Below the pieces are notes generated by a model. It did not search any database, was not told the DNA's origin, and saw only the letters and a list, made by a program, of their open reading frames with translations. A program made the position numbers and the translations under genes. Positions 1-64,000 of a stretch of 64,000 nt of DNA are shown here, one piece after another; position 1 is the first letter of the stretch, and each line of letters starts with the position of its first letter. Source of the DNA: Haloarcula marismortui ATCC 43049 (GTDB taxonomy: Archaea > Halobacteriota > Halobacteria > Halobacteriales > Haloarculaceae); NCBI RefSeq assembly GCF_000011085.1, contig NC_006396.1, positions 434,001 through 498,000 of the forward strand, written 5' to 3'.

Positions 1-566
1 AGTACCTCAACGGGTCCCATGCGGGTGACGACGTGTTCGTCATCGGGAGTGACCCGCTCCGCAGTATGGTCACGGGGACAGAGGCACGGCTGGTCGAGGA
101 CCCCGCTGAGACCGACGTGTTGCTGGCCTCCTGGACGGATGGCTTCCACTACCACGACATGGTTGACGCGCTCCGGGCCATCGACGAGGAAACCGTCTTC
201 CTCGGGACTGACCCGGACCGGACGTTCCCCGGTGAGGACGGCGACCCGGTCCCCGGTTCCGGGGCGATAATCAACGCCGTTGCCGGCGTCATCGAGCGGG
301 ATCCGGACCGGATACTCGGCAAGCCATCGGAGATTGCCGTTCAGGCGGCGCTGGAACGGCTGGACTGTGCCCCAACAGAGTGTGTTATTATCGGCGACCG
401 ACTGGAGACAGACATCGCGATGGGCGAGCGGAACGGCATGACGACCGTTCTCGTCCGGACCGGCGTGTCCAACGAGCGGTCACTGGAACGGAGCGCCGTA
501 ACGCCCGACTACGTCATCGACTCGCTGGGAGACATCGAAGAAGTGCTGACGTCGCTCGACGTGTGA
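1..566 (+). CDS. HAD-superfamily (NagD-like) phosphatase, 5' truncated
   Basis: The reading frame is open from the left edge (frame starting at position 3) to a TGA at 564-566; about 187 residues of the C-terminal part are visible. The motif IIGDRLETDI near the end is the late HAD motif with paired acidic residues that hold the catalytic magnesium. The preceding LGKPSE segment supplies the conserved lysine, as in NagD-type sugar-phosphate or p-nitrophenyl phosphatases. The nucleophile motif DxDGT lies outside the window, so catalytic competence cannot be checked. The end of a cap-like region (residues about 30-90) fits the NagD subgroup. The substrate cannot be deduced; a small phosphorylated metabolite is likely from family knowledge. 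Confidence 0.75.
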   Translation, partial: YLNGSHAGDDVFVIGSDPLRSMVTGTEARLVEDPAETDVLLASWTDGFHYHDMVDALRAIDEETVFLGTDPDRTFPGEDGDPVPGSGAIINAVAGVIERDPDRILGKPSEIAVQAALERLDCAPTECVIIGDRLETDIAMGERNGMTTVLVRTGVSNERSLERSAVTPDYVIDSLGDIEEVLTSLDV

Positions 567-632
567 CACAGAGCTGGTAATTCACCTGCGACTTTATTTT
601 GACGGCGGCCGTACCTTGCAGTGGTGTTTCCA

Positions 633-1223
633 ATGGGCAAAGACATCCTCATGATCGCCGGTGACTTCGTCGAAGACTACGAAATAATGGTGCCGTTTCA
701 GGCACTACAGATGGTTGGCCACGAGGTCGACGCGGTGTGTCCCGACAAAGCGGCCGAGGAGACAGTCAAGACAGCGATACACGATTTCCGCGGCGACCAG
801 ACCTACATGGAGTCCCGCGGCCACGACTTCGTCCTGAACGCGACGATGGCCGACGTAAATCCCAGTGACTACGACGCACTCGTCGTTCCCGGCGGGCGTG
901 CCCCCGAATATCTCCGGACGTACGACGAGGTGCTGGATGCAGTACAGCACTTCTTCGAGGAGGACAAGCCGGTCGCAGCGCTGTGTCACGGTCCGCAGAT
1001 TCTCGCCGCCGCCGACGTGCTCGACGGCTACGAGATGACGTCGTACCCGGCCTGTCGCGCCGAGTGTGAGGCCGCCGGGTGTTCGTGGGTCGACGAAGTG
1101 GTCACCGACGGCAACCTCGTCACCGGGCAGGCCTGGCCCGACCATCCCGAGTGGCTCGCACAGTTCATGACGCTCCTTGGCGACGACGTGTCCCACGGCG
1201 AGCCGATTCCCGCTGACGACTGA
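633..1223 (+). CDS. DJ-1/PfpI family protein
   Basis: A 196-residue protein, complete and of the usual size for the single-domain DJ-1/PfpI family. The start at ATG 633 ([10 protein letters not shown]) fits the family N-terminus; an upstream GTG at 621 in the same frame would add four residues. The nucleophile elbow AALCHGPQ places the reactive Cys at about residue 118 followed by His 119. A conserved Glu near residue 14 (GDFVEDYE) normally lowers the Cys pKa. Members act as glyoxalases or deglycases, proteases or chaperones, and the sequence alone does not decide between these. The gene stands alone between a HAD gene and a small zinc-ribbon gene on the same strand. Confidence 0.85.
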
Positions 1224-1450
1224 GGCCACAGAAGTTTGGTGGGATTCATAACAAACAAATAACGTGGGCGTTTCCCTCCGTTGAGGCGGGTGGGAACTGG
1301 CATAGTGCACCATTACGTTCGCCCGCCTCGTTTTCAGCGCTTATAGAATATGATAGATACTAGTAACTGGTTGTGACGACTGGCAGGGAGCCACGGACGT
1401 GTCACAGTGGCACCAGATTTGTTATGCTGGGGAGAGAACAGTTGCGTGTA

Positions 1451-1675
1451 ATGCCCTCCGACACACATTCCACTGATGACCGCGGCTGTCCGAAGTGTGG
1501 TCACACCGGCACTGACGTGGGTAGCATCTCGACCACGGGCGGCGGCCTCTCGAAGATGTTCGATATTCAGACCAACCAGTTTCAGGTCGTCACGTGTACA
1601 AACTGCGGCTACTCGGAGCTGTACCGTGACACCGGGTCTGGCGGGAGCGACCTGGCAGACATCTTCCTCGGCTAA
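1451..1675 (+). CDS. small zinc-ribbon protein
   Basis: A 74-residue protein with two CxxC knuckles: CPKC at residues 13-16 and CTNC at 49-52. They are separated by a linker containing SKMFDIQTNQF, which resembles the PF09855-type zinc-ribbon domain of archaea and bacteria. It probably binds one zinc ion and acts as a protein or nucleic-acid interaction module; no enzymatic role is visible. It is followed after two bases by another very small gene on the same strand, so the two are probably cotranscribed. Confidence 0.7.
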   Translation: MPSDTHSTDDRGCPKCGHTGTDVGSISTTGGGLSKMFDIQTNQFQVVTCTNCGYSELYRDTGSGGSDLADIFLG

Positions 1676-1677
1676 CG

Positions 1678-1848
1678 ATGCCTGCCATGACCGGGCTGTT
1701 CCTCGTGGTCGTGTTGCTCGCGGTGGCCGCACCGCTGGCCCTGTACGCGCTGGTTCGAAGCGAGCACGACCAACGCGTCGAGACGGACCGTGAGACCGCC
1801 GAACGGCTTGCTCGGCGCGATACAGACGACGAAAGTCGCGTCCGGTGA
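1678..1848 (+). CDS. small single-pass membrane protein
   Basis: A 56-residue reading frame starting two bases after the stop of the zinc-ribbon gene. Residues about 4-25 form one hydrophobic helix (GLFLVVVLLAVAAPLALYAL). The rest is a charged tail rich in Arg, Asp and Glu, typical of haloarchaeal small membrane proteins. Tight spacing, high third-position GC and the hydrophobic/charged layout support translation. I do not recognise a family and propose no function. Confidence 0.5.
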   Translation: MPAMTGLFLVVVLLAVAAPLALYALVRSEHDQRVETDRETAERLARRDTDDESRVR

Positions 1849-2006
1849 GTACTCGGGATATCCCATCGACTGTAGGCGTGGGTTGTTCAGACATCGGGAC
1901 TGTACCACGAGGGTCCAGAACGTCGCAGGCCTCGAATAAACTCCAAACAATGGGAAAGTGTACCGATGTCGAACCTTTTATCATAATACTCCCACAACGT
2001 CCGACC

Positions 2007-2255
2007 ATGGTTGACAGAGAAGACCTCCGCTCACAGTTCGTTGAGGCGTTCGAGGAAGCAGACTACCCGATATCCAGTCCGATGGACCTCGTCCCGGCAC
2101 TTCCGGGCGGTCCGTCGACGAAGTTCGAGTCCGGCGATTTCTCGATGACAGCGATGGAACTGAACACGAAGCTCAACGGGGAGTTCCCGTACGAGAGTGT
2201 CGACGACTTCGTCGACGACGTCATGGCTTCGCTCGAAGACCAGGACCTCATCTGA
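2007..2255 (+). CDS. MTH865-like family protein
   Basis: An 82-residue protein resembling the MTH865 family (PF07747) as I remember it, with the block YPISSPMDLVPALPGGP followed by FSMTAMEL. Members are small helical proteins found widely in archaea, with a solved fold but no assigned function. ATG 2007 is chosen over in-frame upstream codons because a TATA-like CTTTTAT at about 1975-1981 lies roughly 27 bases upstream, which predicts a leaderless transcript. It is monocistronic, with no evident operon partner. Confidence 0.75.
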   Translation: MVDREDLRSQFVEAFEEADYPISSPMDLVPALPGGPSTKFESGDFSMTAMELNTKLNGEFPYESVDDFVDDVMASLEDQDLI

Positions 2256-2383
2256 CGGGCCACACTGGCTCTCGGCCGTTTTACCGGTTTCACGCGATAA
2301 CTCGCGAGAGTCCCGGACGAACGAGTCGCTAGCCGTTCCGGCGTACCCTTGAGGTTTATCAGGGCAACGTCCCTAGTCAATGT

Positions 2384-2533
2384 ATGGTCGGCTTGCCGGG
2401 GATTGAGACGCTTGTTCAGACGTTCGGACCGTTTCTCATCCCCGCAACGCTGTTCGTTCTGGGTGCCATCGGCTATCTGTTCCTGTGGCTGCTGACCCGG
2501 AACCGACGCGAAACGTACGCTGCCGACGAGTGA
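2384..2533 (+). CDS. small single-pass membrane protein
   Basis: A 49-residue reading frame. Residues about 13-38 form a hydrophobic helix (FGPFLIPATLFVLGAIGYLF), followed by a basic stop-transfer segment TRNRRE and an acidic end. ATG 2384 is the only reasonable start. The layout and codon bias match other haloarchaeal micro-proteins in this window. No family was recognised. It lies upstream of the metal-dependent regulator but is separated by that gene's own promoter and operator, so cotranscription is not implied. Confidence 0.5.
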   Translation: MVGLPGIETLVQTFGPFLIPATLFVLGAIGYLFLWLLTRNRRETYAADE

Positions 2534-2591
2534 CAGCGGGCAGCCAAATGTGGACGGCGCACAATGTTGTTGGAACCGCCAATCTTTTGGG

Positions 2592-2605
2592 TTAGATTCG
2601 TCTAA
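2592..2605. promoter_or_regulatory. candidate SirR/DtxR-type operator
   Basis: An inverted repeat TTAGA-TTCG-TCTAA ends eight bases before ATG 2614, over the expected transcription start of the metal-dependent regulator gene. The same arms with a different 4-base spacer occur upstream of the metal ABC importer at 7459-7472. The spacing, the symmetry and the neighbouring DtxR-family gene point to autoregulation by that protein (inference). Confidence 0.6.
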
Positions 2606-2613
2606 TTTGGTGT

Positions 2614-3306
2614 ATGCTGAGTGCCAAGATGGAGGATTATCTGAAGGCTATCTATCGCCTTGAGCGGGACGGCGACCCGCCGATTGCTCCGTCTACTATC
2701 GCCGAGATGCTGGACGTTACGGCACCGACGGTCACCAGTATGGTCGAGAAGCTGGCTGACCGCGGGCTGGTCGAACGCGAGAAGTACAAGGGCGTGCAGA
2801 CAACGCCGGAAGGCGAGACGGTGGCGCTGGAGATTATCCGCCACCACCGCCTGCTTGAGACGTTTCTCACCGAGCAGTTGGGGTACGACTGGGCCGAGGT
2901 CCACGAGGAAGCGGAGGTGCTCGAACACCACATCAGCGAGGAGTTCGAGCGACGGGTCGCGGCAGTCCTCGACGAACCGGAGTTCGACCCCCACGGGGAC
3001 CCGATTCCCAGCGACTCGCTGGACCCCATCGACGACGAGTCCGCGACGGCGCTGTCAGAACACGGCGAAGGGGGGCGACTTGAAGTTGCACGGGTCCGGG
3101 ACCGTGACCCCGACGAACTCACGTATCTCTCCGACGCCGGCATCACGCCGGGGACCGTGCTGACTATCGAGGAGGTTGCACCCATCGGGATGGTGACAGT
3201 CCAGCTGGAGAGCGGGTCGTCGGTGTCGCTCCCGGACCACATCGCCGATGCGATTCAGGTCCGCGCACCGGATACGCAGGGCGAAGACGGAGTGAGCCAG
3301 GCGTGA
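2614..3306 (+). CDS. sirR: DtxR/SirR-family metal-dependent transcription regulator
   Basis: A 230-residue protein. It has a winged-helix DNA-binding domain at residues 1-60 (LSAKMEDYLKAIYRL, then DVTAPTVTSMVEKLADRGLV). A metal-binding and dimerisation domain follows at about 65-140, with the family EVLEHHISEEF segment. A FeoA/SH3-like C-terminal domain lies at about 155-220. This is the architecture of MntR/SirR/IdeR proteins, which bind DNA when loaded with Mn(II) or Fe(II). The downstream gene overlaps by four bases and resembles Mn exporters, and the same palindrome is found at a Mn/Zn-type importer 5 kb away, so manganese is the favoured effector (inference). ATG 2614 follows a TATA-like stretch at 2581-2588, consistent with a leaderless message. 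Confidence 0.85.
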   Translation: MLSAKMEDYLKAIYRLERDGDPPIAPSTIAEMLDVTAPTVTSMVEKLADRGLVEREKYKGVQTTPEGETVALEIIRHHRLLETFLTEQLGYDWAEVHEEAEVLEHHISEEFERRVAAVLDEPEFDPHGDPIPSDSLDPIDDESATALSEHGEGGRLEVARVRDRDPDELTYLSDAGITPGTVLTIEEVAPIGMVTVQLESGSSVSLPDHIADAIQVRAPDTQGEDGVSQA

Positions 3307-4010
3307 GCGACGCGACGTGGCTGACAGTGGTCGCGATAGCGGCCGGTGCGCAGTTGGCGGTCCTCCCCGGAGAGAAAGTCCAGTTCATCATCGCCGGCCT
3401 GTCGACGCGGTTCAACCCCCTCCTCGTCGTCAGCGCGGCGGGGACGGCCTTCGCTGGCTGGACGGCGCTGGAGATATGGTTTGGCTCCGCAATCACGTCG
3501 CTATTGCCCGGCATCGTCCTCGAAAGCCTCACCGCCGGGATGTTCCTGCTGTTCGCGATACTACTGCTCCGCAGTGCCCCGGCAGCCGGCGCAGAGCAAC
3601 AGGAGCCTGCGTCCGGCTTCACCACTGACGGCGGACAGCTAGACGTTCGCGTTCCCGTCGTCGACTGGCAAGTACCGAACAAGCTCGGCGGCTTCCTCCC
3701 AATCTTTGCGATGATGGCCTTCGGCGAGTTCGGCGACAAGACTCAGCTCATTACAATCACGCTCGCCGCCCAGTACAGCGCCCACGCCAGCGCTATCTGG
3801 ACCGGTGAGATGCTCGCCATCATTCCGGTGAGCCTCGCCAATGCGCTGTTTTTCCACCGGTTCGCCCATCGGTTCAACCTGCGGAAAGCTCACTTCGTCG
3901 GCGCAGGGCTGTTCCTGTTTTTCGCCGCGGACTTCGCCCTGAGCGTGACGATGGGGGTCTCGCTGTGGGAAACGATGGTCTCATCCATCGCGGCGCAGGT
4001 GGGCGCCTGA
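3303..4010 (+). CDS. GDT1/TMEM165 (UPF0016) family membrane protein, probable Mn exporter
   Basis: A 235-residue integral membrane protein starting at GTG 3303, overlapping the sirR stop codon (translational coupling). The second half carries the family hallmark EFGDKTQ (encoded at about 3726-3746) at the start of a three-helix repeat. The equivalent position of the first half reads LPGEKVQF, a weakened copy in which the E-x-G-D-K-T pattern is largely lost. UPF0016 proteins (TMEM165, Gdt1, MneA) move Mn(II) or Ca(II) out of the cytoplasm in exchange for protons. Coupling to a DtxR-type regulator suggests manganese homeostasis. The asymmetric repeats could mean altered selectivity or heterodimer-like division of labour. 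Confidence 0.8.
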   Translation: MSDATWLTVVAIAAGAQLAVLPGEKVQFIIAGLSTRFNPLLVVSAAGTAFAGWTALEIWFGSAITSLLPGIVLESLTAGMFLLFAILLLRSAPAAGAEQQEPASGFTTDGGQLDVRVPVVDWQVPNKLGGFLPIFAMMAFGEFGDKTQLITITLAAQYSAHASAIWTGEMLAIIPVSLANALFFHRFAHRFNLRKAHFVGAGLFLFFAADFALSVTMGVSLWETMVSSIAAQVGA

Positions 4011-4070
4011 GACGAACGGCTGATTTGAGCGACAGAAGACTTTTCCAGAACGGCTGAACAGTTCCGAGTA

Positions 4071-4469
4071 ATGCCCTCCAGACGTAGCGTTCTCACAGCA
4101 GGAACACTCGTTGCACTCTCGGGCTGTGCAGCACTCAGTCCTGCGAGCGCTCGACTCGCTGGCGTACGGCTAACGAACACCGGTTCGGCGACACGTACGT
4201 TCGAATTCACGGTCACGGTCGACAGTGAGACGATGTACGAGGAGACACATACTGTGAGGGCCGCGGAGGACGGTGCAACCGTGGAGTTGGACGATACGCT
4301 GCCGGACAGACAGGGCAAGATAACGATAGCGACGGCCATCGCCGGGACCGATATTTCAGAGGAGACAACGTTTGATGATAACAACTGTTACGATGTCATT
4401 GTCGAGTACACCGCTGACAACGTCGTCCACTGGCAGAGCGGGCGCAGCGACTGTGACGCATTCCAGTGA
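4071..4469 (+). CDS. Tat-type lipoprotein of unknown function
   Basis: A 132-residue protein with an N-terminal signal MPSRRSVLTAG, a hydrophobic stretch and a lipobox LSGC (Cys at residue 19). This is the usual Tat-exported, lipid-anchored layout of haloarchaea. The mature part is a short beta-rich acidic domain with two cysteines near the end (NNCYDVIV and RSDCDAFQ) that might form a disulphide. No family was recognised. It is convergent with the metal permease gene at 4545, whose products it does not resemble. Confidence 0.65.
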   Translation: MPSRRSVLTAGTLVALSGCAALSPASARLAGVRLTNTGSATRTFEFTVTVDSETMYEETHTVRAAEDGATVELDDTLPDRQGKITIATAIAGTDISEETTFDDNNCYDVIVEYTADNVVHWQSGRSDCDAFQ

Positions 4470-4544
4470 CTCGCTCATCGGCCAGCGTTTCGTCGCCAGC
4501 CGTGGCTCCCGGTTGCAATCATCAACTTCAGTCGAGAAAGTCGT

Positions 4545-5519
4545 TCAGTCCTGGCTGATAGTGTCGAGTTCTCGCGTTTCATCCGGCGCGCCTGTCTGTC
4601 GGACTTTCCCGGCAAAGACCGAGAGGACGTAGATTCCCACTGCGACGAGAACGATGACGCCGCCGGCTGTCGCACCGGCGTAGTACGAGATACCGATACC
4701 GAGCAGGACGGCCAGTTCAGCCAGTACAATCGAGACCAGCAGTGATTCCGAGAAGCTCCGGGACACCTGTGTCGCGCCGGCGACCGGGACGACCAGCATG
4801 GCCGCGACGAGGATGACGCCCATGATCTGCATCGCGCCGACGACGACGAGCGCCGTCAGCATCACCATAATCCGGTTGTACCAGGCGACCGGGAGCCCGG
4901 CGACGGCGGCGGCGGTCTCGTCGAACGTGACGTACAGCAACTGATTGCGGGTGAGCGCGACCGTCCCAACGATGACGCTGAACAGCCCGAGCATGATGAC
5001 CGCATTCTCGGCGGACACCGTCGAGAGGTTGCCAAAGAGGTACTGATTGATACCGACGGCCAGACCGCCAGCGTTGAGACTGATGAGGACCGTCCCCAGC
5101 GCGAACCCCGTCGAGAGGACAATCGCCATCGACACGTCGTTGTAGGCGTCGGTCGCCTCGGAGATGAGTTCGATAAGCAACGCCGCGATGACAGCCACGA
5201 CGACGGCGGTGAGATACGGCGAAACACTCAGTTCGAGGACGGCGTTGAGAAACAGCCCGACAGCGACGCCAGCGAAGGCTGTGTGGGCGAGTGCGTCCCC
5301 GATGAGGGCGAGCTGGCGGTGGACGAGAAAAGTCCCGATTAACGGTGCGATGACGCCGACACACAGCCCAACCAGTATCGCCCGGTACATGAACGTGTAC
5401 TCTGGATTGATGAGGTCCAGTCCGGTCAGCTGGTAGAGTAGTGCCAGAAGCCAGTACCACACTTCGAGAATCGGGAGGAACGCCTCGTAGACGCCGCCAG
5501 CAGCGAACGCAAGCGTCAT
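4545..5519 (-). CDS. metal ABC transporter permease (ZnuB/MntC-like, ABC-3 family)
   Basis: A 324-residue polytopic membrane protein with the ABC-3 family signature region (FLVHRQLALIGDALAHTAFAGVA) near residue 65 and about nine hydrophobic helices. It is the membrane channel of a Mn(II)/Zn(II) uptake system. The start ATG at 5519 overlaps the TGA of the ATPase gene (ATGA), and the order solute-binding protein, ATPase, permease is one operon read leftward from about 7407. The substrate is not fixed by sequence. The TTAGA-N4-TCTAA operator shared with the sirR gene favours manganese. Confidence 0.85.
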   Translation of the reverse strand: MTLAFAAGGVYEAFLPILEVWYWLLALLYQLTGLDLINPEYTFMYRAILVGLCVGVIAPLIGTFLVHRQLALIGDALAHTAFAGVAVGLFLNAVLELSVSPYLTAVVVAVIAALLIELISEATDAYNDVSMAIVLSTGFALGTVLISLNAGGLAVGINQYLFGNLSTVSAENAVIMLGLFSVIVGTVALTRNQLLYVTFDETAAAVAGLPVAWYNRIMVMLTALVVVGAMQIMGVILVAAMLVVPVAGATQVSRSFSESLLVSIVLAELAVLLGIGISYYAGATAGGVIVLVAVGIYVLSVFAGKVRQTGAPDETRELDTISQD

Positions 5520-6319
5520 CGGTTACCTCCGGTCAGCGACTGCGCACCCGTCCCGAACGCTCTGGCCAGCGCCGCACTGTCGGTGAATTCTGCCGATGGC
5601 CCGTCGAAGTATATCTCGCGGTTCAGGCAGATAACGCGCTCCGCGTGTTCGATGACGGCCTGCAGGTCGTGTTCGATGAGCAGGACGGTGATGCCCTCGG
5701 CGTGGAGCGATTCGAGCAGTCCGTAGAAGGCGTCGACCGATTCGGTATCCACGCCGACGGTCGGTTCATCCAGAACGAGCAGGTCAGCCTCACCTGCGAG
5801 CGCCCGGGCGATGAACGCCCGCTGGCGCTGCCCGCCGGAGAGCTGGGTGATTCGCCGGTCGGCGAACCCCGACATCCCAACGGTATCGATGGCCCTGTCG
5901 ACGATACGCCAATCGGCCGCGGAGAGACGCCCGAACCCGACGTGTGGGAACCGGCCCATCTTGACCACTTCGCGGACCGTTATGGGCATTTCCCGGCTCG
6001 TCCCGGCACGCTGTGCGACGTAGCCGACTCTGGCCCCGTCGTCGAACGCCGTCGCGTCGACGCCAAACAACTCCGCAGTTCCGCTATCCGGTTCCAGAAG
6101 CCCGAGCAGCAACTGCATGAGCGTCGACTTGCCGGAGCCGTTCGGGCCGACCACGGCGACGTACTCCCCGGCGTCGATACTGACACTGATGTCTTCAACG
6201 ACGGGCGTAGACGTGTACCCGAACGACACGTCCGTGAGTTCGACGACAGCTGGCCTGTTCTCGCTCGATTCGGTCGTCGCTTCGTCGGCATCGTCTCGAT
6301 GGTGTGAGCGCATGGTCAT
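5516..6319 (-). CDS. metal ABC transporter ATP-binding protein (ZnuC/MntB-like)
   Basis: A 267-residue ABC ATPase. Walker A is GPNGSGKST, the signature is LSGGQRQR, Walker B is LLVLDEPT and the switch histidine is in LLIEHDLQ. It powers the permease encoded immediately downstream. A longer frame runs upstream to 6460 but would overlap the solute-binding gene. ATG at 6319 (MTMRSHH), or ATG 6313 six bases later, gives the normal family length and follows the upstream stop by two bases, so 6319 is chosen. An acidic N-terminal extension of about 20 residues precedes the ABC core. Confidence 0.88.
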   Translation of the reverse strand: MTMRSHHRDDADEATTESSENRPAVVELTDVSFGYTSTPVVEDISVSIDAGEYVAVVGPNGSGKSTLMQLLLGLLEPDSGTAELFGVDATAFDDGARVGYVAQRAGTSREMPITVREVVKMGRFPHVGFGRLSAADWRIVDRAIDTVGMSGFADRRITQLSGGQRQRAFIARALAGEADLLVLDEPTVGVDTESVDAFYGLLESLHAEGITVLLIEHDLQAVIEHAERVICLNREIYFDGPSAEFTDSAALARAFGTGAQSLTGGNR

Positions 6320-6321
6320 CC

Positions 6322-7407
6322 TTATTCGAAGTTCCGCCACTTCTCGCTCCAGCCGTCGGGGCCCGCGTCTGCAGGTGCCGTGTTGCCCAGAACGACCTCG
6401 AACGTCGGCATATTTATTTGGTAGGCGATTTCCTCGTACCCCCAGCCGTTTTCGACCCACTCCTCACGGACGCCAGCATACGGCGTCACGGGGTAGTAGG
6501 CTTCGACCGGTGTCTCGGCGAGGAGCTGCTTTGCAGGCTTGCGCGTCTCGAAGACACCGGCCCCGATGTACCGGATGTCATTGTCCTCGATGACCGCTTT
6601 CGCTTCGGTGATGTCCGAGGGCTTCACGTCACCGCTGGCAGCGAGGTTGACCACGAGCGGGCGCATCTCGACGCCGTAACGCGAGCCGATGTACTGGAAG
6701 GCGTTGTGCGCCGCGAGCTGGACCACGTTCCTGTCGGCCCGGTCGAAAATATCGGCGTAGTCCGCGTCGATGCGGTCGAGAACGTCCGCGTTGTACGTCT
6801 CGGCGTTGTCCCGGAGCGTATCTTCGGCGTCCGGTGCGAGCGCGACCAGCCCCTCGGTAATATTGTTGACCGACTGTTTCGCGCGTTGCGGGTCAAGCCA
6901 GAAGTGGGGGTCGCTGGCTCTGTTCTGTCCGACACCCTCTTCGTCGCGGTCGAGACTCGCCGCGAGCGATTCGAGTTCGATACCCTCACGGACGTTGATG
7001 AGTTCGGTATCGACGTTGTCGTCTTCGAGGGTCTGAATCGCGCGGTCGGCCCATGGCTGGAAGTCCGGGCCGACGTGAATGAACGCGTCCGCGTCGATGA
7101 TATCTCGCGTGATCCCAGCGTCCGGTTCCCAGCCGTGGCCGTGCAGTCCGGTCGGGATGAGGTTCTTGACCGTTATCGGCGTCCCGCGGGCGACCTTTCG
7201 AGCAAAGTCATAGAAACTGAAAAACGACGCAACCGCGACCGGTCCGTCCGCACCACTGGCGCTGTCGCTGCTATTCGTTGCCGCTTCCGTCCCGCCGCCG
7301 GTCAGACAGCCGGCAAAGCCGGACGCAAGGACCCCCGCCCCGGCACTGAGTGCCTGCCTGCGGGTGACCCTACACGACTTATCGTCACAGGGTTGGTTAG
7401 TTTCCAT
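6322..7407 (-). CDS. metal ABC transporter substrate-binding lipoprotein (ZnuA/MntA-like)
   Basis: A 361-residue cluster A-I type binding protein. It has a Tat signal (TRRQALSAGAGVLASG) ending in a lipobox FAGC, so it is exported folded and lipid-anchored outside the membrane. Metal ligands typical of the family are seen at HGHGWEPD, DPHFWLDP and AAHNAFQY. An acidic pocket residue is expected near the C-terminus. No long His-rich loop of the ZnuA kind is present, which slightly favours Mn over Zn. It is the first gene of the three-gene operon. A TATAAT element at 7432-7437 lies about 27 bases from ATG 7407, predicting a leaderless start. Confidence 0.87.
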   Translation of the reverse strand: METNQPCDDKSCRVTRRQALSAGAGVLASGFAGCLTGGGTEAATNSSDSASGADGPVAVASFFSFYDFARKVARGTPITVKNLIPTGLHGHGWEPDAGITRDIIDADAFIHVGPDFQPWADRAIQTLEDDNVDTELINVREGIELESLAASLDRDEEGVGQNRASDPHFWLDPQRAKQSVNNITEGLVALAPDAEDTLRDNAETYNADVLDRIDADYADIFDRADRNVVQLAAHNAFQYIGSRYGVEMRPLVVNLAASGDVKPSDITEAKAVIEDNDIRYIGAGVFETRKPAKQLLAETPVEAYYPVTPYAGVREEWVENGWGYEEIAYQINMPTFEVVLGNTAPADAGPDGWSEKWRNFE

Positions 7408-7445
7408 GTGTTGCTTGCTATCGGGAAAGGGTATAATAGTTCTCC

Positions 7446-7472
7446 TCTAATTAGAGTATTAGACTAATCTAA
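7446..7472. promoter_or_regulatory. candidate SirR-type operator upstream of the metal ABC operon
   Basis: TTAGA-CTAA-TCTAA at 7459-7472 has the same arms and spacing as the site before sirR. Next to it, at 7446-7455, TCTAATTAGA presents the half-sites in the opposite order without a spacer. Both lie just upstream of the TATA element of the leftward metal importer operon, where a regulator could affect TFB/TBP loading. Confidence 0.55.
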
Positions 7473-7561
7473 TAAAGCAGGTCACTCGTGGCTGAAATCT
7501 ACTCGGTGTCACAGACACGAGCGGACACAACACATAAACCGGCGCTCGAAGTTGGTCCGAT

Positions 7562-8152
7562 ATGCCCGGACTCGACGACACGGACCACGAAATCCTCCGG
7601 TTGCTGCTCGAAGACGCCAGACGGCCCTACAGCGATATCGCCGAGCGAGTGGATCTCTCGGCCCCTGCGGTCTCCGACCGCGTCGACCGACTCGTCGAAA
7701 TGGGACTGATACAGGGGTTTACTGTCGATGTCGACCGCTCGCTGTTACAGGCCGGCGTACCGTTCCTGATCGAGATAGATGCAAAGCCGGGTCGGGCCGC
7801 CGATATCGCCGAGTCGGTCAGCGACGCCGACACCATCGAGCGGGTCTATCGAACTGCCGGCGGCCGAGTCGTGCTCGCGGCGACCGTTCCTCAGGCCGAC
7901 GCGAGCGAACTCCTCGCCGAACACGTCGACCTCGGCGACGTGGACCGCTATGAAGTGCGGATGATTGCGGACAGCGAATGGACCGCGGGGCTAGGTGCGG
8001 CGGAGTTCGCGCCCGACTGTGCGGAGTGTGGCAACACCGTCGATGAAGAAGGCGAGCAGCGCACACTCGACGGAGAGCGATACTACTTCTGCTGTGGGTC
8101 CTGTGCAGGGCGATTTGTCGACCAGTACAAGTCGCTGAAAGACAGTGCCTAA
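7562..8152 (+). CDS. AsnC/Lrp-type HTH regulator with TRASH domain, probable copper sensor
   Basis: A 196-residue protein. Residues 1-60 are an AsnC-family helix-turn-helix (LDDTDHEILRLLLEDARRPY, SAPAVSDRVDRLVEMGLIQG). A short RAM-like middle follows. A C-terminal TRASH/YHS-type metal-binding domain has CAECGN at residue about 155 and FCCGSCAGRF at about 180. TRASH domains bind soft metals such as copper through these cysteines. The next gene is a Cu(I) P-type ATPase. A homologous arrangement in Halobacterium (as I recall, VNG1179C) controls copper efflux, so activation of copA by copper is the likely role. ATG 7562 is the first Met that keeps the whole HTH. Confidence 0.85.
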   Translation: MPGLDDTDHEILRLLLEDARRPYSDIAERVDLSAPAVSDRVDRLVEMGLIQGFTVDVDRSLLQAGVPFLIEIDAKPGRAADIAESVSDADTIERVYRTAGGRVVLAATVPQADASELLAEHVDLGDVDRYEVRMIADSEWTAGLGAAEFAPDCAECGNTVDEEGEQRTLDGERYYFCCGSCAGRFVDQYKSLKDSA

Positions 8153-8220
8153 ACTACGATAGTCCCTTTTGATTGCTGACTTTCCGGCGGTTGGAGTTTG
8201 GATACCAACCTAATAGTCTG

Positions 8221-8240
8221 CTTTGAGATTCGAATCAAAG
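8221..8240. promoter_or_regulatory. candidate operator of the copA promoter
   Basis: The interval between the TRASH regulator and copA contains CTTTGA, the perfect palindrome GATTCGAATC (8227-8236), then AAAG. The outer arms CTTTGA/TCAAAG can also pair. It is the only strong dyad in this 129-bp gap and lies about 40 bases before ATG 8282, a plausible binding site for the copper regulator (inference). Confidence 0.4.
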
Positions 8241-8281
8241 GGACAAACCGCATGAATACGGGGGACGTACAATGAAACAAG

Positions 8282-10903
8282 ATGAGTAACCGGACCACTC
8301 GGCTCGAACTGACGGGGATGAGCTGTGCCAACTGCGCGGGCACTATCGAGGAGTCGGTGGGCGAGCTGGACGGGGTCTCGTCCGTCGGTGCGAACTATGC
8401 CACCGACGGGGGGAGCGTCGAGTACGACCCTGACGTGGTGTCACTGGCTGATATCGTCGCCGCCGTCGAAGACGCTGGCTACGGTGTGGCGACGGAGACG
8501 GTGACCGTCGGCATCACCGACATGTCGTGTGCGAACTGTGCAGACGCCAACGAGGAGGCGCTGGAAGGGACCGCGGGCGTCATCGACGCCAGCGTGAACT
8601 ACGCCACCGACGAGGCCCAGGTCACCTACAACCCGGCCGACGTGTCACGTGCGGACCTCTACAACGCTATCGAATCCGCCGGCTATACACCCGTAAGGGA
8701 GGACAGTGGGAGTGCAAACGGCGACGGCGACGATGGTGAGCAGTCCGGCGCTGACCGCCGTGCCGCCGCGCGCAACGAGGAGACGCGCAGACAGCTCCGG
8801 CTCACGCTGTTCGGAGCGGTGCTGTCGGCCCCGCTCTTGCTGTTCATGGCGGACCACCTGTTCTCGCTCGGCCTCGTCGGCGAGACGGTGCTGGGAGTGC
8901 CACAGGGCTGGGTTGCCTTCGCGCTGGCAACGCCGGTCCAGATACTGCTGGGCAAGCCGTTCTACGAGAATTCCTACAAGGCGCTGGTCAACAACGGGCG
9001 GGCGAACATGGACGTGCTCATCGCCCTGGGTTCCTCGACGGCGTACGTCTACTCAGTTGCCGCGCTGGCGGGTCTCATCGCGAGCACGGGGCTGTACTTC
9101 GACACGGCCGCGCTGATTCTCGTGTTTATCACGCTCGGGAACTACCTCGAAGCCCGCTCGAAGAGTCAGGCCGGGGCCGCCATCCAGCAACTCCTCGAGA
9201 TGGAAGCCGACACGGCAACGGTCGTCCGCGAGGACGGCAGCGAGGAAGAGATTCCTATCGACGAGGTCGGGGTCGGCGACCGGCTGAAAGTCCGGCCCGG
9301 GGAGAAGATTCCGACGGACGGCGTCGTCGTTGACGGCGATTCGGCGGTCGACGAGTCGATGGTGACCGGCGAGTCGGTCCCGGTCGAGAAAGGCGAGGGC
9401 GACGAGGTCATCGGCTCGACGGTGAACCAGAATGGCGTCCTCAAAGTCGAGGCGACGAAAATCGGCTCGGAGACGGCTATCCAGCAGATAGCAGAGCGGG
9501 TCCGGCAGGCCCAGTCGCGCCAGCCGGACATCCAGAACGTCGCCGACCGTATCTCGGCGTACTTCGTCCCGGCGGTCATCGGCAACGCCGTCCTCTGGGC
9601 GGTGCTGTGGGCGGTCGCGCCGGAGACGCTGGCTGCAGTCGTCGACGCGCTCCCGCTGTGGGGGCTGGCTGCGGGCGGCCCGCCCGGCGTCGGCGTGAGC
9701 GAGTTCGCTATCGTCGTGTTCGCGTCTGCCGTCCTGATTGCCTGTCCCTGCGCGCTGGGGCTGGCGACACCCGCGGCGACGATGGTCGGGACGGCAATCG
9801 GCGCACGCAACGGCGTCCTGTTCAAGGGCGGGGACGTGCTCGAACGCGTCCACGAGGTCGACACCGTCGTCTTCGACAAGACAGGGACGCTGACGAAAGG
9901 CGAGATGGAACTCACGGATGTGGAGGTTGTCGGTCCTGCGACGGACGGCGGGGCGCTCAAGCCCGAGCGCGAACGGACCGAGGCGTTCGTCCTCGAAGTC
10001 GCCGCCAGCGCCGAACACGCCAGCGAACACCCGCTGGCTGAGGCCATTGTCGACGGCGCACGCGAGCGCGGTATCGAAGTCGATGATCCCGACGAATTCG
10101 AGAACGTTCCCGGACAGGGCGTGAAGGCGACGACGCGCCACGGTCGCGTCCTCGTCGGCAACCGGAAACTGCTGTCCGAGGCCGGCGTCGACACCGCGCC
10201 GGCGGAGGAGCGGATGGACGCGCTCGAACGCGAGGGCAAGACGGCGATGCTGGTCGCGCTGGCCGAAGATGCAGACGATGACGACAGCGACCCGGACTAT
10301 CGGCTCATTGGCATCGTCGCCGACGCGGACACGGTCAAAGAATCGGCGAAGGCCGCCGTCAGTGGGCTGCGAGAGCGCGGGCTTGGCGTCTGGCTCATTA
10401 CCGGCGACAACGGGCGGACTGCCCGCGCCGTCGCCGAGGAGGTCGGAATCGACCCCGACAACGTGATGGCCGACGTGCTGCCGGAGGACAAGGCCGACGC
10501 CGTCGACGACCTCCAGAGCGACGGCGGCCAGGCGATGATGGTCGGCGATGGCGTCAACGATGCGCCAGCGCTGGCGGCCGCGAGCGTCGGCTGTGCTATC
10601 GGTTCGGGGACCGACGTGGCAATCGAGGCCGGAGACGTGACACTGCTCCGGGACGACCCCGCCGACGTGATGAAGGCCATCCGGATCTCCGAGGCCACGC
10701 TCCAGAAGATCAAGCAGAACCTCTTCTGGGCACTCGGGTACAACACGGTGATGATTCCGCTGGCCTCGCTGGGACTCCTCCAGCCGGTGCTTGCCGCCGC
10801 GGCGATGGCCGCCTCGTCCGTGTCGGTGCTCGCAAACAGCCTCGCGTTCCGCCGGTACACACCTGATTCGGCGTACCGGCTGCTCGGGTCCCTCCGTCGC
10901 TGA
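8282..10903 (+). CDS. copA: Cu(I)-exporting P1B-type ATPase
   Basis: An 873-residue P1B-1 ATPase that pumps Cu(I) (or Ag(I)) out of the cell. Two N-terminal heavy-metal domains each carry a CANC pair (GMSCANCAG at about 13-21, DMSCANCAD at about 80). The transport motif is CPC ([10 protein letters not shown]). The phosphorylation site is DKTGT, the nucleotide-domain motif is SEHPLAEA and the hinge is [10 protein letters not shown]. Downstream YN in the penultimate helix (ALGYNTVM) and MxxSS in the last helix (MAASS) complete the P1B-1 Cu signature. An acidic, Asp-rich insertion (DDDDSDPD) sits in the N-domain, as is usual in halophiles. It is probably controlled by the AsnC-TRASH protein encoded upstream. 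Confidence 0.93.
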
Positions 10904-10949
10904 GCCGTCTCCAGCAGACTCATTTGTCGCCGGGCCTCACTTGCAAACA

Positions 10950-12704
10950 GTGACTGCTGAGGAGCGTGTCGCCGACGAGCCGACAGGAGAGACAGTGTCA
11001 CAGCCGGGCGGCCTCGGCGTTCGGCTCCGTGCGCTCTGGCGGGCGCTCGTCATCGTCTGGCAGTTCGTCCCGCTGCTCTGGCAGTGGGGCCGGGACCGGA
11101 AGCGGTTCCTCCTGTTCGGCCGGTCCCGGTCAGTGGCCCCCGAGACGCGGACGCGGCGCGCCCGCTACCTGAAGGATACGTTCGTCGACCTCGGCCCGGC
11201 GTTCATTAAACTCGGACAGATGCTCTCGACTCGGCCTGACGCCCTGCCACGGGCGTACGTCGACGTACTCTCAGAGCTACAGGACAACGTCCCACCTGAC
11301 GCGTGGGCGACCATCGAGCCAGTTATCGAACGCGAACTGGGCGACGATATCGATACGCTGTTCGAGGCATTCGACACGACAGCCATTTCGGGAGCCTCGC
11401 TGGGCCAGGTGTACGAGGCACAGATCGACGGCCAGCGGGTCGCCGTGAAAGTGCTTCGACCCAACATCAGAACGCGCGTCGAATCCGACCTGCGCGTGCT
11501 GTCGACGCTGCTGCCCGTGCTCACCTACGGCGCGGACCCGGGCCAGGCATTTACGCTGGAAAATCTCACCGAAGAGTTCGCAACGACGGTCCGCCGGGAG
11601 ATGGACTACGGCCACGAGGCGCGAATGCTCCGTGAAATCGGCGACAACTTCGCAAACGACGACGACATCGCCATCCCGGACGTCGTTGGGAGCCACTCGA
11701 CGGACCGCGTGCTGACGATGACGTACCTCGACGGCGTGAAAATCGACGACGTAGAGCGGCTGGACGAACTCGGCATCGACAGGCCGGCACTCGTCCGGCG
11801 GCTCGAAGAGGTGTACATCCAGATGATCGTCGAGGACGGCCTCTTCCACGCTGACCCCCATCCCGGCAATCTGGCGGTCCAGCCCGACGGGACGCTCGTC
11901 TTCTACGATTTCGGGATGACCGGCTACCTCGGTCCCCGAACACAGGACCAGCTGCTTGAGTTCTACGTCGGACTGGCGACTGATGATGTAGACCGCGTGA
12001 TGGACGCCTTCGTCGAAATGGGCGCGCTTGACCCGATGGCAGACCGTAACGTGATGCGGGAAGCGTTCGACATCGTTATCGAGCAGTTCCGCGGCGAGGA
12101 CATCAGTGAGTACCGCATCGAACAGCTCGTCGGCCAGTTCGAGACGCAACTGTACGAGTTCCCGATGCGGCTGCCACAGGATCTGGCGCTGGTGGTCCGG
12201 GTAACGACGGTCCTTGAAGGCGTCTGTCGCACGCTCGACCCCGAGTTCGACTTCATCGAGATCATCTCCGAGTACGTCATGGAGCAGGGCGCTGGGGACG
12301 ACGTTCGAGAGCAGATCAAGACGGAAATCCAAGAGGCAGTGACTGGCTCGACCCGGTCAGCAGTGCGGGCAGCCCCGAAGGTGGAGGACGCACTCGACAG
12401 AGTCGAGCGCGAAGAACTGCTCGTCAAGACCGTGCTCGAAGACTCTGATGGGCTAAGCCGGGTGCTCGCCAAGCGACTCCTGCTCGGTATCGTCGCCAGT
12501 GCCGGCGTGCCGGTGAGTGCCTACCTCTACACCGTGAGCGGGCTTCAGCCAGCAGGCCTCGCACTGGGCGGGAGCGCGGCGGTGCTCGGAATTCTCGCGT
12601 GGTCGTTCCGCCGACGGCGCGGACCAGCGCTGTCGACGCCACAGTTCACCCGCCACGAGATGCAACAGCGGCAGGCGACCGACGCTGCGGACGGAGACGA
12701 GTAG
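10950..12704 (+). CDS. ABC1/UbiB-family atypical kinase, membrane anchored
   Basis: A 584-residue ABC1/AarF/UbiB protein. It has the family KxGQ motif in the N-terminal extension (FIKLGQMLSTRPD), an ATP-binding lysine in VAVKVL, a catalytic-loop-like HADPHPGN and the metal motif FYDFGM. Two C-terminal hydrophobic helices (about residues 505-565) are followed by a basic tail, as in UbiB. Relatives act in quinone biosynthesis or lipid handling through ATP binding; in haloarchaea menaquinone is the candidate pathway. GTG 10950 is chosen because the upstream extension of the frame runs inside copA. The gene follows copA by 46 bases. Confidence 0.82.
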   Translation: MTAEERVADEPTGETVSQPGGLGVRLRALWRALVIVWQFVPLLWQWGRDRKRFLLFGRSRSVAPETRTRRARYLKDTFVDLGPAFIKLGQMLSTRPDALPRAYVDVLSELQDNVPPDAWATIEPVIERELGDDIDTLFEAFDTTAISGASLGQVYEAQIDGQRVAVKVLRPNIRTRVESDLRVLSTLLPVLTYGADPGQAFTLENLTEEFATTVRREMDYGHEARMLREIGDNFANDDDIAIPDVVGSHSTDRVLTMTYLDGVKIDDVERLDELGIDRPALVRRLEEVYIQMIVEDGLFHADPHPGNLAVQPDGTLVFYDFGMTGYLGPRTQDQLLEFYVGLATDDVDRVMDAFVEMGALDPMADRNVMREAFDIVIEQFRGEDISEYRIEQLVGQFETQLYEFPMRLPQDLALVVRVTTVLEGVCRTLDPEFDFIEIISEYVMEQGAGDDVREQIKTEIQEAVTGSTRSAVRAAPKVEDALDRVEREELLVKTVLEDSDGLSRVLAKRLLLGIVASAGVPVSAYLYTVSGLQPAGLALGGSAAVLGILAWSFRRRRGPALSTPQFTRHEMQQRQATDAADGDE

Positions 12705-12739
12705 GCAAGCGCCGACGGTTTCCCACAAGACAGCGGCGC

Positions 12740-14266
12740 TCAGAGTTCGCCTTTGGTCGCCATTTCACGGATTTCTGCGGCCCGTTCGCGTATCTCCCCG
12801 AGTTCCTCGTCGCTTTTGTTGTCGACGTGGCTGTACATCAGTCCCATCCGGTGGTTCGACCGGAGCGTCTCCTCGTTGCGGTCGAGGAAGTCCCAGTACA
12901 GCGCGTTGAACGGGCAGGCTCCGTCACCAGTAGTCTTCGTTTTGTAGTACGGACAGCCCGAGCAGTAGTCGCTCATCTTGTCCACGTAGTTCGCCGAGGA
13001 GGCGTAGGGTTTGGTGGCGAACACGCCCGCGCCGTACAGCCCCATCTCGACGACGTTCGGCGTGGTCACCCAGTGGAAGGCGTCGACGTAGCCGGCGTGG
13101 AACCAGCGGTTCAGTTGCGCTGGCTCGACGCCATAGATGAGGCCGAAGTTCGCGAGAATCATCAGCCGCTCGATGTGGTGTGAATACCCGCGCTCCCGGA
13201 CCCCGTCGACCACGTCGGAGAGACACGCCATGTCGGTGTCGCCGTTCCAGTAGAAGTCGGGCAAGGCCTCGTTCGCGCCAAGCTGGTTCGCTTCGGCCAG
13301 ACTGGGCATCTCCCGGCGGTACACGTGCCGAAGAAACTCCCGCCAGCCGAGCACCTGTCGGATGAACCCTTCAACGCTGTTCAGTGGCGCATCGCCGTCC
13401 TCGTAGGCGGTGATAGCGCGCTCGATGACCTCCGCAGGGCCGAGGAGTCCCAGATTGAGCGACGTGGAAAGCAGGCTGTGGCTCATCGCCCACTCATCTT
13501 CCAGCATCGCGTCCTGGTACGAGCCAAACTCCGTGAGTCGATTCGTGACGAAATGGTCCAGTGCTTGGACGGCCTGGCGGCGAGTGACGGGCCAGCGGAA
13601 CGGCTCCGGGTCGGTCCAATCACCGCCGAATGGCTGCTCGTCGTAGCTTCCATCGAACGTCGAATAGACCCACTCGATAACGTCTTCGGTCACGTCGTCC
13701 GGCTCAAACTGCGGTGGCTCCGGTGGCGTCCACCCGTCGGGTGGCGTCTCACGGTTCTGGTCGTCGTAGTTCCACTCGCCGCCAACTGGGTCGCCATCCG
13801 CCATCAGGTAGCCCGTCTCCCGGCGCATGAACCGGTAGAAGTCCTCGTGGCGGTAGCGGCCGTCGCCGCGCCACTCGTCGAACTGGGACGGTGCGCAGAG
13901 GAAGCGGTCGTCGGCGACAAACTCGACGGCTCCGCCTGCCTCGGCGACCAGCGATTCGAGGCGCGCCTGTGCGGACTCAGTCTGCGGTCGGTGAGTCACG
14001 AGTGTGTCGTCAGGGTTGGCCTCAAAGTGTGCCGCCAGTCCGTCCTCAAAGGTCTCTGTCTGCTGGTATCGGACCGTTCGGCCGTCGTCCCGGAGATTGT
14101 CGCGGAAATGTCGCATCGCGCTGAACAGCAGAATCAGCTTGTGTGGGTGGTACGGCAGCTTGCGGGCGAAAGACTCCGATTCTATCAGAAGCACCGGTTC
14201 GTCAGGTCGTCGAGCGACGGGTCCGGACCGCCGGATGAGGTGGTCACCGCGAAGCCAGACAGTCAT
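12740..14266 (-). CDS. FeS bacterial-type cryptochrome/(6-4) photolyase
   Basis: A 508-residue protein of the photolyase-related FeS-BCP/PhrB group (PF04244). Cysteines expected to bind a [4Fe-4S] cluster are visible in MACLSDV, DYCSGCPYY and ACPFNALYW, matching the four Cys of Agrobacterium PhrB in order and spacing. The family length (about 507) supports ATG 14266 (MTVWLRGDHL) rather than the longer frame to 14317. PhrB-type enzymes repair UV (6-4) photoproducts using FAD and a lumazine antenna. This fits a sunlight-exposed halophile. It is convergent with the ABC1 kinase gene. Confidence 0.85.
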   Translation of the reverse strand: MTVWLRGDHLIRRSGPVARRPDEPVLLIESESFARKLPYHPHKLILLFSAMRHFRDNLRDDGRTVRYQQTETFEDGLAAHFEANPDDTLVTHRPQTESAQARLESLVAEAGGAVEFVADDRFLCAPSQFDEWRGDGRYRHEDFYRFMRRETGYLMADGDPVGGEWNYDDQNRETPPDGWTPPEPPQFEPDDVTEDVIEWVYSTFDGSYDEQPFGGDWTDPEPFRWPVTRRQAVQALDHFVTNRLTEFGSYQDAMLEDEWAMSHSLLSTSLNLGLLGPAEVIERAITAYEDGDAPLNSVEGFIRQVLGWREFLRHVYRREMPSLAEANQLGANEALPDFYWNGDTDMACLSDVVDGVRERGYSHHIERLMILANFGLIYGVEPAQLNRWFHAGYVDAFHWVTTPNVVEMGLYGAGVFATKPYASSANYVDKMSDYCSGCPYYKTKTTGDGACPFNALYWDFLDRNEETLRSNHRMGLMYSHVDNKSDEELGEIRERAAEIREMATKGEL

Positions 14267-14436
14267 CGGCAAACGGACACTCCCATTAGTTACAGTATAT
14301 GCCTGTATCCGCATCAATCCCCGTCCGAACTGTGTTGGTATCCCGGGACAGCGGGGTGGTCAAAACCTCAATTATTGTTTCTTTACAAACGACAGAAGCG
14401 ACTTCCTTATAAGTACACAGTCATAACTTTAAATGC

Positions 14437-15009
14437 ATGACAAACGACCTCGACAGACGGACGTTCATTCGCACGACGGCGGCCGTATCAGGCGCTGGAC
14501 TCCTCGCTGGCTGTGGCGGGTCCGGCGGCGACGGTGGCAGCGACGAGACGGAAGCCGAAGAAATGGAGACCACCGAAGCCGAGGAGATGGAATCCACTGA
14601 AACTGAGGAAATGGACACCGAAAGCAGCGGTGGGATGGAAACCGCCGAAGCGCCGAGCGAGGTCGCAGACTACGTTGGCGAGTCGTCGAATTTCGATGGC
14701 TCCATGGTCGTGATGACGGACCAAGACGAGGTTTCCGTCTCCGTCGGGGCCGAAGGCAACGGCGGCGCGTTCGCCTTCGACCCGCCGGCGATAAACGTCT
14801 CGACCGGAACGACGGTCGTCTGGGAGTGGACCGGCCAGGGGGCCGGCCACAACGTCAAGTCCGAAGGCGACGGGCCGCTTGACTCGGGTTCGGCTGTCGC
14901 AGAGGAAGGAACCACCTACGAGTACACGTTTGAGGAAACCGGCACCTACCTCTACAACTGTGTCCCGCACAAGGCGCTCGGGATGGTCGGCGCAGTCGTC
15001 GTCGAATAA
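14437..15009 (+). CDS. halocyanin-type blue copper lipoprotein
   Basis: A 190-residue protein. It has a Tat signal (DRRTFIRTTAAVSGAGLLAG) with lipobox Cys near residue 26, then a Glu/Thr-rich linker (about 35-70) and one plastocyanin-like domain. All four type-1 copper ligands are present: His in GHNVKS and Cys, His and Met in YNCVPHKALGM. It is predicted to be a membrane-anchored external electron carrier. The TATA element TTATAAG at 14405-14411 is about 27 bases from the ATG, predicting a leaderless message. A second, two-domain halocyanin gene lies 0.9 kb downstream. Confidence 0.9.
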   Translation: MTNDLDRRTFIRTTAAVSGAGLLAGCGGSGGDGGSDETEAEEMETTEAEEMESTETEEMDTESSGGMETAEAPSEVADYVGESSNFDGSMVVMTDQDEVSVSVGAEGNGGAFAFDPPAINVSTGTTVVWEWTGQGAGHNVKSEGDGPLDSGSAVAEEGTTYEYTFEETGTYLYNCVPHKALGMVGAVVVE

Positions 15010-15030
15010 CGGATAGCTGTCTGGCAGATT

Positions 15031-15333
15031 TTATCGTGTTACCAGCGTGGAGCGACTGGTGACGTACAGCGAATACGCGATGACGGCGAAGCCGACCGCG
15101 GTGAGCGCGTTCTCGAAAATCAGTGCGGCATCGGTGGGTAAACCGAACAGCTGGTCCGCGACGCCAGCGATGAGCGACCCGACAGTAATGGTCGCGAATC
15201 CGACGGCGAGATACGTGAGCCCGGTCGCCCTCGTTGTCAACGCTGCGCGAGCAGCGAAGTAGGTGATGAGCCCGCCAAGTAACACTGTTACCGTCTTGAA
15301 TCCGATGACGATGAGTGGGATATCTCCGTTCAT
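15031..15333 (-). CDS. small four-helix membrane protein paired with an HTH gene
   Basis: A 100-residue hydrophobic protein with four predicted membrane helices (IPLIVIGFKTVTVLLGGLI, LTYLAVGFATITVGSLIAG and two more). ATG 15333 overlaps the stop of the upstream winged-helix gene (ATGA), so the two are translated together. Similar small membrane proteins are often paired with ArsR-like regulators in haloarchaea, but I know of no assigned function. A role in membrane sensing by the partner regulator is only inference. Confidence 0.65.
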   Translation of the reverse strand: MNGDIPLIVIGFKTVTVLLGGLITYFAARAALTTRATGLTYLAVGFATITVGSLIAGVADQLFGLPTDAALIFENALTAVGFAVIAYSLYVTSRSTLVTR

Positions 15334-15692
15334 AGTTCCTCGCTGACGCGCGACCACAGGAGTGCGAGCCGGTCGCTTGGCCGCTCCTCGGCAGGCAGCA
15401 CGTCGACCTCGAACGCGCCATCGGCGTCGATCCCGACGAACACCCCGTCACAGTCCCGAATGTACGCCGTCGCGTGATGACCGTCGGCACGCACCTCTGT
15501 TTCCTCAGCGACCAGCTCGGCCTCGCTCAACTGCTCGAGCTTCCGGTAGGTGCTTGTCTGGGGCAGGTCACAGACCGAGGCAACCTCTTTGGCTGGCAAC
15601 GGCTCGTCGAGCACCCTGAGGATGTCGCGACAGTCAGGGTCGGCGAGGGCGTCGAACAGCGCCTGTGTCTCGCTCGCGTCGTTGTATGCCAC
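15330..15692 (-). CDS. winged-helix (ArsR-like) transcription regulator
   Basis: A 120-residue protein with an N-terminal winged helix-turn-helix. ALFDALADPDCRDILRVLDE begins the domain and LPQTSTYRKLEQLSEAELV supplies the recognition region. A short C-terminal beta part follows (YIRDCDGVFVGI). It has no metal-binding cysteine pair, so it is not a classical ArsR sensor. It is cotranscribed with the small membrane protein whose start overlaps its stop codon, and it lies between two halocyanin genes. Control of the neighbouring halocyanins is possible but not shown. Confidence 0.75.
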   Translation of the reverse strand: MAYNDASETQALFDALADPDCRDILRVLDEPLPAKEVASVCDLPQTSTYRKLEQLSEAELVAEETEVRADGHHATAYIRDCDGVFVGIDADGAFEVDVLPAEERPSDRLALLWSRVSEEL

Positions 15693-15935
15693 GGAGGGGC
15701 CCTCTCAGGGGACGGGTGGAAGTGGTTCTGCGGACGGTTCGGTCTCGATATGACGGGGCATCGACGTGAAACCTGTGGGATATTGTTCCCACGGTGTCCT
15801 GCGGTACCCCGGCAGCCGCTCCCAGTCAGTGTCGGGAATATAAACCACCCTCAGATAAAGGGCGACTGTTTGTTTCCAGAATCTGGAAAGGGCACACCGA
15901 CTTTTCTATCATCGAAAAATAACGACTAGCTTGCT

Positions 15936-16829
15936 ATGCAACGGCCCTCCACTCGCAGACAGTTTCTTACAGGCACAGGGGTAGCAGCGCTTGCCATTAC
16001 CGCCGGGTGCGTGTCCTCGGGAAGTAGTTCAGAACCAGCGGCCGAAACCGGAACCGGAACTGAAACCGCGACGGAAACTGCGACCCCAACCGCGACGCCT
16101 GAATCGACGCCCGAGTCGCTTGACGACTGGCTTGATGATGCCAACGGCTACGACGGCGAGCCCCGCAGGTTCGGCCCCGAGTCTCGGCCAACGGTCTGGG
16201 TTGGGCAGGAGATGGACGGCGGACTGGCGTTCGACCCGCCTGTCATTGAAATCCCACCGATGACGACAGTTCGGTGGGACTGGACTGGGCACGGCGGCCA
16301 GCAGAACATCGTCGCGCTTGATGGCACCTTCGACAGCGGCCGGACAAACGCGCAGGCCGGAACAATGTATCACTACTTTTTCGAGGAGACCGGCGAGTAT
16401 CGCTACGTCTCCGAACCCAATCGTGACGGTGGCATGAAAGGTGCGATTATTGTGAAAGAGCCACCGTCTTCGGGTAACGACACTGTTGATGAATGGCTCG
16501 CAGCGGCGAGTAACTTCGACGGCACCATTGTCGACCGCACCGACACTGACACTGCAACTGTTACCGCCGGTGTGGAAGGGAATGGTGGGAAGTTCGCGTT
16601 CGGCCCCCCGGCGCTGAAGATCTCGACCGAGACGACCGTCCGCTGGGAGTGGACCGGCGAGGGAGGGCCACACAACATCGTCTCAAAAGGCGATGGCCCG
16701 CTCAACTCGGAACTCGTCGCCGAGGAAGGAAACACCTACGAGCACACCTTCGCGGAAACCGGGACCTACCTGTACTCCTGTAAACCGCATAAGGGCCTGG
16801 GGATGAGAGGCGCGGTCGTCGTGGAATAA
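15936..16829 (+). CDS. two-domain halocyanin; first domain lacks copper ligands
   Basis: A 297-residue Tat lipoprotein (STRRQFLTG signal; lipobox Cys at residue 25) with a Thr/Glu-rich linker and two plastocyanin-like domains (about 65-175 and 185-297). The second domain has the full type-1 site: His246, Cys282, His285 and Met290. Aligned positions in the first domain are Gln123, Ser159, Asn162 and Met167, so three of four ligands are replaced while the fold motifs (FDPP, TTVRWDWTG, EETGEYRY) are kept. The first domain probably cannot bind copper and may serve docking or structure. It could interact with the same redox partner as the upstream single-domain halocyanin. Confidence 0.88.
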   Translation: MQRPSTRRQFLTGTGVAALAITAGCVSSGSSSEPAAETGTGTETATETATPTATPESTPESLDDWLDDANGYDGEPRRFGPESRPTVWVGQEMDGGLAFDPPVIEIPPMTTVRWDWTGHGGQQNIVALDGTFDSGRTNAQAGTMYHYFFEETGEYRYVSEPNRDGGMKGAIIVKEPPSSGNDTVDEWLAAASNFDGTIVDRTDTDTATVTAGVEGNGGKFAFGPPALKISTETTVRWEWTGEGGPHNIVSKGDGPLNSELVAEEGNTYEHTFAETGTYLYSCKPHKGLGMRGAVVVE

Positions 16830-16853
16830 CTACCGAACTAGTGTGGCAGCCGC

Positions 16854-17627
16854 CTACGGAATCTTGACGCTGTGTTTGAGCGTGCCGATACCTTCGATTT
16901 CGACTTCGACTTCGTCGCCGTCTTCCATCGGTCCGACCCCTTCAGGGGTCCCCGTGGCGATGACATCGCCCGGTTCCAGCGTCATGTACGACGTTATTTC
17001 GGCGATTAGTTCGGGGACAGAGAAGATGAGGTGCTCGCGGGAGGAGGACTGCTTCGTCTCGCCGTTGAGACGGAGTTCGATACTGGCGTCTTCCGGAACG
17101 TGCTCTGGCGTGGCCACGAGCGGGCCGATTGGACACGCGTTGTCGAAGGCCTTCCCGCGGACCCAGTTCTGCTCCCGTCGCTGGTCGTCACGGTTGGAGA
17201 TGTCGTTGACGCAGGTGTAGCCCGCGACGACGTCCATCGCCCCCGATTCGCTGACGTTCCGACACTGCTCGCCGATGACGACGCCGAGTTCAGCCTCGTA
17301 GTCGATGCGTTCCTTCCCCGAGGGCATCGTGAGGTGCTTGCCGTGGGACGCGACGGCGTTCGGGGCTTTGAGAAACAGCATCGGCCGGTCCGGAAGCTCC
17401 GAGTCCATCTCCTCGGCGTGGTCGGCGTAGTTGCGCCCGATACAGACGACTTTCGTCGGCTCGCAAGGCGGGAGGATGTCCACCTCGTCGGGGTCGTAAG
17501 ACTCGTCGCCAAAGGCAATACGGCCGTACGGTCCGGCGGCGGCGGTGACGACGGGCTCGCCGTCCTCGACGGTCCAGCGACCGCCGCGAACGTTCCCCCC
17601 AGTATCACGGAATCGAACGCGCTTCAT
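16854..17627 (-). CDS. fumarylacetoacetate hydrolase family protein
   Basis: A 257-residue FAH-fold protein. The core contains VCIGRNYADHAEE, the metal-binding YEAELGVVIGE and the C-terminal GDVIATGTPEGVGP loop. Enzymes with this layout are Mg(II)-dependent acylpyruvate hydrolases, decarboxylases or isomerases of aromatic-acid breakdown, and the exact substrate is not set by motifs. The size is normal for the small cytoplasmic subgroup. ATG 17627 gives the usual N-terminal barrel (MKRVRFRDTGG). No neighbouring pathway genes are present. Confidence 0.85.
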   Translation of the reverse strand: MKRVRFRDTGGNVRGGRWTVEDGEPVVTAAAGPYGRIAFGDESYDPDEVDILPPCEPTKVVCIGRNYADHAEEMDSELPDRPMLFLKAPNAVASHGKHLTMPSGKERIDYEAELGVVIGEQCRNVSESGAMDVVAGYTCVNDISNRDDQRREQNWVRGKAFDNACPIGPLVATPEHVPEDASIELRLNGETKQSSSREHLIFSVPELIAEITSYMTLEPGDVIATGTPEGVGPMEDGDEVEVEIEGIGTLKHSVKIP

Positions 17628-17790
17628 GTCACCGTTCTCTCAGGGCCGACGGATAAGCGTTTAGGAGGGGGAAACCGGACTACAGCGGGCTATTCGACGG
17701 TTGTCTACCCGACCATCGTCACCTGCGGTGTCGCGGCGAGCAGGCGTGTGACCGAACGGCTTTTGAGACGGGACGGGCTACGCTGGGCCG

Positions 17791-18525
17791 ATGAACGTCC
17801 TCGTCGTTGGTGCCGGCGCGATGGGCCAGTGGTTCGCACGCACAGTCCGGACCCACGCCGACGCGGCCGTCGCCTTTACCGACGTCGACCAGTCGGCTGC
17901 TGAAGCTGCTGCAAACGCGGTCGGCGGGCGCGCTGTCGCCAGCGACGCGGCCGAGACTTTCGATGTTGTCTGTATCGCAGTGCCGATGCCTGTCGCCGAG
18001 ACGGCTATCGACGAGTTCGCGCCGTGTGCCACGGACGCAATCGTTGACGTAACGGGGAGCATGGCAGGCCCCATCGCAGCAATGCGGGACGCGATGCCCG
18101 ATGGCCAGCGACTCAGCCTGCACCCACTGTTTGCCCCCGAGAACGCGCCCGGCAACGTCGCTGTCGTCGCTGACGCGTTGGGACCCGATGCTACTGCCGT
18201 CGTCGACGCAATCGCTGCAGCCGGAAACAACTGCTTCGAGACGACGGTGTCGGAACACGACGAAGCCATGGAAACGGTACAGGCCAGCGCTCACGCCGCC
18301 GTACTCGCGTTCGCGATGGCCGCCGCGGACGTGCCCGACCAGTTTCAGACGCCGATTTCGGCCGGCCTGTTCGACCTTGTCGAGCAGGTGACCGGCGGCG
18401 ACTCGCGGGTGTACGCCGATATCCAGCGGACATTCGACGGCGCGGACGCGGTCGCCGACGCCGCTAGCGAACTCGCCGACGCCGACGCAGATACTTTTGA
18501 GCGGCTCTACGAGCAACTCTCATGA
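17791..18525 (+). CDS. tyrA: prephenate dehydrogenase
   Basis: A 244-residue protein with an N-terminal Rossmann fold (VLVVGAGAMGQWFA) and the prephenate-dehydrogenase C-terminal helical part. The sequence LHPLFAPENAPGN contains the His expected near the substrate. The enzyme turns prephenate plus NAD(P)+ into 4-hydroxyphenylpyruvate on the tyrosine branch. It is shorter than bacterial TyrA, as is usual for archaea without fused mutase or ACT domains. Its stop overlaps the start of the Rsm22-like gene by four bases, so the two are cotranscribed. Confidence 0.83.
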   Translation: MNVLVVGAGAMGQWFARTVRTHADAAVAFTDVDQSAAEAAANAVGGRAVASDAAETFDVVCIAVPMPVAETAIDEFAPCATDAIVDVTGSMAGPIAAMRDAMPDGQRLSLHPLFAPENAPGNVAVVADALGPDATAVVDAIAAAGNNCFETTVSEHDEAMETVQASAHAAVLAFAMAAADVPDQFQTPISAGLFDLVEQVTGGDSRVYADIQRTFDGADAVADAASELADADADTFERLYEQLS

Positions 18526-19997
18526 ACCAGGACACACGCCAGCAGATACGCGACAACGCCCAGTACCTCCGGAACGTCCGACCGCTGGACCCCGAGGAGC
18601 TACACGAATACGTCGAGGGCCAGCCCCACCCCGCCGTCGTCAAGCAGGTGCTCCGAGAGGAGGCATTCGACCTTGGCATCGTCGAGCAGGATGACGGGAC
18701 CTTCGTGCCGGCACCAGAGGGCCGGCTTTCAGTAGATTTCGACGGCGTCGAGCGGTTCCCCGACAGCTACGAACAGCAGGTCATCGACCTGCTGACAGAG
18801 TGGGGCGGGCTGGAGTGGCACAGCGGCGACAGCGGTGACGAACTCAGGGAGCGCATCCGCGACATCAAAGAGCGGTATCTGCAGGGCCAGGCCGTCGAAT
18901 ACGACGAACTGACCGCGCTGGGCTACGCCGTCTACCACCTCCCGGACTACTACGCCGTGGCGAAGTACGTCCTTGCGGACCTCGCCGCCGACGGCCTGCT
19001 CCCGTCACAGCTTCGAGTGCTGGACGTGGGGGCCGGTGTCGGCGGCCCGGCGGTCGCCCTGCGCGACCTGCTTCCGGACGACGCGCTGCTCGACTACCAC
19101 GCGGTCGAACCGAGCGCCGCCGCGGACGTGCTGGAACATCTGCTGGAGGACAGCGGCCAGAACGTCCGCTGGGAGATTCACCGGGCACTCGCCGAGGAGT
19201 TCGACCCGTCGTCGCCGCTTGTCGGCGACGACAGCGGTAGTGGGGCCGGAGACGGGGACAGCGGTAGCGACGACAGCACCGACGAGGGATACGACCTCAT
19301 CATCTTCGGCAACGTCCTCAGCGAACTCGACGACGCGGCGGCGACCCTCTACCGGTACGTCGAGGCGCTTGCCGACGACGGGACGTTGCTGGCGCTGGCC
19401 CCCGCCGACCGGAACACGGCCATACAGCTCCGAACTGTCGAGCGCGAGGTGGCCGACGGCGGCCCGGCGACGGTGTATGGGCCGACCGTGCGACTCTGGC
19501 CTCACCAGTCCCCCAACAGCGAGTCGTGGTCGTTCGACCGCAAGCCGGACATCGAGGTGCCAACCATGCAACAGCGCCTCGACGACCCTGCCGGCGGGAC
19601 AGGCGAGTTCGTCAATACGGACGTGCAGTTCGCCTACAGCGTCCTGCGAACCGACGGCAAGCGAGTGCACGATGTAACACCGGACCGGGGCATCCACGCG
19701 CCGATGGCCGACGCCGAGAACTACGTCACCGACCGGGTGAATTTTCTGGGTGTGAAACTCAGCCACGACCTCGCCGAGCGGGAGGGCGCAAATCCGCTGT
19801 ATCTGCTGGGCGATGGAAGTCAGCAGGTCGACCACTTCGCCGTGCTCACCGAGGCGTCGATACTGAACGAGGACCTCCGGAAAGCCGACTACGGCGACCT
19901 GCTGTCCTTCGAGAACGCGCTGGTGCTGTGGAACGACGACGAGGAGGCGTACAACGTTGTCGTCGACGGCGAGACGGTCATCGACCGGGCCCGCTAG
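18522..19997 (+). CDS. Rsm22-like small-ribosomal-subunit methyltransferase homologue
   Basis: A 491-residue protein with a central class I SAM-methyltransferase domain (LRVLDVGAGVGGPAVALRDLL at about 166-186, DLIIFGNVLSEL at about 257) inside a larger frame. It resembles the Rsm22/METTL17 family, linked to small ribosomal subunit assembly. Eukaryotic METTL17 carries an Fe-S cluster; I see no cysteine at all in this protein, so a cluster is excluded. An acidic Gly/Ser/Asp insertion (about residues 236-253) interrupts the domain. It is translationally coupled to tyrA. Whether it methylates RNA or only binds the subunit is open. Confidence 0.7.
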   Translation: MNQDTRQQIRDNAQYLRNVRPLDPEELHEYVEGQPHPAVVKQVLREEAFDLGIVEQDDGTFVPAPEGRLSVDFDGVERFPDSYEQQVIDLLTEWGGLEWHSGDSGDELRERIRDIKERYLQGQAVEYDELTALGYAVYHLPDYYAVAKYVLADLAADGLLPSQLRVLDVGAGVGGPAVALRDLLPDDALLDYHAVEPSAAADVLEHLLEDSGQNVRWEIHRALAEEFDPSSPLVGDDSGSGAGDGDSGSDDSTDEGYDLIIFGNVLSELDDAAATLYRYVEALADDGTLLALAPADRNTAIQLRTVEREVADGGPATVYGPTVRLWPHQSPNSESWSFDRKPDIEVPTMQQRLDDPAGGTGEFVNTDVQFAYSVLRTDGKRVHDVTPDRGIHAPMADAENYVTDRVNFLGVKLSHDLAEREGANPLYLLGDGSQQVDHFAVLTEASILNEDLRKADYGDLLSFENALVLWNDDEEAYNVVVDGETVIDRAR

Positions 19998-20033
19998 CGG
20001 TGGGCTTTTCTCGGGGACGGCCCCACGGAGCGT

Positions 20034-20843
20034 ATGGACGAGCCGACGATTCTGCTGACGAACGACGACGGCATCGAGAGCGCCGGCCTCCGGGCAGTGT
20101 ACGATGGTCTCTCGACGGTCGGCGACGTGACCGCGGTCGCCCCGGCGGAGGACCAGAGCGCGGTCGGTCGGGCTATTTCCCACGAAGTAACCGTCCACGA
20201 GCACGAACTCGGCTATGCTGTCGAGGGGACGCCCTCAGACTGCGTCGTGGCGGGGCTGGAAGCGCTCGTCACCGACACCGACCTCGTCGTCGCGGGCTGT
20301 AACCGCGGGGCGAACCTCGGCGCGTACGTTCTCGGCCGCTCGGGGACCGTCAGCGCCGCCGTCGAGGCCACCTTCTTTGACGTGCCGGCGATGGCCGTCT
20401 CGATGTACATCCCGGTCCGCGAAGACGCCGCCTTCGCGGACATCGAGGCCAACGGCGACAGTTACCGCGAGGCGGCGAAAGCGACAACCTACCTTGCCGA
20501 CCACGCCGTCGACGCCGGCGTGTTCGAGCAGTGCGACTACCTGAATATCAACGCCCCCGTCGCCGAGTGGGGCGACGCACAGATGACGGTCACCCGACCG
20601 TCCCACCTCTACGAGATGGACGCCGAACAGGATGGCGACGCTGTGACGCTCCACGACCGCATCTGGGAGCACATGGCCGACGGCGACATCCCCGACCCTG
20701 AGGGGACCGACCGTCGCGCCGTCGTCGACGGAAAGGTCAGCGTCTCGCCGCTGACCGCGCCGCACACGACGGAGCATCACGAGGCCCTCGACGCGATTGC
20801 GGAGACGTACGAGCCGGACGACGGCGGCGAGGCGGCCGACTGA
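20034..20843 (+). CDS. surE: 5'/3'-nucleotidase SurE
   Basis: A 269-residue SurE protein that removes phosphate from nucleoside monophosphates and possibly short polyphosphate. The N-terminus ILLTNDDGIESAGL carries the family's paired Asp metal ligands. SAVGRAIS and VAGCNRGANLG complete the active site, including the Asn of the metal centre. The length and C-terminal substrate domain are normal. It starts 36 bases after the Rsm22-like gene and is followed seven bases on by a transporter gene, so it is probably in the same transcript. Confidence 0.9.
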   Translation: MDEPTILLTNDDGIESAGLRAVYDGLSTVGDVTAVAPAEDQSAVGRAISHEVTVHEHELGYAVEGTPSDCVVAGLEALVTDTDLVVAGCNRGANLGAYVLGRSGTVSAAVEATFFDVPAMAVSMYIPVREDAAFADIEANGDSYREAAKATTYLADHAVDAGVFEQCDYLNINAPVAEWGDAQMTVTRPSHLYEMDAEQDGDAVTLHDRIWEHMADGDIPDPEGTDRRAVVDGKVSVSPLTAPHTTEHHEALDAIAETYEPDDGGEAAD

Positions 20844-20850
20844 GCAGACG

Positions 20851-21774
20851 ATGCGGTTCCGCAACGCCATCCTCTTCGTCGCGCTCGCAATCGCCTGGGG
20901 CAGCGCCTTCACCGCGATCAAGGCTGGGCTGGAGTATTTCCCGCCAATCCTGTTTGCGGCGTTCCGGTACGACCTCGCCGGCCTGTTGATGCTCGGCTAC
21001 GCGGTGTACGCTACCGACCAGTGGGTCCCGAAAAGTCGGACCGACTGGATTGTCGTGGGTATCGGCGGCTCACTCCTGATCGCCGCATACCACATCTTCT
21101 TGTTCGTCGGCGAGCAAGGAACCACCAGTGCCGCCGCCGCTATCGTCGTGAGCCTCTCGCCGATTCTTACCACCGGGTTCGCGCGTGCGTTTCTCCCGGA
21201 CGAACGGCTCACGACGCTGGGCATCGTCGGCCTCCTTGTCGGGTTCCTCGGTGTCGGCGTTCTCAGCAACCCCGACCCGGGGAACCTTCTCAACCCCCGG
21301 ACCGTGTCGCTGTTTCTTGTATTCCTCGCGGCCGCGTCGTTCGCCCTCGGGAGCGTGTTGACCCGTCGGTTCGACGACGACTTGGAGATAGAGACGATGG
21401 AAGCGTGGTCGATGCTGCTCGGTGCAGTGCTCATGCACGGCATCAGTTTCGGTGTCTCCGAATCGGTTGCCGACGTTCAGTGGACTACTGAGGCCGTGCT
21501 GGCCCTGCTGTATCTGGTTGTCGTCGCCAGCGCCCTCGGCTTCCTCATCTACTTCGATTTGCTTGAGCGGCTGGGACCCATCGAAATCAACCTCGTCTCC
21601 TACGCCGCGCCAGTCGTCGCCGCCGCCACTGGACTGCTGTTTCTCAGCGAGACGCCGACGGTCTACACAGGTGTCGGATTCACCTGTATCCTCGTCGGGT
21701 TCGGACTGCTGAAACGGGACGCGCTACGAAACGAGGTTGCGCGGTTCAGCGGGACGCCGAACCGCGGGGAGTAA
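20851..21774 (+). CDS. DMT-superfamily EamA transporter
   Basis: A 307-residue protein with ten predicted membrane helices arranged as two EamA repeats (first about 5-140, second about 150-290). The typical opening is ALAIAWGSAFTAIKAGL, and the second repeat has an EAWSMLLGAVLMHG segment. Members export or import small metabolites such as amino acids, nucleobases or drugs, and the substrate here cannot be read from sequence. ATG 20851 lies seven bases after the surE stop, suggesting one transcript. The frame extends further upstream but only inside surE. Confidence 0.85.
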   Translation: MRFRNAILFVALAIAWGSAFTAIKAGLEYFPPILFAAFRYDLAGLLMLGYAVYATDQWVPKSRTDWIVVGIGGSLLIAAYHIFLFVGEQGTTSAAAAIVVSLSPILTTGFARAFLPDERLTTLGIVGLLVGFLGVGVLSNPDPGNLLNPRTVSLFLVFLAAASFALGSVLTRRFDDDLEIETMEAWSMLLGAVLMHGISFGVSESVADVQWTTEAVLALLYLVVVASALGFLIYFDLLERLGPIEINLVSYAAPVVAAATGLLFLSETPTVYTGVGFTCILVGFGLLKRDALRNEVARFSGTPNRGE

Positions 21775-21776
21775 GC

Positions 21777-23036
21777 TCAGTCGCCGCTGTCTGCCGTCAC
21801 TGACTCGTCCCGGAGGAACGCGACGATTTCGTCCCCGTCGGCACCGAGTCCCCCGCCCTGAGCGACTGTCGGTCGCCCGCCACCGCCGCCACCGAACTCT
21901 GTAGTCACCTGATCGACCACTTCACCGGCGTCGACGCCGCCGGTCGTCCCGACGCCCAGGTACTGGCCGTCGGCGTCCACCAGCGCGGCCACGTCGACGT
22001 CGTCACCGACAGCGGACTCCGCTCGGTCGGCCAGTGCGTTTGCGTCGAGCCCTGCCACGGTGCCGACGAGCCACCGCTGCCCGTCCACTTCGATGGCGTC
22101 GTCACGCAGGTCAGCGAGACGGGAATCGACGAGGCGCTCTCGGAGGGACGACACCGTCTCCCGGAGGTCGTCGCATTCTGACTGGAGTCCGTCCACAGCG
22201 GCCGGGAGCTCCGCAACGTTCGTATCCAGCGACTGGGCGGCAGTCATCGCCCGCTCGTGTTCGGTCGCCCGCCGGCGGATAGCACGCGGGCCGACGGCGA
22301 ACTCGACGCGAGTCAATCCCTCTCCGGGATTGGACCGACCGAGTACCGTCACGGGCCCGATTTCGCGGGTGTTCCCGACGTGTGTCCCACCACAGGCTGC
22401 CACGTCCCAGCCGTCGATGGTGACGACCCGAACTGTCTCGCCCTCGATTCCCTCTTCGGTCTTCGTATTGAACGCGATATCGTCGCGACCCAGTGCCTCG
22501 TCACGCGGAATTTCTTCCCAGGTCACGTCGTAGGATTCCCAGACGGCGCGGTTAGTCAGCCGCTCAAGTTCGGTGAGTGTCTCGTCGCCGATTTCGGTCG
22601 TCGTTTCGAAATCTACCCGCACCTTTCCGGTGATGGCCGGCCCAAAGTCGTCGTCATCGGCTTCGTCCGGGACTCTCGCGCTGATGTCGAAGCCGCCGTA
22701 GCCGAGGTCCGACAGCAGCCGCCGACCAGCGCCGTAGAGGACGTGGCTGGCGGTGTGTGCACGCATGCAGTACGTCCGAAACGCCGTGTCAACCTGACCT
22801 TCGACTGTCTCGCCCGGGCCGAACGTCGGCGGCTCGGCCAGTTCGTGAACGATGTCGCCGTTTCGGTGCTGGACGTCAACGACCGCGACGCCATCGAGTG
22901 TTCCCCGGTCCGCCGGCTGTCCGCCGCCTTCAGCGTAGAAGTACGTGTCTGTTAGCACGACAGCAGTCGTATCGATACGGTCGACGTTCGACGTGAAGGT
23001 CGTCACAGTGGGCTCGGCTGCGGCTGTTCCCGTCAT
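21777..23036 (-). CDS. AlaX-type alanyl-tRNA editing protein with DHHA1 domain
   Basis: A 419-residue protein that is a free-standing relative of the editing half of alanyl-tRNA synthetase. The N-terminal beta-barrel (FYAEGGGQPADRG) leads to the zinc site, HTASHVL at about residue 93 and CGGTHVGN at about 215. A coiled coil (about 260-310) and a C-terminal DHHA1 domain with GGGGGGRPTVAQGGG follow. It is expected to hydrolyse Ser-tRNA(Ala) or Gly-tRNA(Ala). The long form with DHHA1 is AlaX-L. It is convergent with the EamA gene, with two bases between stops. Confidence 0.87.
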   Translation of the reverse strand: MTGTAAAEPTVTTFTSNVDRIDTTAVVLTDTYFYAEGGGQPADRGTLDGVAVVDVQHRNGDIVHELAEPPTFGPGETVEGQVDTAFRTYCMRAHTASHVLYGAGRRLLSDLGYGGFDISARVPDEADDDDFGPAITGKVRVDFETTTEIGDETLTELERLTNRAVWESYDVTWEEIPRDEALGRDDIAFNTKTEEGIEGETVRVVTIDGWDVAACGGTHVGNTREIGPVTVLGRSNPGEGLTRVEFAVGPRAIRRRATEHERAMTAAQSLDTNVAELPAAVDGLQSECDDLRETVSSLRERLVDSRLADLRDDAIEVDGQRWLVGTVAGLDANALADRAESAVGDDVDVAALVDADGQYLGVGTTGGVDAGEVVDQVTTEFGGGGGGRPTVAQGGGLGADGDEIVAFLRDESVTADSGD

Positions 23037-23257
23037 CGGGCGTGGCTACGGCGGCGTGAACAAAAATGTCTGGGCGTACCCCAGACAGTCGTCTGGGGCC
23101 ACCCAGCCGACAAGAGCGCAGCCCTCGTGTGCACCGAGTCGGTAGGGGTGACTGACGCCGCCCTCACAGTTACCGGTGGCACAATCCGCTGTGTGACACC
23201 GCATCCGCTCCCGATACAGTGCTACTAATTAAGTATCGACAGTGATCTTTACAGTCC

Positions 23258-23386
23258 ATGCTCGGGAGTGGGGGCCACTCGATACTGCTCTGGCTGGTGG
23301 CGGTCTGGCTGTTCGCAGTTGGACTGTTTCTGGCACTTCTGTACGCGTCCGGCAGGCGGGACCGGCGTGAGCAGGCTCGCGCGTAA
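23258..23386 (+). CDS. small single-pass membrane protein
   Basis: A 42-residue reading frame: a short Gly/Ser head, one hydrophobic helix (about residues 9-29, ILLWLVAVWLFAVGLFLALL) and a basic tail RRDRREQ. An A/T-rich TATA-like AATTAAGTAT at 23227-23236 sits about 27 bases before ATG 23258, predicting a leaderless transcript and strengthening the call. No family was recognised. It resembles the other one-helix micro-proteins of this window only in layout. Confidence 0.45.
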   Translation: MLGSGGHSILLWLVAVWLFAVGLFLALLYASGRRDRREQARA

Positions 23387-23530
23387 GTGAGTGACTGTGC
23401 GGGCCGGGCGGTGTGACAACGGCGTCTGACGCTCGGCTGACGGGCACTCAGAATCGGCGTCGAGTCGTGCGGTTTTCACTTTCACCGTGAATTACCCGAT
23501 TATATGAGTCCCGGTGTCCTGTCTGGCAAT

Positions 23531-23671
23531 ATGATGGAGCGATTACGCCGGGTCGTGGGGACTCGACAGCAGTCACATCTGGAGTGTCGACGCTGTGGAA
23601 CCACCCTCGAAACGGACGGGACGGCCTGTCCGGCCTGTGGCTCCAGTGACATCGCGCGGTACGATTTCTAG
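23531..23671 (+). CDS. zinc-ribbon micro-protein with two CxxC motifs
   Basis: A 46-residue reading frame beginning MMERLRRVVG, with CRRC at residues 19-22 and CPAC at 33-36, spaced as a rubredoxin-like zinc ribbon. TTATAT at about 23500-23505 lies 27 bases before ATG 23531, the distance expected for a leaderless haloarchaeal message. Small two-CxxC zinc-finger proteins are a known class in haloarchaea and often act in regulation. The basic N-terminus (RLRR) could contact nucleic acid. It lies alone in a sparsely coding stretch. Confidence 0.55.
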   Translation: MMERLRRVVGTRQQSHLECRRCGTTLETDGTACPACGSSDIARYDF

Positions 23672-24003
23672 TCGTTGTCTCCAGTTAGTCCGTCGTCGCT
23701 CCCGCACCCACAGCCCCTGACTGGGCCTGTTGTTCCTGTCCATCAAACTGGGCGACGAGCGAGAAGTCCCCCAGCTCGCTCGACACCGGTCTGTAAATCT
23801 GTCACTCCTGAGACGGTCACACTAGTCTAGACTTCAAGGATCGTCTTCGTTTCAACAACTATCGCGACTGCCGCTTCGCACTCTGGGCTCCGTTAATGGC
23901 CTGCTGCGACTGGATAACTTTGACACAAAAGCGAACACGAAAATATCACGTCAAGATATCAAATACCAAGACTCGATAATAAATGGAGCAACGATTCCAC
24001 TGA
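23672..24003. other. gene-free stretch, possibly decayed
   Basis: No convincing gene. On the minus strand about 23691-23804 a short open frame ends in an Ala/Gly/Thr tail and is cut by an in-frame TGA at its upstream side, as the 3' scrap of a decayed gene would be. The right half (23900-24000) is A/T rich. I see no tRNA or clear hairpin. Confidence 0.3.
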
Positions 24004-24417
24004 TTACTGTTCGACGTCCATCCAGATATCAGATGTTATTTTCGCGTCCGAGTTGTCCGGATGCGTCATGGTGAGCTGGTCCCCGCCCTCGACTGCGATG
24101 AGGTCGACAGTGTTGCTCTCCGTGTGATTCCGTGTCGGGTACGTAAACGGCCGTGACCGCGTTGGAAGGTCGCTGATCGACGGGCACTCCGGCGGCGCAA
24201 CAACGTCGTCAGCGAACCCATCGGTGTGGATCTTCGACTGTGGCTTGTCCCGACCACGGTTATCAAGCCACGCAAAACATCGCTCCCCAAACGAAATGGT
24301 CTCAATGGCTGAGCGCACGCGGTACCTGACCCGGTCCAGCAGCGAGGGCGGCGGCGCGTCGCCGTCGTCCGTCCTCCCCCGGGCACCCCGTGGCTCATCC
24401 ATGGGTGTGAGACTCAT
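24004..24417 (-). CDS. hypothetical acidic protein
   Basis: A soluble protein of about 137 residues if started at ATG 24417 (MSLTPMDEPRG); ATG 24402 is the alternative. It contains a basic helix (SLLDRVRYRVRSAIETISFGERCFAWL, about 30-56) followed by a Pro/Thr-rich middle and a beta-like end (NTVDLIAVEGGDQLTMTHPD). There is no membrane helix, signal or recognised domain. It is probably a haloarchaea-restricted protein. The reading frame has normal codon bias, which supports it being real. Confidence 0.5.
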   Translation of the reverse strand: MSLTPMDEPRGARGRTDDGDAPPPSLLDRVRYRVRSAIETISFGERCFAWLDNRGRDKPQSKIHTDGFADDVVAPPECPSISDLPTRSRPFTYPTRNHTESNTVDLIAVEGGDQLTMTHPDNSDAKITSDIWMDVEQ

Positions 24418-24464
24418 GAACATAGCTAGGGAAGCACGGTACAAAACCGTTGTGTCGGTCCGGT

Positions 24465-25277
24465 TTAGAGTTCGATTCGCTCGACAATCTGGTTGCCGTC
24501 CTCCCGAGTGTTGAGCGCGACGATACGGACGTGTTCTTCCAGGCCAGAGTCCTTGAGTTTGGCTTTCAGAAGGTTATCGACCTGATAGACACCGGCCGCG
24601 TTGTTCATCGCGATTTCGACGAGGACGGGATAGTCGTCGCCCAGGCTCAGCGTCACCGTCTCGATAGCCTGGCTGGAAACGGTGTCGATACCGCGACCGC
24701 CGCGCTTGTACGGAATGCGCGAACGGCCACGTTCCATGTCCAGCGCGTCGGCGACGCGGACGACGCCGGCTTCCAGCGTCAGTGGGTTTTCCTCGGTGTG
24801 ATGGCAGAGAATTGCGTGGAGTACTTCACCTTTTATTTGAACCGCCTGACGGATGTCGTAGAACTCATCGAGCAAGTCATCGAGAATGTCAGCGGCCAGT
24901 GGAATCGAGTAGTACGGGTGTGAATCGCGGTGGACAACGTGCCCGATATCGTGTAGCGTCGTCGCAAGTGCAATAATAACGGCCTCATCGGCCTCATCGA
25001 GTCCGTGGTCGGCTGCGCCGTTGAACTCAACGCCGGCCTGCTTGAGGAGGTCATACAGACACAGCGCTCGGTTTCGAACGATGCCGATGTGTTTCGCGCC
25101 GTGGTCGTTGTACCGCTTGCGTGCGACGGGGTTGATGTTCTGAGCTTCGAGATACGCCTGAATCTCTTCGTCAGTCGTGACGGTGTCGAGAACTGCGTTC
25201 AGCCGCCCGTCCGGGAACGCGTGATCCGCCTCGGGGTCATAAATACGGCCACCGGTATCAGGTCTATCAACACTCAT
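24465..25277 (-). CDS. HD-domain phosphohydrolase-like protein
   Basis: A 270-residue protein with an HD metal-binding domain: His in RYNDHGAKHIGIV (about 60-72), the HD pair in TTLHDIGHVVHRDSHP (about 107-122) and later CHHTEEN and an Asp in RVADALDM. HD proteins cleave phosphate esters of nucleotides or second messengers with divalent metals. The C-terminal part (about 190-270, VTLSLGDDYPVLVEIAMNN) is beta-rich. ATG 25277 (MSVDRPDTGG) is chosen over the longer frame. Its substrate is unknown. Confidence 0.8.
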   Translation of the reverse strand: MSVDRPDTGGRIYDPEADHAFPDGRLNAVLDTVTTDEEIQAYLEAQNINPVARKRYNDHGAKHIGIVRNRALCLYDLLKQAGVEFNGAADHGLDEADEAVIIALATTLHDIGHVVHRDSHPYYSIPLAADILDDLLDEFYDIRQAVQIKGEVLHAILCHHTEENPLTLEAGVVRVADALDMERGRSRIPYKRGGRGIDTVSSQAIETVTLSLGDDYPVLVEIAMNNAAGVYQVDNLLKAKLKDSGLEEHVRIVALNTREDGNQIVERIEL

Positions 25278-25324
25278 ACTACAACCCAGACGACCCACCG
25301 CGAAAAATCCCCCTTCCGGCGCGG

Positions 25325-25792
25325 TCAGGTGGCGGCGTCAATAACCTCGTCGTAGTCCGGTTCGACGCCAGGGTCGTCGCTGACCCAAGCGTACGTGACT
25401 TCTTGATTTTCGTCGATAACGAAGACGGCCCGCTTGGCTACGTTCGGGACGCCGAGCGCCTCAAAGTCCATCGAAATGTCGTAGGAATCGACAATCTCCC
25501 GGCCTGAGTCACTGACGAGGTCGAACTCGAGCCCCAGTTCGTCCCGGAACGCGTTCTGTGAGAACGGTGTGTCGATGCTGACACCGTACAGCGTCGCCCC
25601 CGCTTCAGTGAGTTCGTCGAGTCGGTCCTGAAACGAGTTCATCTCGTGACTGCAAACGCTGGTGAACGCGCCCGGGAAGAACGCGAGCACAACGGGCCCG
25701 TCGTCAAGCGCTTCAGACAGCGTTATCTCGTCAACGTCGCCGTTTGCGATCGGTGCCGTGAAATCAGGTGCAACGTCTCCAACTGAGACCAT
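25325..25792 (-). CDS. peroxiredoxin (AhpC/TSA-like)
   Basis: A 155-residue thioredoxin-fold peroxidase. The active-site stretch FFPGAFTSVCSHEMNSF holds the peroxidatic Cys at about residue 48 with the Pro-x3-Thr-x2-Cys pattern of the family. No second cysteine follows in the usual resolving position, so a 1-Cys mechanism with an external thiol reductant is likely. ATG 25792 (MVSVGDVAPDFTAP) gives the normal N-terminus; the longer frame upstream is not needed. It protects against hydrogen peroxide and organic peroxides in the cytoplasm. Confidence 0.88.
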   Translation of the reverse strand: MVSVGDVAPDFTAPIANGDVDEITLSEALDDGPVVLAFFPGAFTSVCSHEMNSFQDRLDELTEAGATLYGVSIDTPFSQNAFRDELGLEFDLVSDSGREIVDSYDISMDFEALGVPNVAKRAVFVIDENQEVTYAWVSDDPGVEPDYDEVIDAAT

Positions 25793-25851
25793 ACTGCCGA
25801 GTGGACCCAGGCGAGTAAAACCCTTTCCGACCTGATCGAGTCCGGGCGAGA

Positions 25852-26097
25852 TTAGAACTGTGCGAACTTCGCCGTGACCTCGTCGATCCACTCCGGCAGG
25901 TCGCGGTCCGCAAGTGTTCCGTCGGCATCACGGGTCGTGACAACATCGGCGATTTCGCCCTCACGCGTGATATCGAGTCGCCACACCCCCTCAGCCTCGA
26001 TGTCAACCCGAACAACGTCCTCCCCGACGGGTTTGATCGGTCGAATCGTTACTTCTTCCCCGCTCCTGACTTCCATCGTGTGACTATCGGCCGGCAT
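25852..26097 (-). CDS. small conserved-looking protein of unknown function
   Basis: An 81-residue acidic soluble protein that begins MPADSHTMEVRSGEE; a start at the second Met (26076) is equally possible. Alternating hydrophobic segments (VVRVDIEAEGVWRLDITREGEI) suggest a small beta fold, and the C-terminus DLPEWIDEVTAKFAQF looks like an amphipathic helix with one Trp. I do not recognise the family. It lies 59 bases upstream of the peroxiredoxin on the same strand and could share its transcript. Confidence 0.55.
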   Translation of the reverse strand: MPADSHTMEVRSGEEVTIRPIKPVGEDVVRVDIEAEGVWRLDITREGEIADVVTTRDADGTLADRDLPEWIDEVTAKFAQF

Positions 26098-26607
26098 CTG
26101 GTATCTCTGAGCGCCCGATAGCAGTTATATCCCCGGGCGGCGGAGGCATCTCGCTAGGGCTGTTCCCGCTGTGAAGTAGATTAACAAGCGGATAATGAAT
26201 TGACAGGGCGATGTAGCCAGTGCCGCGGGTGCGAACCCGCAGACGGACAGCCCACGAACGTAGCACATGGCCACGCAAGCCGTGTCACTTGGGTCCCTCA
26301 GCTATCAATCTGGTCCCGTGGACATGGTGTGGTCCGTCTGTCGACGTGCCGACCCAGACCAGCGACATGGAACGGTCGGAGACCTGGTGCCTCGCGTTAC
26401 CCCGTCCGATTCACACCCCGTTGTCGGGCCTCGCCGGCAGTTCCCGGCGAGGCCGTTTCCACAGACTGAGTGGGTCCGCCTCGCCTGTGTCACATATCCT
26501 GTCTCTACCCGATGTCAGCGCAGCGTCAGTCCCACTGGCAGTGAGTCACTCAGGAGGCCGTCCTGAGCAAAAAGGTTATAATAGCAACCACGTAACCTTC
26601 GGATACA
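26098..26607. other. gene-free stretch with strong hairpins, candidate structured RNA
   Basis: Over 500 bases without a credible protein gene. GCGGGT-GCGA-ACCCGC at 26225-26240 is a perfect 6-bp stem with a GNRA-type loop. CAGACGGAC at 26240-26248 can pair with GTCCGTCTG at 26332-26340, and an 11-bp stem closes near 26454. The order and strength of these stems suggest a transcribed structured RNA of roughly 26200-26460. Signature motifs of SRP RNA and RNase P RNA were looked for and not found. The tatA promoter (GTTATAAT near 26576) ends the stretch. Confidence 0.35.
26427..26454 (+). terminator. strong GC hairpin, terminator-like
   Basis: GGCCTCGCCGG at 26427-26437 is complemented perfectly by CCGGCGAGGCC at 26444-26454 across a 6-base loop and is followed by GTTTCC. 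It could end a transcript coming from either side or be the 3' domain of the candidate RNA in this gap. Strand is uncertain because the stem is symmetrical. Confidence 0.4.
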
Positions 26608-26880
26608 ATGTTAGGGACATCCGGAGTACTGTTCCCGGGGATGCCCGGGACGACGGAGATGATGGTCATCCTCCTCATCGCCGTCCTGCTGTTCGGCGCG
26701 AACAAGATTCCGAAACTAGCGCGGTCGACTGGCGAAGCCATGGGTGAGTTCCAGAAGGGGCGAGAAGAAGTCGAACAGGAACTCGAAGAAATGCGCGACG
26801 GCGGCGCTGCAGAAGGGACCGATGCGTCCACCGTGGACTCGGCCGAGTCGACCGAAACGGCGACGGAAACCGAGACGTAA
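26608..26880 (+). CDS. tatA: twin-arginine translocase subunit TatA
   Basis: A 90-residue TatA/E protein with a short membrane helix (about residues 17-33, TEMMVILLIAVLLFGANKIP), the conserved FGANKIPKLARSTGEAMGEF hinge and amphipathic helix, and a long acidic Glu/Thr/Ser tail. It forms the pore of the Tat system that exports folded proteins, including the halocyanins and binding lipoproteins of this window. GTTATAAT near 26576 lies about 30 bases from the ATG. tatC is not nearby, as is common in haloarchaea. Confidence 0.9.
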   Translation: MLGTSGVLFPGMPGTTEMMVILLIAVLLFGANKIPKLARSTGEAMGEFQKGREEVEQELEEMRDGGAAEGTDASTVDSAESTETATETET

Positions 26881-26957
26881 TCTCGACCACTTCTCCGTTT
26901 TCAGCGGGCCACAGTGATAACGAAAGGATTTTTCACCGCTCAATCGACCACCCGGTA

Positions 26958-27031
26958 GGGCGTGTGGCCTAGTGGACCAGGGCGAGGGGTTCCTAACCCC
27001 TAGAACGCGGGTTCGAATCCCGCCACGCCCG
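26958..27031 (+). tRNA. tRNA-Arg(CCT)
   Basis: A complete 74-nt cloverleaf. The acceptor GGGCGTG (26958-26964) pairs with CACGCCC (27024-27030), with a G discriminator. The D-arm pairs GCCT with GGGC, the anticodon stem is AGGGG/CCCCT around loop TTCCTAA, and the T-arm is GCGGG-TTCGAAT-CCCGC. Anticodon CCT reads AGG. CCA is not encoded. There is no variable-arm extension and no intron. Its 3' end is repeated several times directly downstream. Confidence 0.95.
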
Positions 27032-27507
27032 TGCAGCGACCGCAGGGAGCGAACCGGCATGTCGGGATTCTAATCAGGGAGGTCGTGCGCAGCGAAGCGA
27101 GCACGTCCGACCGTGGTTCGAATCCCGCCACGGCCGTTTTCCGGCGAACGACAGTGAGCCGTGAAAACGCACGGAGATTCGAAGCACGGAACGAGGGAGC
27201 GAAGCGAGCGAAGTTCAGGAGGTTCGAATCCCGCCACGCCCGCTTCGTGGTTTCTCGCATTCGCTCGAAACACACTCGCGGCCGTGGCGACCTTCGCGAA
27301 ACCTGCGGTTTCGCTCAGTCCCGCCACGCCCGTTCTGCGAGGATCGGACGCGACGAGCGAACGGGCACGGAGTTCGAACCCTGCAAGTCGCAGCGCCGAG
27401 CGAAGCGAGGCGACCGTCTTGCTCCGGTTCGAATCCCGTGAGACCCGTCGAGACGGGTCTCGCGTAGCTCGCAAACGCGTCGTGTTTGCTCAGTCCCGCC
27501 ACGCCCA
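27032..27507 (+). repeat. array of repeated tRNA-Arg 3'-end copies
   Basis: The 580 bases between tRNA-Arg and the next gene hold at least six copies of the tRNA T-arm/acceptor end. Copy ends are at 27136 (21 of 22 bases), 27242 (22 of 22), 27332 (last 14-15 bases), about 27382 (T-loop only, degenerate), 27447 (T-arm with altered acceptor) and 27506 (last 14). The first two follow the true end by 105 and 106 bases. Three of the T-loop copies (ends 27136, 27242 and 27447) are preceded by an AGCGAAGCGAG-type motif at 27091, 27199 and about 27400. Copies three and six are preceded instead by a hairpin plus TCA. No 5' tRNA halves accompany them. Serial integration or recombination at the tRNA end is the likeliest origin. 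Confidence 0.8.
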
Positions 27508-27587
27508 CTTTTGGAAGCAACAGCGAGCCAACAAGCGAACCGAGCCGTCGCCACCAGACACGGCACCTGAGATGCCAACGTATAAGT

Positions 27588-27601
27588 TTAGGCTTGCCTA
27601 A
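27588..27601. promoter_or_regulatory. candidate iron box (DtxR/Idr-type operator)
   Basis: TTAGGC-TT-GCCTAA is a perfect 14-bp palindrome lying between the TATA element (TATAAG at 27581) and ATG 27613. It has the length and symmetry of the TTAGA-N4-TCTAA sites at 2592 and 7459 but with G at position five, which resembles DtxR-family iron boxes. It predicts metal-responsive repression of the downstream oxidoreductase. Confidence 0.5.
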
Positions 27602-27612
27602 CTCCTGCTGAA

Positions 27613-29244
27613 ATGGACCGGGAGCCGTCCGAGCGGGCGGATGTCTGTGTCGTTGGGGCCGGGCCGGCAGGGGCACTCGTCGCGAGCCAACTCGCCAGCG
27701 ACGGACAGAACATAGTCGTGTTAGAGGCCGGGCCGCGGTTCGACAGGTCGAACCGAGAGCAGCAGATGGAAGAGGCAATCCGACCCGGCGACCACGGCTC
27801 CGTCTGGGAGATGGGCGGCGACCGCGACGCGTTCAGTGCGAGCGGCGAGCGGTACTACCCGCTGAACATCTCACGAGTGAAAGGCGTCGGCGGGTCGACG
27901 CTGCACTGGCAGGGGATGGTGATGCGGCTGCACCCCTCGGATTTCGACGGGAGCCACGACACCGACGATCCGGCATGGCCGATCAGCTACGACGACCTGC
28001 GGCCGTACTACGCCGACGCTGAGCGGGCGCTGGGTGTCGCCGGCGACGCAGACAACCCCTTTGCACCGCCGCGAGACGGTGCATATCCGCTGCCCGGGTT
28101 CCCGCCATCATACAGCGACTCGTTGTTTGCTGAGGCCTGCGAGCGGTTGGGCATCACGATGCACTCCGTGCCAAACGCCCGGAACTCAGAACCGTACGAT
28201 GGGCGAGGGCCATGCGTCGGCTACGGGACCTGCCAGCCGGTCTGTCCCTCCGGCGCGAAGTATGATGCCAGCGTCCATATCGAGGACGCGGAAGCCAGAG
28301 GGGCACGCGTTGTCGACCGCGCGCCGGTCCAGCGTCTTGTTACTGACACCGACGGACGCATCGAGGCGGCCGTCTACGCGACGCCGGACGGGACTGAACA
28401 CCGACAGACGGCCCGCGAGTTCGTCATCGCGGCAGGTGGCGTCGAGACGCCCCGACTCCTTCTCCTGTCGGCGAGCGAGGACCACCCGGACGGGCTGGCG
28501 AACAGTTCTGGACTGGTCGGCCACTATTTCATGGACCATCTGTTCGCCGGGGCAGGCGGGACGCTCGACCGTGAAACGCGCCAGAACCACGTCGGCTTTC
28601 TCACGAGCGAGTGCCACCAGTTCTACGACGACCCCGGGCAGGCAGTCGAGCGTGTCGCGGACAGCGAGACGGTCGTTGCGGCGACCGACGAGGCGCTGTC
28701 GCCGCTGAAACTGGAGTTCCTGAACTACGCCGGTCCGTCGCCGGTCGAACTCGCGCTCTCTGGCGAGGAGTGGGGCGATACGCTGCTGTCGAGCCTCCGC
28801 GAGAGTTACGGCAACAGCATCGCGATGGGCGGACTGGTCGGCCAGCCGCCGCGGAAGGAAAACCGCGTAACGCTGGACACGTCAACGACGGACGACCACG
28901 GGAACCCGGTGCCGGACATCAAGTGGTCGTGGGGCGACAGGCTGGAACGGTCGCTCTCGCGGGCGAACGAGATTCAACACGCCGTGCTGTCGGAGCTGGG
29001 CGTCGACATCTCGTGGACGGTCGGACCGGCTGACACCGGGCCGGCGTACCACCACATGGGCACGACGCGGATGGGGACCGACCCTGACAAGAGCGTGGTC
29101 GATCCGCAACTACGGACACACGACGTGGCGAACCTCTCGATTGCGTCCTCGTCGGTGTTCGTTACCGCCGGGTCGATGAATCCGACGCTGACCATCGCCG
29201 CGCTCGCGCTGAAGTGCGCGGACCACGTTTCTGAACGACTCTAG
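27613..29244 (+). CDS. GMC-family FAD oxidoreductase
   Basis: A 543-residue flavoprotein with an N-terminal dinucleotide fold (VCVVGAGPAGALVASQLA), the GMC signature region (VKGVGGSTLHWQGMVMRL at about 95), FAD-contacting IAAGGVETPRLLL and the C-terminal catalytic region YHHMGTTRMG and GSMNPTLTIAALALKCADH. It is close in layout to gluconate 2-dehydrogenase large subunits and long-chain alcohol oxidases. A Cys-rich insert GRGPCVGYGTCQPVCPSGAK (about 198-217) is typical of that subgroup and may hold a cluster or disulphides. The substrate is a sugar acid or alcohol, undetermined. A possible iron box overlaps its promoter. Confidence 0.85.
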   Translation: MDREPSERADVCVVGAGPAGALVASQLASDGQNIVVLEAGPRFDRSNREQQMEEAIRPGDHGSVWEMGGDRDAFSASGERYYPLNISRVKGVGGSTLHWQGMVMRLHPSDFDGSHDTDDPAWPISYDDLRPYYADAERALGVAGDADNPFAPPRDGAYPLPGFPPSYSDSLFAEACERLGITMHSVPNARNSEPYDGRGPCVGYGTCQPVCPSGAKYDASVHIEDAEARGARVVDRAPVQRLVTDTDGRIEAAVYATPDGTEHRQTAREFVIAAGGVETPRLLLLSASEDHPDGLANSSGLVGHYFMDHLFAGAGGTLDRETRQNHVGFLTSECHQFYDDPGQAVERVADSETVVAATDEALSPLKLEFLNYAGPSPVELALSGEEWGDTLLSSLRESYGNSIAMGGLVGQPPRKENRVTLDTSTTDDHGNPVPDIKWSWGDRLERSLSRANEIQHAVLSELGVDISWTVGPADTGPAYHHMGTTRMGTDPDKSVVDPQLRTHDVANLSIASSSVFVTAGSMNPTLTIAALALKCADHVSERL

Positions 29245-29819
29245 TCTGCAGATTCGGTGAACGCTGCTTTGCTCCGGCGAGTGACCGACCGAAGCCCGGG
29301 CGCGCCGTGAGCGAGCCATACGGCGACAGCGAGGCCGAACAGTCCGAACTGAAACAGGACGTACGGGTCGAACGAGAGCGAGGCGAACTGCTCAACGAAG
29401 GAGGTGTCGTTGGCGTACGGCGGCGGTGGCTGGAGCGGCCAGACGAGAAAGCGAAGCCACTGAAGCTGTGTCAGGTCACCGCCAAGCACCCCGATTACTG
29501 CTGTCGGGCCCATATCAGTCAGCGTGTGTACGAATGCACCGAGCGTGAACGCTGTCGAGAGGTCCGTTCGGCGATATCGGACTGCGAGCCGGTGTAAGAC
29601 TACGGCAACAAGGAGGAGCGTGAACAGCGAATGGGCAAGTGACCGCCCGGACGGCAAGACGCCGAACGTCCAGGCGAAGGGCTTGTCGATCAGGTCTGGA
29701 AACTGCGACCCCACCGCCAACGCGGTCAGCGTGGCCGCTGTCTGGCGACGGGTCGGGTCAAACTGAGTGTACACGACGTAGACGAGGTAGGCGACGGCGA
29801 GATGTCCCCACGGCCACAT
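29241..29819 (-). CDS. YdjM/DUF457-like membrane-bound metal-dependent hydrolase
   Basis: A 192-residue polytopic protein. Early helices carry the family acidic and histidine residues: MWPWGHLAVAYL, GSQFPDLIDKP and SLAHSLFTLLL, followed by GAFVHTLTDMGP. These spaced His/Asp residues mark the PF04307 (YdjM, LexA-regulated in E. coli) family of membrane metal hydrolases of uncertain substrate. Its end overlaps the end of the GMC gene by four bases (convergent). The gene belongs with no visible pathway. Confidence 0.75.
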   Translation of the reverse strand: MWPWGHLAVAYLVYVVYTQFDPTRRQTAATLTALAVGSQFPDLIDKPFAWTFGVLPSGRSLAHSLFTLLLVAVVLHRLAVRYRRTDLSTAFTLGAFVHTLTDMGPTAVIGVLGGDLTQLQWLRFLVWPLQPPPPYANDTSFVEQFASLSFDPYVLFQFGLFGLAVAVWLAHGAPGLRSVTRRSKAAFTESAD

Positions 29820-29903
29820 TGTGAACTGATATGCCGGATGGTGACTTGTATCTGCTGATACAGGTATGCGTGAGGAGGAAGCGGCAACCGAGATGTCGGC
29901 CGG

Positions 29904-30356
29904 TCAGTACAGGCCGAGAATCGCGCCGGCGTCAAGCAGGAGGAGGATTGACACAAGAGACGCCCCCAGCAGGAACGGCCGTGCGTTCCGGGCCGGTTCG
30001 CGCACCTTCTGCTGGTCGAAGCCGTCGCTGAGCTTCGACGCGCCAACCTCGACGAGCCCAGCCAGAATGAACCACAGGACGATCATCGTGATGACGAGGT
30101 GGCCGCGACCAGTTCCCGTCAACGACTCGGCGGTGTAGCGGGTCGCTGCCAGATGCCCACCCGTCAGAAACAGGAGCGTCGCACTCGCCCGGGACACCGT
30201 CCGGAGCTTCCCGGTAATCGCTGACAGCGGTCCCGGCGAAGAGTCGCCGTTCATCGCCGTCGGGAGAATAGCATAAGTCATGAACAACACGGTTCCAGCC
30301 CACAGCGCGGCGAATATCAGGTGCACCCCGAAGACAGCCGCGTTTACGACACTCAT
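29904..30356 (-). CDS. CopD-like membrane protein
   Basis: A 150-residue protein with four predicted helices: VFGVHLIFAALWAGTVLFM, SATLLFLTGGHLAATRY, VITMIVLWFILAGLVEV and LLGASLVSILLLLDAGAI. The first contains the conserved HxxxAALWxG pattern of CopD/PcoD-like proteins, and a later His (TGGHLAA) adds a possible copper or haem ligand. Members help take up or place copper at the membrane. Copper is prominent elsewhere in the window (copA, halocyanins), but this gene is far from them and unlinked. Confidence 0.65.
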   Translation of the reverse strand: MSVVNAAVFGVHLIFAALWAGTVLFMTYAILPTAMNGDSSPGPLSAITGKLRTVSRASATLLFLTGGHLAATRYTAESLTGTGRGHLVITMIVLWFILAGLVEVGASKLSDGFDQQKVREPARNARPFLLGASLVSILLLLDAGAILGLY

Positions 30357-30404
30357 ATGCGGCGGTTGGACGCGACCCTATTCAACGTCGTGGGTTCGAC
30401 ACAG

Positions 30405-31103
30405 CTACTTTGAGGAATCGAAGGCATCGAGCGCGTCCGCGTCACCTGACATATCGAGTTCTTTGACTGCGTCGGTGTCGGCAGAGATGTGCGTTTCCCG
30501 GTCGGTGTCGTAGTCCAGTTGGTCGATGAGGTGGACGAATGAGCCGGGATCGGGGATGAGGAAAATGCGGAGCGAAAACGCCACATCGCTCTCCTTGATG
30601 TCGACGAGCGAGTCGAGCACGATAGTCAGCGAGTCCCGGCGGACGTGCGAGAGGGCCTTGTCTGCAATCTCGGTCGCGTCGTCCTGTACGACCGTCGGCG
30701 TCCCCATGTTGATTGTCGCGTTCAGCGTGTTCGCGATGCCGTCGATGAAGCCCGAGGTGAGGATGTTACACATCTCTTGCAGCGCGGACTCGTGGAGCTG
30801 TGTGAACCCATCTTCGACACTGGAGCCGGTCATCAGCTCCGCGATCTCCGCGGCCGTCTCCGTCTCGAATGTCATCAGGAAGACGCCGTACGGCGGCTCT
30901 GTCAGCCGAACACGAGCGCTGTAGATGGTCCCGCCGCCCATCTCGGTGGCGATGTCCTCCGGCTGGACAAACGAGAGGCTCTTGATCTCGACGGCGGCGT
31001 CGACGCCGGCCAGTGTCGCCAGCGAATCGGCGACCTGCTCGGCCCCGTCCTGAATGAGTCTGGTGATGAGTGTGAGTTTCCGAATATCGATGAGAAGCGG
31101 CAT
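30405..31103 (-). CDS. cheC: CheC-family chemotaxis phosphatase
   Basis: A 232-residue CheC/CheX-fold protein. It shows a phosphatase motif in the first half, ESALQEMCNILTSGFIDGIA (about 105-124), where E-x-x-x-N is the pattern that dephosphorylates CheY-P. The second half has the weaker counterpart EIADKALSHVRRDSL. It acts on the archaellum switch signal. Haloarchaea carry several CheC paralogues, and this one is unlinked to a che operon, though the window also holds a transducer and a rhodopsin. The start at ATG 31103 (MPLLIDIRKLTL) is the first in frame. Confidence 0.85.
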   Translation of the reverse strand: MPLLIDIRKLTLITRLIQDGAEQVADSLATLAGVDAAVEIKSLSFVQPEDIATEMGGGTIYSARVRLTEPPYGVFLMTFETETAAEIAELMTGSSVEDGFTQLHESALQEMCNILTSGFIDGIANTLNATINMGTPTVVQDDATEIADKALSHVRRDSLTIVLDSLVDIKESDVAFSLRIFLIPDPGSFVHLIDQLDYDTDRETHISADTDAVKELDMSGDADALDAFDSSK

Positions 31104-31359
31104 TGCACAGTATCAGGACCTATGATGTGTTACCGTTTTCGGTGGCTGCAGGGTCGGCAACCCGACGGTGGGCCACCGTAACCCTCATTACCACTGACTG
31201 ACAGAGATTTGGTGGGGAGCGTGCTATTCCGTGTCTTACCCGTCATCGACGGGTTTCTCACGGGAAGCCGCCATCGAATTTCTGTGCCATACGCGCTGGG
31301 GAGCCACGGCCACGCCCGATGTGAGCACGCTTAAGCCGCCCCGTCCGTTTTGCACAGCC

Positions 31360-32442
31360 ATGGAACCACGGGACCTCTCCGCTCACACTGTCTATCGGGC
31401 AGGTCGCGGTATCGAAGAGGTCGCCCGGGAACTCGGTCTCGACCCGGACGACATGGTGAAGCTGGCGTCAAACGAGAATATGTTCGGACCGAGCCCGGAC
31501 GCCGTCGAGGCGATTCGCGGGTCGGCCGAACGGATGCATTCCTATCCGAAGGCCTCCCACGCCGACCTCGTCGACGAACTGGCGGATATGTGGGACGTAA
31601 CGCCCGAACAGGTGTGGCTGAGCAACGGCGGCGACGGCGCGCTGGACTGCCTCGCCCGAGCCATGCTCGACCCCGGGCAGGACGTGCTCGTCCCGTCGCC
31701 GGGCTTCGCGTACTACGCGATGAGCGCCCGCTATCACCACGGCGAGGTCAACGAGTACACGCTCTCGAAGGCCGACGACTTCGCCCAGACCGCCGACACC
31801 GTCCTGAAGGATTACGACGGCGAGCGCATCGTCTATCTCACCAGTCCGCACAACCCGACTGGCGCGGAGTTCACGACCGACGCGGTCCGGACTATCGCCG
31901 AGGAAACCGACGAGCAGACCCTCGTCGTTGTCGACGAAGCCTACGGTGAGTTCACCGAAAAGCCGAGCAAACGGCCGTTACTTTCCGACCGCGACGACGT
32001 TGCGCTCCTGCGAACGTTCTCGAAGGCGTACGGACTCGCAGGGATTCGACTCGGCTACGCGGTCGTTCCCGAGGACTGGGCCGATGCCTACGCCCGCATC
32101 AACACGCCGTTCTCGGCCAGCGAACTCGCCTGCCGCGCCGGGCTGGCGGCGCTCGACGACGACGAGCACGTCGAGCGCTCCGTCGACACCGCCGCGTGGG
32201 CCCGGGAGTACCTCTCGGCGGAACTCGACGCACCGACCTGGGACAGCGCGGGGAACTTCATCCTCGCGGAGGTCGGCGACGCGTCGGCCATCGCGGATGC
32301 CGCCCAGGAGCGTGGCGTCATCATCCGCGACTGTTCCTCGTTCGGGCTCCCCGAATGCATCCGTATCACCTGCGGAACGCGCGAGGACACGGAACGCGCC
32401 GTCTCGGTACTGAACGAGGTTATCGAGGAGGTTAAGGCGTGA
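31360..32442 (+). CDS. hisC: histidinol-phosphate aminotransferase
   Basis: A 360-residue PLP-dependent class II aminotransferase of histidine biosynthesis, converting imidazole acetol phosphate to histidinol phosphate with glutamate as donor. It has VKLASNENMFGPSP near the start, NPTG in SPHNPTGAEF and the PLP lysine in RTFSKAYGLAGIRLGY (about residue 223). ATG 31360 (MEPRDLSAHTVYRAG) gives the family N-terminus; the longer upstream frame has poor composition. Its stop overlaps the next start (GTGA), coupling it to the AK6-like kinase gene. Confidence 0.9.
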   Translation: MEPRDLSAHTVYRAGRGIEEVARELGLDPDDMVKLASNENMFGPSPDAVEAIRGSAERMHSYPKASHADLVDELADMWDVTPEQVWLSNGGDGALDCLARAMLDPGQDVLVPSPGFAYYAMSARYHHGEVNEYTLSKADDFAQTADTVLKDYDGERIVYLTSPHNPTGAEFTTDAVRTIAEETDEQTLVVVDEAYGEFTEKPSKRPLLSDRDDVALLRTFSKAYGLAGIRLGYAVVPEDWADAYARINTPFSASELACRAGLAALDDDEHVERSVDTAAWAREYLSAELDAPTWDSAGNFILAEVGDASAIADAAQERGVIIRDCSSFGLPECIRITCGTREDTERAVSVLNEVIEEVKA

Positions 32443-32945
32443 GAGTCGCCGTTACCGGCACTCCGGGGACAGGCAAGACCACGGCAGCGGAACACCTCGA
32501 CACAGACCTCGATGTCCTCCATCTCAATGACATCATCAAGGACGAGGGGTTTTCAACGGGCATCGACGAGGACCGCGGGAGCCTCGTCGCGGACCTCGAC
32601 AGGCTGTCGGAGTGGCTTGACAGCCGCGACGACGTGCTGTTCGAATCCCACCTCGCGCATCATTTCGCCGCCGACCGGGTGATTGTGCTGCGAGCCCACC
32701 CTGAAACCATCGTCGAGCGGCTTCGTGAGCGCGGCGACGACGATTCGAAGGCCTACGAGAACGCGGAATCGGAAGCGCTCGATGTCATCCTCGGCGAGGC
32801 CGTCGAGGAGCACGGGATGGAGTCCGTCTACGAAATCGAGACGACGGACCGGGACCCCGACGAGGTGGCACAGGAGATTCAGGCCGTCGTGGCCGGTGAA
32901 CGCGAGCCGAGTGCAGGGACTGTCTCCTACATCGACTGGCTATGA
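32439..32945 (+). CDS. AK6/Fap7-type adenylate kinase
   Basis: A 168-residue P-loop kinase starting at GTG 32439 inside the hisC stop. The Walker A is VTGTPGTGKTTAAEHL. VIVLRAHPETIVERLRERG is the family arginine-rich segment. The proteins are homologous to AK6/hCINAP/Fap7, which phosphorylate AMP and help the last cleavage of small-subunit rRNA. The short length without a LID domain agrees. The next gene overlaps its stop by four bases, so hisC, this gene and the phosphatidyltransferase form one operon. Confidence 0.85.
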   Translation: MRVAVTGTPGTGKTTAAEHLDTDLDVLHLNDIIKDEGFSTGIDEDRGSLVADLDRLSEWLDSRDDVLFESHLAHHFAADRVIVLRAHPETIVERLRERGDDDSKAYENAESEALDVILGEAVEEHGMESVYEIETTDRDPDEVAQEIQAVVAGEREPSAGTVSYIDWL

Positions 32946-33550
32946 CGCTCGATAAGTTCCGCCCGCTGGCCGACCGCGCGCTTGGCCCGTTCGTCAGCGC
33001 CGCCAAGGTGGCCGGCCTCTCACCCAACGGCGTCAGCGTCATCGCGTTTCTGCTGGCCCTTGGAGCGGGCGGAGTGTACGCCGTTGCGGCGCGGGAGCCC
33101 CTGCTGTATCTCGGTGGTGCCGTTCTCGTCTTTTTGAATGGCTGGCTGGACCTCGTCGACGGCGCGCTCGCGCGGGAACTGAACGTCGCGTCCTCGGGCG
33201 GCGACCTGCTGGACCACGTGCTCGACCGCTACGCCGACATCGGCATCATCGTCGGCCTCGCTGCCGGTGTGAGCCAGTGGGAACTGGGCATCGCCGCCGT
33301 CACTGGCGTCCTGATGACCTCCTATCTCGGGACGCAGGCACAGGCGGTCGGCCTCGACCGCGTGTACGGCGGCCTGCTCGGTCGCGCTGACCGGCTTGCA
33401 CTTGTCGGTGTGGTCACGGGCGTCGCGGCGTTCGTCCCGAACGCACTGGCCGGACTGACGCTGGTCGGCTGGCTGCTGGTCGTGTTCGCCGTCGTCGGCC
33501 ACGTCACCGCTGCCCAGCGATTCTATCACGCGATGCGGGCGCTCGACTGA
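32942..33550 (+). CDS. CDP-alcohol phosphatidyltransferase-family enzyme
   Basis: A 202-residue membrane enzyme. The catalytic motif D-x2-D-G-x2-A-R-x8-G-x3-D-x3-D is read in DLVDGALAREL followed by GGDLLDHVLDRYAD (about residues 75-105). Several hydrophobic helices surround it. It joins CDP-archaeol to a polar head such as glycerol phosphate, serine or inositol phosphate. Archaetidylinositol-phosphate synthase is my best guess but not proven. It is the third gene of the hisC operon by overlap. Confidence 0.82.
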   Translation: MTLDKFRPLADRALGPFVSAAKVAGLSPNGVSVIAFLLALGAGGVYAVAAREPLLYLGGAVLVFLNGWLDLVDGALARELNVASSGGDLLDHVLDRYADIGIIVGLAAGVSQWELGIAAVTGVLMTSYLGTQAQAVGLDRVYGGLLGRADRLALVGVVTGVAAFVPNALAGLTLVGWLLVVFAVVGHVTAAQRFYHAMRALD

Positions 33551-33713
33551 ACATCGGTTCAGCAATTGACGGACCGGCATCCCGCTGAGAACGACCAGTG
33601 CACTATTTATACTGATCAGCGTGGCGAATCCCCCGACACACCATGAACGGGGATGAAGCCGAAACTCCATGTCACAAACCATTAAATAAACATGTCGACA
33701 ATAAAGGATAGCG

Positions 33714-34841
33714 ATGGAACACAGTTACCGCTACCGTGCCTATCCGACAGAAGGGGTAGCGGACGAACTGGAACATCAGGTAGATATTCATCGCCAACTA
33801 TACAACCACGTCCGATGGGACTACACGAACAGCCCCGTGGATGCTAAGCCGAGTGAGTTCGACCAGAACAACAAACTCCCTGAGTGGAAGCAAAAATGGC
33901 CAGTGTTCGCGGAAACGTATTCGAAAGCCGCGCAAGCTACCGTTGCCCGCTTCCACCGCAACCTCTCGAACCTTCGTAAACAAAAAGAGAACGGGCACAC
34001 CGTTGGTCGTCTCAAACGGCAAGCACCTACCGATTACCGGAGCGTGACGTACAACCAGTCTGGTTTCGACCTCGATGAAAAGAGGGGCCAAGACGGGTTT
34101 GCGTACGTTCGCTTCAGCAAAGTCGGATGGGTCAAAATACGGTACTCCCGTCCAATCCCTGCTGATTCCTCAATAAAGGAAGCCACGTTCAAGAAAGAGA
34201 CTACCGGTGAGTGGTTCGTTTCCTTTGGGTTGGAAATCGACGACGCTAACTTGCCCGAGAAGCCCGATGTGGACTCACTCAACCCGAGCAACAGCGTGGG
34301 TATTGACCTCGGCATCTTGAACTACATCCATACCAGCGACGGGAAGACCGTGGATTGGCTCAACCTCGAAGGCGAATACGAACGACTCCGACGTGCGCAC
34401 CGCAAACTCTCGCGGAAAGAACAGGGGTCGAACAACTACGAGAATCAGCGAGTCGAAGTGGCGAAGGCCAAACGCGACATCCACCGGAAAGTACTGGACT
34501 ACCAGCACAAAATAACGACGTGGCTCGTCAAGGAGTACGATGCCGTGTTTGTGGAGGACTTGAACGTTCAGAGTATGCTTCGAGCGGATGGAAACGGTCG
34601 GAACAAGCAGGATGCGGCGTGGCGACAGTGTATCACTTTGCTTGAATACAAGGGCGATGTGTACGGTACGCACGTTGTGCAGGTCGAAGCGGCAGGGACG
34701 ACAAAAGAATGTGCGGTGTGTGGTGTGGAGTCATCGAAGTCCATCTGGGTCCGGGAACACTCCTGTCCATCATGTGGGTTTGAGACAGATAGGGATGCGA
34801 ATGCAGCGATGAACGTCTTGCAAAGGGGTTTTCTGAACTAG
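33714..34841 (+). CDS. tnpB: RNA-guided nuclease/transposon protein TnpB
   Basis: A 375-residue TnpB of normal length. The RuvC-like catalytic acids are in GIDLGI (about residue 198), VEDLNV (about 281) and DRDANAA (about 360). A zinc ribbon lies between the last two (CAVC and CPSC, about 334-352). The N-terminal half (YRAYPT, Lys/Arg-rich helices) is the RNA-binding wedge. TnpB proteins cut DNA guided by a right-end RNA and help the element persist. All key residues are present, so it may be active. Its A/T-rich codon use differs from neighbouring genes, consistent with a mobile origin. Confidence 0.9.
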   Translation: MEHSYRYRAYPTEGVADELEHQVDIHRQLYNHVRWDYTNSPVDAKPSEFDQNNKLPEWKQKWPVFAETYSKAAQATVARFHRNLSNLRKQKENGHTVGRLKRQAPTDYRSVTYNQSGFDLDEKRGQDGFAYVRFSKVGWVKIRYSRPIPADSSIKEATFKKETTGEWFVSFGLEIDDANLPEKPDVDSLNPSNSVGIDLGILNYIHTSDGKTVDWLNLEGEYERLRRAHRKLSRKEQGSNNYENQRVEVAKAKRDIHRKVLDYQHKITTWLVKEYDAVFVEDLNVQSMLRADGNGRNKQDAAWRQCITLLEYKGDVYGTHVVQVEAAGTTKECAVCGVESSKSIWVREHSCPSCGFETDRDANAAMNVLQRGFLN

Positions 34842-34960
34842 GGCTGGGATGGCCCGAATCAACGCCTGTGGAGACTGTAACCGCTACGGACACCGCTGAT
34901 CTTCAGCGAATGTCTGCAAGTCACGTCATCGAAACAGGAAGCCTGTCTACGTGAGAACAG
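34842..34960 (+). ncRNA. candidate omega RNA/right-end region of the TnpB element
   Basis: Directly after the tnpB stop there is a short region with CGCTGA-TCT-TCAGCG at 34894-34908 (perfect 6-bp stem) and ACAGG-AAG-CCTGT at 34934-34946. In TnpB systems the guide RNA scaffold spans the end of tnpB and its 3' flank, and the guide is whatever lies beyond the right end. By analogy the guide would be read from about 34960-34990. Confidence 0.4.
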
Positions 34961-35021
34961 GATTCCCCGCGCCAGCGTGCGCAGGGCAACATTCAAACCG
35001 CGCCCCGTCCAAGCCGTCGGT

Positions 35022-35549
35022 ATGGTTCAGTGCGAGATGTGCGGGACGGAGGTTTCGTCTCCGAACCGCGTCAAAATCGAGGGAGCCGAACTCGACGTCT
35101 GTGACGAGTGTACCGACTTCGGCACGGAGGTCAAAACGGAGGAGACGTCGTCTACGTCGACGAAGTACTCGACGTCGTCCTCCTCGTCATCGTCGTCGAG
35201 TTCGTCCTCCTCGTCGAGTTCCACGGGTGGCGGGTCCAGTGGCCGCCGTCGGGATATGTTCGACGAGATGGACGAGGTCGCACAGGATTACGACGACCGG
35301 ATCCGCAAGGGCCGTGAGTCCCAGGGCCTCAGTCAGGAGGAACTCGCAAAGCAACTCAACGAAAAGGCAAGCCTGATCCGGAAGCTCGAACAGGGTAACT
35401 CACTGCCCAGCGACGACGTCCAGAAGAAACTCGAAAGCGCACTCGAAATCTCCCTGAGCGCCGGCGGGAGCGCCGACGAGACGGAGTGGTCCGGCGGGAG
35501 CAGCGACGGCGAGTACACGCTCGGCGATGTCGTGAAGCGAAAGGATTAG
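35022..35549 (+). CDS. MBF1-like zinc-ribbon/HTH transcription factor
   Basis: A 175-residue multiprotein-bridging-factor-1 homologue. An N-terminal zinc ribbon (CEMC at residues 4-7 and CDEC at 27-30) joins through a linker with about 16 consecutive serines (about 48-65) to an XRE-type helix-turn-helix (GLSQEELAKQLNEKASLIRKLEQ, about 102-124). The C-terminal tail is acidic and Gly/Ser-rich. MBF1 bridges TBP and activators and binds ribosomes in archaea. ATG 35022 follows the TnpB element by about 50-60 bases, so its promoter may lie at the element border. Confidence 0.88.
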   Translation: MVQCEMCGTEVSSPNRVKIEGAELDVCDECTDFGTEVKTEETSSTSTKYSTSSSSSSSSSSSSSSSSTGGGSSGRRRDMFDEMDEVAQDYDDRIRKGRESQGLSQEELAKQLNEKASLIRKLEQGNSLPSDDVQKKLESALEISLSAGGSADETEWSGGSSDGEYTLGDVVKRKD

Positions 35550-35550
35550 T

Positions 35551-36123
35551 TTACAGCTGGAGGTCGCCTTCCTCGACGTCGAGTTCGTCGGCGAGTGACT
35601 CAACGTTCGACGAGATAGTTTCAATCTCGTCTTGGAGTTTCTGATACCGTTCGCTGTCCTGCAGTTCCCGGTCGGTTTTCTCGACGCGGAGGACGTTGCG
35701 CTTGAGCTTTTTTGATGTGAGTGTCCGGAGTCGGTCGTTGTACTCCCGAATACTGTACAGCCGGTCGACGACCTCCTGTAGCTCGTCACGGGTGACAGGT
35801 TTGACGAGGTAGTCGTCGACGCGCATCTCGATGATGTCGAAGTCGGGGTCGATGGCGGTAACCATCGCGACGCGGCACCGGAGCCCCTGCTCTTCAATCT
35901 GTGCGAGCACTTCGTTGCCGGAGACGACCGGCATCCGGCGGTCGAGTAACACCACGTCGATATCGGTCGACAGCAGTTCTAAGCCCTCTTCGCCGCTGTA
36001 AGCCGTCTGTACGTGGTACTGGTCGGCCAGATAATCGGTGTACAGGTCGGCCAGATGTTGTTCGTCCTCGACTATCAGAACGGTCGGTGTGTCGTCATCC
36101 CCTGCTGTCACGGCTTGTCTCAT
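35551..36123 (-). CDS. HalX-domain response regulator
   Basis: A 190-residue protein with a CheY-like receiver domain: [14 protein letters not shown] with the acidic pair, phosphoacceptor Asp61 in [10 protein letters not shown] and Lys in YLVKPV at about 108. A HalX coiled-coil domain (about 125-190, [19 protein letters not shown]) follows. It has no DNA-binding domain, typical of haloarchaeal regulators working by protein contact. ATG 36123 is preferred to 36156 because a TATA-like GTTATTAC (minus strand) lies about 27 bases upstream. No kinase gene is adjacent. Confidence 0.85.
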
Positions 36124-36252
36124 TTCTTGTCTCGGCTGAATCGTAATAACTGTCATCCCCGAGCGGTGGACCGAGAAAACGAAGTCGCAGTGGTAGGGAC
36201 GCCAAGCGGTGGCTTCGCAACCTATTTCCCCACAGCAACCGGTTCGTTTCGT

Positions 36253-36900
36253 ATGTTCGTCCTTGTCAATCTGAAGGCGTACCCGTGTGACCCAGTCGAG
36301 GTAGCAACCGCTGCTGCTGACGTCAGCGACGATTCCGGCGTTCGCGTTGCCGTCGCGCCACAGGCTGCCCAGATCAGCGCTGTGGCGGAGACCGGCGTCG
36401 AAACGTGGGCTCAGCACGTCAGCGCCGTCGAGCACGGCAGCCACACCGGCAGCACCCTCGCCGAGGCCGCTGCAGACGCCGGTGCCGTCGGGACGCTGCT
36501 GAACCACTCCGAAAACCGGCTCAAGCTCGCGGACATCGATGGGGCACTCGACGCCGCCGACCGCGCGGACCTCGAAACGATCGTCTGTGCGAACAACCCC
36601 GCACAGATCGGCGCGGCCGCCGCGCTCGACCCCGACGGTGTGGCCGTCGAGCCACCGGAACTCATCGGGACTGGCACGCCCGTCAGCAAGGCAGACCCAG
36701 ATATCGTGACCGGCGCAGTCGATGCTGCCGCTCGCGTTAACGGTGACGTGGACGTGCTCTGTGGGGCCGGCATCTCGACCGGCGAAGACCTCGTCTCGGC
36801 GAGCGACCTCGGCGCGAGCGGCGTCCTACTGGCAAGCGGCGTTGCGAAGGCTGACGACCCGCGCGCCGCACTCGAAGACCTCGTCGAACCGCTGCTGTAA
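36253..36900 (+). CDS. tpiA: triosephosphate isomerase
   Basis: A 215-residue archaeal-type TIM barrel, shorter than bacterial enzymes as is normal for archaea. The catalytic residues are Lys8 (VNLKAY), His85 (LLNHSENR) and Glu133 ([11 protein letters not shown]), and the phosphate loop is [10 protein letters not shown] and [11 protein letters not shown]. It interconverts dihydroxyacetone phosphate and glyceraldehyde 3-phosphate. That links glycerol catabolism (glpABC and glpK in this window) to the lower glycolytic pathway. ATG 36253 gives the family N-terminus. Confidence 0.93.
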
Positions 36901-36927
36901 AATCGACGGCGTCGCAGTACTACCTTT

Positions 36928-38865
36928 TCAGTCGCTGTCCCCGTCCAGAAACACCGATTCGAGTCGAGAGACAACTGACTCGACCTCGTTGTCGTCGAGC
37001 CGGCGGTCGCTCTCCTCCTGAACCAGCGCCGCCAGCCGCGTGTCGTACTGTCCGCGGCCAACGTGTTCGACCAGCCCGCGGAGCCGGAGTTCTCTGTTTC
37101 GCGCATAGGCCGCCGTCCGGTCGCCGGAGCCGCCGGCCGAGAAATGTGCGTTCAGCGGCGTCCCGGGGCCCTGCTCGCGGTAGTACGCGAGCATCCGGCA
37201 GGTCTTTCGGTCCAACTCCTCGATATCGGCTTGCAGATCGCCGTAGACAGCGGGGCCGTCAAAGTCGGCTGGCGTCTCGCTGTCAGCGGACCCCGTTGCC
37301 TCGTCCGACTGCTCAGCTTCAACGGCCTCGGCGATGGCCGCCCTCAGAGCTTCGTCATCAGCCTCAGCAGTTTCTGTCTCAGTCTGGCCGTTGACTGGCG
37401 CGGCCACCGCACCGTTGTTTGCGACGGCCCCGTTCGCCACTACGTCGGTGTTCGCAGCGTGACCGTTCGATGTCGGTTCAGCGTCCACACTGCTGGAGTC
37501 TGACGCCGATTCAGCGTCCGTGCTGCTAGCATCCGACTCCTGTCCGGCGTCCGCACTGCTCTCATTCGCGTCTGCGCCGCCACTGGCGCTGCCGCCGTTC
37601 ATCGCGGCCCCGTCCTCGGCAAAGGCACTGAACGCATCGCCAAATCCGCCGCCAGACGTGGCGTCAGCGGTCTCGTCTGGTTCCGGGGGCTGCTCATGGG
37701 GACCGTCGGCGTCCGCCTCACTGACGGCGTCTGTGTCGCCGTCCGACGCTTGCTGGTCGGCGAACCGTTCGCGCTGGCGGCGCATCTTCTCCTGTTCTGT
37801 CCGGCCGGGGTTGTAGTCCTCGGCCTGATCCAGCATTGCTTCGGTGAACTGCTCGGCCATCCGCGAGAGGTCCCGGGCGTCCTGCAGTTCTGCCTCCAGT
37901 TCGGCGATGCGGGAATTCTTTTTGTCCAGTTCCTCACGGAGTTCCTTGATGCGGTTCTCCGTCTCCTGCTGGTCCTCGCTGATGGTCTCCAGTTCGGAGA
38001 CGAGGTCGTCGCTGACGGACTTGAGTTCAGGGCGCTCGAAGTCGTCAAGACCCGGCGTCGCACCGGCATCGAACGTCTGCTTGCGGTGGAACTGGACCCG
38101 GCTGACCTGCTCGGCCCAGTCGTTCATCATGAACGCCTCGCCGTCGTCTAAGTCCTCGACGGCGTCAGCGTACTTGTTATCAAGAATGCGCCCGACGACT
38201 TTCGTGTCGTTGTTCCAGGTCAGGCGATGCCAGACAAGCCAGTCGCACTGTGTGATGTAGTCCTTCTTTACGTCGGCCGGGCGCTGGCTGATGCCGACGA
38301 TGCCAAGCCCGTGTTTCCGGCCGCGTTTCCCGATTTTGATGAGCATCTTCCCGACCTCGCCCATCGACCCCTTCTCCGGCATCCACTCGTGGCACTCCTC
38401 GACGAGCATCAGGAAGGGCTGTTTCTGTTTTTTTGCCTTCGCGAACAGTTGCTTGGCGACTTCTGTCAGTAGCGTCTCTGCTTCCTCCTCGTCAAGGAAC
38501 GACGAGATGTCGAGGATGATGGGGACGTTCTGTTCAAGCGCCAGCGAAGCGATCTTGCCGGCGTGGTCGTCCGTGACCTGAATGTCACACTCCTCGTCGC
38601 CGCCGACGTGGAGTATCTCGTACTCCTCTTTCAGACCGTAGTACTCGCCGTCGATATCGACGATAAGCAGTCCGAACCCGTTGTCAAGCAGTTTCTCGGC
38701 GATGACACTCGCCGTGTTCGACTTTCCGGACCCGCTCTTGCCGGTGATGAACCCCCGGCCGGTCAGCAGCTCCACCACCGGGAGATTGACAGTCTCACCC
38801 GGCTCCCCGGTCCCACCCGGCCCCGCGCTCGTCGTCGCGACAGTTATCTGTTCGGTCTCTGCCAT
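36928..38865 (-). CDS. HerA/DUF87-like hexameric ATPase with disordered linker
   Basis: A 645-residue P-loop protein. Walker A is GKSGSGKSNT (about 42-51), Walker B-like LMLVEECHEW (about 151) and an arginine-finger region GKRGRKHGLGIVGISQRP follows, as in HerA/FtsK-like ATPases. A coiled coil (about 285-345) leads into a long acidic Asp/Ala/Ser-rich linker (about 370-540). A C-terminal winged-helix-like domain (about 545-640, ADIEELDRKTCRMLAYYREQ) closes the protein. HerA ATPases translocate DNA or remodel protein complexes, often with NurA; no nurA is adjacent. DNA repair or a recombination-linked role is inference. Confidence 0.75.
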   Translation of the reverse strand: MAETEQITVATTSAGPGGTGEPGETVNLPVVELLTGRGFITGKSGSGKSNTASVIAEKLLDNGFGLLIVDIDGEYYGLKEEYEILHVGGDEECDIQVTDDHAGKIASLALEQNVPIILDISSFLDEEEAETLLTEVAKQLFAKAKKQKQPFLMLVEECHEWMPEKGSMGEVGKMLIKIGKRGRKHGLGIVGISQRPADVKKDYITQCDWLVWHRLTWNNDTKVVGRILDNKYADAVEDLDDGEAFMMNDWAEQVSRVQFHRKQTFDAGATPGLDDFERPELKSVSDDLVSELETISEDQQETENRIKELREELDKKNSRIAELEAELQDARDLSRMAEQFTEAMLDQAEDYNPGRTEQEKMRRQRERFADQQASDGDTDAVSEADADGPHEQPPEPDETADATSGGGFGDAFSAFAEDGAAMNGGSASGGADANESSADAGQESDASSTDAESASDSSSVDAEPTSNGHAANTDVVANGAVANNGAVAAPVNGQTETETAEADDEALRAAIAEAVEAEQSDEATGSADSETPADFDGPAVYGDLQADIEELDRKTCRMLAYYREQGPGTPLNAHFSAGGSGDRTAAYARNRELRLRGLVEHVGRGQYDTRLAALVQEESDRRLDDNEVESVVSRLESVFLDGDSD

Positions 38866-39012
38866 GCGTTTCTGTCAGAACGGAGACGCGCAGGCCCCAT
38901 AACTCTCCGTCAGACGACCGTCAACTGTGGTACACGTTCACGGCGGAGTCCGGGGAGGGGTAACGGCTATTGCGATGGGACACCTTAGCATAGCCGTTCG
39001 GTAAGGCTGTCC

Positions 39013-39360
39013 ATGGACAGATACGAGACGTTCGTCGAGGACGGAACCGTGTACGTCGGGAGTGACGACGGTCCCCTGAAAGTGGCCCCGCTCGACGATA
39101 TCGTCGCGGCCGCAGGTGGCCCGGCGTGGACGATTTCCTACACCGAGGCGGAGAAAGAACGCTACGCTGGGATGGACACCAGCGACGAGGGGCTGGTGGT
39201 CGACGTGGTCGATATGCTGCACGCAATGACCCACAGCCAGCGGTTCGTCGACACGCTGGCCGCACATCCGACGGATGTCCCAGCTGATGACACTATTTCG
39301 CCGCGAGCCGGCCTGTTCGTCGGGAAGCTGCTGGAAAATCTGGAACACGGTGTCGCCTGA
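39013..39360 (+). CDS. conserved-looking haloarchaeal protein of unknown function
   Basis: A 115-residue acidic soluble protein. It starts MDRYETFVEDGTVYVGSDDG, contains a beta-rich first third and a helical C-terminal half (VVDVVDMLHAMTHSQRFVDTLAA, GLFVGKLLENLEHGV). There is no signal or membrane helix. It is divergent from the HerA-like gene with a 147-bp shared promoter region and convergent with dinB. I do not recognise the family, and function is unknown. Confidence 0.6.
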   Translation: MDRYETFVEDGTVYVGSDDGPLKVAPLDDIVAAAGGPAWTISYTEAEKERYAGMDTSDEGLVVDVVDMLHAMTHSQRFVDTLAAHPTDVPADDTISPRAGLFVGKLLENLEHGVA

Positions 39361-39366
39361 GAACGT

Positions 39367-40728
39367 CTAGAACTCTGCGAGCGTGGTCTGACCGGGCGGG
39401 AGCGAGATATGCGTCTCACTGGCGTCTGTTCCCTCGCCCGCCGTGTCTTCGACAGCCTCGGTATCCCCGTCGTTCGCAACGAACGTCCCGAGTCCGACCT
39501 GCCCGTCGTCATCCAACTCGTCGGCTGCCGCTGGGGTACTGCTGGTGCGGGAACTACCGGACGCCTCCTCGGAACCATTGTCACCGCCAAACCCGTCCAG
39601 ATTGGCCTGTTCGCCGGCAGAGAAGTCCAGGTTCGAAACACGGACACCGACCTTCCGAACGGGATCGTCGGCGAACTCGCCGAGCAAGTCCAGCGCGATG
39701 CGTCTGACCAGTTCAGGCTCCTCGACTGGACCGGGGAGCGACCGGGCCCGCGTATTCACATCGAACGGCGGCGTCACGACCTTGATGCCGATGGTCTGAT
39801 ACCGCGCGCCTTTTCGCTCGGCGCGGTCAGCGACGGCATCGGCGAGGGTGCGGACCTGTCGACACTTGGCTTCTATATCGGTCGTCGCGTCAGTGAACGC
39901 GGACTCCCGTGAGAGACTCTTGGGGTCGCCTTTCGGCGTCACCGAGCGCTCGTCCTCACCGCGGGCGTAGCGGCGTATTTCACGACCGCGCTCGCCGAAG
40001 CGTTCGGCCAGCAGTTCCGGGTCAGCGGCCGCGAGGTCCCCCGCGGTTTCGATATCGAGTGCGGCGAGTTCTCTGGCGGTGACCGGGCCGACGCCGTGCA
40101 CGTCCTCGACAGGGAGGTCATCGAAGAACTCTCGGACGGCCCCCGGTTCGACGACGACCAGGCCGTCCGGCTTGTCGCGGTCGCTGGCCACCTTCGCGGC
40201 GCTCATCGTCGGGGCAACGCCGACACTCGCGACCACGCCCACCGCTGACTCGATTGTGTCTTTCAGGTCCTGCGCCCACGACATGACCGTCTCCCATGAG
40301 ACCCGCTCGGTCACATCCAGATACGCCTCGTCGATACTCACCTCGCGGACGACATCCGCTTCTGTATGGAGGATTTCCCGGACATCCGCAGCAACGGACT
40401 CGTAGAAATCCATGTCGACTGGGCGATAGAAGCCGGCGTCTTCGACAGTGAGGTCCGGGTCCGCAACAGCCTTGACCTTCCGTGGAAGGCGTTCCAGTGC
40501 TTCGGAGATGGCCATCGCTGATTCGACACCGTACGCTCGGGCCTCGTAGCTCGCTGTCGCAACAGCCCCGTGGGTCGCGCCGTTCTCGTAGCCCATCCCC
40601 ACGACGAGTGGCTCATTTCTGAGTGCGGGCTCCCGCCGCTGTTCACAGGCGGCGTAGAAACAGTCCATATCGACGTGCGCGACTATCTGCTCGGGGCCGC
40701 TGGTCCCGGGGAGCCGCGCAGCGTCCAT
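39367..40728 (-). CDS. dinB: Y-family DNA polymerase IV with PIP box
   Basis: A 453-residue translesion polymerase. The metal-binding acids are in HVDMDCFYAACE (about 17-28) and SIDEAYLDV (about 129-137). The helix-hairpin-helix region LPVEDVHGVGPVTARELAALDIETAGDL and a little-finger domain follow. An acidic, Ala/Ser-rich tail of about 80 residues ends in QTTLAEF (residues 447-453), a clear PCNA-interacting peptide. It copies past damaged bases when recruited by the sliding clamp. The length above the usual 350-360 is due to the tail. Confidence 0.92.
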   Translation of the reverse strand: MDAARLPGTSGPEQIVAHVDMDCFYAACEQRREPALRNEPLVVGMGYENGATHGAVATASYEARAYGVESAMAISEALERLPRKVKAVADPDLTVEDAGFYRPVDMDFYESVAADVREILHTEADVVREVSIDEAYLDVTERVSWETVMSWAQDLKDTIESAVGVVASVGVAPTMSAAKVASDRDKPDGLVVVEPGAVREFFDDLPVEDVHGVGPVTARELAALDIETAGDLAAADPELLAERFGERGREIRRYARGEDERSVTPKGDPKSLSRESAFTDATTDIEAKCRQVRTLADAVADRAERKGARYQTIGIKVVTPPFDVNTRARSLPGPVEEPELVRRIALDLLGEFADDPVRKVGVRVSNLDFSAGEQANLDGFGGDNGSEEASGSSRTSSTPAAADELDDDGQVGLGTFVANDGDTEAVEDTAGEGTDASETHISLPPGQTTLAEF

Positions 40729-40785
40729 ACCCGACGCTACGCGTACTGGCAGAAAACCCCACCGGCCCTCGCCGAGCCAATCAGG

Positions 40786-41016
40786 TCAAGTCGTAGTCTG
40801 GTGTATCGAATCCTCCTCGAAAAACGGGCGCAGGGAAAGTGGTGGGGTGGGGGTGGGGTGCCAGATGCTCTGTACGCCGTTGGTTGCAAAGCGATACGTG
40901 GCCGGTGGAGTGGCCATTGCTCCACCGGCGAGTTGTCGTCCGCCGATGCCAATCCCGGATGGTACGACGGTCGTTCCCGCCGGGAGCGTAGGAAGCTCCA
41001 TGTTAACAAAAGTCAT
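40786..41016 (-). CDS. doubtful small protein
   Basis: A 76-residue frame (MTFVNMELPTLPAGTTVVPS...) in the 385-bp gap between dinB and the next gene. A TATA-like TATATC at 41044-41049 is about 30 bases from ATG 41016, which supports transcription, and third-position GC is moderately high. The protein is Pro/Gly-rich with no recognisable motif and no homologue I know. It may be a real micro-gene or chance. Confidence 0.3.
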   Translation of the reverse strand: MTFVNMELPTLPAGTTVVPSGIGIGGRQLAGGAMATPPATYRFATNGVQSIWHPTPTPPLSLRPFFEEDSIHQTTT

Positions 41017-41113
41017 GATAGCACTTCAATGTTGGCTGAAGTTATATCTAGCTCACACTTTGAGCGCGCTCCGCTCGAAACGCTTTCAGTCCTCTCCCCA
41101 CGACTGCGACGTA

Positions 41114-41428
41114 ATGACCGAACTGACGGACTCGCTGCCGGATAGACCGCTCTCGACGAGCGAGATTTCGGCCCTCGAAGCCCAGCACGACGACTACGGG
41201 TTTGCGCCGGTCGGGTTCTTCCCTGACCTCGATGTAGTGGCCGCGTTCGTCGTCATTATCAACGGGGACCATGGCTACAGCCTCGGCTACGACCGCGATG
41301 GCGACGGCTGGGTTGTCGTCGAGTCCTTTGAGGACGGCGAGGACTTTGCCGGCGTCACCGACCGCCTGCAAGAGTGGATGGGCGACGACTGGGAGGAGTT
41401 CGAGCAGGCTGCCGTCGAACCGGAGTGA
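41114..41428 (+). CDS. small acidic protein of unknown function
   Basis: A 104-residue, very acidic protein starting MTELTDSLPDRPLST. A central hydrophobic strand pair (DVVAAFVVIINGDHGYSLGYDRD) suggests a small alpha/beta fold. The acidic C-terminus (WMGDDWEEFEQAAVEPE) contains two Trp. ATG 41114 is chosen; the frame extends upstream but with non-coding composition. No family was recognised and no operon partner lies next to it. Confidence 0.55.
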   Translation: MTELTDSLPDRPLSTSEISALEAQHDDYGFAPVGFFPDLDVVAAFVVIINGDHGYSLGYDRDGDGWVVVESFEDGEDFAGVTDRLQEWMGDDWEEFEQAAVEPE

Positions 41429-41515
41429 GGGTGTCGGCAGTTGCGGAGTCGACCAGAGAACGAACGCGGCGAAATTCAAACGCCTCGGCTGGTCGTCACT
41501 GTCTGTGGCACAGTA

Positions 41516-41534
41516 CGGCGACCGGGATTTGAAC
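41516..41534 (-). repeat. copy of the tRNA-Gly 3' end
   Basis: A 19-base exact copy of the tRNA-Gly T-arm/acceptor end (real positions 41625-41643), lying 109 bases downstream of the tRNA on its strand. The sequence between is A/T-richer and contains a further GTTCAAAT T-loop-like piece near 41571. The spacing matches the 105-106 base period seen after tRNA-Arg. Confidence 0.8.
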
Positions 41535-41622
41535 TCGACTGCAAATCCTCGCTATCGCTCGGCTTTCCGTAGTTCAAATCACTCTGTACAGCATCCGCTC
41601 GTCACGTCCGTTCCTCGCAGGA

Positions 41623-41693
41623 TGCGGCGACCGGGATTTGAACCCGGGCCATGAGCTTGGAAGGCTCAGGTCCTACCACTAGACCACCGCCGC
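41623..41693 (-). tRNA. tRNA-Gly(TCC)
   Basis: A complete 71-nt cloverleaf on the minus strand: acceptor GCGGCGG with TCGCCGC, D-arm GTCT/GGAC, anticodon stem TGAGC/GCTCA around loop CTTCCAA, and T-arm CCGGG-TTCAAAT-CCCGG, with an A discriminator. Anticodon TCC reads GGA and GGG. No intron is present and CCA is not encoded. Partial copies of both ends flank it. Confidence 0.95.
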
Positions 41694-41731
41694 TCATCGC
41701 TTCGCGTCTTCGTTCACGCGCGGCGTCGTTC

Positions 41732-41766
41732 GCAAATCCGTCGGATTTGCTCACCACCGCCGCTCA
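41732..41766. repeat. hairpin followed by a copy of the tRNA-Gly 5' end
   Basis: GCAAATCC-GTC-GGATTTGC (41732-41750) is a perfect 8-bp hairpin. It is followed by TCA and then CCACCGCCGCTCA, which repeats the outer end of tRNA-Gly and its flank (41684-41696). The same hairpin-TCA-tRNA-end order is found twice in the tRNA-Arg array at 27296 and 27471. Confidence 0.65.
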
Positions 41767-41839
41767 CTCGTGCAGACACAGACTCGGCGGACTGTGTTTC
41801 GCCCGAGTGCGAACGTATACCCTCATAGATGGAAGGCAA

Positions 41840-42529
41840 TTAAGTGCGTTTCCCTTCTGGCTCGACAACCCCGTAACAGTTGCCGCTTGACAGCTCCATC
41901 GAGACGAGCCGGAGGTCGCTGTCGGCGACATCGCGCTCGAATTCGGCCGGCGCGTAGATGTGATAGAACCGCGGGACCGTCTCGCCGCCGGGGAGCGTCC
42001 AGTCGACGGTCGTGTCAAAGCCCTCGTCCGCGTCGGGGTCGGCGTCGAAGTGGTCGTGGGCCGTGCTCCACGCACTGACGAGCGCCCGAGCGCCCGGCGC
42101 GAGGACGCGGGCCAGTTCGTCCAGACTGGCGCGACGGGCGGTCTGTGACGGGAGGTGATGCAGCGTCGCGACGTACACCGCGAGGTCGACGGCCCCGGCA
42201 GCGAGCGGAAGGCGGGTCGCGTCGCCCTGCAGTAGCGCAACGCTGTCGCCGACGCGGTCGGTCGCCGCCCGCAGGAGCGCGCGGCTGGCGTCAAGGCCGA
42301 CGACGCGGTCAGCGACCCCCGCGAGCAGTTCCGCGTGGCGGCCGTTGCCACAGCCGGCATCGAGCGCCGTCCCGACACTGCCGGACTCGTCGACGAACGA
42401 TTCGACCTCCGGCCAGGCATACTCGCGGGTCTTCGAGAAGTGGTCACCGATGTCCTCGTAGGTCCGGCGGACGGCGGCCCGCGAGCGCGCCGGGTCGTCA
42501 CTGTCGCCGCTCGAATCGGAGGGTGACAT
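41840..42529 (-). CDS. Trm9/ABH8-like SAM-dependent methyltransferase
   Basis: A 229-residue class I methyltransferase. The N-terminal YEDIGDHFSKTREYAWPEVESFV closely follows the Trm9/ALKBH8 signature. SAM-binding motif I is ALDAGCGNGRHAELLAG (about 54), then VVGLDASRALL and AVYVATLHHLPS. Trm9 completes the carboxymethyl side chain on wobble uridines of tRNAs. A similar tRNA role is likely, and the gene lies between a tRNA and tyrosyl-tRNA synthetase. The C-terminal YHIYAPAEFERD region matches Trm9-like proteins. Confidence 0.75.
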   Translation of the reverse strand: MSPSDSSGDSDDPARSRAAVRRTYEDIGDHFSKTREYAWPEVESFVDESGSVGTALDAGCGNGRHAELLAGVADRVVGLDASRALLRAATDRVGDSVALLQGDATRLPLAAGAVDLAVYVATLHHLPSQTARRASLDELARVLAPGARALVSAWSTAHDHFDADPDADEGFDTTVDWTLPGGETVPRFYHIYAPAEFERDVADSDLRLVSMELSSGNCYGVVEPEGKRT

Positions 42530-42541
42530 CGGTCGACCGCG

Positions 42542-43582
42542 TCACTCCGCGCCGTACTTTTCGGGGTAGGCCTCGGCGAGTAGCTCGTCTTTGTCGGCCA
42601 GTCGCTCCCGAACCGGGTCGATAACGTCCGAGATCGCGCTGGCGGCCGACGGCTTCAGGTCGGCGGGGTGGAGTTCGCCGCTGACGAAGTCCGATTCGAC
42701 CTCGTCGTAGCTCTCGTAGGTCAGGTCGCCGCCGTACTCCTCCGGGCGCTCGACGACGAACGAATCGCCGCGAACGTCCAGCACCGGAAAGACGAGGTGC
42801 TGGAGGTACTCCAGCACGCCGTTCTCCTCGACCTCGCCGGCCGGGCAGTACGCCTGGTTGATTTTCTCGTCGACCTCATCGGGGCTGTCGGTGAGGTTGA
42901 CCTTCGACGCTTCGTCCGAGGCGCTCATCTTGCCGCCGGACAGGCCCGACAGCAGCGGCGCGAACAGACAGATCGGCGACTCGCCGCCGTGATCCGGGAG
43001 GATTTCGCGCGAGAGCATGTAGATGCCGCGCTGGTCGACGCCGCCGTAGGCGATGTCGGCGTCCAGCGCCTTCACGTCAAGCGTCTGCATCAGCGGGTAG
43101 ATGAGTCCGCCGAGGTTCGGGCTCTCAGATTCGCGGACGACCTCGCTGGCCGCGCGCTGCGTACGAGAGATGGTCGTCTCAGCGGCCATCCGGTACATCT
43201 CCAGCGTGTACTCTTCGTCGAGCTGGAAGTCGGTCCCGCGGACGAAGGTCACGTCCTCGGGGTCCGCGCCGGCCGCTTCAATCATGCCCTCGATGGCCGT
43301 CTCGTAGTAGGCCGAACGGGCATCCAGCAGATCGAAAGGCGATTTGTTGTCGTCGAGGTGAGCATGCAGGTCCGCGATGAGAACCGTCACGTCGACGCCG
43401 GCCCGCAGGAAGTCAGCGAGCTTTCGCATCGTCGTGAAGTGGCCGATGTGCATCTCGCCGGTCGGCGCGTAGCCGATGTACGCCGACGGGTCGCTCTCCT
43501 CGAACAGCGTCCGCAGTTCGTCCTCGGTGACGACCTCTGTGGTGTGTCGCGTCACCAGATCGAGTCGCTCGGCGGTATCCAT
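42542..43582 (-). CDS. tyrS: tyrosyl-tRNA synthetase
   Basis: A 346-residue archaeal-type class I synthetase charging tRNA(Tyr). The HIGH motif is GEMHIGHFTTMRKL (about 43-56) and the KMSKS motif is SGGKMSASDE (about 212-221). Tyrosine-pocket residues appear in the Y-x-x-P region (SAYIGYAPTG) and in AYGGVDQRGIYML. The length is normal for archaea and lacks the bacterial S4 domain. ATG 43582 starts MDTAERLDLVTRHTTE. It ends 13 bases before the Trm9-like gene on the same strand, so the two may be cotranscribed. Confidence 0.93.
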   Translation of the reverse strand: MDTAERLDLVTRHTTEVVTEDELRTLFEESDPSAYIGYAPTGEMHIGHFTTMRKLADFLRAGVDVTVLIADLHAHLDDNKSPFDLLDARSAYYETAIEGMIEAAGADPEDVTFVRGTDFQLDEEYTLEMYRMAAETTISRTQRAASEVVRESESPNLGGLIYPLMQTLDVKALDADIAYGGVDQRGIYMLSREILPDHGGESPICLFAPLLSGLSGGKMSASDEASKVNLTDSPDEVDEKINQAYCPAGEVEENGVLEYLQHLVFPVLDVRGDSFVVERPEEYGGDLTYESYDEVESDFVSGELHPADLKPSAASAISDVIDPVRERLADKDELLAEAYPEKYGAE

Positions 43583-43648
43583 ACGGATGTGTGACCGGTC
43601 CGGCGATTAAAACGTTCCTGTCCGGTGTGACGGGCTGTCGAGGTCGTA

Positions 43649-44337
43649 GTGTTCAGATAAGGATTGAAGAGTGAGGCACGGCGATTTTGAAGTGTCTATG
43701 CCCAAAAACGCCGGCCTCGGCGGTAGTATCGACCAAATCGACTTAGATTTTGTGGAGCGAGAAGCGACACCGCGACTGCTGATGAAGCTGAGTATTCAGC
43801 TGCATTTGGCTGGACTATCACTTTCGAATACTGTCTCGGTTCTTGAAATATTCGGTGTCCAACGCGCTCGATCAACTGTCTATAATTGGGTTCACAAAGC
43901 AGATTTACAGCCCAAAGATGGACAGTCACCGGATCACGTTGCGGTTGACGAAACTGTGATCCAACTCAACGGTGAGAGATATTGGCTGTACGCCGCTGTC
44001 GATCCACAAACGAACAAATTGCTTCATACGAAGCTTAGACCAACTACAACAAAGGTTCTCGCCCATGCATTTCTCACCGAACTCTCTGAGAAACACGACG
44101 TCGACGACGCCGTGTTTCTCGTCGATGGCTCCAGATCGTTACAAGCTGTGTGTCAACGACATGGCTTCGATTTCAGATACGAAAAACATGGAAATCGGAA
44201 TGCTGTTGAACGTGTCTTCAGAGAAATAAAACGACGAACTGTCTGTTTCTCAAACTGTTTCAGCAACGCCGAAGCGGAAACAGCCGATGATTGGATCAGA
44301 TCGTTCAGCTTCGCATGGAATCAGCTTATCTGAACAC
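43649..44337 (+). mobile_element. IS6-family insertion sequence
   Basis: A 689-bp element bounded by perfect 13-bp inverted repeats: GTGTTCAGATAAG at 43649-43661 and CTTATCTGAACAC at 44325-44337. It carries one transposase gene whose stop codon lies inside the right repeat. Expected 8-bp target duplications are absent: AGGTCGTA on the left, GATGAAAC on the right. The element may have undergone cointegrate or deletion recombination. Its base composition is lower in GC than the flanks. Confidence 0.9.
43698..44333 (+). CDS. IS6-family transposase (ISH15/ISH29-like)
   Basis: A 211-residue DDE transposase. The first Asp is in HVAVDETVIQL, the second in VFLVDGSRSL and the Glu in AVERVFREIKRRT, with the Lys/Arg pair downstream. 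An N-terminal HTH (SIQLHLAGLSLSNTVSVLEIFG, about 32-53) precedes the catalytic core. The length fits haloarchaeal IS6 elements such as ISH15/ISH29. ATG 43698 (MPKNAGLGGS) is preferred to the longer frame, which begins just inside the left inverted repeat. All catalytic residues are present, so activity is possible. Confidence 0.9.
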   Translation: MPKNAGLGGSIDQIDLDFVEREATPRLLMKLSIQLHLAGLSLSNTVSVLEIFGVQRARSTVYNWVHKADLQPKDGQSPDHVAVDETVIQLNGERYWLYAAVDPQTNKLLHTKLRPTTTKVLAHAFLTELSEKHDVDDAVFLVDGSRSLQAVCQRHGFDFRYEKHGNRNAVERVFREIKRRTVCFSNCFSNAEAETADDWIRSFSFAWNQLI

Positions 44338-44473
44338 GATGAAACTAATGCTGGCGGTACTCACCAATTAAAACTACGAAGTAACTGTCTATAATATAGT
44401 AAGAGGTGATTACCACCGCCGTCAGACGACTGGTTCTCCGGGATTTATACTAAGCCAGTGAGCAACGGTGGAT

Positions 44474-45433
44474 ATGACGGAGTTAGTTACGTTCGGTGAG
44501 ACGATGTTGCGGTTATCGCCACCTGGCGACGAGCGACTGGAGACTGCAGACCAGTACGCCGTCAGGGCGGCTGGCGCGGAGTCGAACGTCGCAGTTGCTG
44601 CGCAACGGCTTGGAGTCGACGCGATGTGGGCGTCGAAACTCCCCGATTCACCGGTCGGTCGCCGAGTCACGGGTGAACTCAAGCACCACGGCGTGTCGGT
44701 CGATGTTGCCTGGGACGACTCCGACAGCGCCCGACAGGGAACATACTATCTAGAACAGGGCAGCCCACCACGGGGCAACGACGTTATTTACGATCGCCAA
44801 AACGCCAGTGTCACAACCGCCACACCAGCTGAGCTTCCCACGGAGGCCATCGCAGACGCCGCGGGGTTCCATACCTCGGGGATCACACCGGCGCTCTCGG
44901 AGACGCTCGAATCGACCACTGCTGACCTCCTTTCGCTCGCACAAGACGCGGGCACGACGACGAGCTTCGACCTGAACTACCGCTCGAAGCTCTGGACGCC
45001 GGCGGAAGCCCGTTCAGTTCTGACAGAGCTATTCCCGTCTGTCGACCTGCTCGTTGTTGCCGAACGCGATGCGAACGTCGTGTTGGACCGGACCGGCGAC
45101 GCCGAAACGATCGCTCGGGACCTCGCCGCCGAGTACGGGTTCGAAGCGACAGTGATCACCCGTGGTAGCGATGGGGCGCTCGCGCTTGCTGATGGGACTG
45201 TAACGGAGCAACCGACGTTCGAGTCGACCGATGCGCACCCGGTTGGGACCGGCGACTCCTTTGTCGGTGGTTTCCTCTCGCAGTACCTCTCCGGTGGCAC
45301 CGTTGCAGACGGGCTTGCTTGGGGTGCCGCGACGGCCGCACTCAAACGGACGATACCAGGCGATATTGCTGTCGTATCGCCAGACGAAATCCGTTCTATT
45401 CTCAGCGGTGATACGGAAGCGATTTCGCGGTAG
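44474..45433 (+). CDS. kdgK: 2-keto-3-deoxygluconate kinase (PfkB family)
   Basis: A 319-residue ribokinase-fold sugar kinase. ELVTFGETMLRLSPPGDERLE begins the protein, AGAESNVAVAAQRLG is the family N-terminal signature and the C-terminal catalytic site is DAHPVGTGDSFVGGFLSQYL with the base Asp in GTGDS. KDG kinase makes KDPG in the semi-phosphorylative Entner-Doudoroff pathway of haloarchaea. TTTATA at 44446-44451 is about 27 bases from ATG 44474, so a leaderless start is likely. The upstream IS6 element ends 136 bases before the gene. Confidence 0.85.
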   Translation: MTELVTFGETMLRLSPPGDERLETADQYAVRAAGAESNVAVAAQRLGVDAMWASKLPDSPVGRRVTGELKHHGVSVDVAWDDSDSARQGTYYLEQGSPPRGNDVIYDRQNASVTTATPAELPTEAIADAAGFHTSGITPALSETLESTTADLLSLAQDAGTTTSFDLNYRSKLWTPAEARSVLTELFPSVDLLVVAERDANVVLDRTGDAETIARDLAAEYGFEATVITRGSDGALALADGTVTEQPTFESTDAHPVGTGDSFVGGFLSQYLSGGTVADGLAWGAATAALKRTIPGDIAVVSPDEIRSILSGDTEAISR

Positions 45434-45533
45434 CTACGGCGTCCAGCAAGCTTCTTATCCCTTCGCGGGGAACGGCAGGGTATGATTAACTATGAACGCT
45501 GTAAACTGTGGCTCCCCGGATGCGGAGGTCACA

Positions 45534-47324
45534 ATGCGTAGCGCAAAGATCGTCTGTACTCTCGGTCCTGCGTCGGACTCGGTCGACGACATCGCGTCAC
45601 TCGCAAAAGCCGGTATGTCCGTTGCCAGACTGAACGCGAGCCACGGCTCGCCGGAACACCGCCGTGAAATGATCGATCGCATCCGGCAGGTGGACGAGGC
45701 AGTCGAGGAACCGGTCGCGGCCATGCTCGATATGCCTGGGCCGGAAGTCCGGACCGCGGAGATCGACGAACCGATTCAGCTCACGGAGGGGTCTACCATC
45801 CGGTACGTCGTCGGTGACGACGCGACGCCAGAAGAGGTCGGGCTTTCGCAGTCGATTACGGCAGTCGAGCCGGGCGACCGGGTGTTACTCGATGACGGCC
45901 GAATCGAGACGACCGTCGAACGTGTCGAGGACGAGACAGTGTTTGCGACCGTCGAGAACGGCGGCGAACTGGCCGCCCGCAAAGGCGTCAACGTTCCCGG
46001 CGTCGAACTCGACCTGCCGACGATTACGGAAAACGACGAACAAGAACTCGACGTGGCCGCCGAGAAGGAGCCTGATTTCGTGGCCGCCTCGTTTGTCCGT
46101 GACGGCGAGGATATCTACGAGATCAGCCAGGCACTCGAAGAGCGCGGTGTCGACATTCCGATCATCGCCAAGATTGAACGGGCCGGTGCCGTCGAAAACC
46201 TCGACTCGATCATCGACGAGGCCTATGGCGTGATGGTCGCCCGCGGTGACCTCGGCGTGGAGTGCCCCCTTGAGGATGTCCCTATCATTCAAAAGCGCAT
46301 CATCCGCCGGTGTCACGAGGCCGGCGTCCCGGTCATCACGGCCACCGAGATGCTTGACTCGATGGTCCACTCCCGGCGGCCGACCCGCGCGGAGGCCTCA
46401 GACGTGGCAAACGCAGTTCTGGACGGTACCGATGCAGTGATGCTCTCTGGTGAGACGGCGATCGGTGACCACCCGGCCCGTGTCGTCGAGACGATGGACC
46501 GGATTATCCGCGATGTCGAGGGCAGCGAAGAGTACGCCGAATCCCGCGAACAGCGCGTGCCAAACGCCGGGGATACCCGAACAGACGCGCTCGCACGCTC
46601 GGGTCGGTTCCTCGCCCGCGACATCGGGGCGTCGGCGATTGTCGCCGCGTCCGAGTCCGGCTACACTGCCCTGAAATCGGCGAAATACCGGCCGTCGATT
46701 CCCATCGTCGCGTCGACACCGAGCGAGCGCGTCCGCCGAAAGCTCGCGCTCTCGTGGGGTATCACACCCGTAACGACCGAGTACACTACCGAGGGCGCTG
46801 ATGCCGTCATCCAGACGGCAGTGCAGGCAGCCCTCGACACCGAGGCCGCAGACAGCGGTGACACGGTCGTCGTCCTCTCTGGGATGATGACCGAACTGGA
46901 GGGAATGAATACGGCGAATATGCTGAAAGTCCACGTTGCGGCCGAAACGGTCGCGAGCGGTCGGTCCATTGTTGATGGCCTAGTGACTGGCCCCGTCCAT
47001 CGGATTTCGACGGCCCCGCCCCGGGAGTCGCCAGGCGACCTCTCGAACGTCCCCGAGGGGGCGATACTGGCGGTTCCAGAAGGGTTCGACGGCGAGTTCG
47101 TTGGCGACACCAGCCGCATCGGTGGCATCATCGACGGCCACGAGGGCGTCACGAGCTACGCAGCTATCGTCGCCCGCGAGCTTTCGATTCCGATGATATC
47201 GAACGCGGACCTGCCTGATGCTGTCTCCGACGGGTCGACTGTTACACTAGACTCCGAGCGCGGCGTCGTCTACGAGGAGTCCGTTGGACGAGAGGACATC
47301 TCAGGCAGGGAGCGAGACTACTGA
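45534..47324 (+). CDS. pyk: pyruvate kinase with extra C-terminal swivel domain
   Basis: A 596-residue pyruvate kinase. The core has AKIVCTLGPASDS, the substrate loop IIAKIERAGAVENLD (catalytic Lys) and GVMVARGDLGVE, followed by MLDSMVHSRRPTRAEASDVANAVLDG. After the normal C-domain comes a PEP-utiliser-like mobile domain of about 90 residues, ending IARELSIPMI-type as VARELSIPMISNA. There the usual catalytic His of the TSHAA motif reads TSYAA, so the domain has probably lost phosphotransfer ability. ATG 45534 is preferred to 45492. The enzyme completes glycolysis beside KDG kinase and a ROK kinase. Confidence 0.88.
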   Translation: MRSAKIVCTLGPASDSVDDIASLAKAGMSVARLNASHGSPEHRREMIDRIRQVDEAVEEPVAAMLDMPGPEVRTAEIDEPIQLTEGSTIRYVVGDDATPEEVGLSQSITAVEPGDRVLLDDGRIETTVERVEDETVFATVENGGELAARKGVNVPGVELDLPTITENDEQELDVAAEKEPDFVAASFVRDGEDIYEISQALEERGVDIPIIAKIERAGAVENLDSIIDEAYGVMVARGDLGVECPLEDVPIIQKRIIRRCHEAGVPVITATEMLDSMVHSRRPTRAEASDVANAVLDGTDAVMLSGETAIGDHPARVVETMDRIIRDVEGSEEYAESREQRVPNAGDTRTDALARSGRFLARDIGASAIVAASESGYTALKSAKYRPSIPIVASTPSERVRRKLALSWGITPVTTEYTTEGADAVIQTAVQAALDTEAADSGDTVVVLSGMMTELEGMNTANMLKVHVAAETVASGRSIVDGLVTGPVHRISTAPPRESPGDLSNVPEGAILAVPEGFDGEFVGDTSRIGGIIDGHEGVTSYAAIVARELSIPMISNADLPDAVSDGSTVTLDSERGVVYEESVGREDISGRERDY

Positions 47325-47376
47325 CCGCAGTAGAATCTGTGTAGTTAAGTATCGGTGGGGCAACCCTTCGACCAGC

Positions 47377-48348
47377 ATGGGCGCTTACGCAGGGGTCGAC
47401 CTCGGAGCGACACATATTCGCGCTGTTATCGGTGACGAGACGGGCTCGATAGTCTCGTCACACAAAACTGAAACACCACGTGGACCGGCGGGCATTGCGG
47501 TCACGGAGGCGGTCCTCGACGCGATCCGGCAGGCCTGTGACGCCGCCGACATCGCCCCCACAGACGTGGTTGCCGCCGGTATCGGATCCTTCGGCCCGAT
47601 GGATCTGGCCGAAGGTGTCGTCGAAAACCCAGCGAACCTTCCAGACACCATCGACCGGATTCCGCTGACTGGGCCGGTCGAAAACCTCATCGGCAGCGAG
47701 CGAGTGTCGCTACACAACGACGCCAACGCCGGCGTCATCGGCGAACGGTTCTACTCGGACCGGAGCCCCGATGACATGGTGTATCTCACTATCTCATCCG
47801 GAGTCGGCGCTGGGGTCGCCGTTGACGGGAACATCCTGTCAGGCTGGGACGGCAACGCCGGCGAAGTCGGGCATCTGACCATCGATCCGCACGGTTTCAT
47901 GACCTGTGGCTGTGGGCACGACGGCCACTGGGAGGCATATTGCTCGGGCGAGAACATTCCCCGGTATGCCACACAACTGCACCGAGAGGACCCCGTCGAG
48001 ACGGCGCTCCCAATCGAGACTGAGGAGTTTTCGGCGGCAGATATCTTCGAGTATGCTGGTGAAGATGAGTTCGCGTCTCACGTTCTCGACCAGATCTGTC
48101 ACTGGAACGCTATCGGCGTCGCGAACATCGTTCACGCGTATGCACCTCTCGTTGTCTACGTCGGTGGGGCCGTTGCACTCAACAACCCCGAGCAGGTGCT
48201 AAATCCGATCCGGGAGCGGCTCGATGACATGGTGATGTCGAACATTCCGGATATCCAGTTAACGCAGTTTGGCGACGATGTCGTGGTTCGTGGTGCACTG
48301 GCGTCCGCACTGACTGGCGGCACAGGCGACCCGTCACAGCGCGTTTAA
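47377..48348 (+). CDS. ROK-family sugar kinase, probable glucokinase
   Basis: A 323-residue ROK kinase. The N-terminal phosphate loop is AGVDLGATHIRAVIGD, the catalytic Asp is in SLHNDANAGVIGE and ISSGVGAGVAVDG follows. The zinc-binding motif reads GHLTIDP then CGCGHDGHWEAYCSG. ROK members phosphorylate glucose, fructose or amino sugars; glucokinase is suggested by the context (KDG kinase, pyruvate kinase) but not proven. ATG 47377 lies about 30 bases after a TATA-like TTAAGTAT at 47345-47352. The longer frame overlaps pyk. Confidence 0.82.
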   Translation: MGAYAGVDLGATHIRAVIGDETGSIVSSHKTETPRGPAGIAVTEAVLDAIRQACDAADIAPTDVVAAGIGSFGPMDLAEGVVENPANLPDTIDRIPLTGPVENLIGSERVSLHNDANAGVIGERFYSDRSPDDMVYLTISSGVGAGVAVDGNILSGWDGNAGEVGHLTIDPHGFMTCGCGHDGHWEAYCSGENIPRYATQLHREDPVETALPIETEEFSAADIFEYAGEDEFASHVLDQICHWNAIGVANIVHAYAPLVVYVGGAVALNNPEQVLNPIRERLDDMVMSNIPDIQLTQFGDDVVVRGALASALTGGTGDPSQRV

Positions 48349-48378
48349 AGAGCGTCGACCTGACCGCGAACCGTTGGG

Positions 48379-49554
48379 CTACTGCTGCAAGTCGTACAGC
48401 CGTCGGAACGCAGTCGGCGGGAACCGCGGTTCGACGCGGCTCGGTGGGCGTCCCTGACCATTAGTGACCGTCGCTTCGACGCGGTCAACGACGCCGGATT
48501 CAGCCATTTCGTAGAGGAACCGTTTGACGGTCCCGGCAGAGAGATCGACTGACTGTGCCGAGGCAATCGCCTCCGTCGTCGCCGTTACCGAGGAGCGTTC
48601 GCTCTCCTCTAGGTCGATGAGTTCCCTGAGAACGGTCTGTCGGTTTGTCGGCAGAGAGAGAACAACGCCTAACGAAACACAGGGGTCGGGCACCTCCGCG
48701 ATGGCCGCGTCGACGTTGGCCTGTGTGATCCGGTCCTGGCCCCGTTCCTCGGCCAGTTCTGCAGCGATAAACAAAGCGGCAAGGGCATCGTGGGCGTTGC
48801 CGTCGGCCCAGTCAGCGATATGTCTCGCCTGACCGTGATCAAGTCCCTGCTGGGCCAGCCCGTTCGAGGTTCTGGTCATCAACACGTCGACGAGCATCTG
48901 ACGCTGGTAGCGGTCGATACTGATCGACTCGGCGGTGTACCGCGTCAGTTCAGTTGTCGACGGGTCATCGCGACCGATAGCGAGCCAGCTAACGTTGCTC
49001 GGTAAGCCAGCAAACAGGTCAACGAGGGCCGGGGCCTGGATGCTCTCCGGTTCGCCGATGTGGTCGACAGCAATGACGATGCCTGTGCGTTGCCCTCGGA
49101 CCAGGTCGTGGAGCCGTGACTTGAGCGTCTCCGTCCCGATCCCATGCTCCGGCACCGAGTCGTCAACGAGTGCGTCCAGAACCGCGTGGTAGAACGCGAA
49201 CTCGCTTGCGGTCTCTCGGGCGTTCACGTAGACGAACGACGGAGAGGTCGGTGGCTGTGCACGGGTCGTTGTGTGGATAATCGCCTGTTGCTCCGTCGGG
49301 AGCTGTTCTAAGTTGGCGAACAGCGCCGTGATAACCGCGGACTTCCCTGAACCGCAGGGGCCGTACACGTACGCGTTCGGCGGAAGCTGCCCATCGAACA
49401 CTGGATCGAGGTGGTCGAGGAGCCGTTCGAGGACCGGCCCGCGGTCGGCCGGCTCCTCTATGTGGACGACCGGTGAGATAGACTCGTAATCCTGAATGAG
49501 GCGTGGCTCACCGTTCCGGCGTTGTCGACGCTTGATTCTCGCTTCAATGTCCAT
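48379..49554 (-). CDS. Orc1/Cdc6-like AAA+ protein with altered Walker B
   Basis: A 391-residue Orc1/Cdc6-family protein. Walker A is GPCGSGKS (65-72), an AAA+ lid follows and a C-terminal winged helix (about 300-391) includes SVDLSAGTVKRFLYEMAESGVV. Where initiators have a DE or DD Walker B, this protein has IVIAVDHIGEPESI, losing the second acid. Replication initiators of haloarchaea lie beside origins, but I see no origin repeats here. The gene sits between a sugar kinase and the glycerol operon. It may be an inactive paralogue or a regulator rather than an initiator. Confidence 0.75.
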   Translation of the reverse strand: MDIEARIKRRQRRNGEPRLIQDYESISPVVHIEEPADRGPVLERLLDHLDPVFDGQLPPNAYVYGPCGSGKSAVITALFANLEQLPTEQQAIIHTTTRAQPPTSPSFVYVNARETASEFAFYHAVLDALVDDSVPEHGIGTETLKSRLHDLVRGQRTGIVIAVDHIGEPESIQAPALVDLFAGLPSNVSWLAIGRDDPSTTELTRYTAESISIDRYQRQMLVDVLMTRTSNGLAQQGLDHGQARHIADWADGNAHDALAALFIAAELAEERGQDRITQANVDAAIAEVPDPCVSLGVVLSLPTNRQTVLRELIDLEESERSSVTATTEAIASAQSVDLSAGTVKRFLYEMAESGVVDRVEATVTNGQGRPPSRVEPRFPPTAFRRLYDLQQ

Positions 49555-49616
49555 GCTTGGAAATTAGATCGTGTGTATATTCGATTGGACCTGTAAATAA
49601 AAAGCCGTATGAGTTC

Positions 49617-50705
49617 TTACGGCAGGGGGATAGCTGCGGAGGTCGTGAACACTCCAGCCAGTGCCAGAATGCCCAGGATGAGGGTCGTCGTGATGATCGA
49701 CGCGGCTGGCGGGTCGAAGTGCGTATCTGAGTGGGCGTAGAAGATACGCTGGTAGACCTCACCGAGCAGCGCACCCAGGATACCGAAGGCTGCACCGAGC
49801 ACAAGTGCGACTAAGACACTCGCTCCGTCCGTCATCGCCATACTGGCGACGAACGTTGCCGGGAGCGTCATGTGGTGCGTAACCGGGAATTTCTCCACGC
49901 CGAGGTTCAGGAACAGCAGGCTCGCTGCTGAGATACCGAACGGGAGGAAGAGACTCCCCGTTTTCGCGAAGATGTACGCACCAAGGATGCCGGTAATGAG
50001 CCCGAGCATTGCGACGTGCGTCCACTTGTACTGGTGTGGGAGCCACGGTTCGACAGCCGGTCGTTCGGCGGCCATTCCACCATCCGTTGCGACTTCTTCA
50101 CTGCTACTCGACCGCATCTTGCCGCTCTCGAATGGCGACATATCCAGCAGGCTGCTGCCGCGGACACGTCCGATAACCGGGTACCCGAAGACCAGACGGG
50201 CGATAACAGCCGTCAGGATGACACCTGCTGCAGGCGGGTCAATCGGAATCCCGAGTCCACCGGACGTCTGCCGGATTGCCATACCCAGGATACCGAAGAC
50301 CCCACCGACAGCAAGGACATCCGGTCGAGTACCGAGGGCGTAGGCGATGTCCTTCGCTGGGTGGTAGTCACCGTCGTCCGGCTCGTACATACCGTCGTAC
50401 TTCGCAGCGTACGCTGCTGCTGCCACACCACCGGCGAAGGCGACGTGCGGCCCGAACACAGGACCGAAGGCCAGTGGACCGACGATGCCAGCGCCGTAGC
50501 CACCGGCGGCACCTGCAATGACATCAGGCGAACCGCCGACGAATGACTCGGAGACAACGTTGCCGGCCTCTCCGATAAGCACCATGAAGCCGGTGAAACA
50601 GAACGCCGGGAGTGCACCGATAGAGGCCCCGAACGCGCCACCCGCGAACGCCGCGATGGCAAGGACGAGCATATCAACCGCCGTGAGTCCGAATGCGATT
50701 GCCAT
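49617..50705 (-). CDS. internally duplicated membrane protein, candidate glycerol permease
   Basis: A 362-residue polytopic membrane protein starting three bases after the glpK stop, so it is in one transcript with glpK. About nine hydrophobic helices are split by a hydrophilic loop (about 181-227). Each half has an FGIL helix (137-140 and 307-310) followed by a short DPPAA motif (156-160 and 331-335), showing an internal duplication. There are no NPA motifs, so it is not an aquaporin-type GlpF. Haloarchaea lack an evident MIP gene beside glpK and, from memory, keep a homologue of this protein there. Uptake of glycerol is therefore the leading hypothesis, not established by sequence. Confidence 0.65.
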   Translation of the reverse strand: MAIAFGLTAVDMLVLAIAAFAGGAFGASIGALPAFCFTGFMVLIGEAGNVVSESFVGGSPDVIAGAAGGYGAGIVGPLAFGPVFGPHVAFAGGVAAAAYAAKYDGMYEPDDGDYHPAKDIAYALGTRPDVLAVGGVFGILGMAIRQTSGGLGIPIDPPAAGVILTAVIARLVFGYPVIGRVRGSSLLDMSPFESGKMRSSSSEEVATDGGMAAERPAVEPWLPHQYKWTHVAMLGLITGILGAYIFAKTGSLFLPFGISAASLLFLNLGVEKFPVTHHMTLPATFVASMAMTDGASVLVALVLGAAFGILGALLGEVYQRIFYAHSDTHFDPPAASIITTTLILGILALAGVFTTSAAIPLP

Positions 50706-50708
50706 CTG

Positions 50709-52241
50709 TTATTCCTCCTGTGCCCAGTCACGGGAACGGTCGACGGCGTCGTCCCAGCGGGCGTACATCTTGTCTGCCTTTCCAGCGTCCATCTCCGGCG
50801 AGAACTCCTCGTCGACCTGCCAGTTGTCCCGAAGTTCGTCGACGGTGTCCCAGTACCCGACGGCGAGGCCGGCTGCGTATGCCGACCCGAGGGCAGTGGT
50901 CTCGTCAACCTGTGGTCGAGCGATGTCCGTCTGGATGATGTCGGACTGGAGCTGACAGAGGAAGTTGTTCTTGACTGCACCACCGTCGACTCGCAGCGTC
51001 GTCATCTCGACACCGGAGTCTTCCTCCATCGCTTCCGCGAGGTCGCGGGTCTGGTACGCGATGGATTCCAGGGTCGCACGCACGATGTGCTCTTTTCGCG
51101 TTCCGCGGGTCATTCCGACAATCGTCCCGCGGGCGCGGCCGTCCCAGTGCGGAGCGCCGAGACCCGTGAAGGCCGGCACCATGTAGACACCGTCGGTTGA
51201 TTCAACCGAGCGGGCCAGTTCTGCTGTCTGGGCGGCGTTGTTGATGAGGTCGACGTCCTCGAGCCATTCGATGGCCGCGCCGGCGATGAAGATGGAGCCT
51301 TCCAGCGCGTACTGGACGGGCTCACCGGACATCTGGAAGCCGACGGTCGTCAGCAGGCCGTTATCCGAGGCGACTGCTTCGGAGCCAGTGTTCATCAGGT
51401 AGAACGCGCCGGTGCCGTAGGTGTTCTTCGCATCACCCTTGTCGAAGCAGGTCTGGCCGAACAGCGCGGCCTGCTGGTCGCCCAGCGCGCCCGCAACGGG
51501 GACTTCCTCTTTGAGGAAGCCGTCCGCGTCGGTGTGCCCGTACAGACTCTCGTCGGAGGACGGGCGGACTTCCGGAACCATGGACTCCGGAACGCCGAAC
51601 TCTTCGAGGAGTTCATCGTCCCACTCCATGTCGTGGATGTTGTACAGCATCGTCCGCGATGCGTTCGAGACATCCGTGATGTGGTTGCCGGTGAGCTTGT
51701 AGATGAGCCACGCGTCGATGGTCCCCATCAGGAGTTCACCGTCTTCGGCTCGCTCACGGAGGTCAGCGCCGCGCGAGCTCTGCATCTTGAGTGGTTCCGC
51801 GTTGTCGAGGATCCATTCGGTCTTGGTCGCCGAGAAGTAGGCGTCACATTCCAGCCCGGTCTTCCCCCGGATCCATTCGACTTTGTCCTCTTCCTGAATT
51901 TCCTCGACGCGGTCGGTGGTTCGGCGGTCCTGCCAGACCAGCGCGTTGTGGACCGGTTTGCCGGTCTCCTTGTCCCAGACGATCGTCGTCTCACGCTGGT
52001 TCGTGATGCCAAGCGCTTCGAGCTGTTCGGCACCGACACCTGCATCCGCCAGCCCCTTCGTCACGACTTCCTGCGTGTTTTCCCAGATTTCGACGGGGTC
52101 GTGCTCAACCCAGCCGGGCTCCGGGTAAATCTGTTCGTGCTTCTCGTAGGCATTCGCAACGACCTGGCCGCTGTGGTCGAACACCATGAAGCGGGTACCG
52201 GTCGTTCCCTGATCGATCGCGCCAACGTATGTGTCTGCCAT
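50709..52241 (-). CDS. glpK: glycerol kinase
   Basis: A 510-residue FGGY-family kinase that makes sn-glycerol 3-phosphate from glycerol and ATP. The start is YVGAIDQGTTGTRFMVFDH with the phosphate loop, then TNQRETTIVWD, the substrate Asp in AFTGLGAPHWD and RVDGGAVKNNFLCQLQSD near the C-terminus. The length is normal. Glycerol released by Dunaliella is a main carbon source for haloarchaea. A long inverted repeat surrounds its TATA element. It is the first gene of a leftward operon with the duplicated membrane protein, opposite to glpABC. Confidence 0.95.
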   Translation of the reverse strand: MADTYVGAIDQGTTGTRFMVFDHSGQVVANAYEKHEQIYPEPGWVEHDPVEIWENTQEVVTKGLADAGVGAEQLEALGITNQRETTIVWDKETGKPVHNALVWQDRRTTDRVEEIQEEDKVEWIRGKTGLECDAYFSATKTEWILDNAEPLKMQSSRGADLRERAEDGELLMGTIDAWLIYKLTGNHITDVSNASRTMLYNIHDMEWDDELLEEFGVPESMVPEVRPSSDESLYGHTDADGFLKEEVPVAGALGDQQAALFGQTCFDKGDAKNTYGTGAFYLMNTGSEAVASDNGLLTTVGFQMSGEPVQYALEGSIFIAGAAIEWLEDVDLINNAAQTAELARSVESTDGVYMVPAFTGLGAPHWDGRARGTIVGMTRGTRKEHIVRATLESIAYQTRDLAEAMEEDSGVEMTTLRVDGGAVKNNFLCQLQSDIIQTDIARPQVDETTALGSAYAAGLAVGYWDTVDELRDNWQVDEEFSPEMDAGKADKMYARWDDAVDRSRDWAQEE

Positions 52242-52262
52242 TGTTGTGTTCTCCGTGGTGGA

Positions 52263-52286
52263 GGTAGCTTATTTATGAAAGCTACC
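52263..52286. promoter_or_regulatory. inverted repeat over the glpK TATA box
   Basis: GGTAGCTT (52263-52270) and AAGCTACC (52279-52286) are perfect 8-bp arms around an A/T-rich spacer ATTTATGA. The spacer contains the likely TATA element of glpK, about 30 bases before ATG 52241. Binding of a repressor here would block TBP. GlpR or TrmB-type regulators are candidates; neither gene lies in the window. Confidence 0.55.
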
Positions 52287-52369
52287 ACCTTGCCAGTAAA
52301 CAACATAGTGAACCATTATAAAGATTACTAATGGTGATGTTTGGCGAGTAAAGAAAGAATATGACGGTG

Positions 52370-54922
52370 CTACCGGCCGGAATCGTACCGTTCAAGCTGT
52401 TTTGTGACCTGTGTGTCGAGTCGCTTGAGCGCGGACGGGACCGAATCGGGTCCGTCCATACTGTCGGCGGCGTCTTCGATGATCGTTCGCACTGTGTCGA
52501 ACGGGCCTATCTGCGCGCCCCGCGTCGCCGTGGTGTCACGTGTCTCCGTGAGCTGGTCGAACGCCGTCCTGTAGTGTGGGTTCTGTTCGAACCAGTCCGC
52601 CGACCGGAGCTGTGGAATCGCATCCGCGTGCACTGGGAAGTAGCCGGTTTCCTGATGCCACCGACGCTGTTGAGCGGGTTCAGTGAGCCAGGTGAGGAAT
52701 TCACCCACAGCCTCGTGAACCCCCTCGGAAACTTCGTCACCGACCCAGAGCGATGCGCCGCCGACGAGTACGCCGGTCCGGTCGTCAAGGACGGGGAATC
52801 GGCCGGTCCCGACATCGAAGTCGGCGCTGCTTTCGATACTGTTCAGCGACGATGTCGAGCCGATCAGCATCGCGGCGTTCTCCTCAGCGAAATGGGTGCG
52901 AGCCGCGCCTCTGGCCTCAATACCGGGGTCGTGGTACAGGCCGTCCGCTTCGAGGCCCTGCCACCAGTCGAATAAGTTGTGGGCGAACTCGCCATCGAGA
53001 TAGCTCTCTGTCGGTGCCCCGGACCGCCCGTTGTTCTTGTCTACGAGGAGTTGGTCGGCCTCGGCAAACCACTGCTCGACGAACCATGAGTAGTTCGCAA
53101 ACGTGATCCCAGCATCCACGCCACCCCTGTCGACGAGCGTCTCAGCCGCGCTCCGAACGTCAGCGAGAGTTTCTGGCGGCGAATCAGGGTCAAGTCCAGC
53201 CTGTTTGAACGCATCGCGGTTGTACGCCATCACCGGGTTCGACGCGTTGAACGGGAGCGAGTGGAGCGTCCCGTCGAACCGGTAGTAGTTCGTCACCGGG
53301 TCGAGCAGCGAGTCGATGTGGGCTGTCGGGAGGAGTTCCTCGACAGGTCTAAAATATCCACTGTCGCGCGCACGCGTGGTGCCGATCTCAAATATCTGTG
53401 CGATTGCCGGTGGATTACCGTTTTCAGCGGCGTTTAGCGTCGCATCGAGCGTCCCGCGGTAGCTCCCTTTCGACCGCAGTGCGAGGCTGATGCCGTCAGT
53501 CTGTGATTCGAACTCGCGAACGAGCTCTTCCAGCAGTAACGCTTTCTCACCGCCCATTGCGTGCCAGAACTCGACGACGGTCCCGTTTGTGTTGGCCGCC
53601 GCCGCACCGGTCGCCAGTTCAAAGGAATCGAGTGATGCATCCAGTGACTCGGCTCGCTCAGTGAGCGTCGAGACACGCGTCGAGACCTCTGCGAGTTCCG
53701 TCGTCTGGTCCGCTGCGGCGTCAGCGGCGACGGCCGCTTCTTCGGCCGTCCGGGCGCTTATCCCCTCGACATCGTCGACCATCGACACGACTTCCTGTGT
53801 GGAATCGGCCTGCGTATCCGTCGCATCATCGATTTCCTGTACGCTCGAATCGACCTCTTCGACCATCGAAACGACGGCATCCAGTTCGTCGAGTGCGCTG
53901 GCGACTGACGAGCGGGTATCTTCGACACTGTCTCGAGTGTCGTGCATCTCCGAAACCGTTGCGTCAGCCTGTTCGTGAACTTCTTGGATGGAGGTCGCAA
54001 TCTCGTCGGTCGCTTCCTTTGTCTCGGTTGCGAGCGATTTGACCTCCTCGGCTACAACAGCGAATCCGTCGCCGGATTCCCCTGCTCGGGCCGCTTCGAT
54101 GTTGGCGTTCAGCGCCAGCATGTTGGTCTGGTCCGCGACGTCCGTGATGAAATCAACAATCTCCTCGATGTCCGACAGCAGGTCGTTCAGCTGTTCGACC
54201 TTGTCGACGGTCGCTTCGGCGTTGTCGGTCAGCTGGTCAAGCGTCGTCATTGCCGAGGATGCCGACTCCAGTGCGGATTCGCCTCGAACGCTGGCTTTGC
54301 CTGACGTGTCCGCGACCTCGTTTGCGGCGCTCGCTATCTCCTCAATCGTCGCCGAGAGGTTCCGCATCTCGTCGGAGATCGACTGTATCTCGTCGCGTTG
54401 TTCGTCCGAACCGGTAGAAATCTCTCCGACAGCACCGCTCACGTCCCGGCTAGCTGATTTGACTGACCCGAGGCGGGTGTCGACCTGTTCCGTTGCGGCG
54501 GTCACCTGCTCGCTGAACGATGCCATCCGGTCGACGGTGTCTGTCCACTCCCGGAGCAGTTCATCGTATGCCTCATACAGCGGTGCAGCCGTCTCAATCG
54601 GCGGCTCTCCCGGTTTCACGGTGAGGTCGCCGTCGGCGTTTTCTCTGGCAACAGTGGCGAGGTGGTCGACAGCGGTTTCGAGCGCCCGGCGGTCTGCCCG
54701 CTCCTGTTCGAGTTCCGCCGCCAGTTGCTCACACTGTGCTTTCAGTTCCGCCCGTTCGGGGTCGGGTTCCGTTTCCCCGGCCGCTTGTTCTTCTTGGAGG
54801 GCTTCTGTTGACGGCCGTCCACGCTCTGACTCGCTTCCATCCCGCCCCTCTGTGACGCCACCGTCGGTGCGTTCCCCGTCAGGCGGGCCGTCTTCTGAAT
54901 CAAGTGGGTTCCATTTACTCAT
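52370..54922 (-). CDS. cytoplasmic chemotaxis transducer fused to a UgpB-like glycerol-3-phosphate-binding domain
   Basis: An 850-residue fusion. Residues 1-55 are acidic and disordered, 57-100 a coiled coil, and about 130-430 a methyl-accepting signalling domain with the CheW/CheA-binding tip [18 protein letters not shown] (264-281) and [10 protein letters not shown]. From about 448 a family 1 solute-binding domain follows (VEFWHAMGG) that parallels E. coli UgpB block by block: Tyr488, Glu512, Ser561, Ser691/692, Gly721, Tyr761 and Arg812 fall where UgpB contacts glycerol 3-phosphate, as far as I remember. No signal peptide or membrane helix exists, so ligand sensing would be inside the cell. 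It lies between glpK and glpA. ATG 54922 is chosen; a TTG at 54970 is less likely. Confidence 0.85.
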
Positions 54923-54932
54923 TGTCACTCCC

Positions 54933-54950
54933 GTTGGCCAAACGGCCAAC
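54933..54950. promoter_or_regulatory. inverted repeat before the transducer gene
   Basis: GTTGGCC-AAAC-GGCCAAC is a perfect 7-bp dyad ten bases before ATG 54922, in the predicted 5' leader. The TATA-like TATATATT on the minus strand lies at about 54979-54990, so the dyad would be transcribed or lie at the start site. It could be an operator or an RNA hairpin affecting translation. Confidence 0.45.
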
Positions 54951-55272
54951 ACGGTCTCGGGGATAATCAACTATCAAAATATATAATAGTTACTGTTGGG
55001 TGGGTAGCGGTGATAATTAAAGTTTGAGGGGGTAAAATACTGCCAGAGCCCGTCATTATAGCTCCAGAATTTTAATATTCGATTTTATTTTCCACATTCG
55101 AGTAGTTGTGTACGATCACTCGGACAACTGTCAGTCGAAACATTCCATGTCAGGCGTTTACAATTGACAGTACAGTTCGTCGGTATTCCTCATGATTACA
55201 TAGAAAATTTACTACCCAAGCACCAGCAACGGTAAAGTGAAGTGTGTGCGCTCCAAAATCACGGAAAGATAG
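54951..55272. other. divergent promoter region of transducer and glpABC
   Basis: About 320 bases, strongly A/T rich (TATATAAT near 54982-54989, several TTTTA runs near 55070-55090), without a gene. It carries the leftward promoter of the transducer and the rightward promoter of glpABC. A short dyad TTTACAATTGACAG-type stretch near 55157 was not convincing. Control elements for glycerol induction are expected here. Confidence 0.5.
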
Positions 55273-57003
55273 ATGGGACCGACACCACACATCGCCGTCA
55301 TCGGTGGCGGCTCGACTGGGGCGGGCATCGCGCGGGACCTCGCGATGCGCGGGCTCGACGTAACCCTCGTAGAACAGGGGAATCTGACCCACGGGACCAC
55401 CGGTCGAATGCATGGGCTGCTCCATAGTGGCGGGCGGTACGCCGTTTCGGACCAGGCCAGTGCGACCGAGTGTATCGAGGAAAATCGAGTTCTGCGAGAT
55501 ATCGCAAGCCACTGTGTCGAAATGACCGGTGGCCTGTTCGTCAAGCGACCTGAGGACTCCGAGGAGTACTTCCAGAAGAAGCTCAACGGCTGTGAGGAAT
55601 GCGGCATTCCCGCCGAAGTCGTCTCCGGCGAGGAAGCCCGCGCGATGGAGCCACATCTTGCCAAGGACATCGACAAGGCAATCAGCGTCCCTGACGGCGC
55701 TATCGACCCGTTCCGGCTGGTCGTCGCGAACGCCGCGAGCGCACAGGAGCACGGCGCACGCATCGAGACACACACCAAAGTCACTGACCTCCTCGTCGAG
55801 AGCGGCGAGGTCGTCGGTATCGAGGTCGAACACGACTCTGGCCCCGGGAAGCGAGTTCATGGCACTGAAGGCGGGACCGAGCAGATCCGGGCCGACTACG
55901 TCGTGAACGCGACAGGAGCTTGGGCCGGTCGCATCGGCGACATGGCCGGATTGGACATCGAGGTCCGCCCATCCAAGGGCGTCATGACCATCATGAACAT
56001 CCGTCAGGTCGACACCGTCATCAACCGCTGTCGGCCCAAGGGCGACGCCGACATCGTCGTGCCCCACGAGACGACCGCGATTCTTGGCACGACCGACGAA
56101 GAGGTCGAGGACCCCGAGGACTACCCCGAAGAGCAGTGGGAAGTCGACATGATGATCGACACTCTCTCGGAGCTGATTCCGATGCTCGATGAGGCCCGGA
56201 CCATCCGCTCGTTCTGGGGCGTCCGTCCGCTGTATGAACCGCCGGATGTCGGTAGCGACGACCCGACCGACATCACGCGGGACTTCTTCCTGCTCGACCA
56301 CGACGAGCGCGACGACCTGCCCGGCATGACCAGCATCGTCGGCGGGAAATTCACCACCTACCGAATGATGGGTGAGCAGATCGCTGACCACGTCTGTGGG
56401 AAGTTCGGCATCGACGCTGACTGTCGGACCGCCGACGAGCCGCTCCCGGGCAGCGAGGACTTCTCTGTGCTACGGGATTACATGGACGAGTTCGGGCTCC
56501 GGTCGCCGATCGGTCGTCGGAGCGTCGAACGGCTCGGCTCCCGGGCTGATGACGTGCTCAAGACCGACGGGCCGAACCCGACAGTCTGTGCGTGTGAAGG
56601 CGTTACCCGCGCCGAAATTCAAGACGCTATCGGGGGCTCGGGCTCGGACCTCAACGCTGTCCGCATCCGGACCCGTGCGTCGATGGGCAACTGTCAGGGC
56701 GGCTTCTGCTCGCACCGGATGGCGAGTGAACTCCACTCGGAGTACGACGAGCCAGTTGTCCGGGAGGCCTGGGACGAACTGCTTCAGGAACGCTGGAAGG
56801 GGCAGCGACACGCCCTCTGGGGTGAACAGCTCTCTCAGGCAGCCCTGAACTACGCACTGCACGCTACCACGCAGAACCGCGACCAGGACCCGGCGGACGG
56901 CGAGCCGGTCGACTTCTCGGCGTTCGATTCGGGCCGCGGACAAACAGGCGGCAGCGTGGATAGCGCAGACGTGGCCGCCGACGGAGGGACAAATGGCTAT
57001 TGA
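55273..57003 (+). CDS. glpA: anaerobic-type glycerol-3-phosphate dehydrogenase subunit A
   Basis: A 576-residue FAD enzyme oxidising glycerol 3-phosphate to dihydroxyacetone phosphate with GlpB and GlpC at the membrane. The dinucleotide fold is [21 protein letters not shown], and the early substrate region [14 protein letters not shown] follows. The C-terminal extension has a BFD-like [2Fe-2S] domain ([11 protein letters not shown] and GNCQGGFCS, about 436-478). The family length fits. ATG 55273 is the first Met. glpB begins 11 bases before its stop. The product feeds TpiA, also in this window. Confidence 0.94.
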
Positions 57004-58267
57004 GTCGGAGGTACTCGTCATCGGCGGCGGCCTCGGCGGGCTGACCAGCGCACTGGCGGCCGCCCGCGAGGGAGCCGACGTGCGACTGGTTTCGTATAAA
57101 CAGAGCACGCTCCGACAGGCGTCGGGTCTGGTAGACGTGCTCGGCTACACACCGGACGGCGACGGCCCGCTAACCGACCCGTACGAGGCGATCCCGTCAC
57201 TGCCGGAGGCACATCCCTACCGAAAGGTCGGCGTCCAGACGGTCCGGGACGCACTATCGCTGTTCGACGATGCGGTCCCGACCTACGAAGGTGAGCACAC
57301 GGACACGAACGCACTCCTGCCGACCCACGGCGGAAGTATCAAACCGACTGCCCGCTACCCGGCCGGAGCCAGCGCCGGTCTCGCCAGCGACACCCGCGAC
57401 ACGCTGCTGGTCGGCATCGAAGAAATGGTCGACTTCGACGCGCCCCACGTCGCTGCCCATCTCGACGCAACGGGCGTGCCATTCGATGTCCGCGGCGAGA
57501 CCATCCGGTTCCCGGGCGACCTGCGCGCGGACGCGAAGGTCACGCGGTACGCAAAACTGCTCGACACCAACAGCGAGGTGGCAGTTCGCGGGCGAATGGT
57601 CCCGGCCCGCGAGGCGCTCGCCCAGCGCGTGAACCCGTTGCTGGAGGACGAAGAGCGGGTCGGCTTCCCGGCGATTCTCGGCGACGACAACCCCGGTGCG
57701 ATCCGTGATGCACTGGGCGACCACCTCGGCGTCGACGTGTTCGAGGTCCCGATGGGGCCGCCGTCGCTACCCGGCCTCCGACTGGAGGACGCGCTGTTCT
57801 CGGCACTGGACGAGGCCGGGGCCAGCATCGAGACCGGCAATCCAGTCGTCGATTTCGACGGCGAGGACCGTATCGAGAAGGTATTCATCGAGAAGAACGG
57901 CGCGAAGATACCCAACAGCGCCGACCAGTACGTTCTCGCGACCGGTGGCTTCGTCGGCAAGGGCGTCGAATCCGACCGCGAGGGCGTGTACGAACCGGTG
58001 TTTGACTGCCACATCCCCCACGCCGCGGACCGCTATGACTGGTTCGAGGGTGAACTGTTCGGCGACCACGAGTTCGCCCGCTACGGCGTGGCGACCGACG
58101 ACGACCTTCGACCCCTCGATGCGAGCGAGCACAGCGAGTTCGAGAACCTGCGCGCTGCCGGCTCCGTACTGGGCGGCTATGATTTCGCCGCTGAGAAATC
58201 CGGTAGCGGGGTCTCGATCGCAACAGGCTACGCGGCGGGCCAGCGCGCCGCACAGGAAGCACGATGA
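56993..58267 (+). CDS. glpB: anaerobic-type glycerol-3-phosphate dehydrogenase subunit B
   Basis: A 424-residue flavoprotein subunit with an N-terminal Rossmann motif [24 protein letters not shown], the GlpB-typical [12 protein letters not shown] and the C-terminal [25 protein letters not shown]. It passes electrons from GlpA toward GlpC and the quinone pool. Its start overlaps glpA by 11 bases and its end overlaps glpC by four, giving tight coupling of the three subunits. The length is typical. Confidence 0.92.
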
Positions 58268-59640
58268 GTGACGCTGAAACCCCACCAGAGACAGAGTTTG
58301 ACCCGGTAGCACCGAACACAGGCGAGGAGTTCGAACCAGTTGATGTCTTCCCCGACAGCGACGACTTCGACCTCCGGCCCGGCGCGGACTCCTGTTTCAA
58401 ATGCTCGACCTGCGACACGAACTGCCCCGTCGCGGAGGTCGACGACGACTTCCCCGGCCCAAAGTTTCAGGGCCCCGAGCAGTGGCGGCTCAAGCAGTCC
58501 GACGACGACCACGAGATCGACGACTCGGTGATGGACTGCTCGAACTGCATGCGCTGTGACAACGCCTGCCCATCGGGCGTCCCGCTCAGCCAGATGCACA
58601 ACACCGCTCGCGGGGAGTACGTCAGCGAGCAGATGGACAAGCTCTCCGTCGAGTACATCCGGAACCGCATCCTCGCGAACTACCGCACCTCCGCGTTCTT
58701 CGCGAGCAAGGTCCCGCGGCTGGCGAACTTCGCCATGAACTTCGGGCCGGCCCGCTGGGTCATGGAGAAGACGCTCGGCGTCACCAGCGAGCGTGATTTC
58801 CCAGAATTCGCAAAACAGACCTTCCGCGAGTGGTGGGCCGACCGTGGCGGTCAGGTCCAGTCGCGAGAGAACGCGAAGGCAGCCCGCAAACGTCGCGGGC
58901 TCCCCGAGGACGCCGACAAGAAAGTGGCGTACTTCCACGGCTGTTACTCCAACTACAACACGCCGGAGGTCGGCAAGGCGATGGTCCGCGTGTACGAGGA
59001 GTTCGGCTACGAGGTCGTCGCGCCCGAACAGAAGTGTTCCGGGACGCCGATGTTCGCCAACGGGATGCTCGACGACGCCCGCCGCCACGCCGAGACGAAC
59101 GTCTCGTCGATGTCCGAACTCGTCGACGAGGGATACCACGCCATTGCCTCCTGTACCTCGTGTTCGATGGCGCTCCGACAGGAGTACCCCGAACTGTTCG
59201 ACATCGACGGCATCGACAAGGTCGCCGAGAACACCTTCGAGGCCGTCGAGTACCTCCGCATTCACGAAGACCTCAAGGGCGAAGTGCAGGCGGCCGACGT
59301 GGACGGCGACCTCGCCGAGGAGTTCGCCTACCACGCCCCGTGTCACTCGCGCAATCAAGGACTAGACCGCCAGGCCGTCGAACTGTTCCGCGACCTCGAC
59401 GGCGCTGAGGTCAAGGACGTGGGTGACTCCTGTTCCGGCATCTCGGGGACCTACGGCTGGAAAGAGGAGAAATACGAGAAGTCGATGGAGATCGGCGAGG
59501 AGATGTTCGAGCACATGGAACACGCCGAAGGCGAAACCGGCATGACCGAGTGCCCGACCTGCGCGATGCAGATGGAACACGGCAGCGGCTACGAGATCCG
59601 ACATCCGCTCGAACTGCTGGAAGCTGCGCTGGTGGAGTAA
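58264..59640 (+). CDS. glpC: anaerobic-type glycerol-3-phosphate dehydrogenase subunit C
   Basis: A 458-residue iron-sulphur and CCG-domain subunit. Two 4Fe-4S motifs lie in CFKCSTCDTNCPVAE (about 43-57) and CSNCMRCDNACPSGVP (about 93-108). Two cysteine-rich CCG repeats follow (YFHGCYSNYN and SCTSCSMALR, then HAPCHSRNQG and SCSGISGTYGWK). It anchors the complex at the membrane and moves electrons to menaquinone. An N-terminal acidic extension of about 35 residues is a halophile feature. It is the last gene of the operon; a convergent gene follows. Confidence 0.92.
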   Translation: MSDAETPPETEFDPVAPNTGEEFEPVDVFPDSDDFDLRPGADSCFKCSTCDTNCPVAEVDDDFPGPKFQGPEQWRLKQSDDDHEIDDSVMDCSNCMRCDNACPSGVPLSQMHNTARGEYVSEQMDKLSVEYIRNRILANYRTSAFFASKVPRLANFAMNFGPARWVMEKTLGVTSERDFPEFAKQTFREWWADRGGQVQSRENAKAARKRRGLPEDADKKVAYFHGCYSNYNTPEVGKAMVRVYEEFGYEVVAPEQKCSGTPMFANGMLDDARRHAETNVSSMSELVDEGYHAIASCTSCSMALRQEYPELFDIDGIDKVAENTFEAVEYLRIHEDLKGEVQAADVDGDLAEEFAYHAPCHSRNQGLDRQAVELFRDLDGAEVKDVGDSCSGISGTYGWKEEKYEKSMEIGEEMFEHMEHAEGETGMTECPTCAMQMEHGSGYEIRHPLELLEAALVE

Positions 59641-59683
59641 CGTCCGGCCGACAGTTCACGGACTGCCGCCGTGATTGAGACGG

Positions 59684-60148
59684 TCAGTCGGTCCCGGACG
59701 TCTCTCCCCAGGTCCACTCGTCGAGTTCCGTCTTCGGTGCCGCTTCCTGTTCTGTCTCTCCGTCGTCCCGCTCTGTTGGTGCATCTGTAGCCTGTGACTC
59801 CGCTGTCGAGTCGCTCGACTCTCGCTCGGTTCTGAGTCCACCCTGTTGCCGGGCGTAATCGACGAGCTCCCGTACGGCTGCCCGGTCGGCAGCGAGGTTT
59901 GTGACCGCGTACTCACACCGGTCCGTCTCGAAGACCACAGTGTATGTTCCCTCGCGGACGATGTGGACTGACTCTAGGCGGTCATACGGGAGCGTCAGTT
60001 GTTCGCTCGACACTGTGCCGGTCCGCGTGTCGATGGTAATCGTATCGGAGTCGAGACTGAGTGACAGCGCCACCATGTCCGCTTCGGTCTCCCCAGAGAT
60101 TCTCACACGGTTCGGTTCGAACGCGTCTTCGTCAGGCTTGTCTGTCAT
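59684..60148 (-). CDS. hypothetical acidic protein
   Basis: A 154-residue soluble protein. The first 100 residues alternate beta strands (RVRISGETEADMVALSLSL, TITIDTRTGTV, YTVVFETDRCEYAVTN), suggestive of a PH-like or small barrel fold. The last 50 residues are a disordered Glu/Ser/Thr tail ending WTWGETSG. No family was recognised. It lies next to the rhodopsin/transducer genes on the same strand, 70 bases downstream of the transducer, so it may be in that transcript. Confidence 0.55.
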   Translation of the reverse strand: MTDKPDEDAFEPNRVRISGETEADMVALSLSLDSDTITIDTRTGTVSSEQLTLPYDRLESVHIVREGTYTVVFETDRCEYAVTNLAADRAAVRELVDYARQQGGLRTERESSDSTAESQATDAPTERDDGETEQEAAPKTELDEWTWGETSGTD

Positions 60149-60218
60149 TGACTTTCGTGACTCTCGCGGCCAATTGCCGCCGGCAAATCTGCTGGTAACA
60201 GTTCAACGATAAGATGCT

Positions 60219-60773
60219 TTATCGGGAATCGATCTCTGCGTCCCGTTTACGTTGGTCCAGAATCTCGTTGAATCGCATCGCTAACTCCGCCAGTTGTGGG
60301 TCGTCTACGTTTTCCTCAAGCCGGCTGTCGTCGTTACCGTTCGAAATTTCGACAGCCGTTTCACAGTACTGTGCGACGACTTCCGCAGAGACCCCATGCT
60401 GCCGGTCTAGCTGCTCTGAATCGCGTAACACGGCGAGCGCTCGGTATATGTCCCCCACGTCGTCCGTCCGGTTCGTCGCAAGGTCGACATCAAGCTCTCC
60501 CTGCTCAATCTGGCGCGCCTGCGCAGCGAGTGTCTCTACGGCTGCGGTCCGCTCCCGGCCGATGATCGTCGCCACGAACAGCAACGCAACTGCGACGATC
60601 AACAGTATACTCACGAGTCCCGAGAGAAGCATCGACTGCTGTGAACCGCTCATTTCGGGCGCTAGATTGGTGTACACATTCACCACCGCCAGCGTAGCCA
60701 ACACAAGAACCAACACCGCTCCTACCCCCAAGGTCCGACCGTACGAGCCGCTCCGCTTGGTTACTGCCGACAT
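60219..60773 (-). CDS. short sensory-rhodopsin transducer without signalling domain (HtrM-like)
   Basis: A 184-residue protein with two membrane helices (about 15-37 and 47-72) and a short external loop. A HAMP-like domain (about 75-120, AARQ.. RQIEQGELDVD, then DDVGDIYRALAVLR) is followed by a 60-residue acidic tail with helical character. It has the input half of a haloarchaeal rhodopsin transducer but none of the methyl-accepting or CheW-binding region. It lies 71 bases after a rhodopsin gene on the same strand. This matches HtrM, the partner of SRM in Haloarcula marismortui, as I recall it. How the signal is passed on is unknown. Confidence 0.75.
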   Translation of the reverse strand: MSAVTKRSGSYGRTLGVGAVLVLVLATLAVVNVYTNLAPEMSGSQQSMLLSGLVSILLIVAVALLFVATIIGRERTAAVETLAAQARQIEQGELDVDLATNRTDDVGDIYRALAVLRDSEQLDRQHGVSAEVVAQYCETAVEISNGNDDSRLEENVDDPQLAELAMRFNEILDQRKRDAEIDSR

Positions 60774-60844
60774 ATAGCCTCTTTAGGGATTTTTCTCGGA
60801 TAAATCCGGTGTATCTGGTATATACATGGAGGTACCAGTGTCAG

Positions 60845-61543
60845 TCACTTGGCGGGAGCTACGGACCAGCTGTCGACGAACGTCTCAACCGAATTGTATC
60901 TGACAAGCAGAATCGACATAAATCCGACTTTGGCAATGGTGTCAAGAACTGCAACGAGGAAGTTCAGGTCAGGGGCCTGAATGATCCCCGTCCCGAGAGG
61001 ACCCAGGAAGTAGACAACCGGGTAGAGTGACCACGTCACGACAGTCAAGTCTCGGAGGCTCTGGAACAGGCTGCGGACGCTCGCTGTTGCAGCGTTAATT
61101 TTCCGGGCAAACGTTTTGATATACAAGTAGAGTAGCCCGATGAATGCGACCGTGGACACGGCGAAGGCAATCCACCGGAGCGACCCCGACATACTGACGA
61201 AGCCGTATCCCACGCCGATCATCACCACGTTTGCGGCCACTGCGAGCCGCCGCGTCTGTGTGTCGACGCCAGCCAGCCGTGCGAGATAGTACGTGATGAT
61301 CGGCGTCGAGACGATCCAATCGGCGAACCTGAGCGTCGTGATGCTAACCGTGTCCCCGAGCTGGCCGCCCGCTATGAGTGCCATCGCCACGTATGCCGCT
61401 CCCGCGACTGAGGTGTGTATCGGCGGCAGGTAGTAGAACGAGGACCTGATATTACCCCTCGTTGCAGCGAACCACACGAAGACAACAGCTGACACGAAAA
61501 ACGCTCCAGCCCCAGCCCCGTACCAAACGATCTCTTGTGCCAT
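60845..61543 (-). CDS. microbial rhodopsin, sensory type (SRM-like)
   Basis: A 232-residue seven-helix retinal protein. The Schiff-base lysine is Lys205 in LDTIAKVGF. Helix C reads RFADWIVSTPIITYYLARL: the counter-ion Asp75 is kept (BR Asp85), while the proton donor position (BR Asp96) is Tyr86, as in sensory rhodopsins. The last Asp of the retinal pocket (Asp201) is present. The lack of a donor argues against efficient pumping and for photosensing, with the short transducer encoded next. ATG 61543 (MAQEIVWYGAG) is the clear start. Confidence 0.88.
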   Translation of the reverse strand: MAQEIVWYGAGAGAFFVSAVVFVWFAATRGNIRSSFYYLPPIHTSVAGAAYVAMALIAGGQLGDTVSITTLRFADWIVSTPIITYYLARLAGVDTQTRRLAVAANVVMIGVGYGFVSMSGSLRWIAFAVSTVAFIGLLYLYIKTFARKINAATASVRSLFQSLRDLTVVTWSLYPVVYFLGPLGTGIIQAPDLNFLVAVLDTIAKVGFMSILLVRYNSVETFVDSWSVAPAK

Positions 61544-61692
61544 ATCGTTTCGCAGGACTGCTCAGACTTCAACATTTGTGTATCTGGTACGTACTATGGT
61601 AGTATTCGGGATACGAGATGCGCGGCTGGCGAACGATATCGCGGTATAGACGCCTGCAAAGCGACCCTGAAACGGAGTTGTACACTTCCTCG

Positions 61693-62145
61693 CTACTCGT
61701 CGCCGCGGACGAACGTGACCGGACACGGCGCGTTCAGCATGACTTCCTGTGCTGTGGAGCCGAAGACGGCCTTCCCGGTCGGCGAGCGCTTGCGGCCGCC
61801 GACGACGGCGAGATCCGAGTTTGTCACTTCGGCGAGGCTAACGATCTGCTCGCCGTGGTTGCCAACGGCACCGCGGACCTGTGTGGACAGACCGGCGTCG
61901 TCAAACCGTGAGACGAGCTCCCGGACTGTTGTGTGGCGGTCGGCGACCTCGTCGGGGTCGGCTTCGCCGGTCGATTCGAATTCGAGCCTGTTGACGACGC
62001 CGTCGTACTGGTCGTCGGTGAATACGTGTGCGACGATAACCGTCGCATCGGCCGGGCTCGCGATATCAAGCACGGCGTCAGCGAGTTCGTCGATTCGGTC
62101 GGCGTCGTTTGGTCCAACTGCGAGAAGAACTGTTTCGAGTGCCAT
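61693..62145 (-). CDS. universal stress protein (UspA family)
   Basis: A 150-residue single-domain UspA-fold protein. It begins METVLLAVGPND-like as MALETVLLAVGPND, and the nucleotide-binding C-terminal loop is VVGGRKRSPTGKAVFGSTAQEV, close to the G-x2-G-x9-G-S/T pattern of ATP-binding members. It is probably cytoplasmic and stress-related, with exact role unknown. It stands between the rhodopsin and PEP carboxylase genes, all on the minus strand, each with enough gap for its own promoter. Confidence 0.88.
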   Translation of the reverse strand: MALETVLLAVGPNDADRIDELADAVLDIASPADATVIVAHVFTDDQYDGVVNRLEFESTGEADPDEVADRHTTVRELVSRFDDAGLSTQVRGAVGNHGEQIVSLAEVTNSDLAVVGGRKRSPTGKAVFGSTAQEVMLNAPCPVTFVRGDE

Positions 62146-62242
62146 ACCGGCTACTCCGTGGGCAGACGCGTAAATCCTTCGATGGGTACTACCTTTGTAG
62201 TAAGTTGTTACAACGACGCCTTGGCCGGCGTCGTTCAGTGGC

Positions 62243-64000
62243 TCACCCGGTGTTTTTCATTCCGGCCGCGATACCCTGAACGGTCAGCCGCAGAGTCCGG
62301 CGCTCGGTTTCAGTCCGGTGGGACTGCTTGAGCAGGCGGACCTGCAACAGGTTCAGTGGGTCGACGTACGGGTTCCGGCGCTCCAAGTTCTCCTTGAGCC
62401 AGTCCCGCGAGAGCAGGCCGTCCTGCCCGGTGATTTCGAGCACCTTCGCGACGGTGTTCTCGTACTCCTCGACGATACGCGGGTAGATGCGCTCGCGGAG
62501 TTCGGGGTCAGCGAGGTCGGCGTACTCCTCGGCGATTCCGAGGTCAGTTCGGGCGAGCGCCAGCGACGCGTTGTCGAGTTTCGTCCGGAAGAACGGCCAG
62601 TTCTCGTACATCTCCTGTAAGGTTTCCATGTCGCCGCCATTTTCCAGATAGGCGTCCAGCCCGGTCGAGATCGAGTACCAGCCAGGGATGATACAGCGGG
62701 CCTGCGTCCAGGAGAACACCCACGGAATGGCACGGAGGTCCTCGACACTGCGGTCCTCACTTCGGGAAGCCGGCCGCGAGCCCATATTGAGGTTCTCGAT
62801 GACGGTGATCGGCGTCGCCTGCTCGAAGAACTCGACGAAGCCGTCGGTCTCAAGCAGGTCCTGATACTCGTCGCGGGCGGCGTCGGCCGCTGTCTCCATC
62901 GCCTCCGCCCACTCGTCGGGAATCTCTTCGACGGGCTCCTCGATTGCGTTTTGCCGCGCCCGTATCTGGGCGTTGAGCATCTGTTCGAGGTTCCGCTCGG
63001 CGATGTCGTGGTTGGCGTACTTCTCGGCGATGGCCTCGCCCTGCTCGGTGAACTTGATCTGGCCGGTCACCGTCTCGTTTGGCAGGGCCAGCATGGCGTC
63101 GTTCATCGGGCCGCCGCCGCGGGAGATGGAGCCGCCGCGGCCGTGGAACAGGCGCATCTCCACGTCGTAGTCGTCGGTGATGTCCGCCAGTCGCTTCTGG
63201 TTGTTGTACAGCGACCAGTTGGCGGCGAGGAAGCCGTTCTCTTTGTTCGAGTCGGAGTAGCCAAGCATGATCTCCTGAATGTTGTCCCGGGCTTCCAGCG
63301 CCTGGGAGTAGGCCTCGTTCTCGAACAGCGTGCCCATGATGCGGCGGGCTCCGGAGAGGGCGTACTCCGATTCCAGCAGCGGGACCACGTCGAACCCGCA
63401 GTAGCCGGGCAGGTCGACGATGTCGACCTGGTCAGCGAGGAACAGGACCTCAAGCGCGTGGCTGGGCTCTTCACACCACGAGATAGCGTAGGTGTCGATG
63501 GCGTCGATGCCGAACTCGTTTTGCCAGTCGGCGGTCGCACGGAAGCGGTCGAGGACGCGGGTAGCGTCCTCCGAGAGACCCTCGGTGTCTTCCATGTCGA
63601 TAACGGTGTTATCCTGGAGGATGGCCTCGGTCAGGAACTCGACGCGCTCGTCCTCGTCCATCGACGCGTAGTCGATGCCTTGCCGGTCGACAGCTTCGGC
63701 GATGGCGTCGGTATGCATCTTCCGGTGGTCGCGCAGGTCGAGGCTGGCGAGGGTGAAGCCGAACGTCTCGACCTTGCGGATCAGTGGGTCGACGTGGGCC
63801 TCGGCGATGACCTCGGCGTCATTTTCCCGGAGGCTGTCGGCGATGACGCGGAGGTCGGTCAGCAGTTCTTCCTCGCTCTCGTAGCCGCCTTGGCGGACAT
63901 CGCTGACCCGGATGACGGATTCGCGCATCAGCCGGAGCTTCTGGCGGTAGGGCTCGTCGGGATACCGCTCTTCGGCTTCCTTGGCGACGCCAGGGAGCTT
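62243..64000 (-). CDS. ppc: phosphoenolpyruvate carboxylase, 5' part outside window
   Basis: The frame stays open to the right edge, so the start lies beyond 64000; about 585 C-terminal residues are seen of an expected roughly 900. Family motifs are visible: SYSDSNKENGF-type as LGYSDSNKENGFLAANW, the catalytic arginine loop FHGRGGSISRGGGP, then SRPASRSEDRS with IPWVFSWTQAR, and the C-terminal end QGIAAGMKNTG. The enzyme carboxylates PEP to oxaloacetate, replenishing the TCA cycle. An internal ATG at 63928 is not the true start, since YPDEPYRQKLRLMRE continues upstream. Confidence 0.95.
   Translation of the reverse strand, partial: KLPGVAKEAEERYPDEPYRQKLRLMRESVIRVSDVRQGGYESEEELLTDLRVIADSLRENDAEVIAEAHVDPLIRKVETFGFTLASLDLRDHRKMHTDAIAEAVDRQGIDYASMDEDERVEFLTEAILQDNTVIDMEDTEGLSEDATRVLDRFRATADWQNEFGIDAIDTYAISWCEEPSHALEVLFLADQVDIVDLPGYCGFDVVPLLESEYALSGARRIMGTLFENEAYSQALEARDNIQEIMLGYSDSNKENGFLAANWSLYNNQKRLADITDDYDVEMRLFHGRGGSISRGGGPMNDAMLALPNETVTGQIKFTEQGEAIAEKYANHDIAERNLEQMLNAQIRARQNAIEEPVEEIPDEWAEAMETAADAARDEYQDLLETDGFVEFFEQATPITVIENLNMGSRPASRSEDRSVEDLRAIPWVFSWTQARCIIPGWYSISTGLDAYLENGGDMETLQEMYENWPFFRTKLDNASLALARTDLGIAEEYADLADPELRERIYPRIVEEYENTVAKVLEITGQDGLLSRDWLKENLERRNPYVDPLNLLQVRLLKQSHRTETERRTLRLTVQGIAAGMKNTG

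Follow-up and report, generated by a model that had tools for sequence, protein, structure and literature searches.

In a 64,000-nucleotide window of the Haloarcula marismortui ATCC 43049 genome, the whole stretch of DNA that was analysed, a single gene joins a chemotaxis signalling domain to a complete solute-binding domain of the UgpB type. Its product is probably a soluble cytoplasmic methyl-accepting chemoreceptor (MCP) with a C-terminal UgpB-type sensor, through which swimming would follow the internal level of a glycerol-phosphate ester. As judged from sequence, the most likely ligand would be such an intracellular ester, with sn-glycerol 3-phosphate (G3P) favoured over sn-glycerol 1-phosphate (G1P) or glycerophosphodiesters. 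The case for a cytosolic, glycerol-linked receptor is drawn from the domain order, the lack of membrane and export signals, an intact CheA/CheW-binding tip, the retained phosphate and glycerol contacts, the origin in one ancient fusion, the loss of the ABC-transporter context, the repeated linkage to glycerol-catabolism genes in several gene orders and the co-occurrence with cheA and glpK. The more specific proposal, that the extracellular binding domain of an importer was captured inside the cell by this single ancient fusion and that haloarchaea steer by internal G3P, and so by glycerol use instead of its outside concentration, is held with slightly less than even confidence.

Table 1. Features of the fusion gene and its neighbours (window positions)
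Feature	Position	Strand	Remarks
Putative MCP-UgpB fusion chemoreceptor gene	52370..54922	-	ATG at 54922, stop 52370-52372; 850 aa
Acidic disordered N-terminal tail, residues 1-53	54764..54922	-	pLDDT < 50; without signal peptide or membrane segment
Degenerate HAMP-like stretch, residues 55-130, ADGDLT motif	54533..54760	-	
MCP signalling hairpin, residues 131-432	53627..54532	-	Pfam MCPsignal 221-388
UgpB-type solute-binding domain, residues 448-850, C-terminal to MCP hairpin	52373..53581	-	
Codon for Asn610, in place of first Trp of glycerol-phosphate clamp	53093..53095	-	
glpK, glycerol kinase	50709..52241	-	TIGR01311, 723 bits
362-aa hydrophobic protein	49617..50705	-	No Pfam or NCBIfam match; adjoins glpK in most glp-linked fused loci
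glpA, glpB, glpC, anaerobic-type glycerol-3-phosphate dehydrogenase	55273..59640	+	TIGR03377, NF003722, NF008369

The whole fusion is encoded by one open frame, running from 54922 to 52373 and followed directly by the stop codon, and Pfam matches were obtained for both halves, MCPsignal (PF00015; E 2.4e-41) and SBP_bac_8 (residues 466-785, E 2.6e-35), confirming an earlier sequence-only reading in which an MCP signalling domain and a whole solute-binding domain were placed in a single chain. The CheA/CheW-binding tip of the hairpin, near residues 261-281, was canonical and largely invariant across 29 family members, and two full matches to candidate methylation motifs were detected at residues 134 and 190. 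In the HAMP-like stretch, G98 was invariant and D99 and L100 nearly so; the Pfam HAMP profile matched 9 of the 29 family members (best E 3.3e-5), the H. marismortui protein not being among them. When compared with Haloarcula vallismortis, Ka/Ks was 0.08 for the HAMP-like and MCP regions together and 0.10 for the solute-binding domain, and reached 0.6-0.72 in the disordered tail, which is thus under weak constraint. Just 5' of the start codon lies an inverted repeat (GTTGGCC-AAAC-GGCCAAC, 54933-54950) that is largely kept in other Haloarcula, with a conserved TATA-like stretch upstream of it.

The resemblance of the binding half to UgpB, also put forward from the sequence, was supported by three types of comparison. 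The NCBIfam UgpB profile NF008211 matched residues 435-827 (E 1.7e-59), although at 201.6 bits the equivalog cut-off of 411 was missed, and a PDB sequence search with the solute-binding half returned E. coli UgpB (4aq4, E 2.4e-51) as top match, Phaeobacter UgpB also being among the best. The structural comparison that had been proposed gave the same answer: the AlphaFold2 model of the binding domain (56 sequences; pLDDT 94, pTM 0.91) had the UgpB fold, its best PDB matches being the UgpB structures 6x84 (TM 0.92), 9lff (0.84) and 4aq4 (0.84). The structures named for comparison were those from E. coli (4aq4 and 6x84), Phaeobacter (9lff) and Mycobacterium tuberculosis (6r1b). The full-length model (pTM 0.53) showed a long helical region from residue 110 to 432 (323 residues) followed by the folded domain; as this is a monomer, the signalling geometry between the lobes and the hairpin is outside its reach, and the pocket was judged by alignment and fold search, not by model geometry.

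The location of the protein was analysed through its hydropathy and its motifs. No membrane helix was detected, as no 15-residue window had a mean hydropathy as high as 1.4 and the 19-residue maximum was 0.95, a possible TTG extension included, and a search for Tat/Sec or lipobox motifs found none. The N-terminal start MSKWNP is conserved within Haloarcula, which together with the hydropathy rules out for this genus an overlooked N-terminal membrane or export segment; the earlier claim that the protein has neither signal peptide nor membrane helix was borne out for the Haloarcula protein. The free-standing UgpB of the same genome (C9:265144-266397, 42% identical) has both a twin-arginine signal and a lipobox, so the absence of an export signal from the fused protein is telling. 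Lacking transmembrane helix and export signal alike, the H. marismortui fusion is classed as a predicted cytoplasmic chemoreceptor. The relatives from Halohasta, Halonotius and Natronocalculus have an N-terminal hydrophobic stretch or a hairpin with a very short turn, this side clade having acquired a hairpin in the membrane that leaves hardly any loop outside, although some members show one clear segment only. As a two-helix hairpin keeps the C-terminal domain inside, we infer that in these relatives too the binding domain would be cytosolic and would be the sole evident sensor.

A search for further fusions of this type, another of the checks suggested by the sequence-only reading, revealed the fused frame in Haloarcula, Halomicrobium, Halomicroarcula, Halapricum, Halorubrum, Halohasta, Halonotius, Natronocalculus, Halalkalirubrum, Haloferax, Natrialba, Halobiforma and Halopiger, as well as in several metagenome genomes. 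All 59 fused binding domains formed one clade (SH-aLRT 99), which spans at least four families and is nested among free-standing haloarchaeal UgpBs of the transporter type, and in bacteria the relatives that the genome scan turned up were free-standing. The tree points to a single ancient fusion in haloarchaea that is conserved in many of them. That two genes were joined by chance or in annotation is excluded by the single frame in dozens of species, the one clade and the low Ka/Ks of both halves.

A long frame joining GlpK and the receptor in one locus (L070) stemmed from a stretch of N within the contig and is no real fusion. Additional fusions were suspected from long frames around solute-binding proteins of ~40% identity in some families, but the regions examined proved to be importer operons without an MCP. 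In one Haloarcula genome (G230, C4:76009-77111), the fused gene is split into two frames of 482 and 225 aa and is apparently disrupted. Another locus (L067:1072-7740) carries in tandem a membrane MCP, a twin-arginine lipoprotein solute-binding protein that is of a different type, and the MCP-UgpB fusion.

The contacts of the pocket were mapped onto the fusion by alignment to the G1P/G3P-bound UgpB of Phaeobacter, in which Gly303, Arg393 and Glu88 contact the hydroxyls, Tyr64, Ser143, Ser266 and Tyr342 contact the phosphate, and Trp188 and Trp191 form a clamp (PMC12718374). The hydroxyl contacts corresponded to Gly722, Arg812 and Glu512 of the fusion and the phosphate contacts to Tyr488, Ser561, Ser689 and Tyr761, respectively, whereas in the clamp Trp191 is kept as Trp613 and the first Trp (Trp188, reported as Trp169 in E. 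coli) is replaced by Asn610, the only exception among the nine positions. Among the residues named as contacts in the sequence-only reading, Tyr488, Glu512, Ser561, Tyr761 and Arg812 were recovered, but Ser691/692 and Gly721 were one to three residues away from the aligned Ser689 and Gly722, and the replacement by Asn610 had been overlooked.

The same pattern extends to the whole clade. The equivalents of Tyr64, Glu88, Ser143, Trp191, Ser266, Gly303 and Tyr342 were invariant in all 59 fused proteins and that of Arg393 was kept in 58 of the 58 scorable ones, whereas the first clamp position was occupied by Asn (49 proteins) or Thr (10). Asn was also found at this position in 40 of 41 free-standing haloarchaeal UgpBs, among which Glu88 was kept in 19 of 41 and Arg393 in 25 of 41; the UgpB of H. 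marismortui itself has Ser and Gln in place of these glycerol-hydroxyl contacts. In the sampled bacterial relatives the first clamp position was Leu, Ile or Val. Trp169 of E. coli UgpB is reported as essential for G3P binding in a review of M. tuberculosis importers (PMC7034087), according to which the M. tuberculosis UgpB, with Leu205 at this position, binds glycerophosphocholine and not G3P. According to a further study, G3P binding was not regained by the M. tuberculosis protein when the Trp was put back (PMC4929945), so that the clamp Trp alone is not decisive. By most of its contacts the fused pocket is a glycerol-phosphate pocket, for which G3P would be a candidate ligand.

The gene neighbourhood provides the link to glycerol. 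As proposed from the sequence, the fusion gene lies between glpK and glpABC, all of them identified by profile matches: glpK is directly downstream on the same strand, with a gap of about 130 bp, and glpABC is divergent. An inverted repeat (GGTAGCTT-ATTTATGA-AAGCTACC, 52263-52286) just upstream of glpK is a possible operator. A gene for a Cdc6/Orc-like AAA ATPase (48379-49554) and that for the 362-aa protein accompany glpK in most glp-linked fused loci; the ATPase may be a regulator, and the hydrophobic membrane protein may take up glycerol.

In 22 of the 55 fused loci, glpK or glpA was found within ~9 kb, whereas neither was detected in the other 33 within the ~9 kb of DNA examined, some flanks being short. 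The linkage takes several forms. In Haloarcula and Halomicrobium the fusion lies between glpA and glpK, and in Halohasta, Natronocalculus and Halonotius the order is glpK, membrane protein, Cdc6-like AAA ATPase and then the fusion; in SHR40 and Haloferax mucosum the fusion is near glpK in other arrangements. Halorubrum, Natrialbaceae and most Haloferax copies showed no glp linkage within the DNA examined. Neither a UgpE permease gene nor a glycerophosphodiesterase gene was found within ~9 kb of any of the 55 fused loci, whereas a UgpE-like permease gene adjoined the free-standing haloarchaeal UgpB gene in 37 of 39 loci, where an ATPase gene is usual and a glycerophosphodiesterase gene frequent. 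As judged from these neighbourhoods, the fusion has lost the ABC-transporter context. The ugp operon of H. marismortui itself (L130:7025-13436, C9) encodes a twin-arginine lipoprotein UgpB, two permeases and an ATPase, and also holds a HAD-like phosphatase-type gene and a gene for a glycerophosphodiesterase-like protein of the twin-arginine type.

At the level of whole genomes, a cheA match was present in 41 of the 42 fusion-bearing genomes that were sampled, compared to 214 of 293 overall, and the single fusion genome without it belongs to a genus whose cheA matches lie near the threshold; H. marismortui has cheA. Similarly, glpK was detected at the chosen threshold in 41 of 42 fusion genomes versus 243 of 293 overall, and in the remaining one (G168) the gene is cut by a contig end. 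The hypergeometric values were ~1e-5 for cheA and ~2e-3 for glpK, both ignoring shared ancestry.

With G3P being made by the product of the adjacent gene, glpK, the receptor is most simply read as one that senses a glycerol-phosphate ester inside the cell. Glycerol would enter the cell and be converted by GlpK to G3P, and G3P, or a closely related glycerol-phosphate ester, would be enclosed between the lobes of the binding domain. Because the sensor stands directly after the MCP hairpin, this closing of the lobes could put tension on the bundle's C-terminal helix and twist or tighten it, with CheA activity being altered and swimming tracking the internal glycerol-phosphate level. Such a receptor would report glycerol use and not mere presence outside. 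Glycerol from Dunaliella is regarded as a main carbon source in salt lakes. From the sequence-only reading of an intracellular sensor of the pathway intermediate, what is retained is a predicted chemoreceptor of the cytosol whose UgpB-type sensor is linked to glycerol metabolism, whereas G3P itself is, in view of Asn610, a candidate ligand; the cell may steer by metabolic flux.

The strongest alternative is that the same cytosolic chemoreceptor binds another ligand, either a glycerophosphodiester from lipid breakdown or G1P, in which case swimming would report phosphate or lipid status rather than glycerol catabolism. The Asn or Thr at the first clamp position of all fused proteins and the many fused genes away from glp genes are in line with it, as are the ligand preference reported for M. 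tuberculosis UgpB (PMC7034087) and the fact that G1P, the archaeal lipid precursor, can be bound by UgpB (PMC12718374). However, the linkage to glpK and glpABC is seen in several gene orders, no fused locus has a glycerophosphodiesterase gene nearby, and the Glu and Arg that contact the glycerol hydroxyls are kept throughout the fused clade and lost in many haloarchaeal transporters, which makes this alternative unlikely on balance, though the most serious one.

Much less probable is a loss of small-molecule sensing, the domain having become a docking or regulatory module that contacts, for instance, GlpK or another enzyme. The relocation to the cytosol with no transporter partner would suit such a role, and ligand-free E. 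coli UgpB also exposes a protein-binding cleft (PMC8144458), but the ligand-contact residues are among the invariant positions in the 59 proteins and the solute-binding half has a Ka/Ks of about 0.1. Chemosensory arrays can have outputs besides swimming, so the receptor might signal from inside to other processes, such as the regulation of genes or the control of cell shape via Che proteins, but this is very improbable given the canonical MCP tip and the presence of cheA in nearly all fusion genomes.

If true, this reading would show how a protein of a transporter can come to serve as a metabolite sensor inside the cell. With a metabolite-binding domain whose homologues have been solved, such a cytosolic receptor would allow the dependence of taxis on metabolism to be tested on a single pocket. 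The literature search found no paper on the UgpB kinship, glp linkage or function of an MCP-UgpB receptor, nor on glycerol taxis via a receptor of this type. An archaeal chemoreceptor survey counts an SBP_bac sensor family and notes C-terminal cytoplasmic sensors (PMC9680633), so that the domain pair has been counted before; its searched passages name no glycerol ligand, UgpB kinship or glp linkage.

One of the closest known systems is Car (Htr11), the cytoplasmic arginine receptor of Halobacterium salinarum (PMC3579733). This haloarchaeal transducer, too, is soluble and free of membrane helices; it responds to a metabolite within the cell and passes the signal on to CheA, as proposed for the fusion. 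Whereas Car responds to arginine, the sensor of the fusion is an entire UgpB-type domain that follows the MCP hairpin. In the BasB/BasT and CosB/CosT systems of the same organism (PMC3579733), haloarchaeal taxis also combines a solute-binding protein with a transducer, as would the fusion, but there a separate periplasmic-type binding protein works with a membrane transducer, whereas the fusion is one cytosolic chain. A BasB/BasT-like two-gene version was seen in Halopiger djelfimassiliensis (G220, locus L157), where a UgpB-like twin-arginine lipoprotein (3587-4792, minus) is divergent from a membrane transducer MCP (5033-7646, plus) with no importer genes nearby, and the same genome also has the fusion. 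Finally, the sensor shares with the UgpB of the UgpBAEC importer its fold (TM 0.84-0.92 against the structures from E. coli and Phaeobacter) and its phosphate and hydroxyl contacts, but differs from it in having no export signal and no nearby permease genes, in being joined to an MCP and in the change of the first clamp Trp to Asn.
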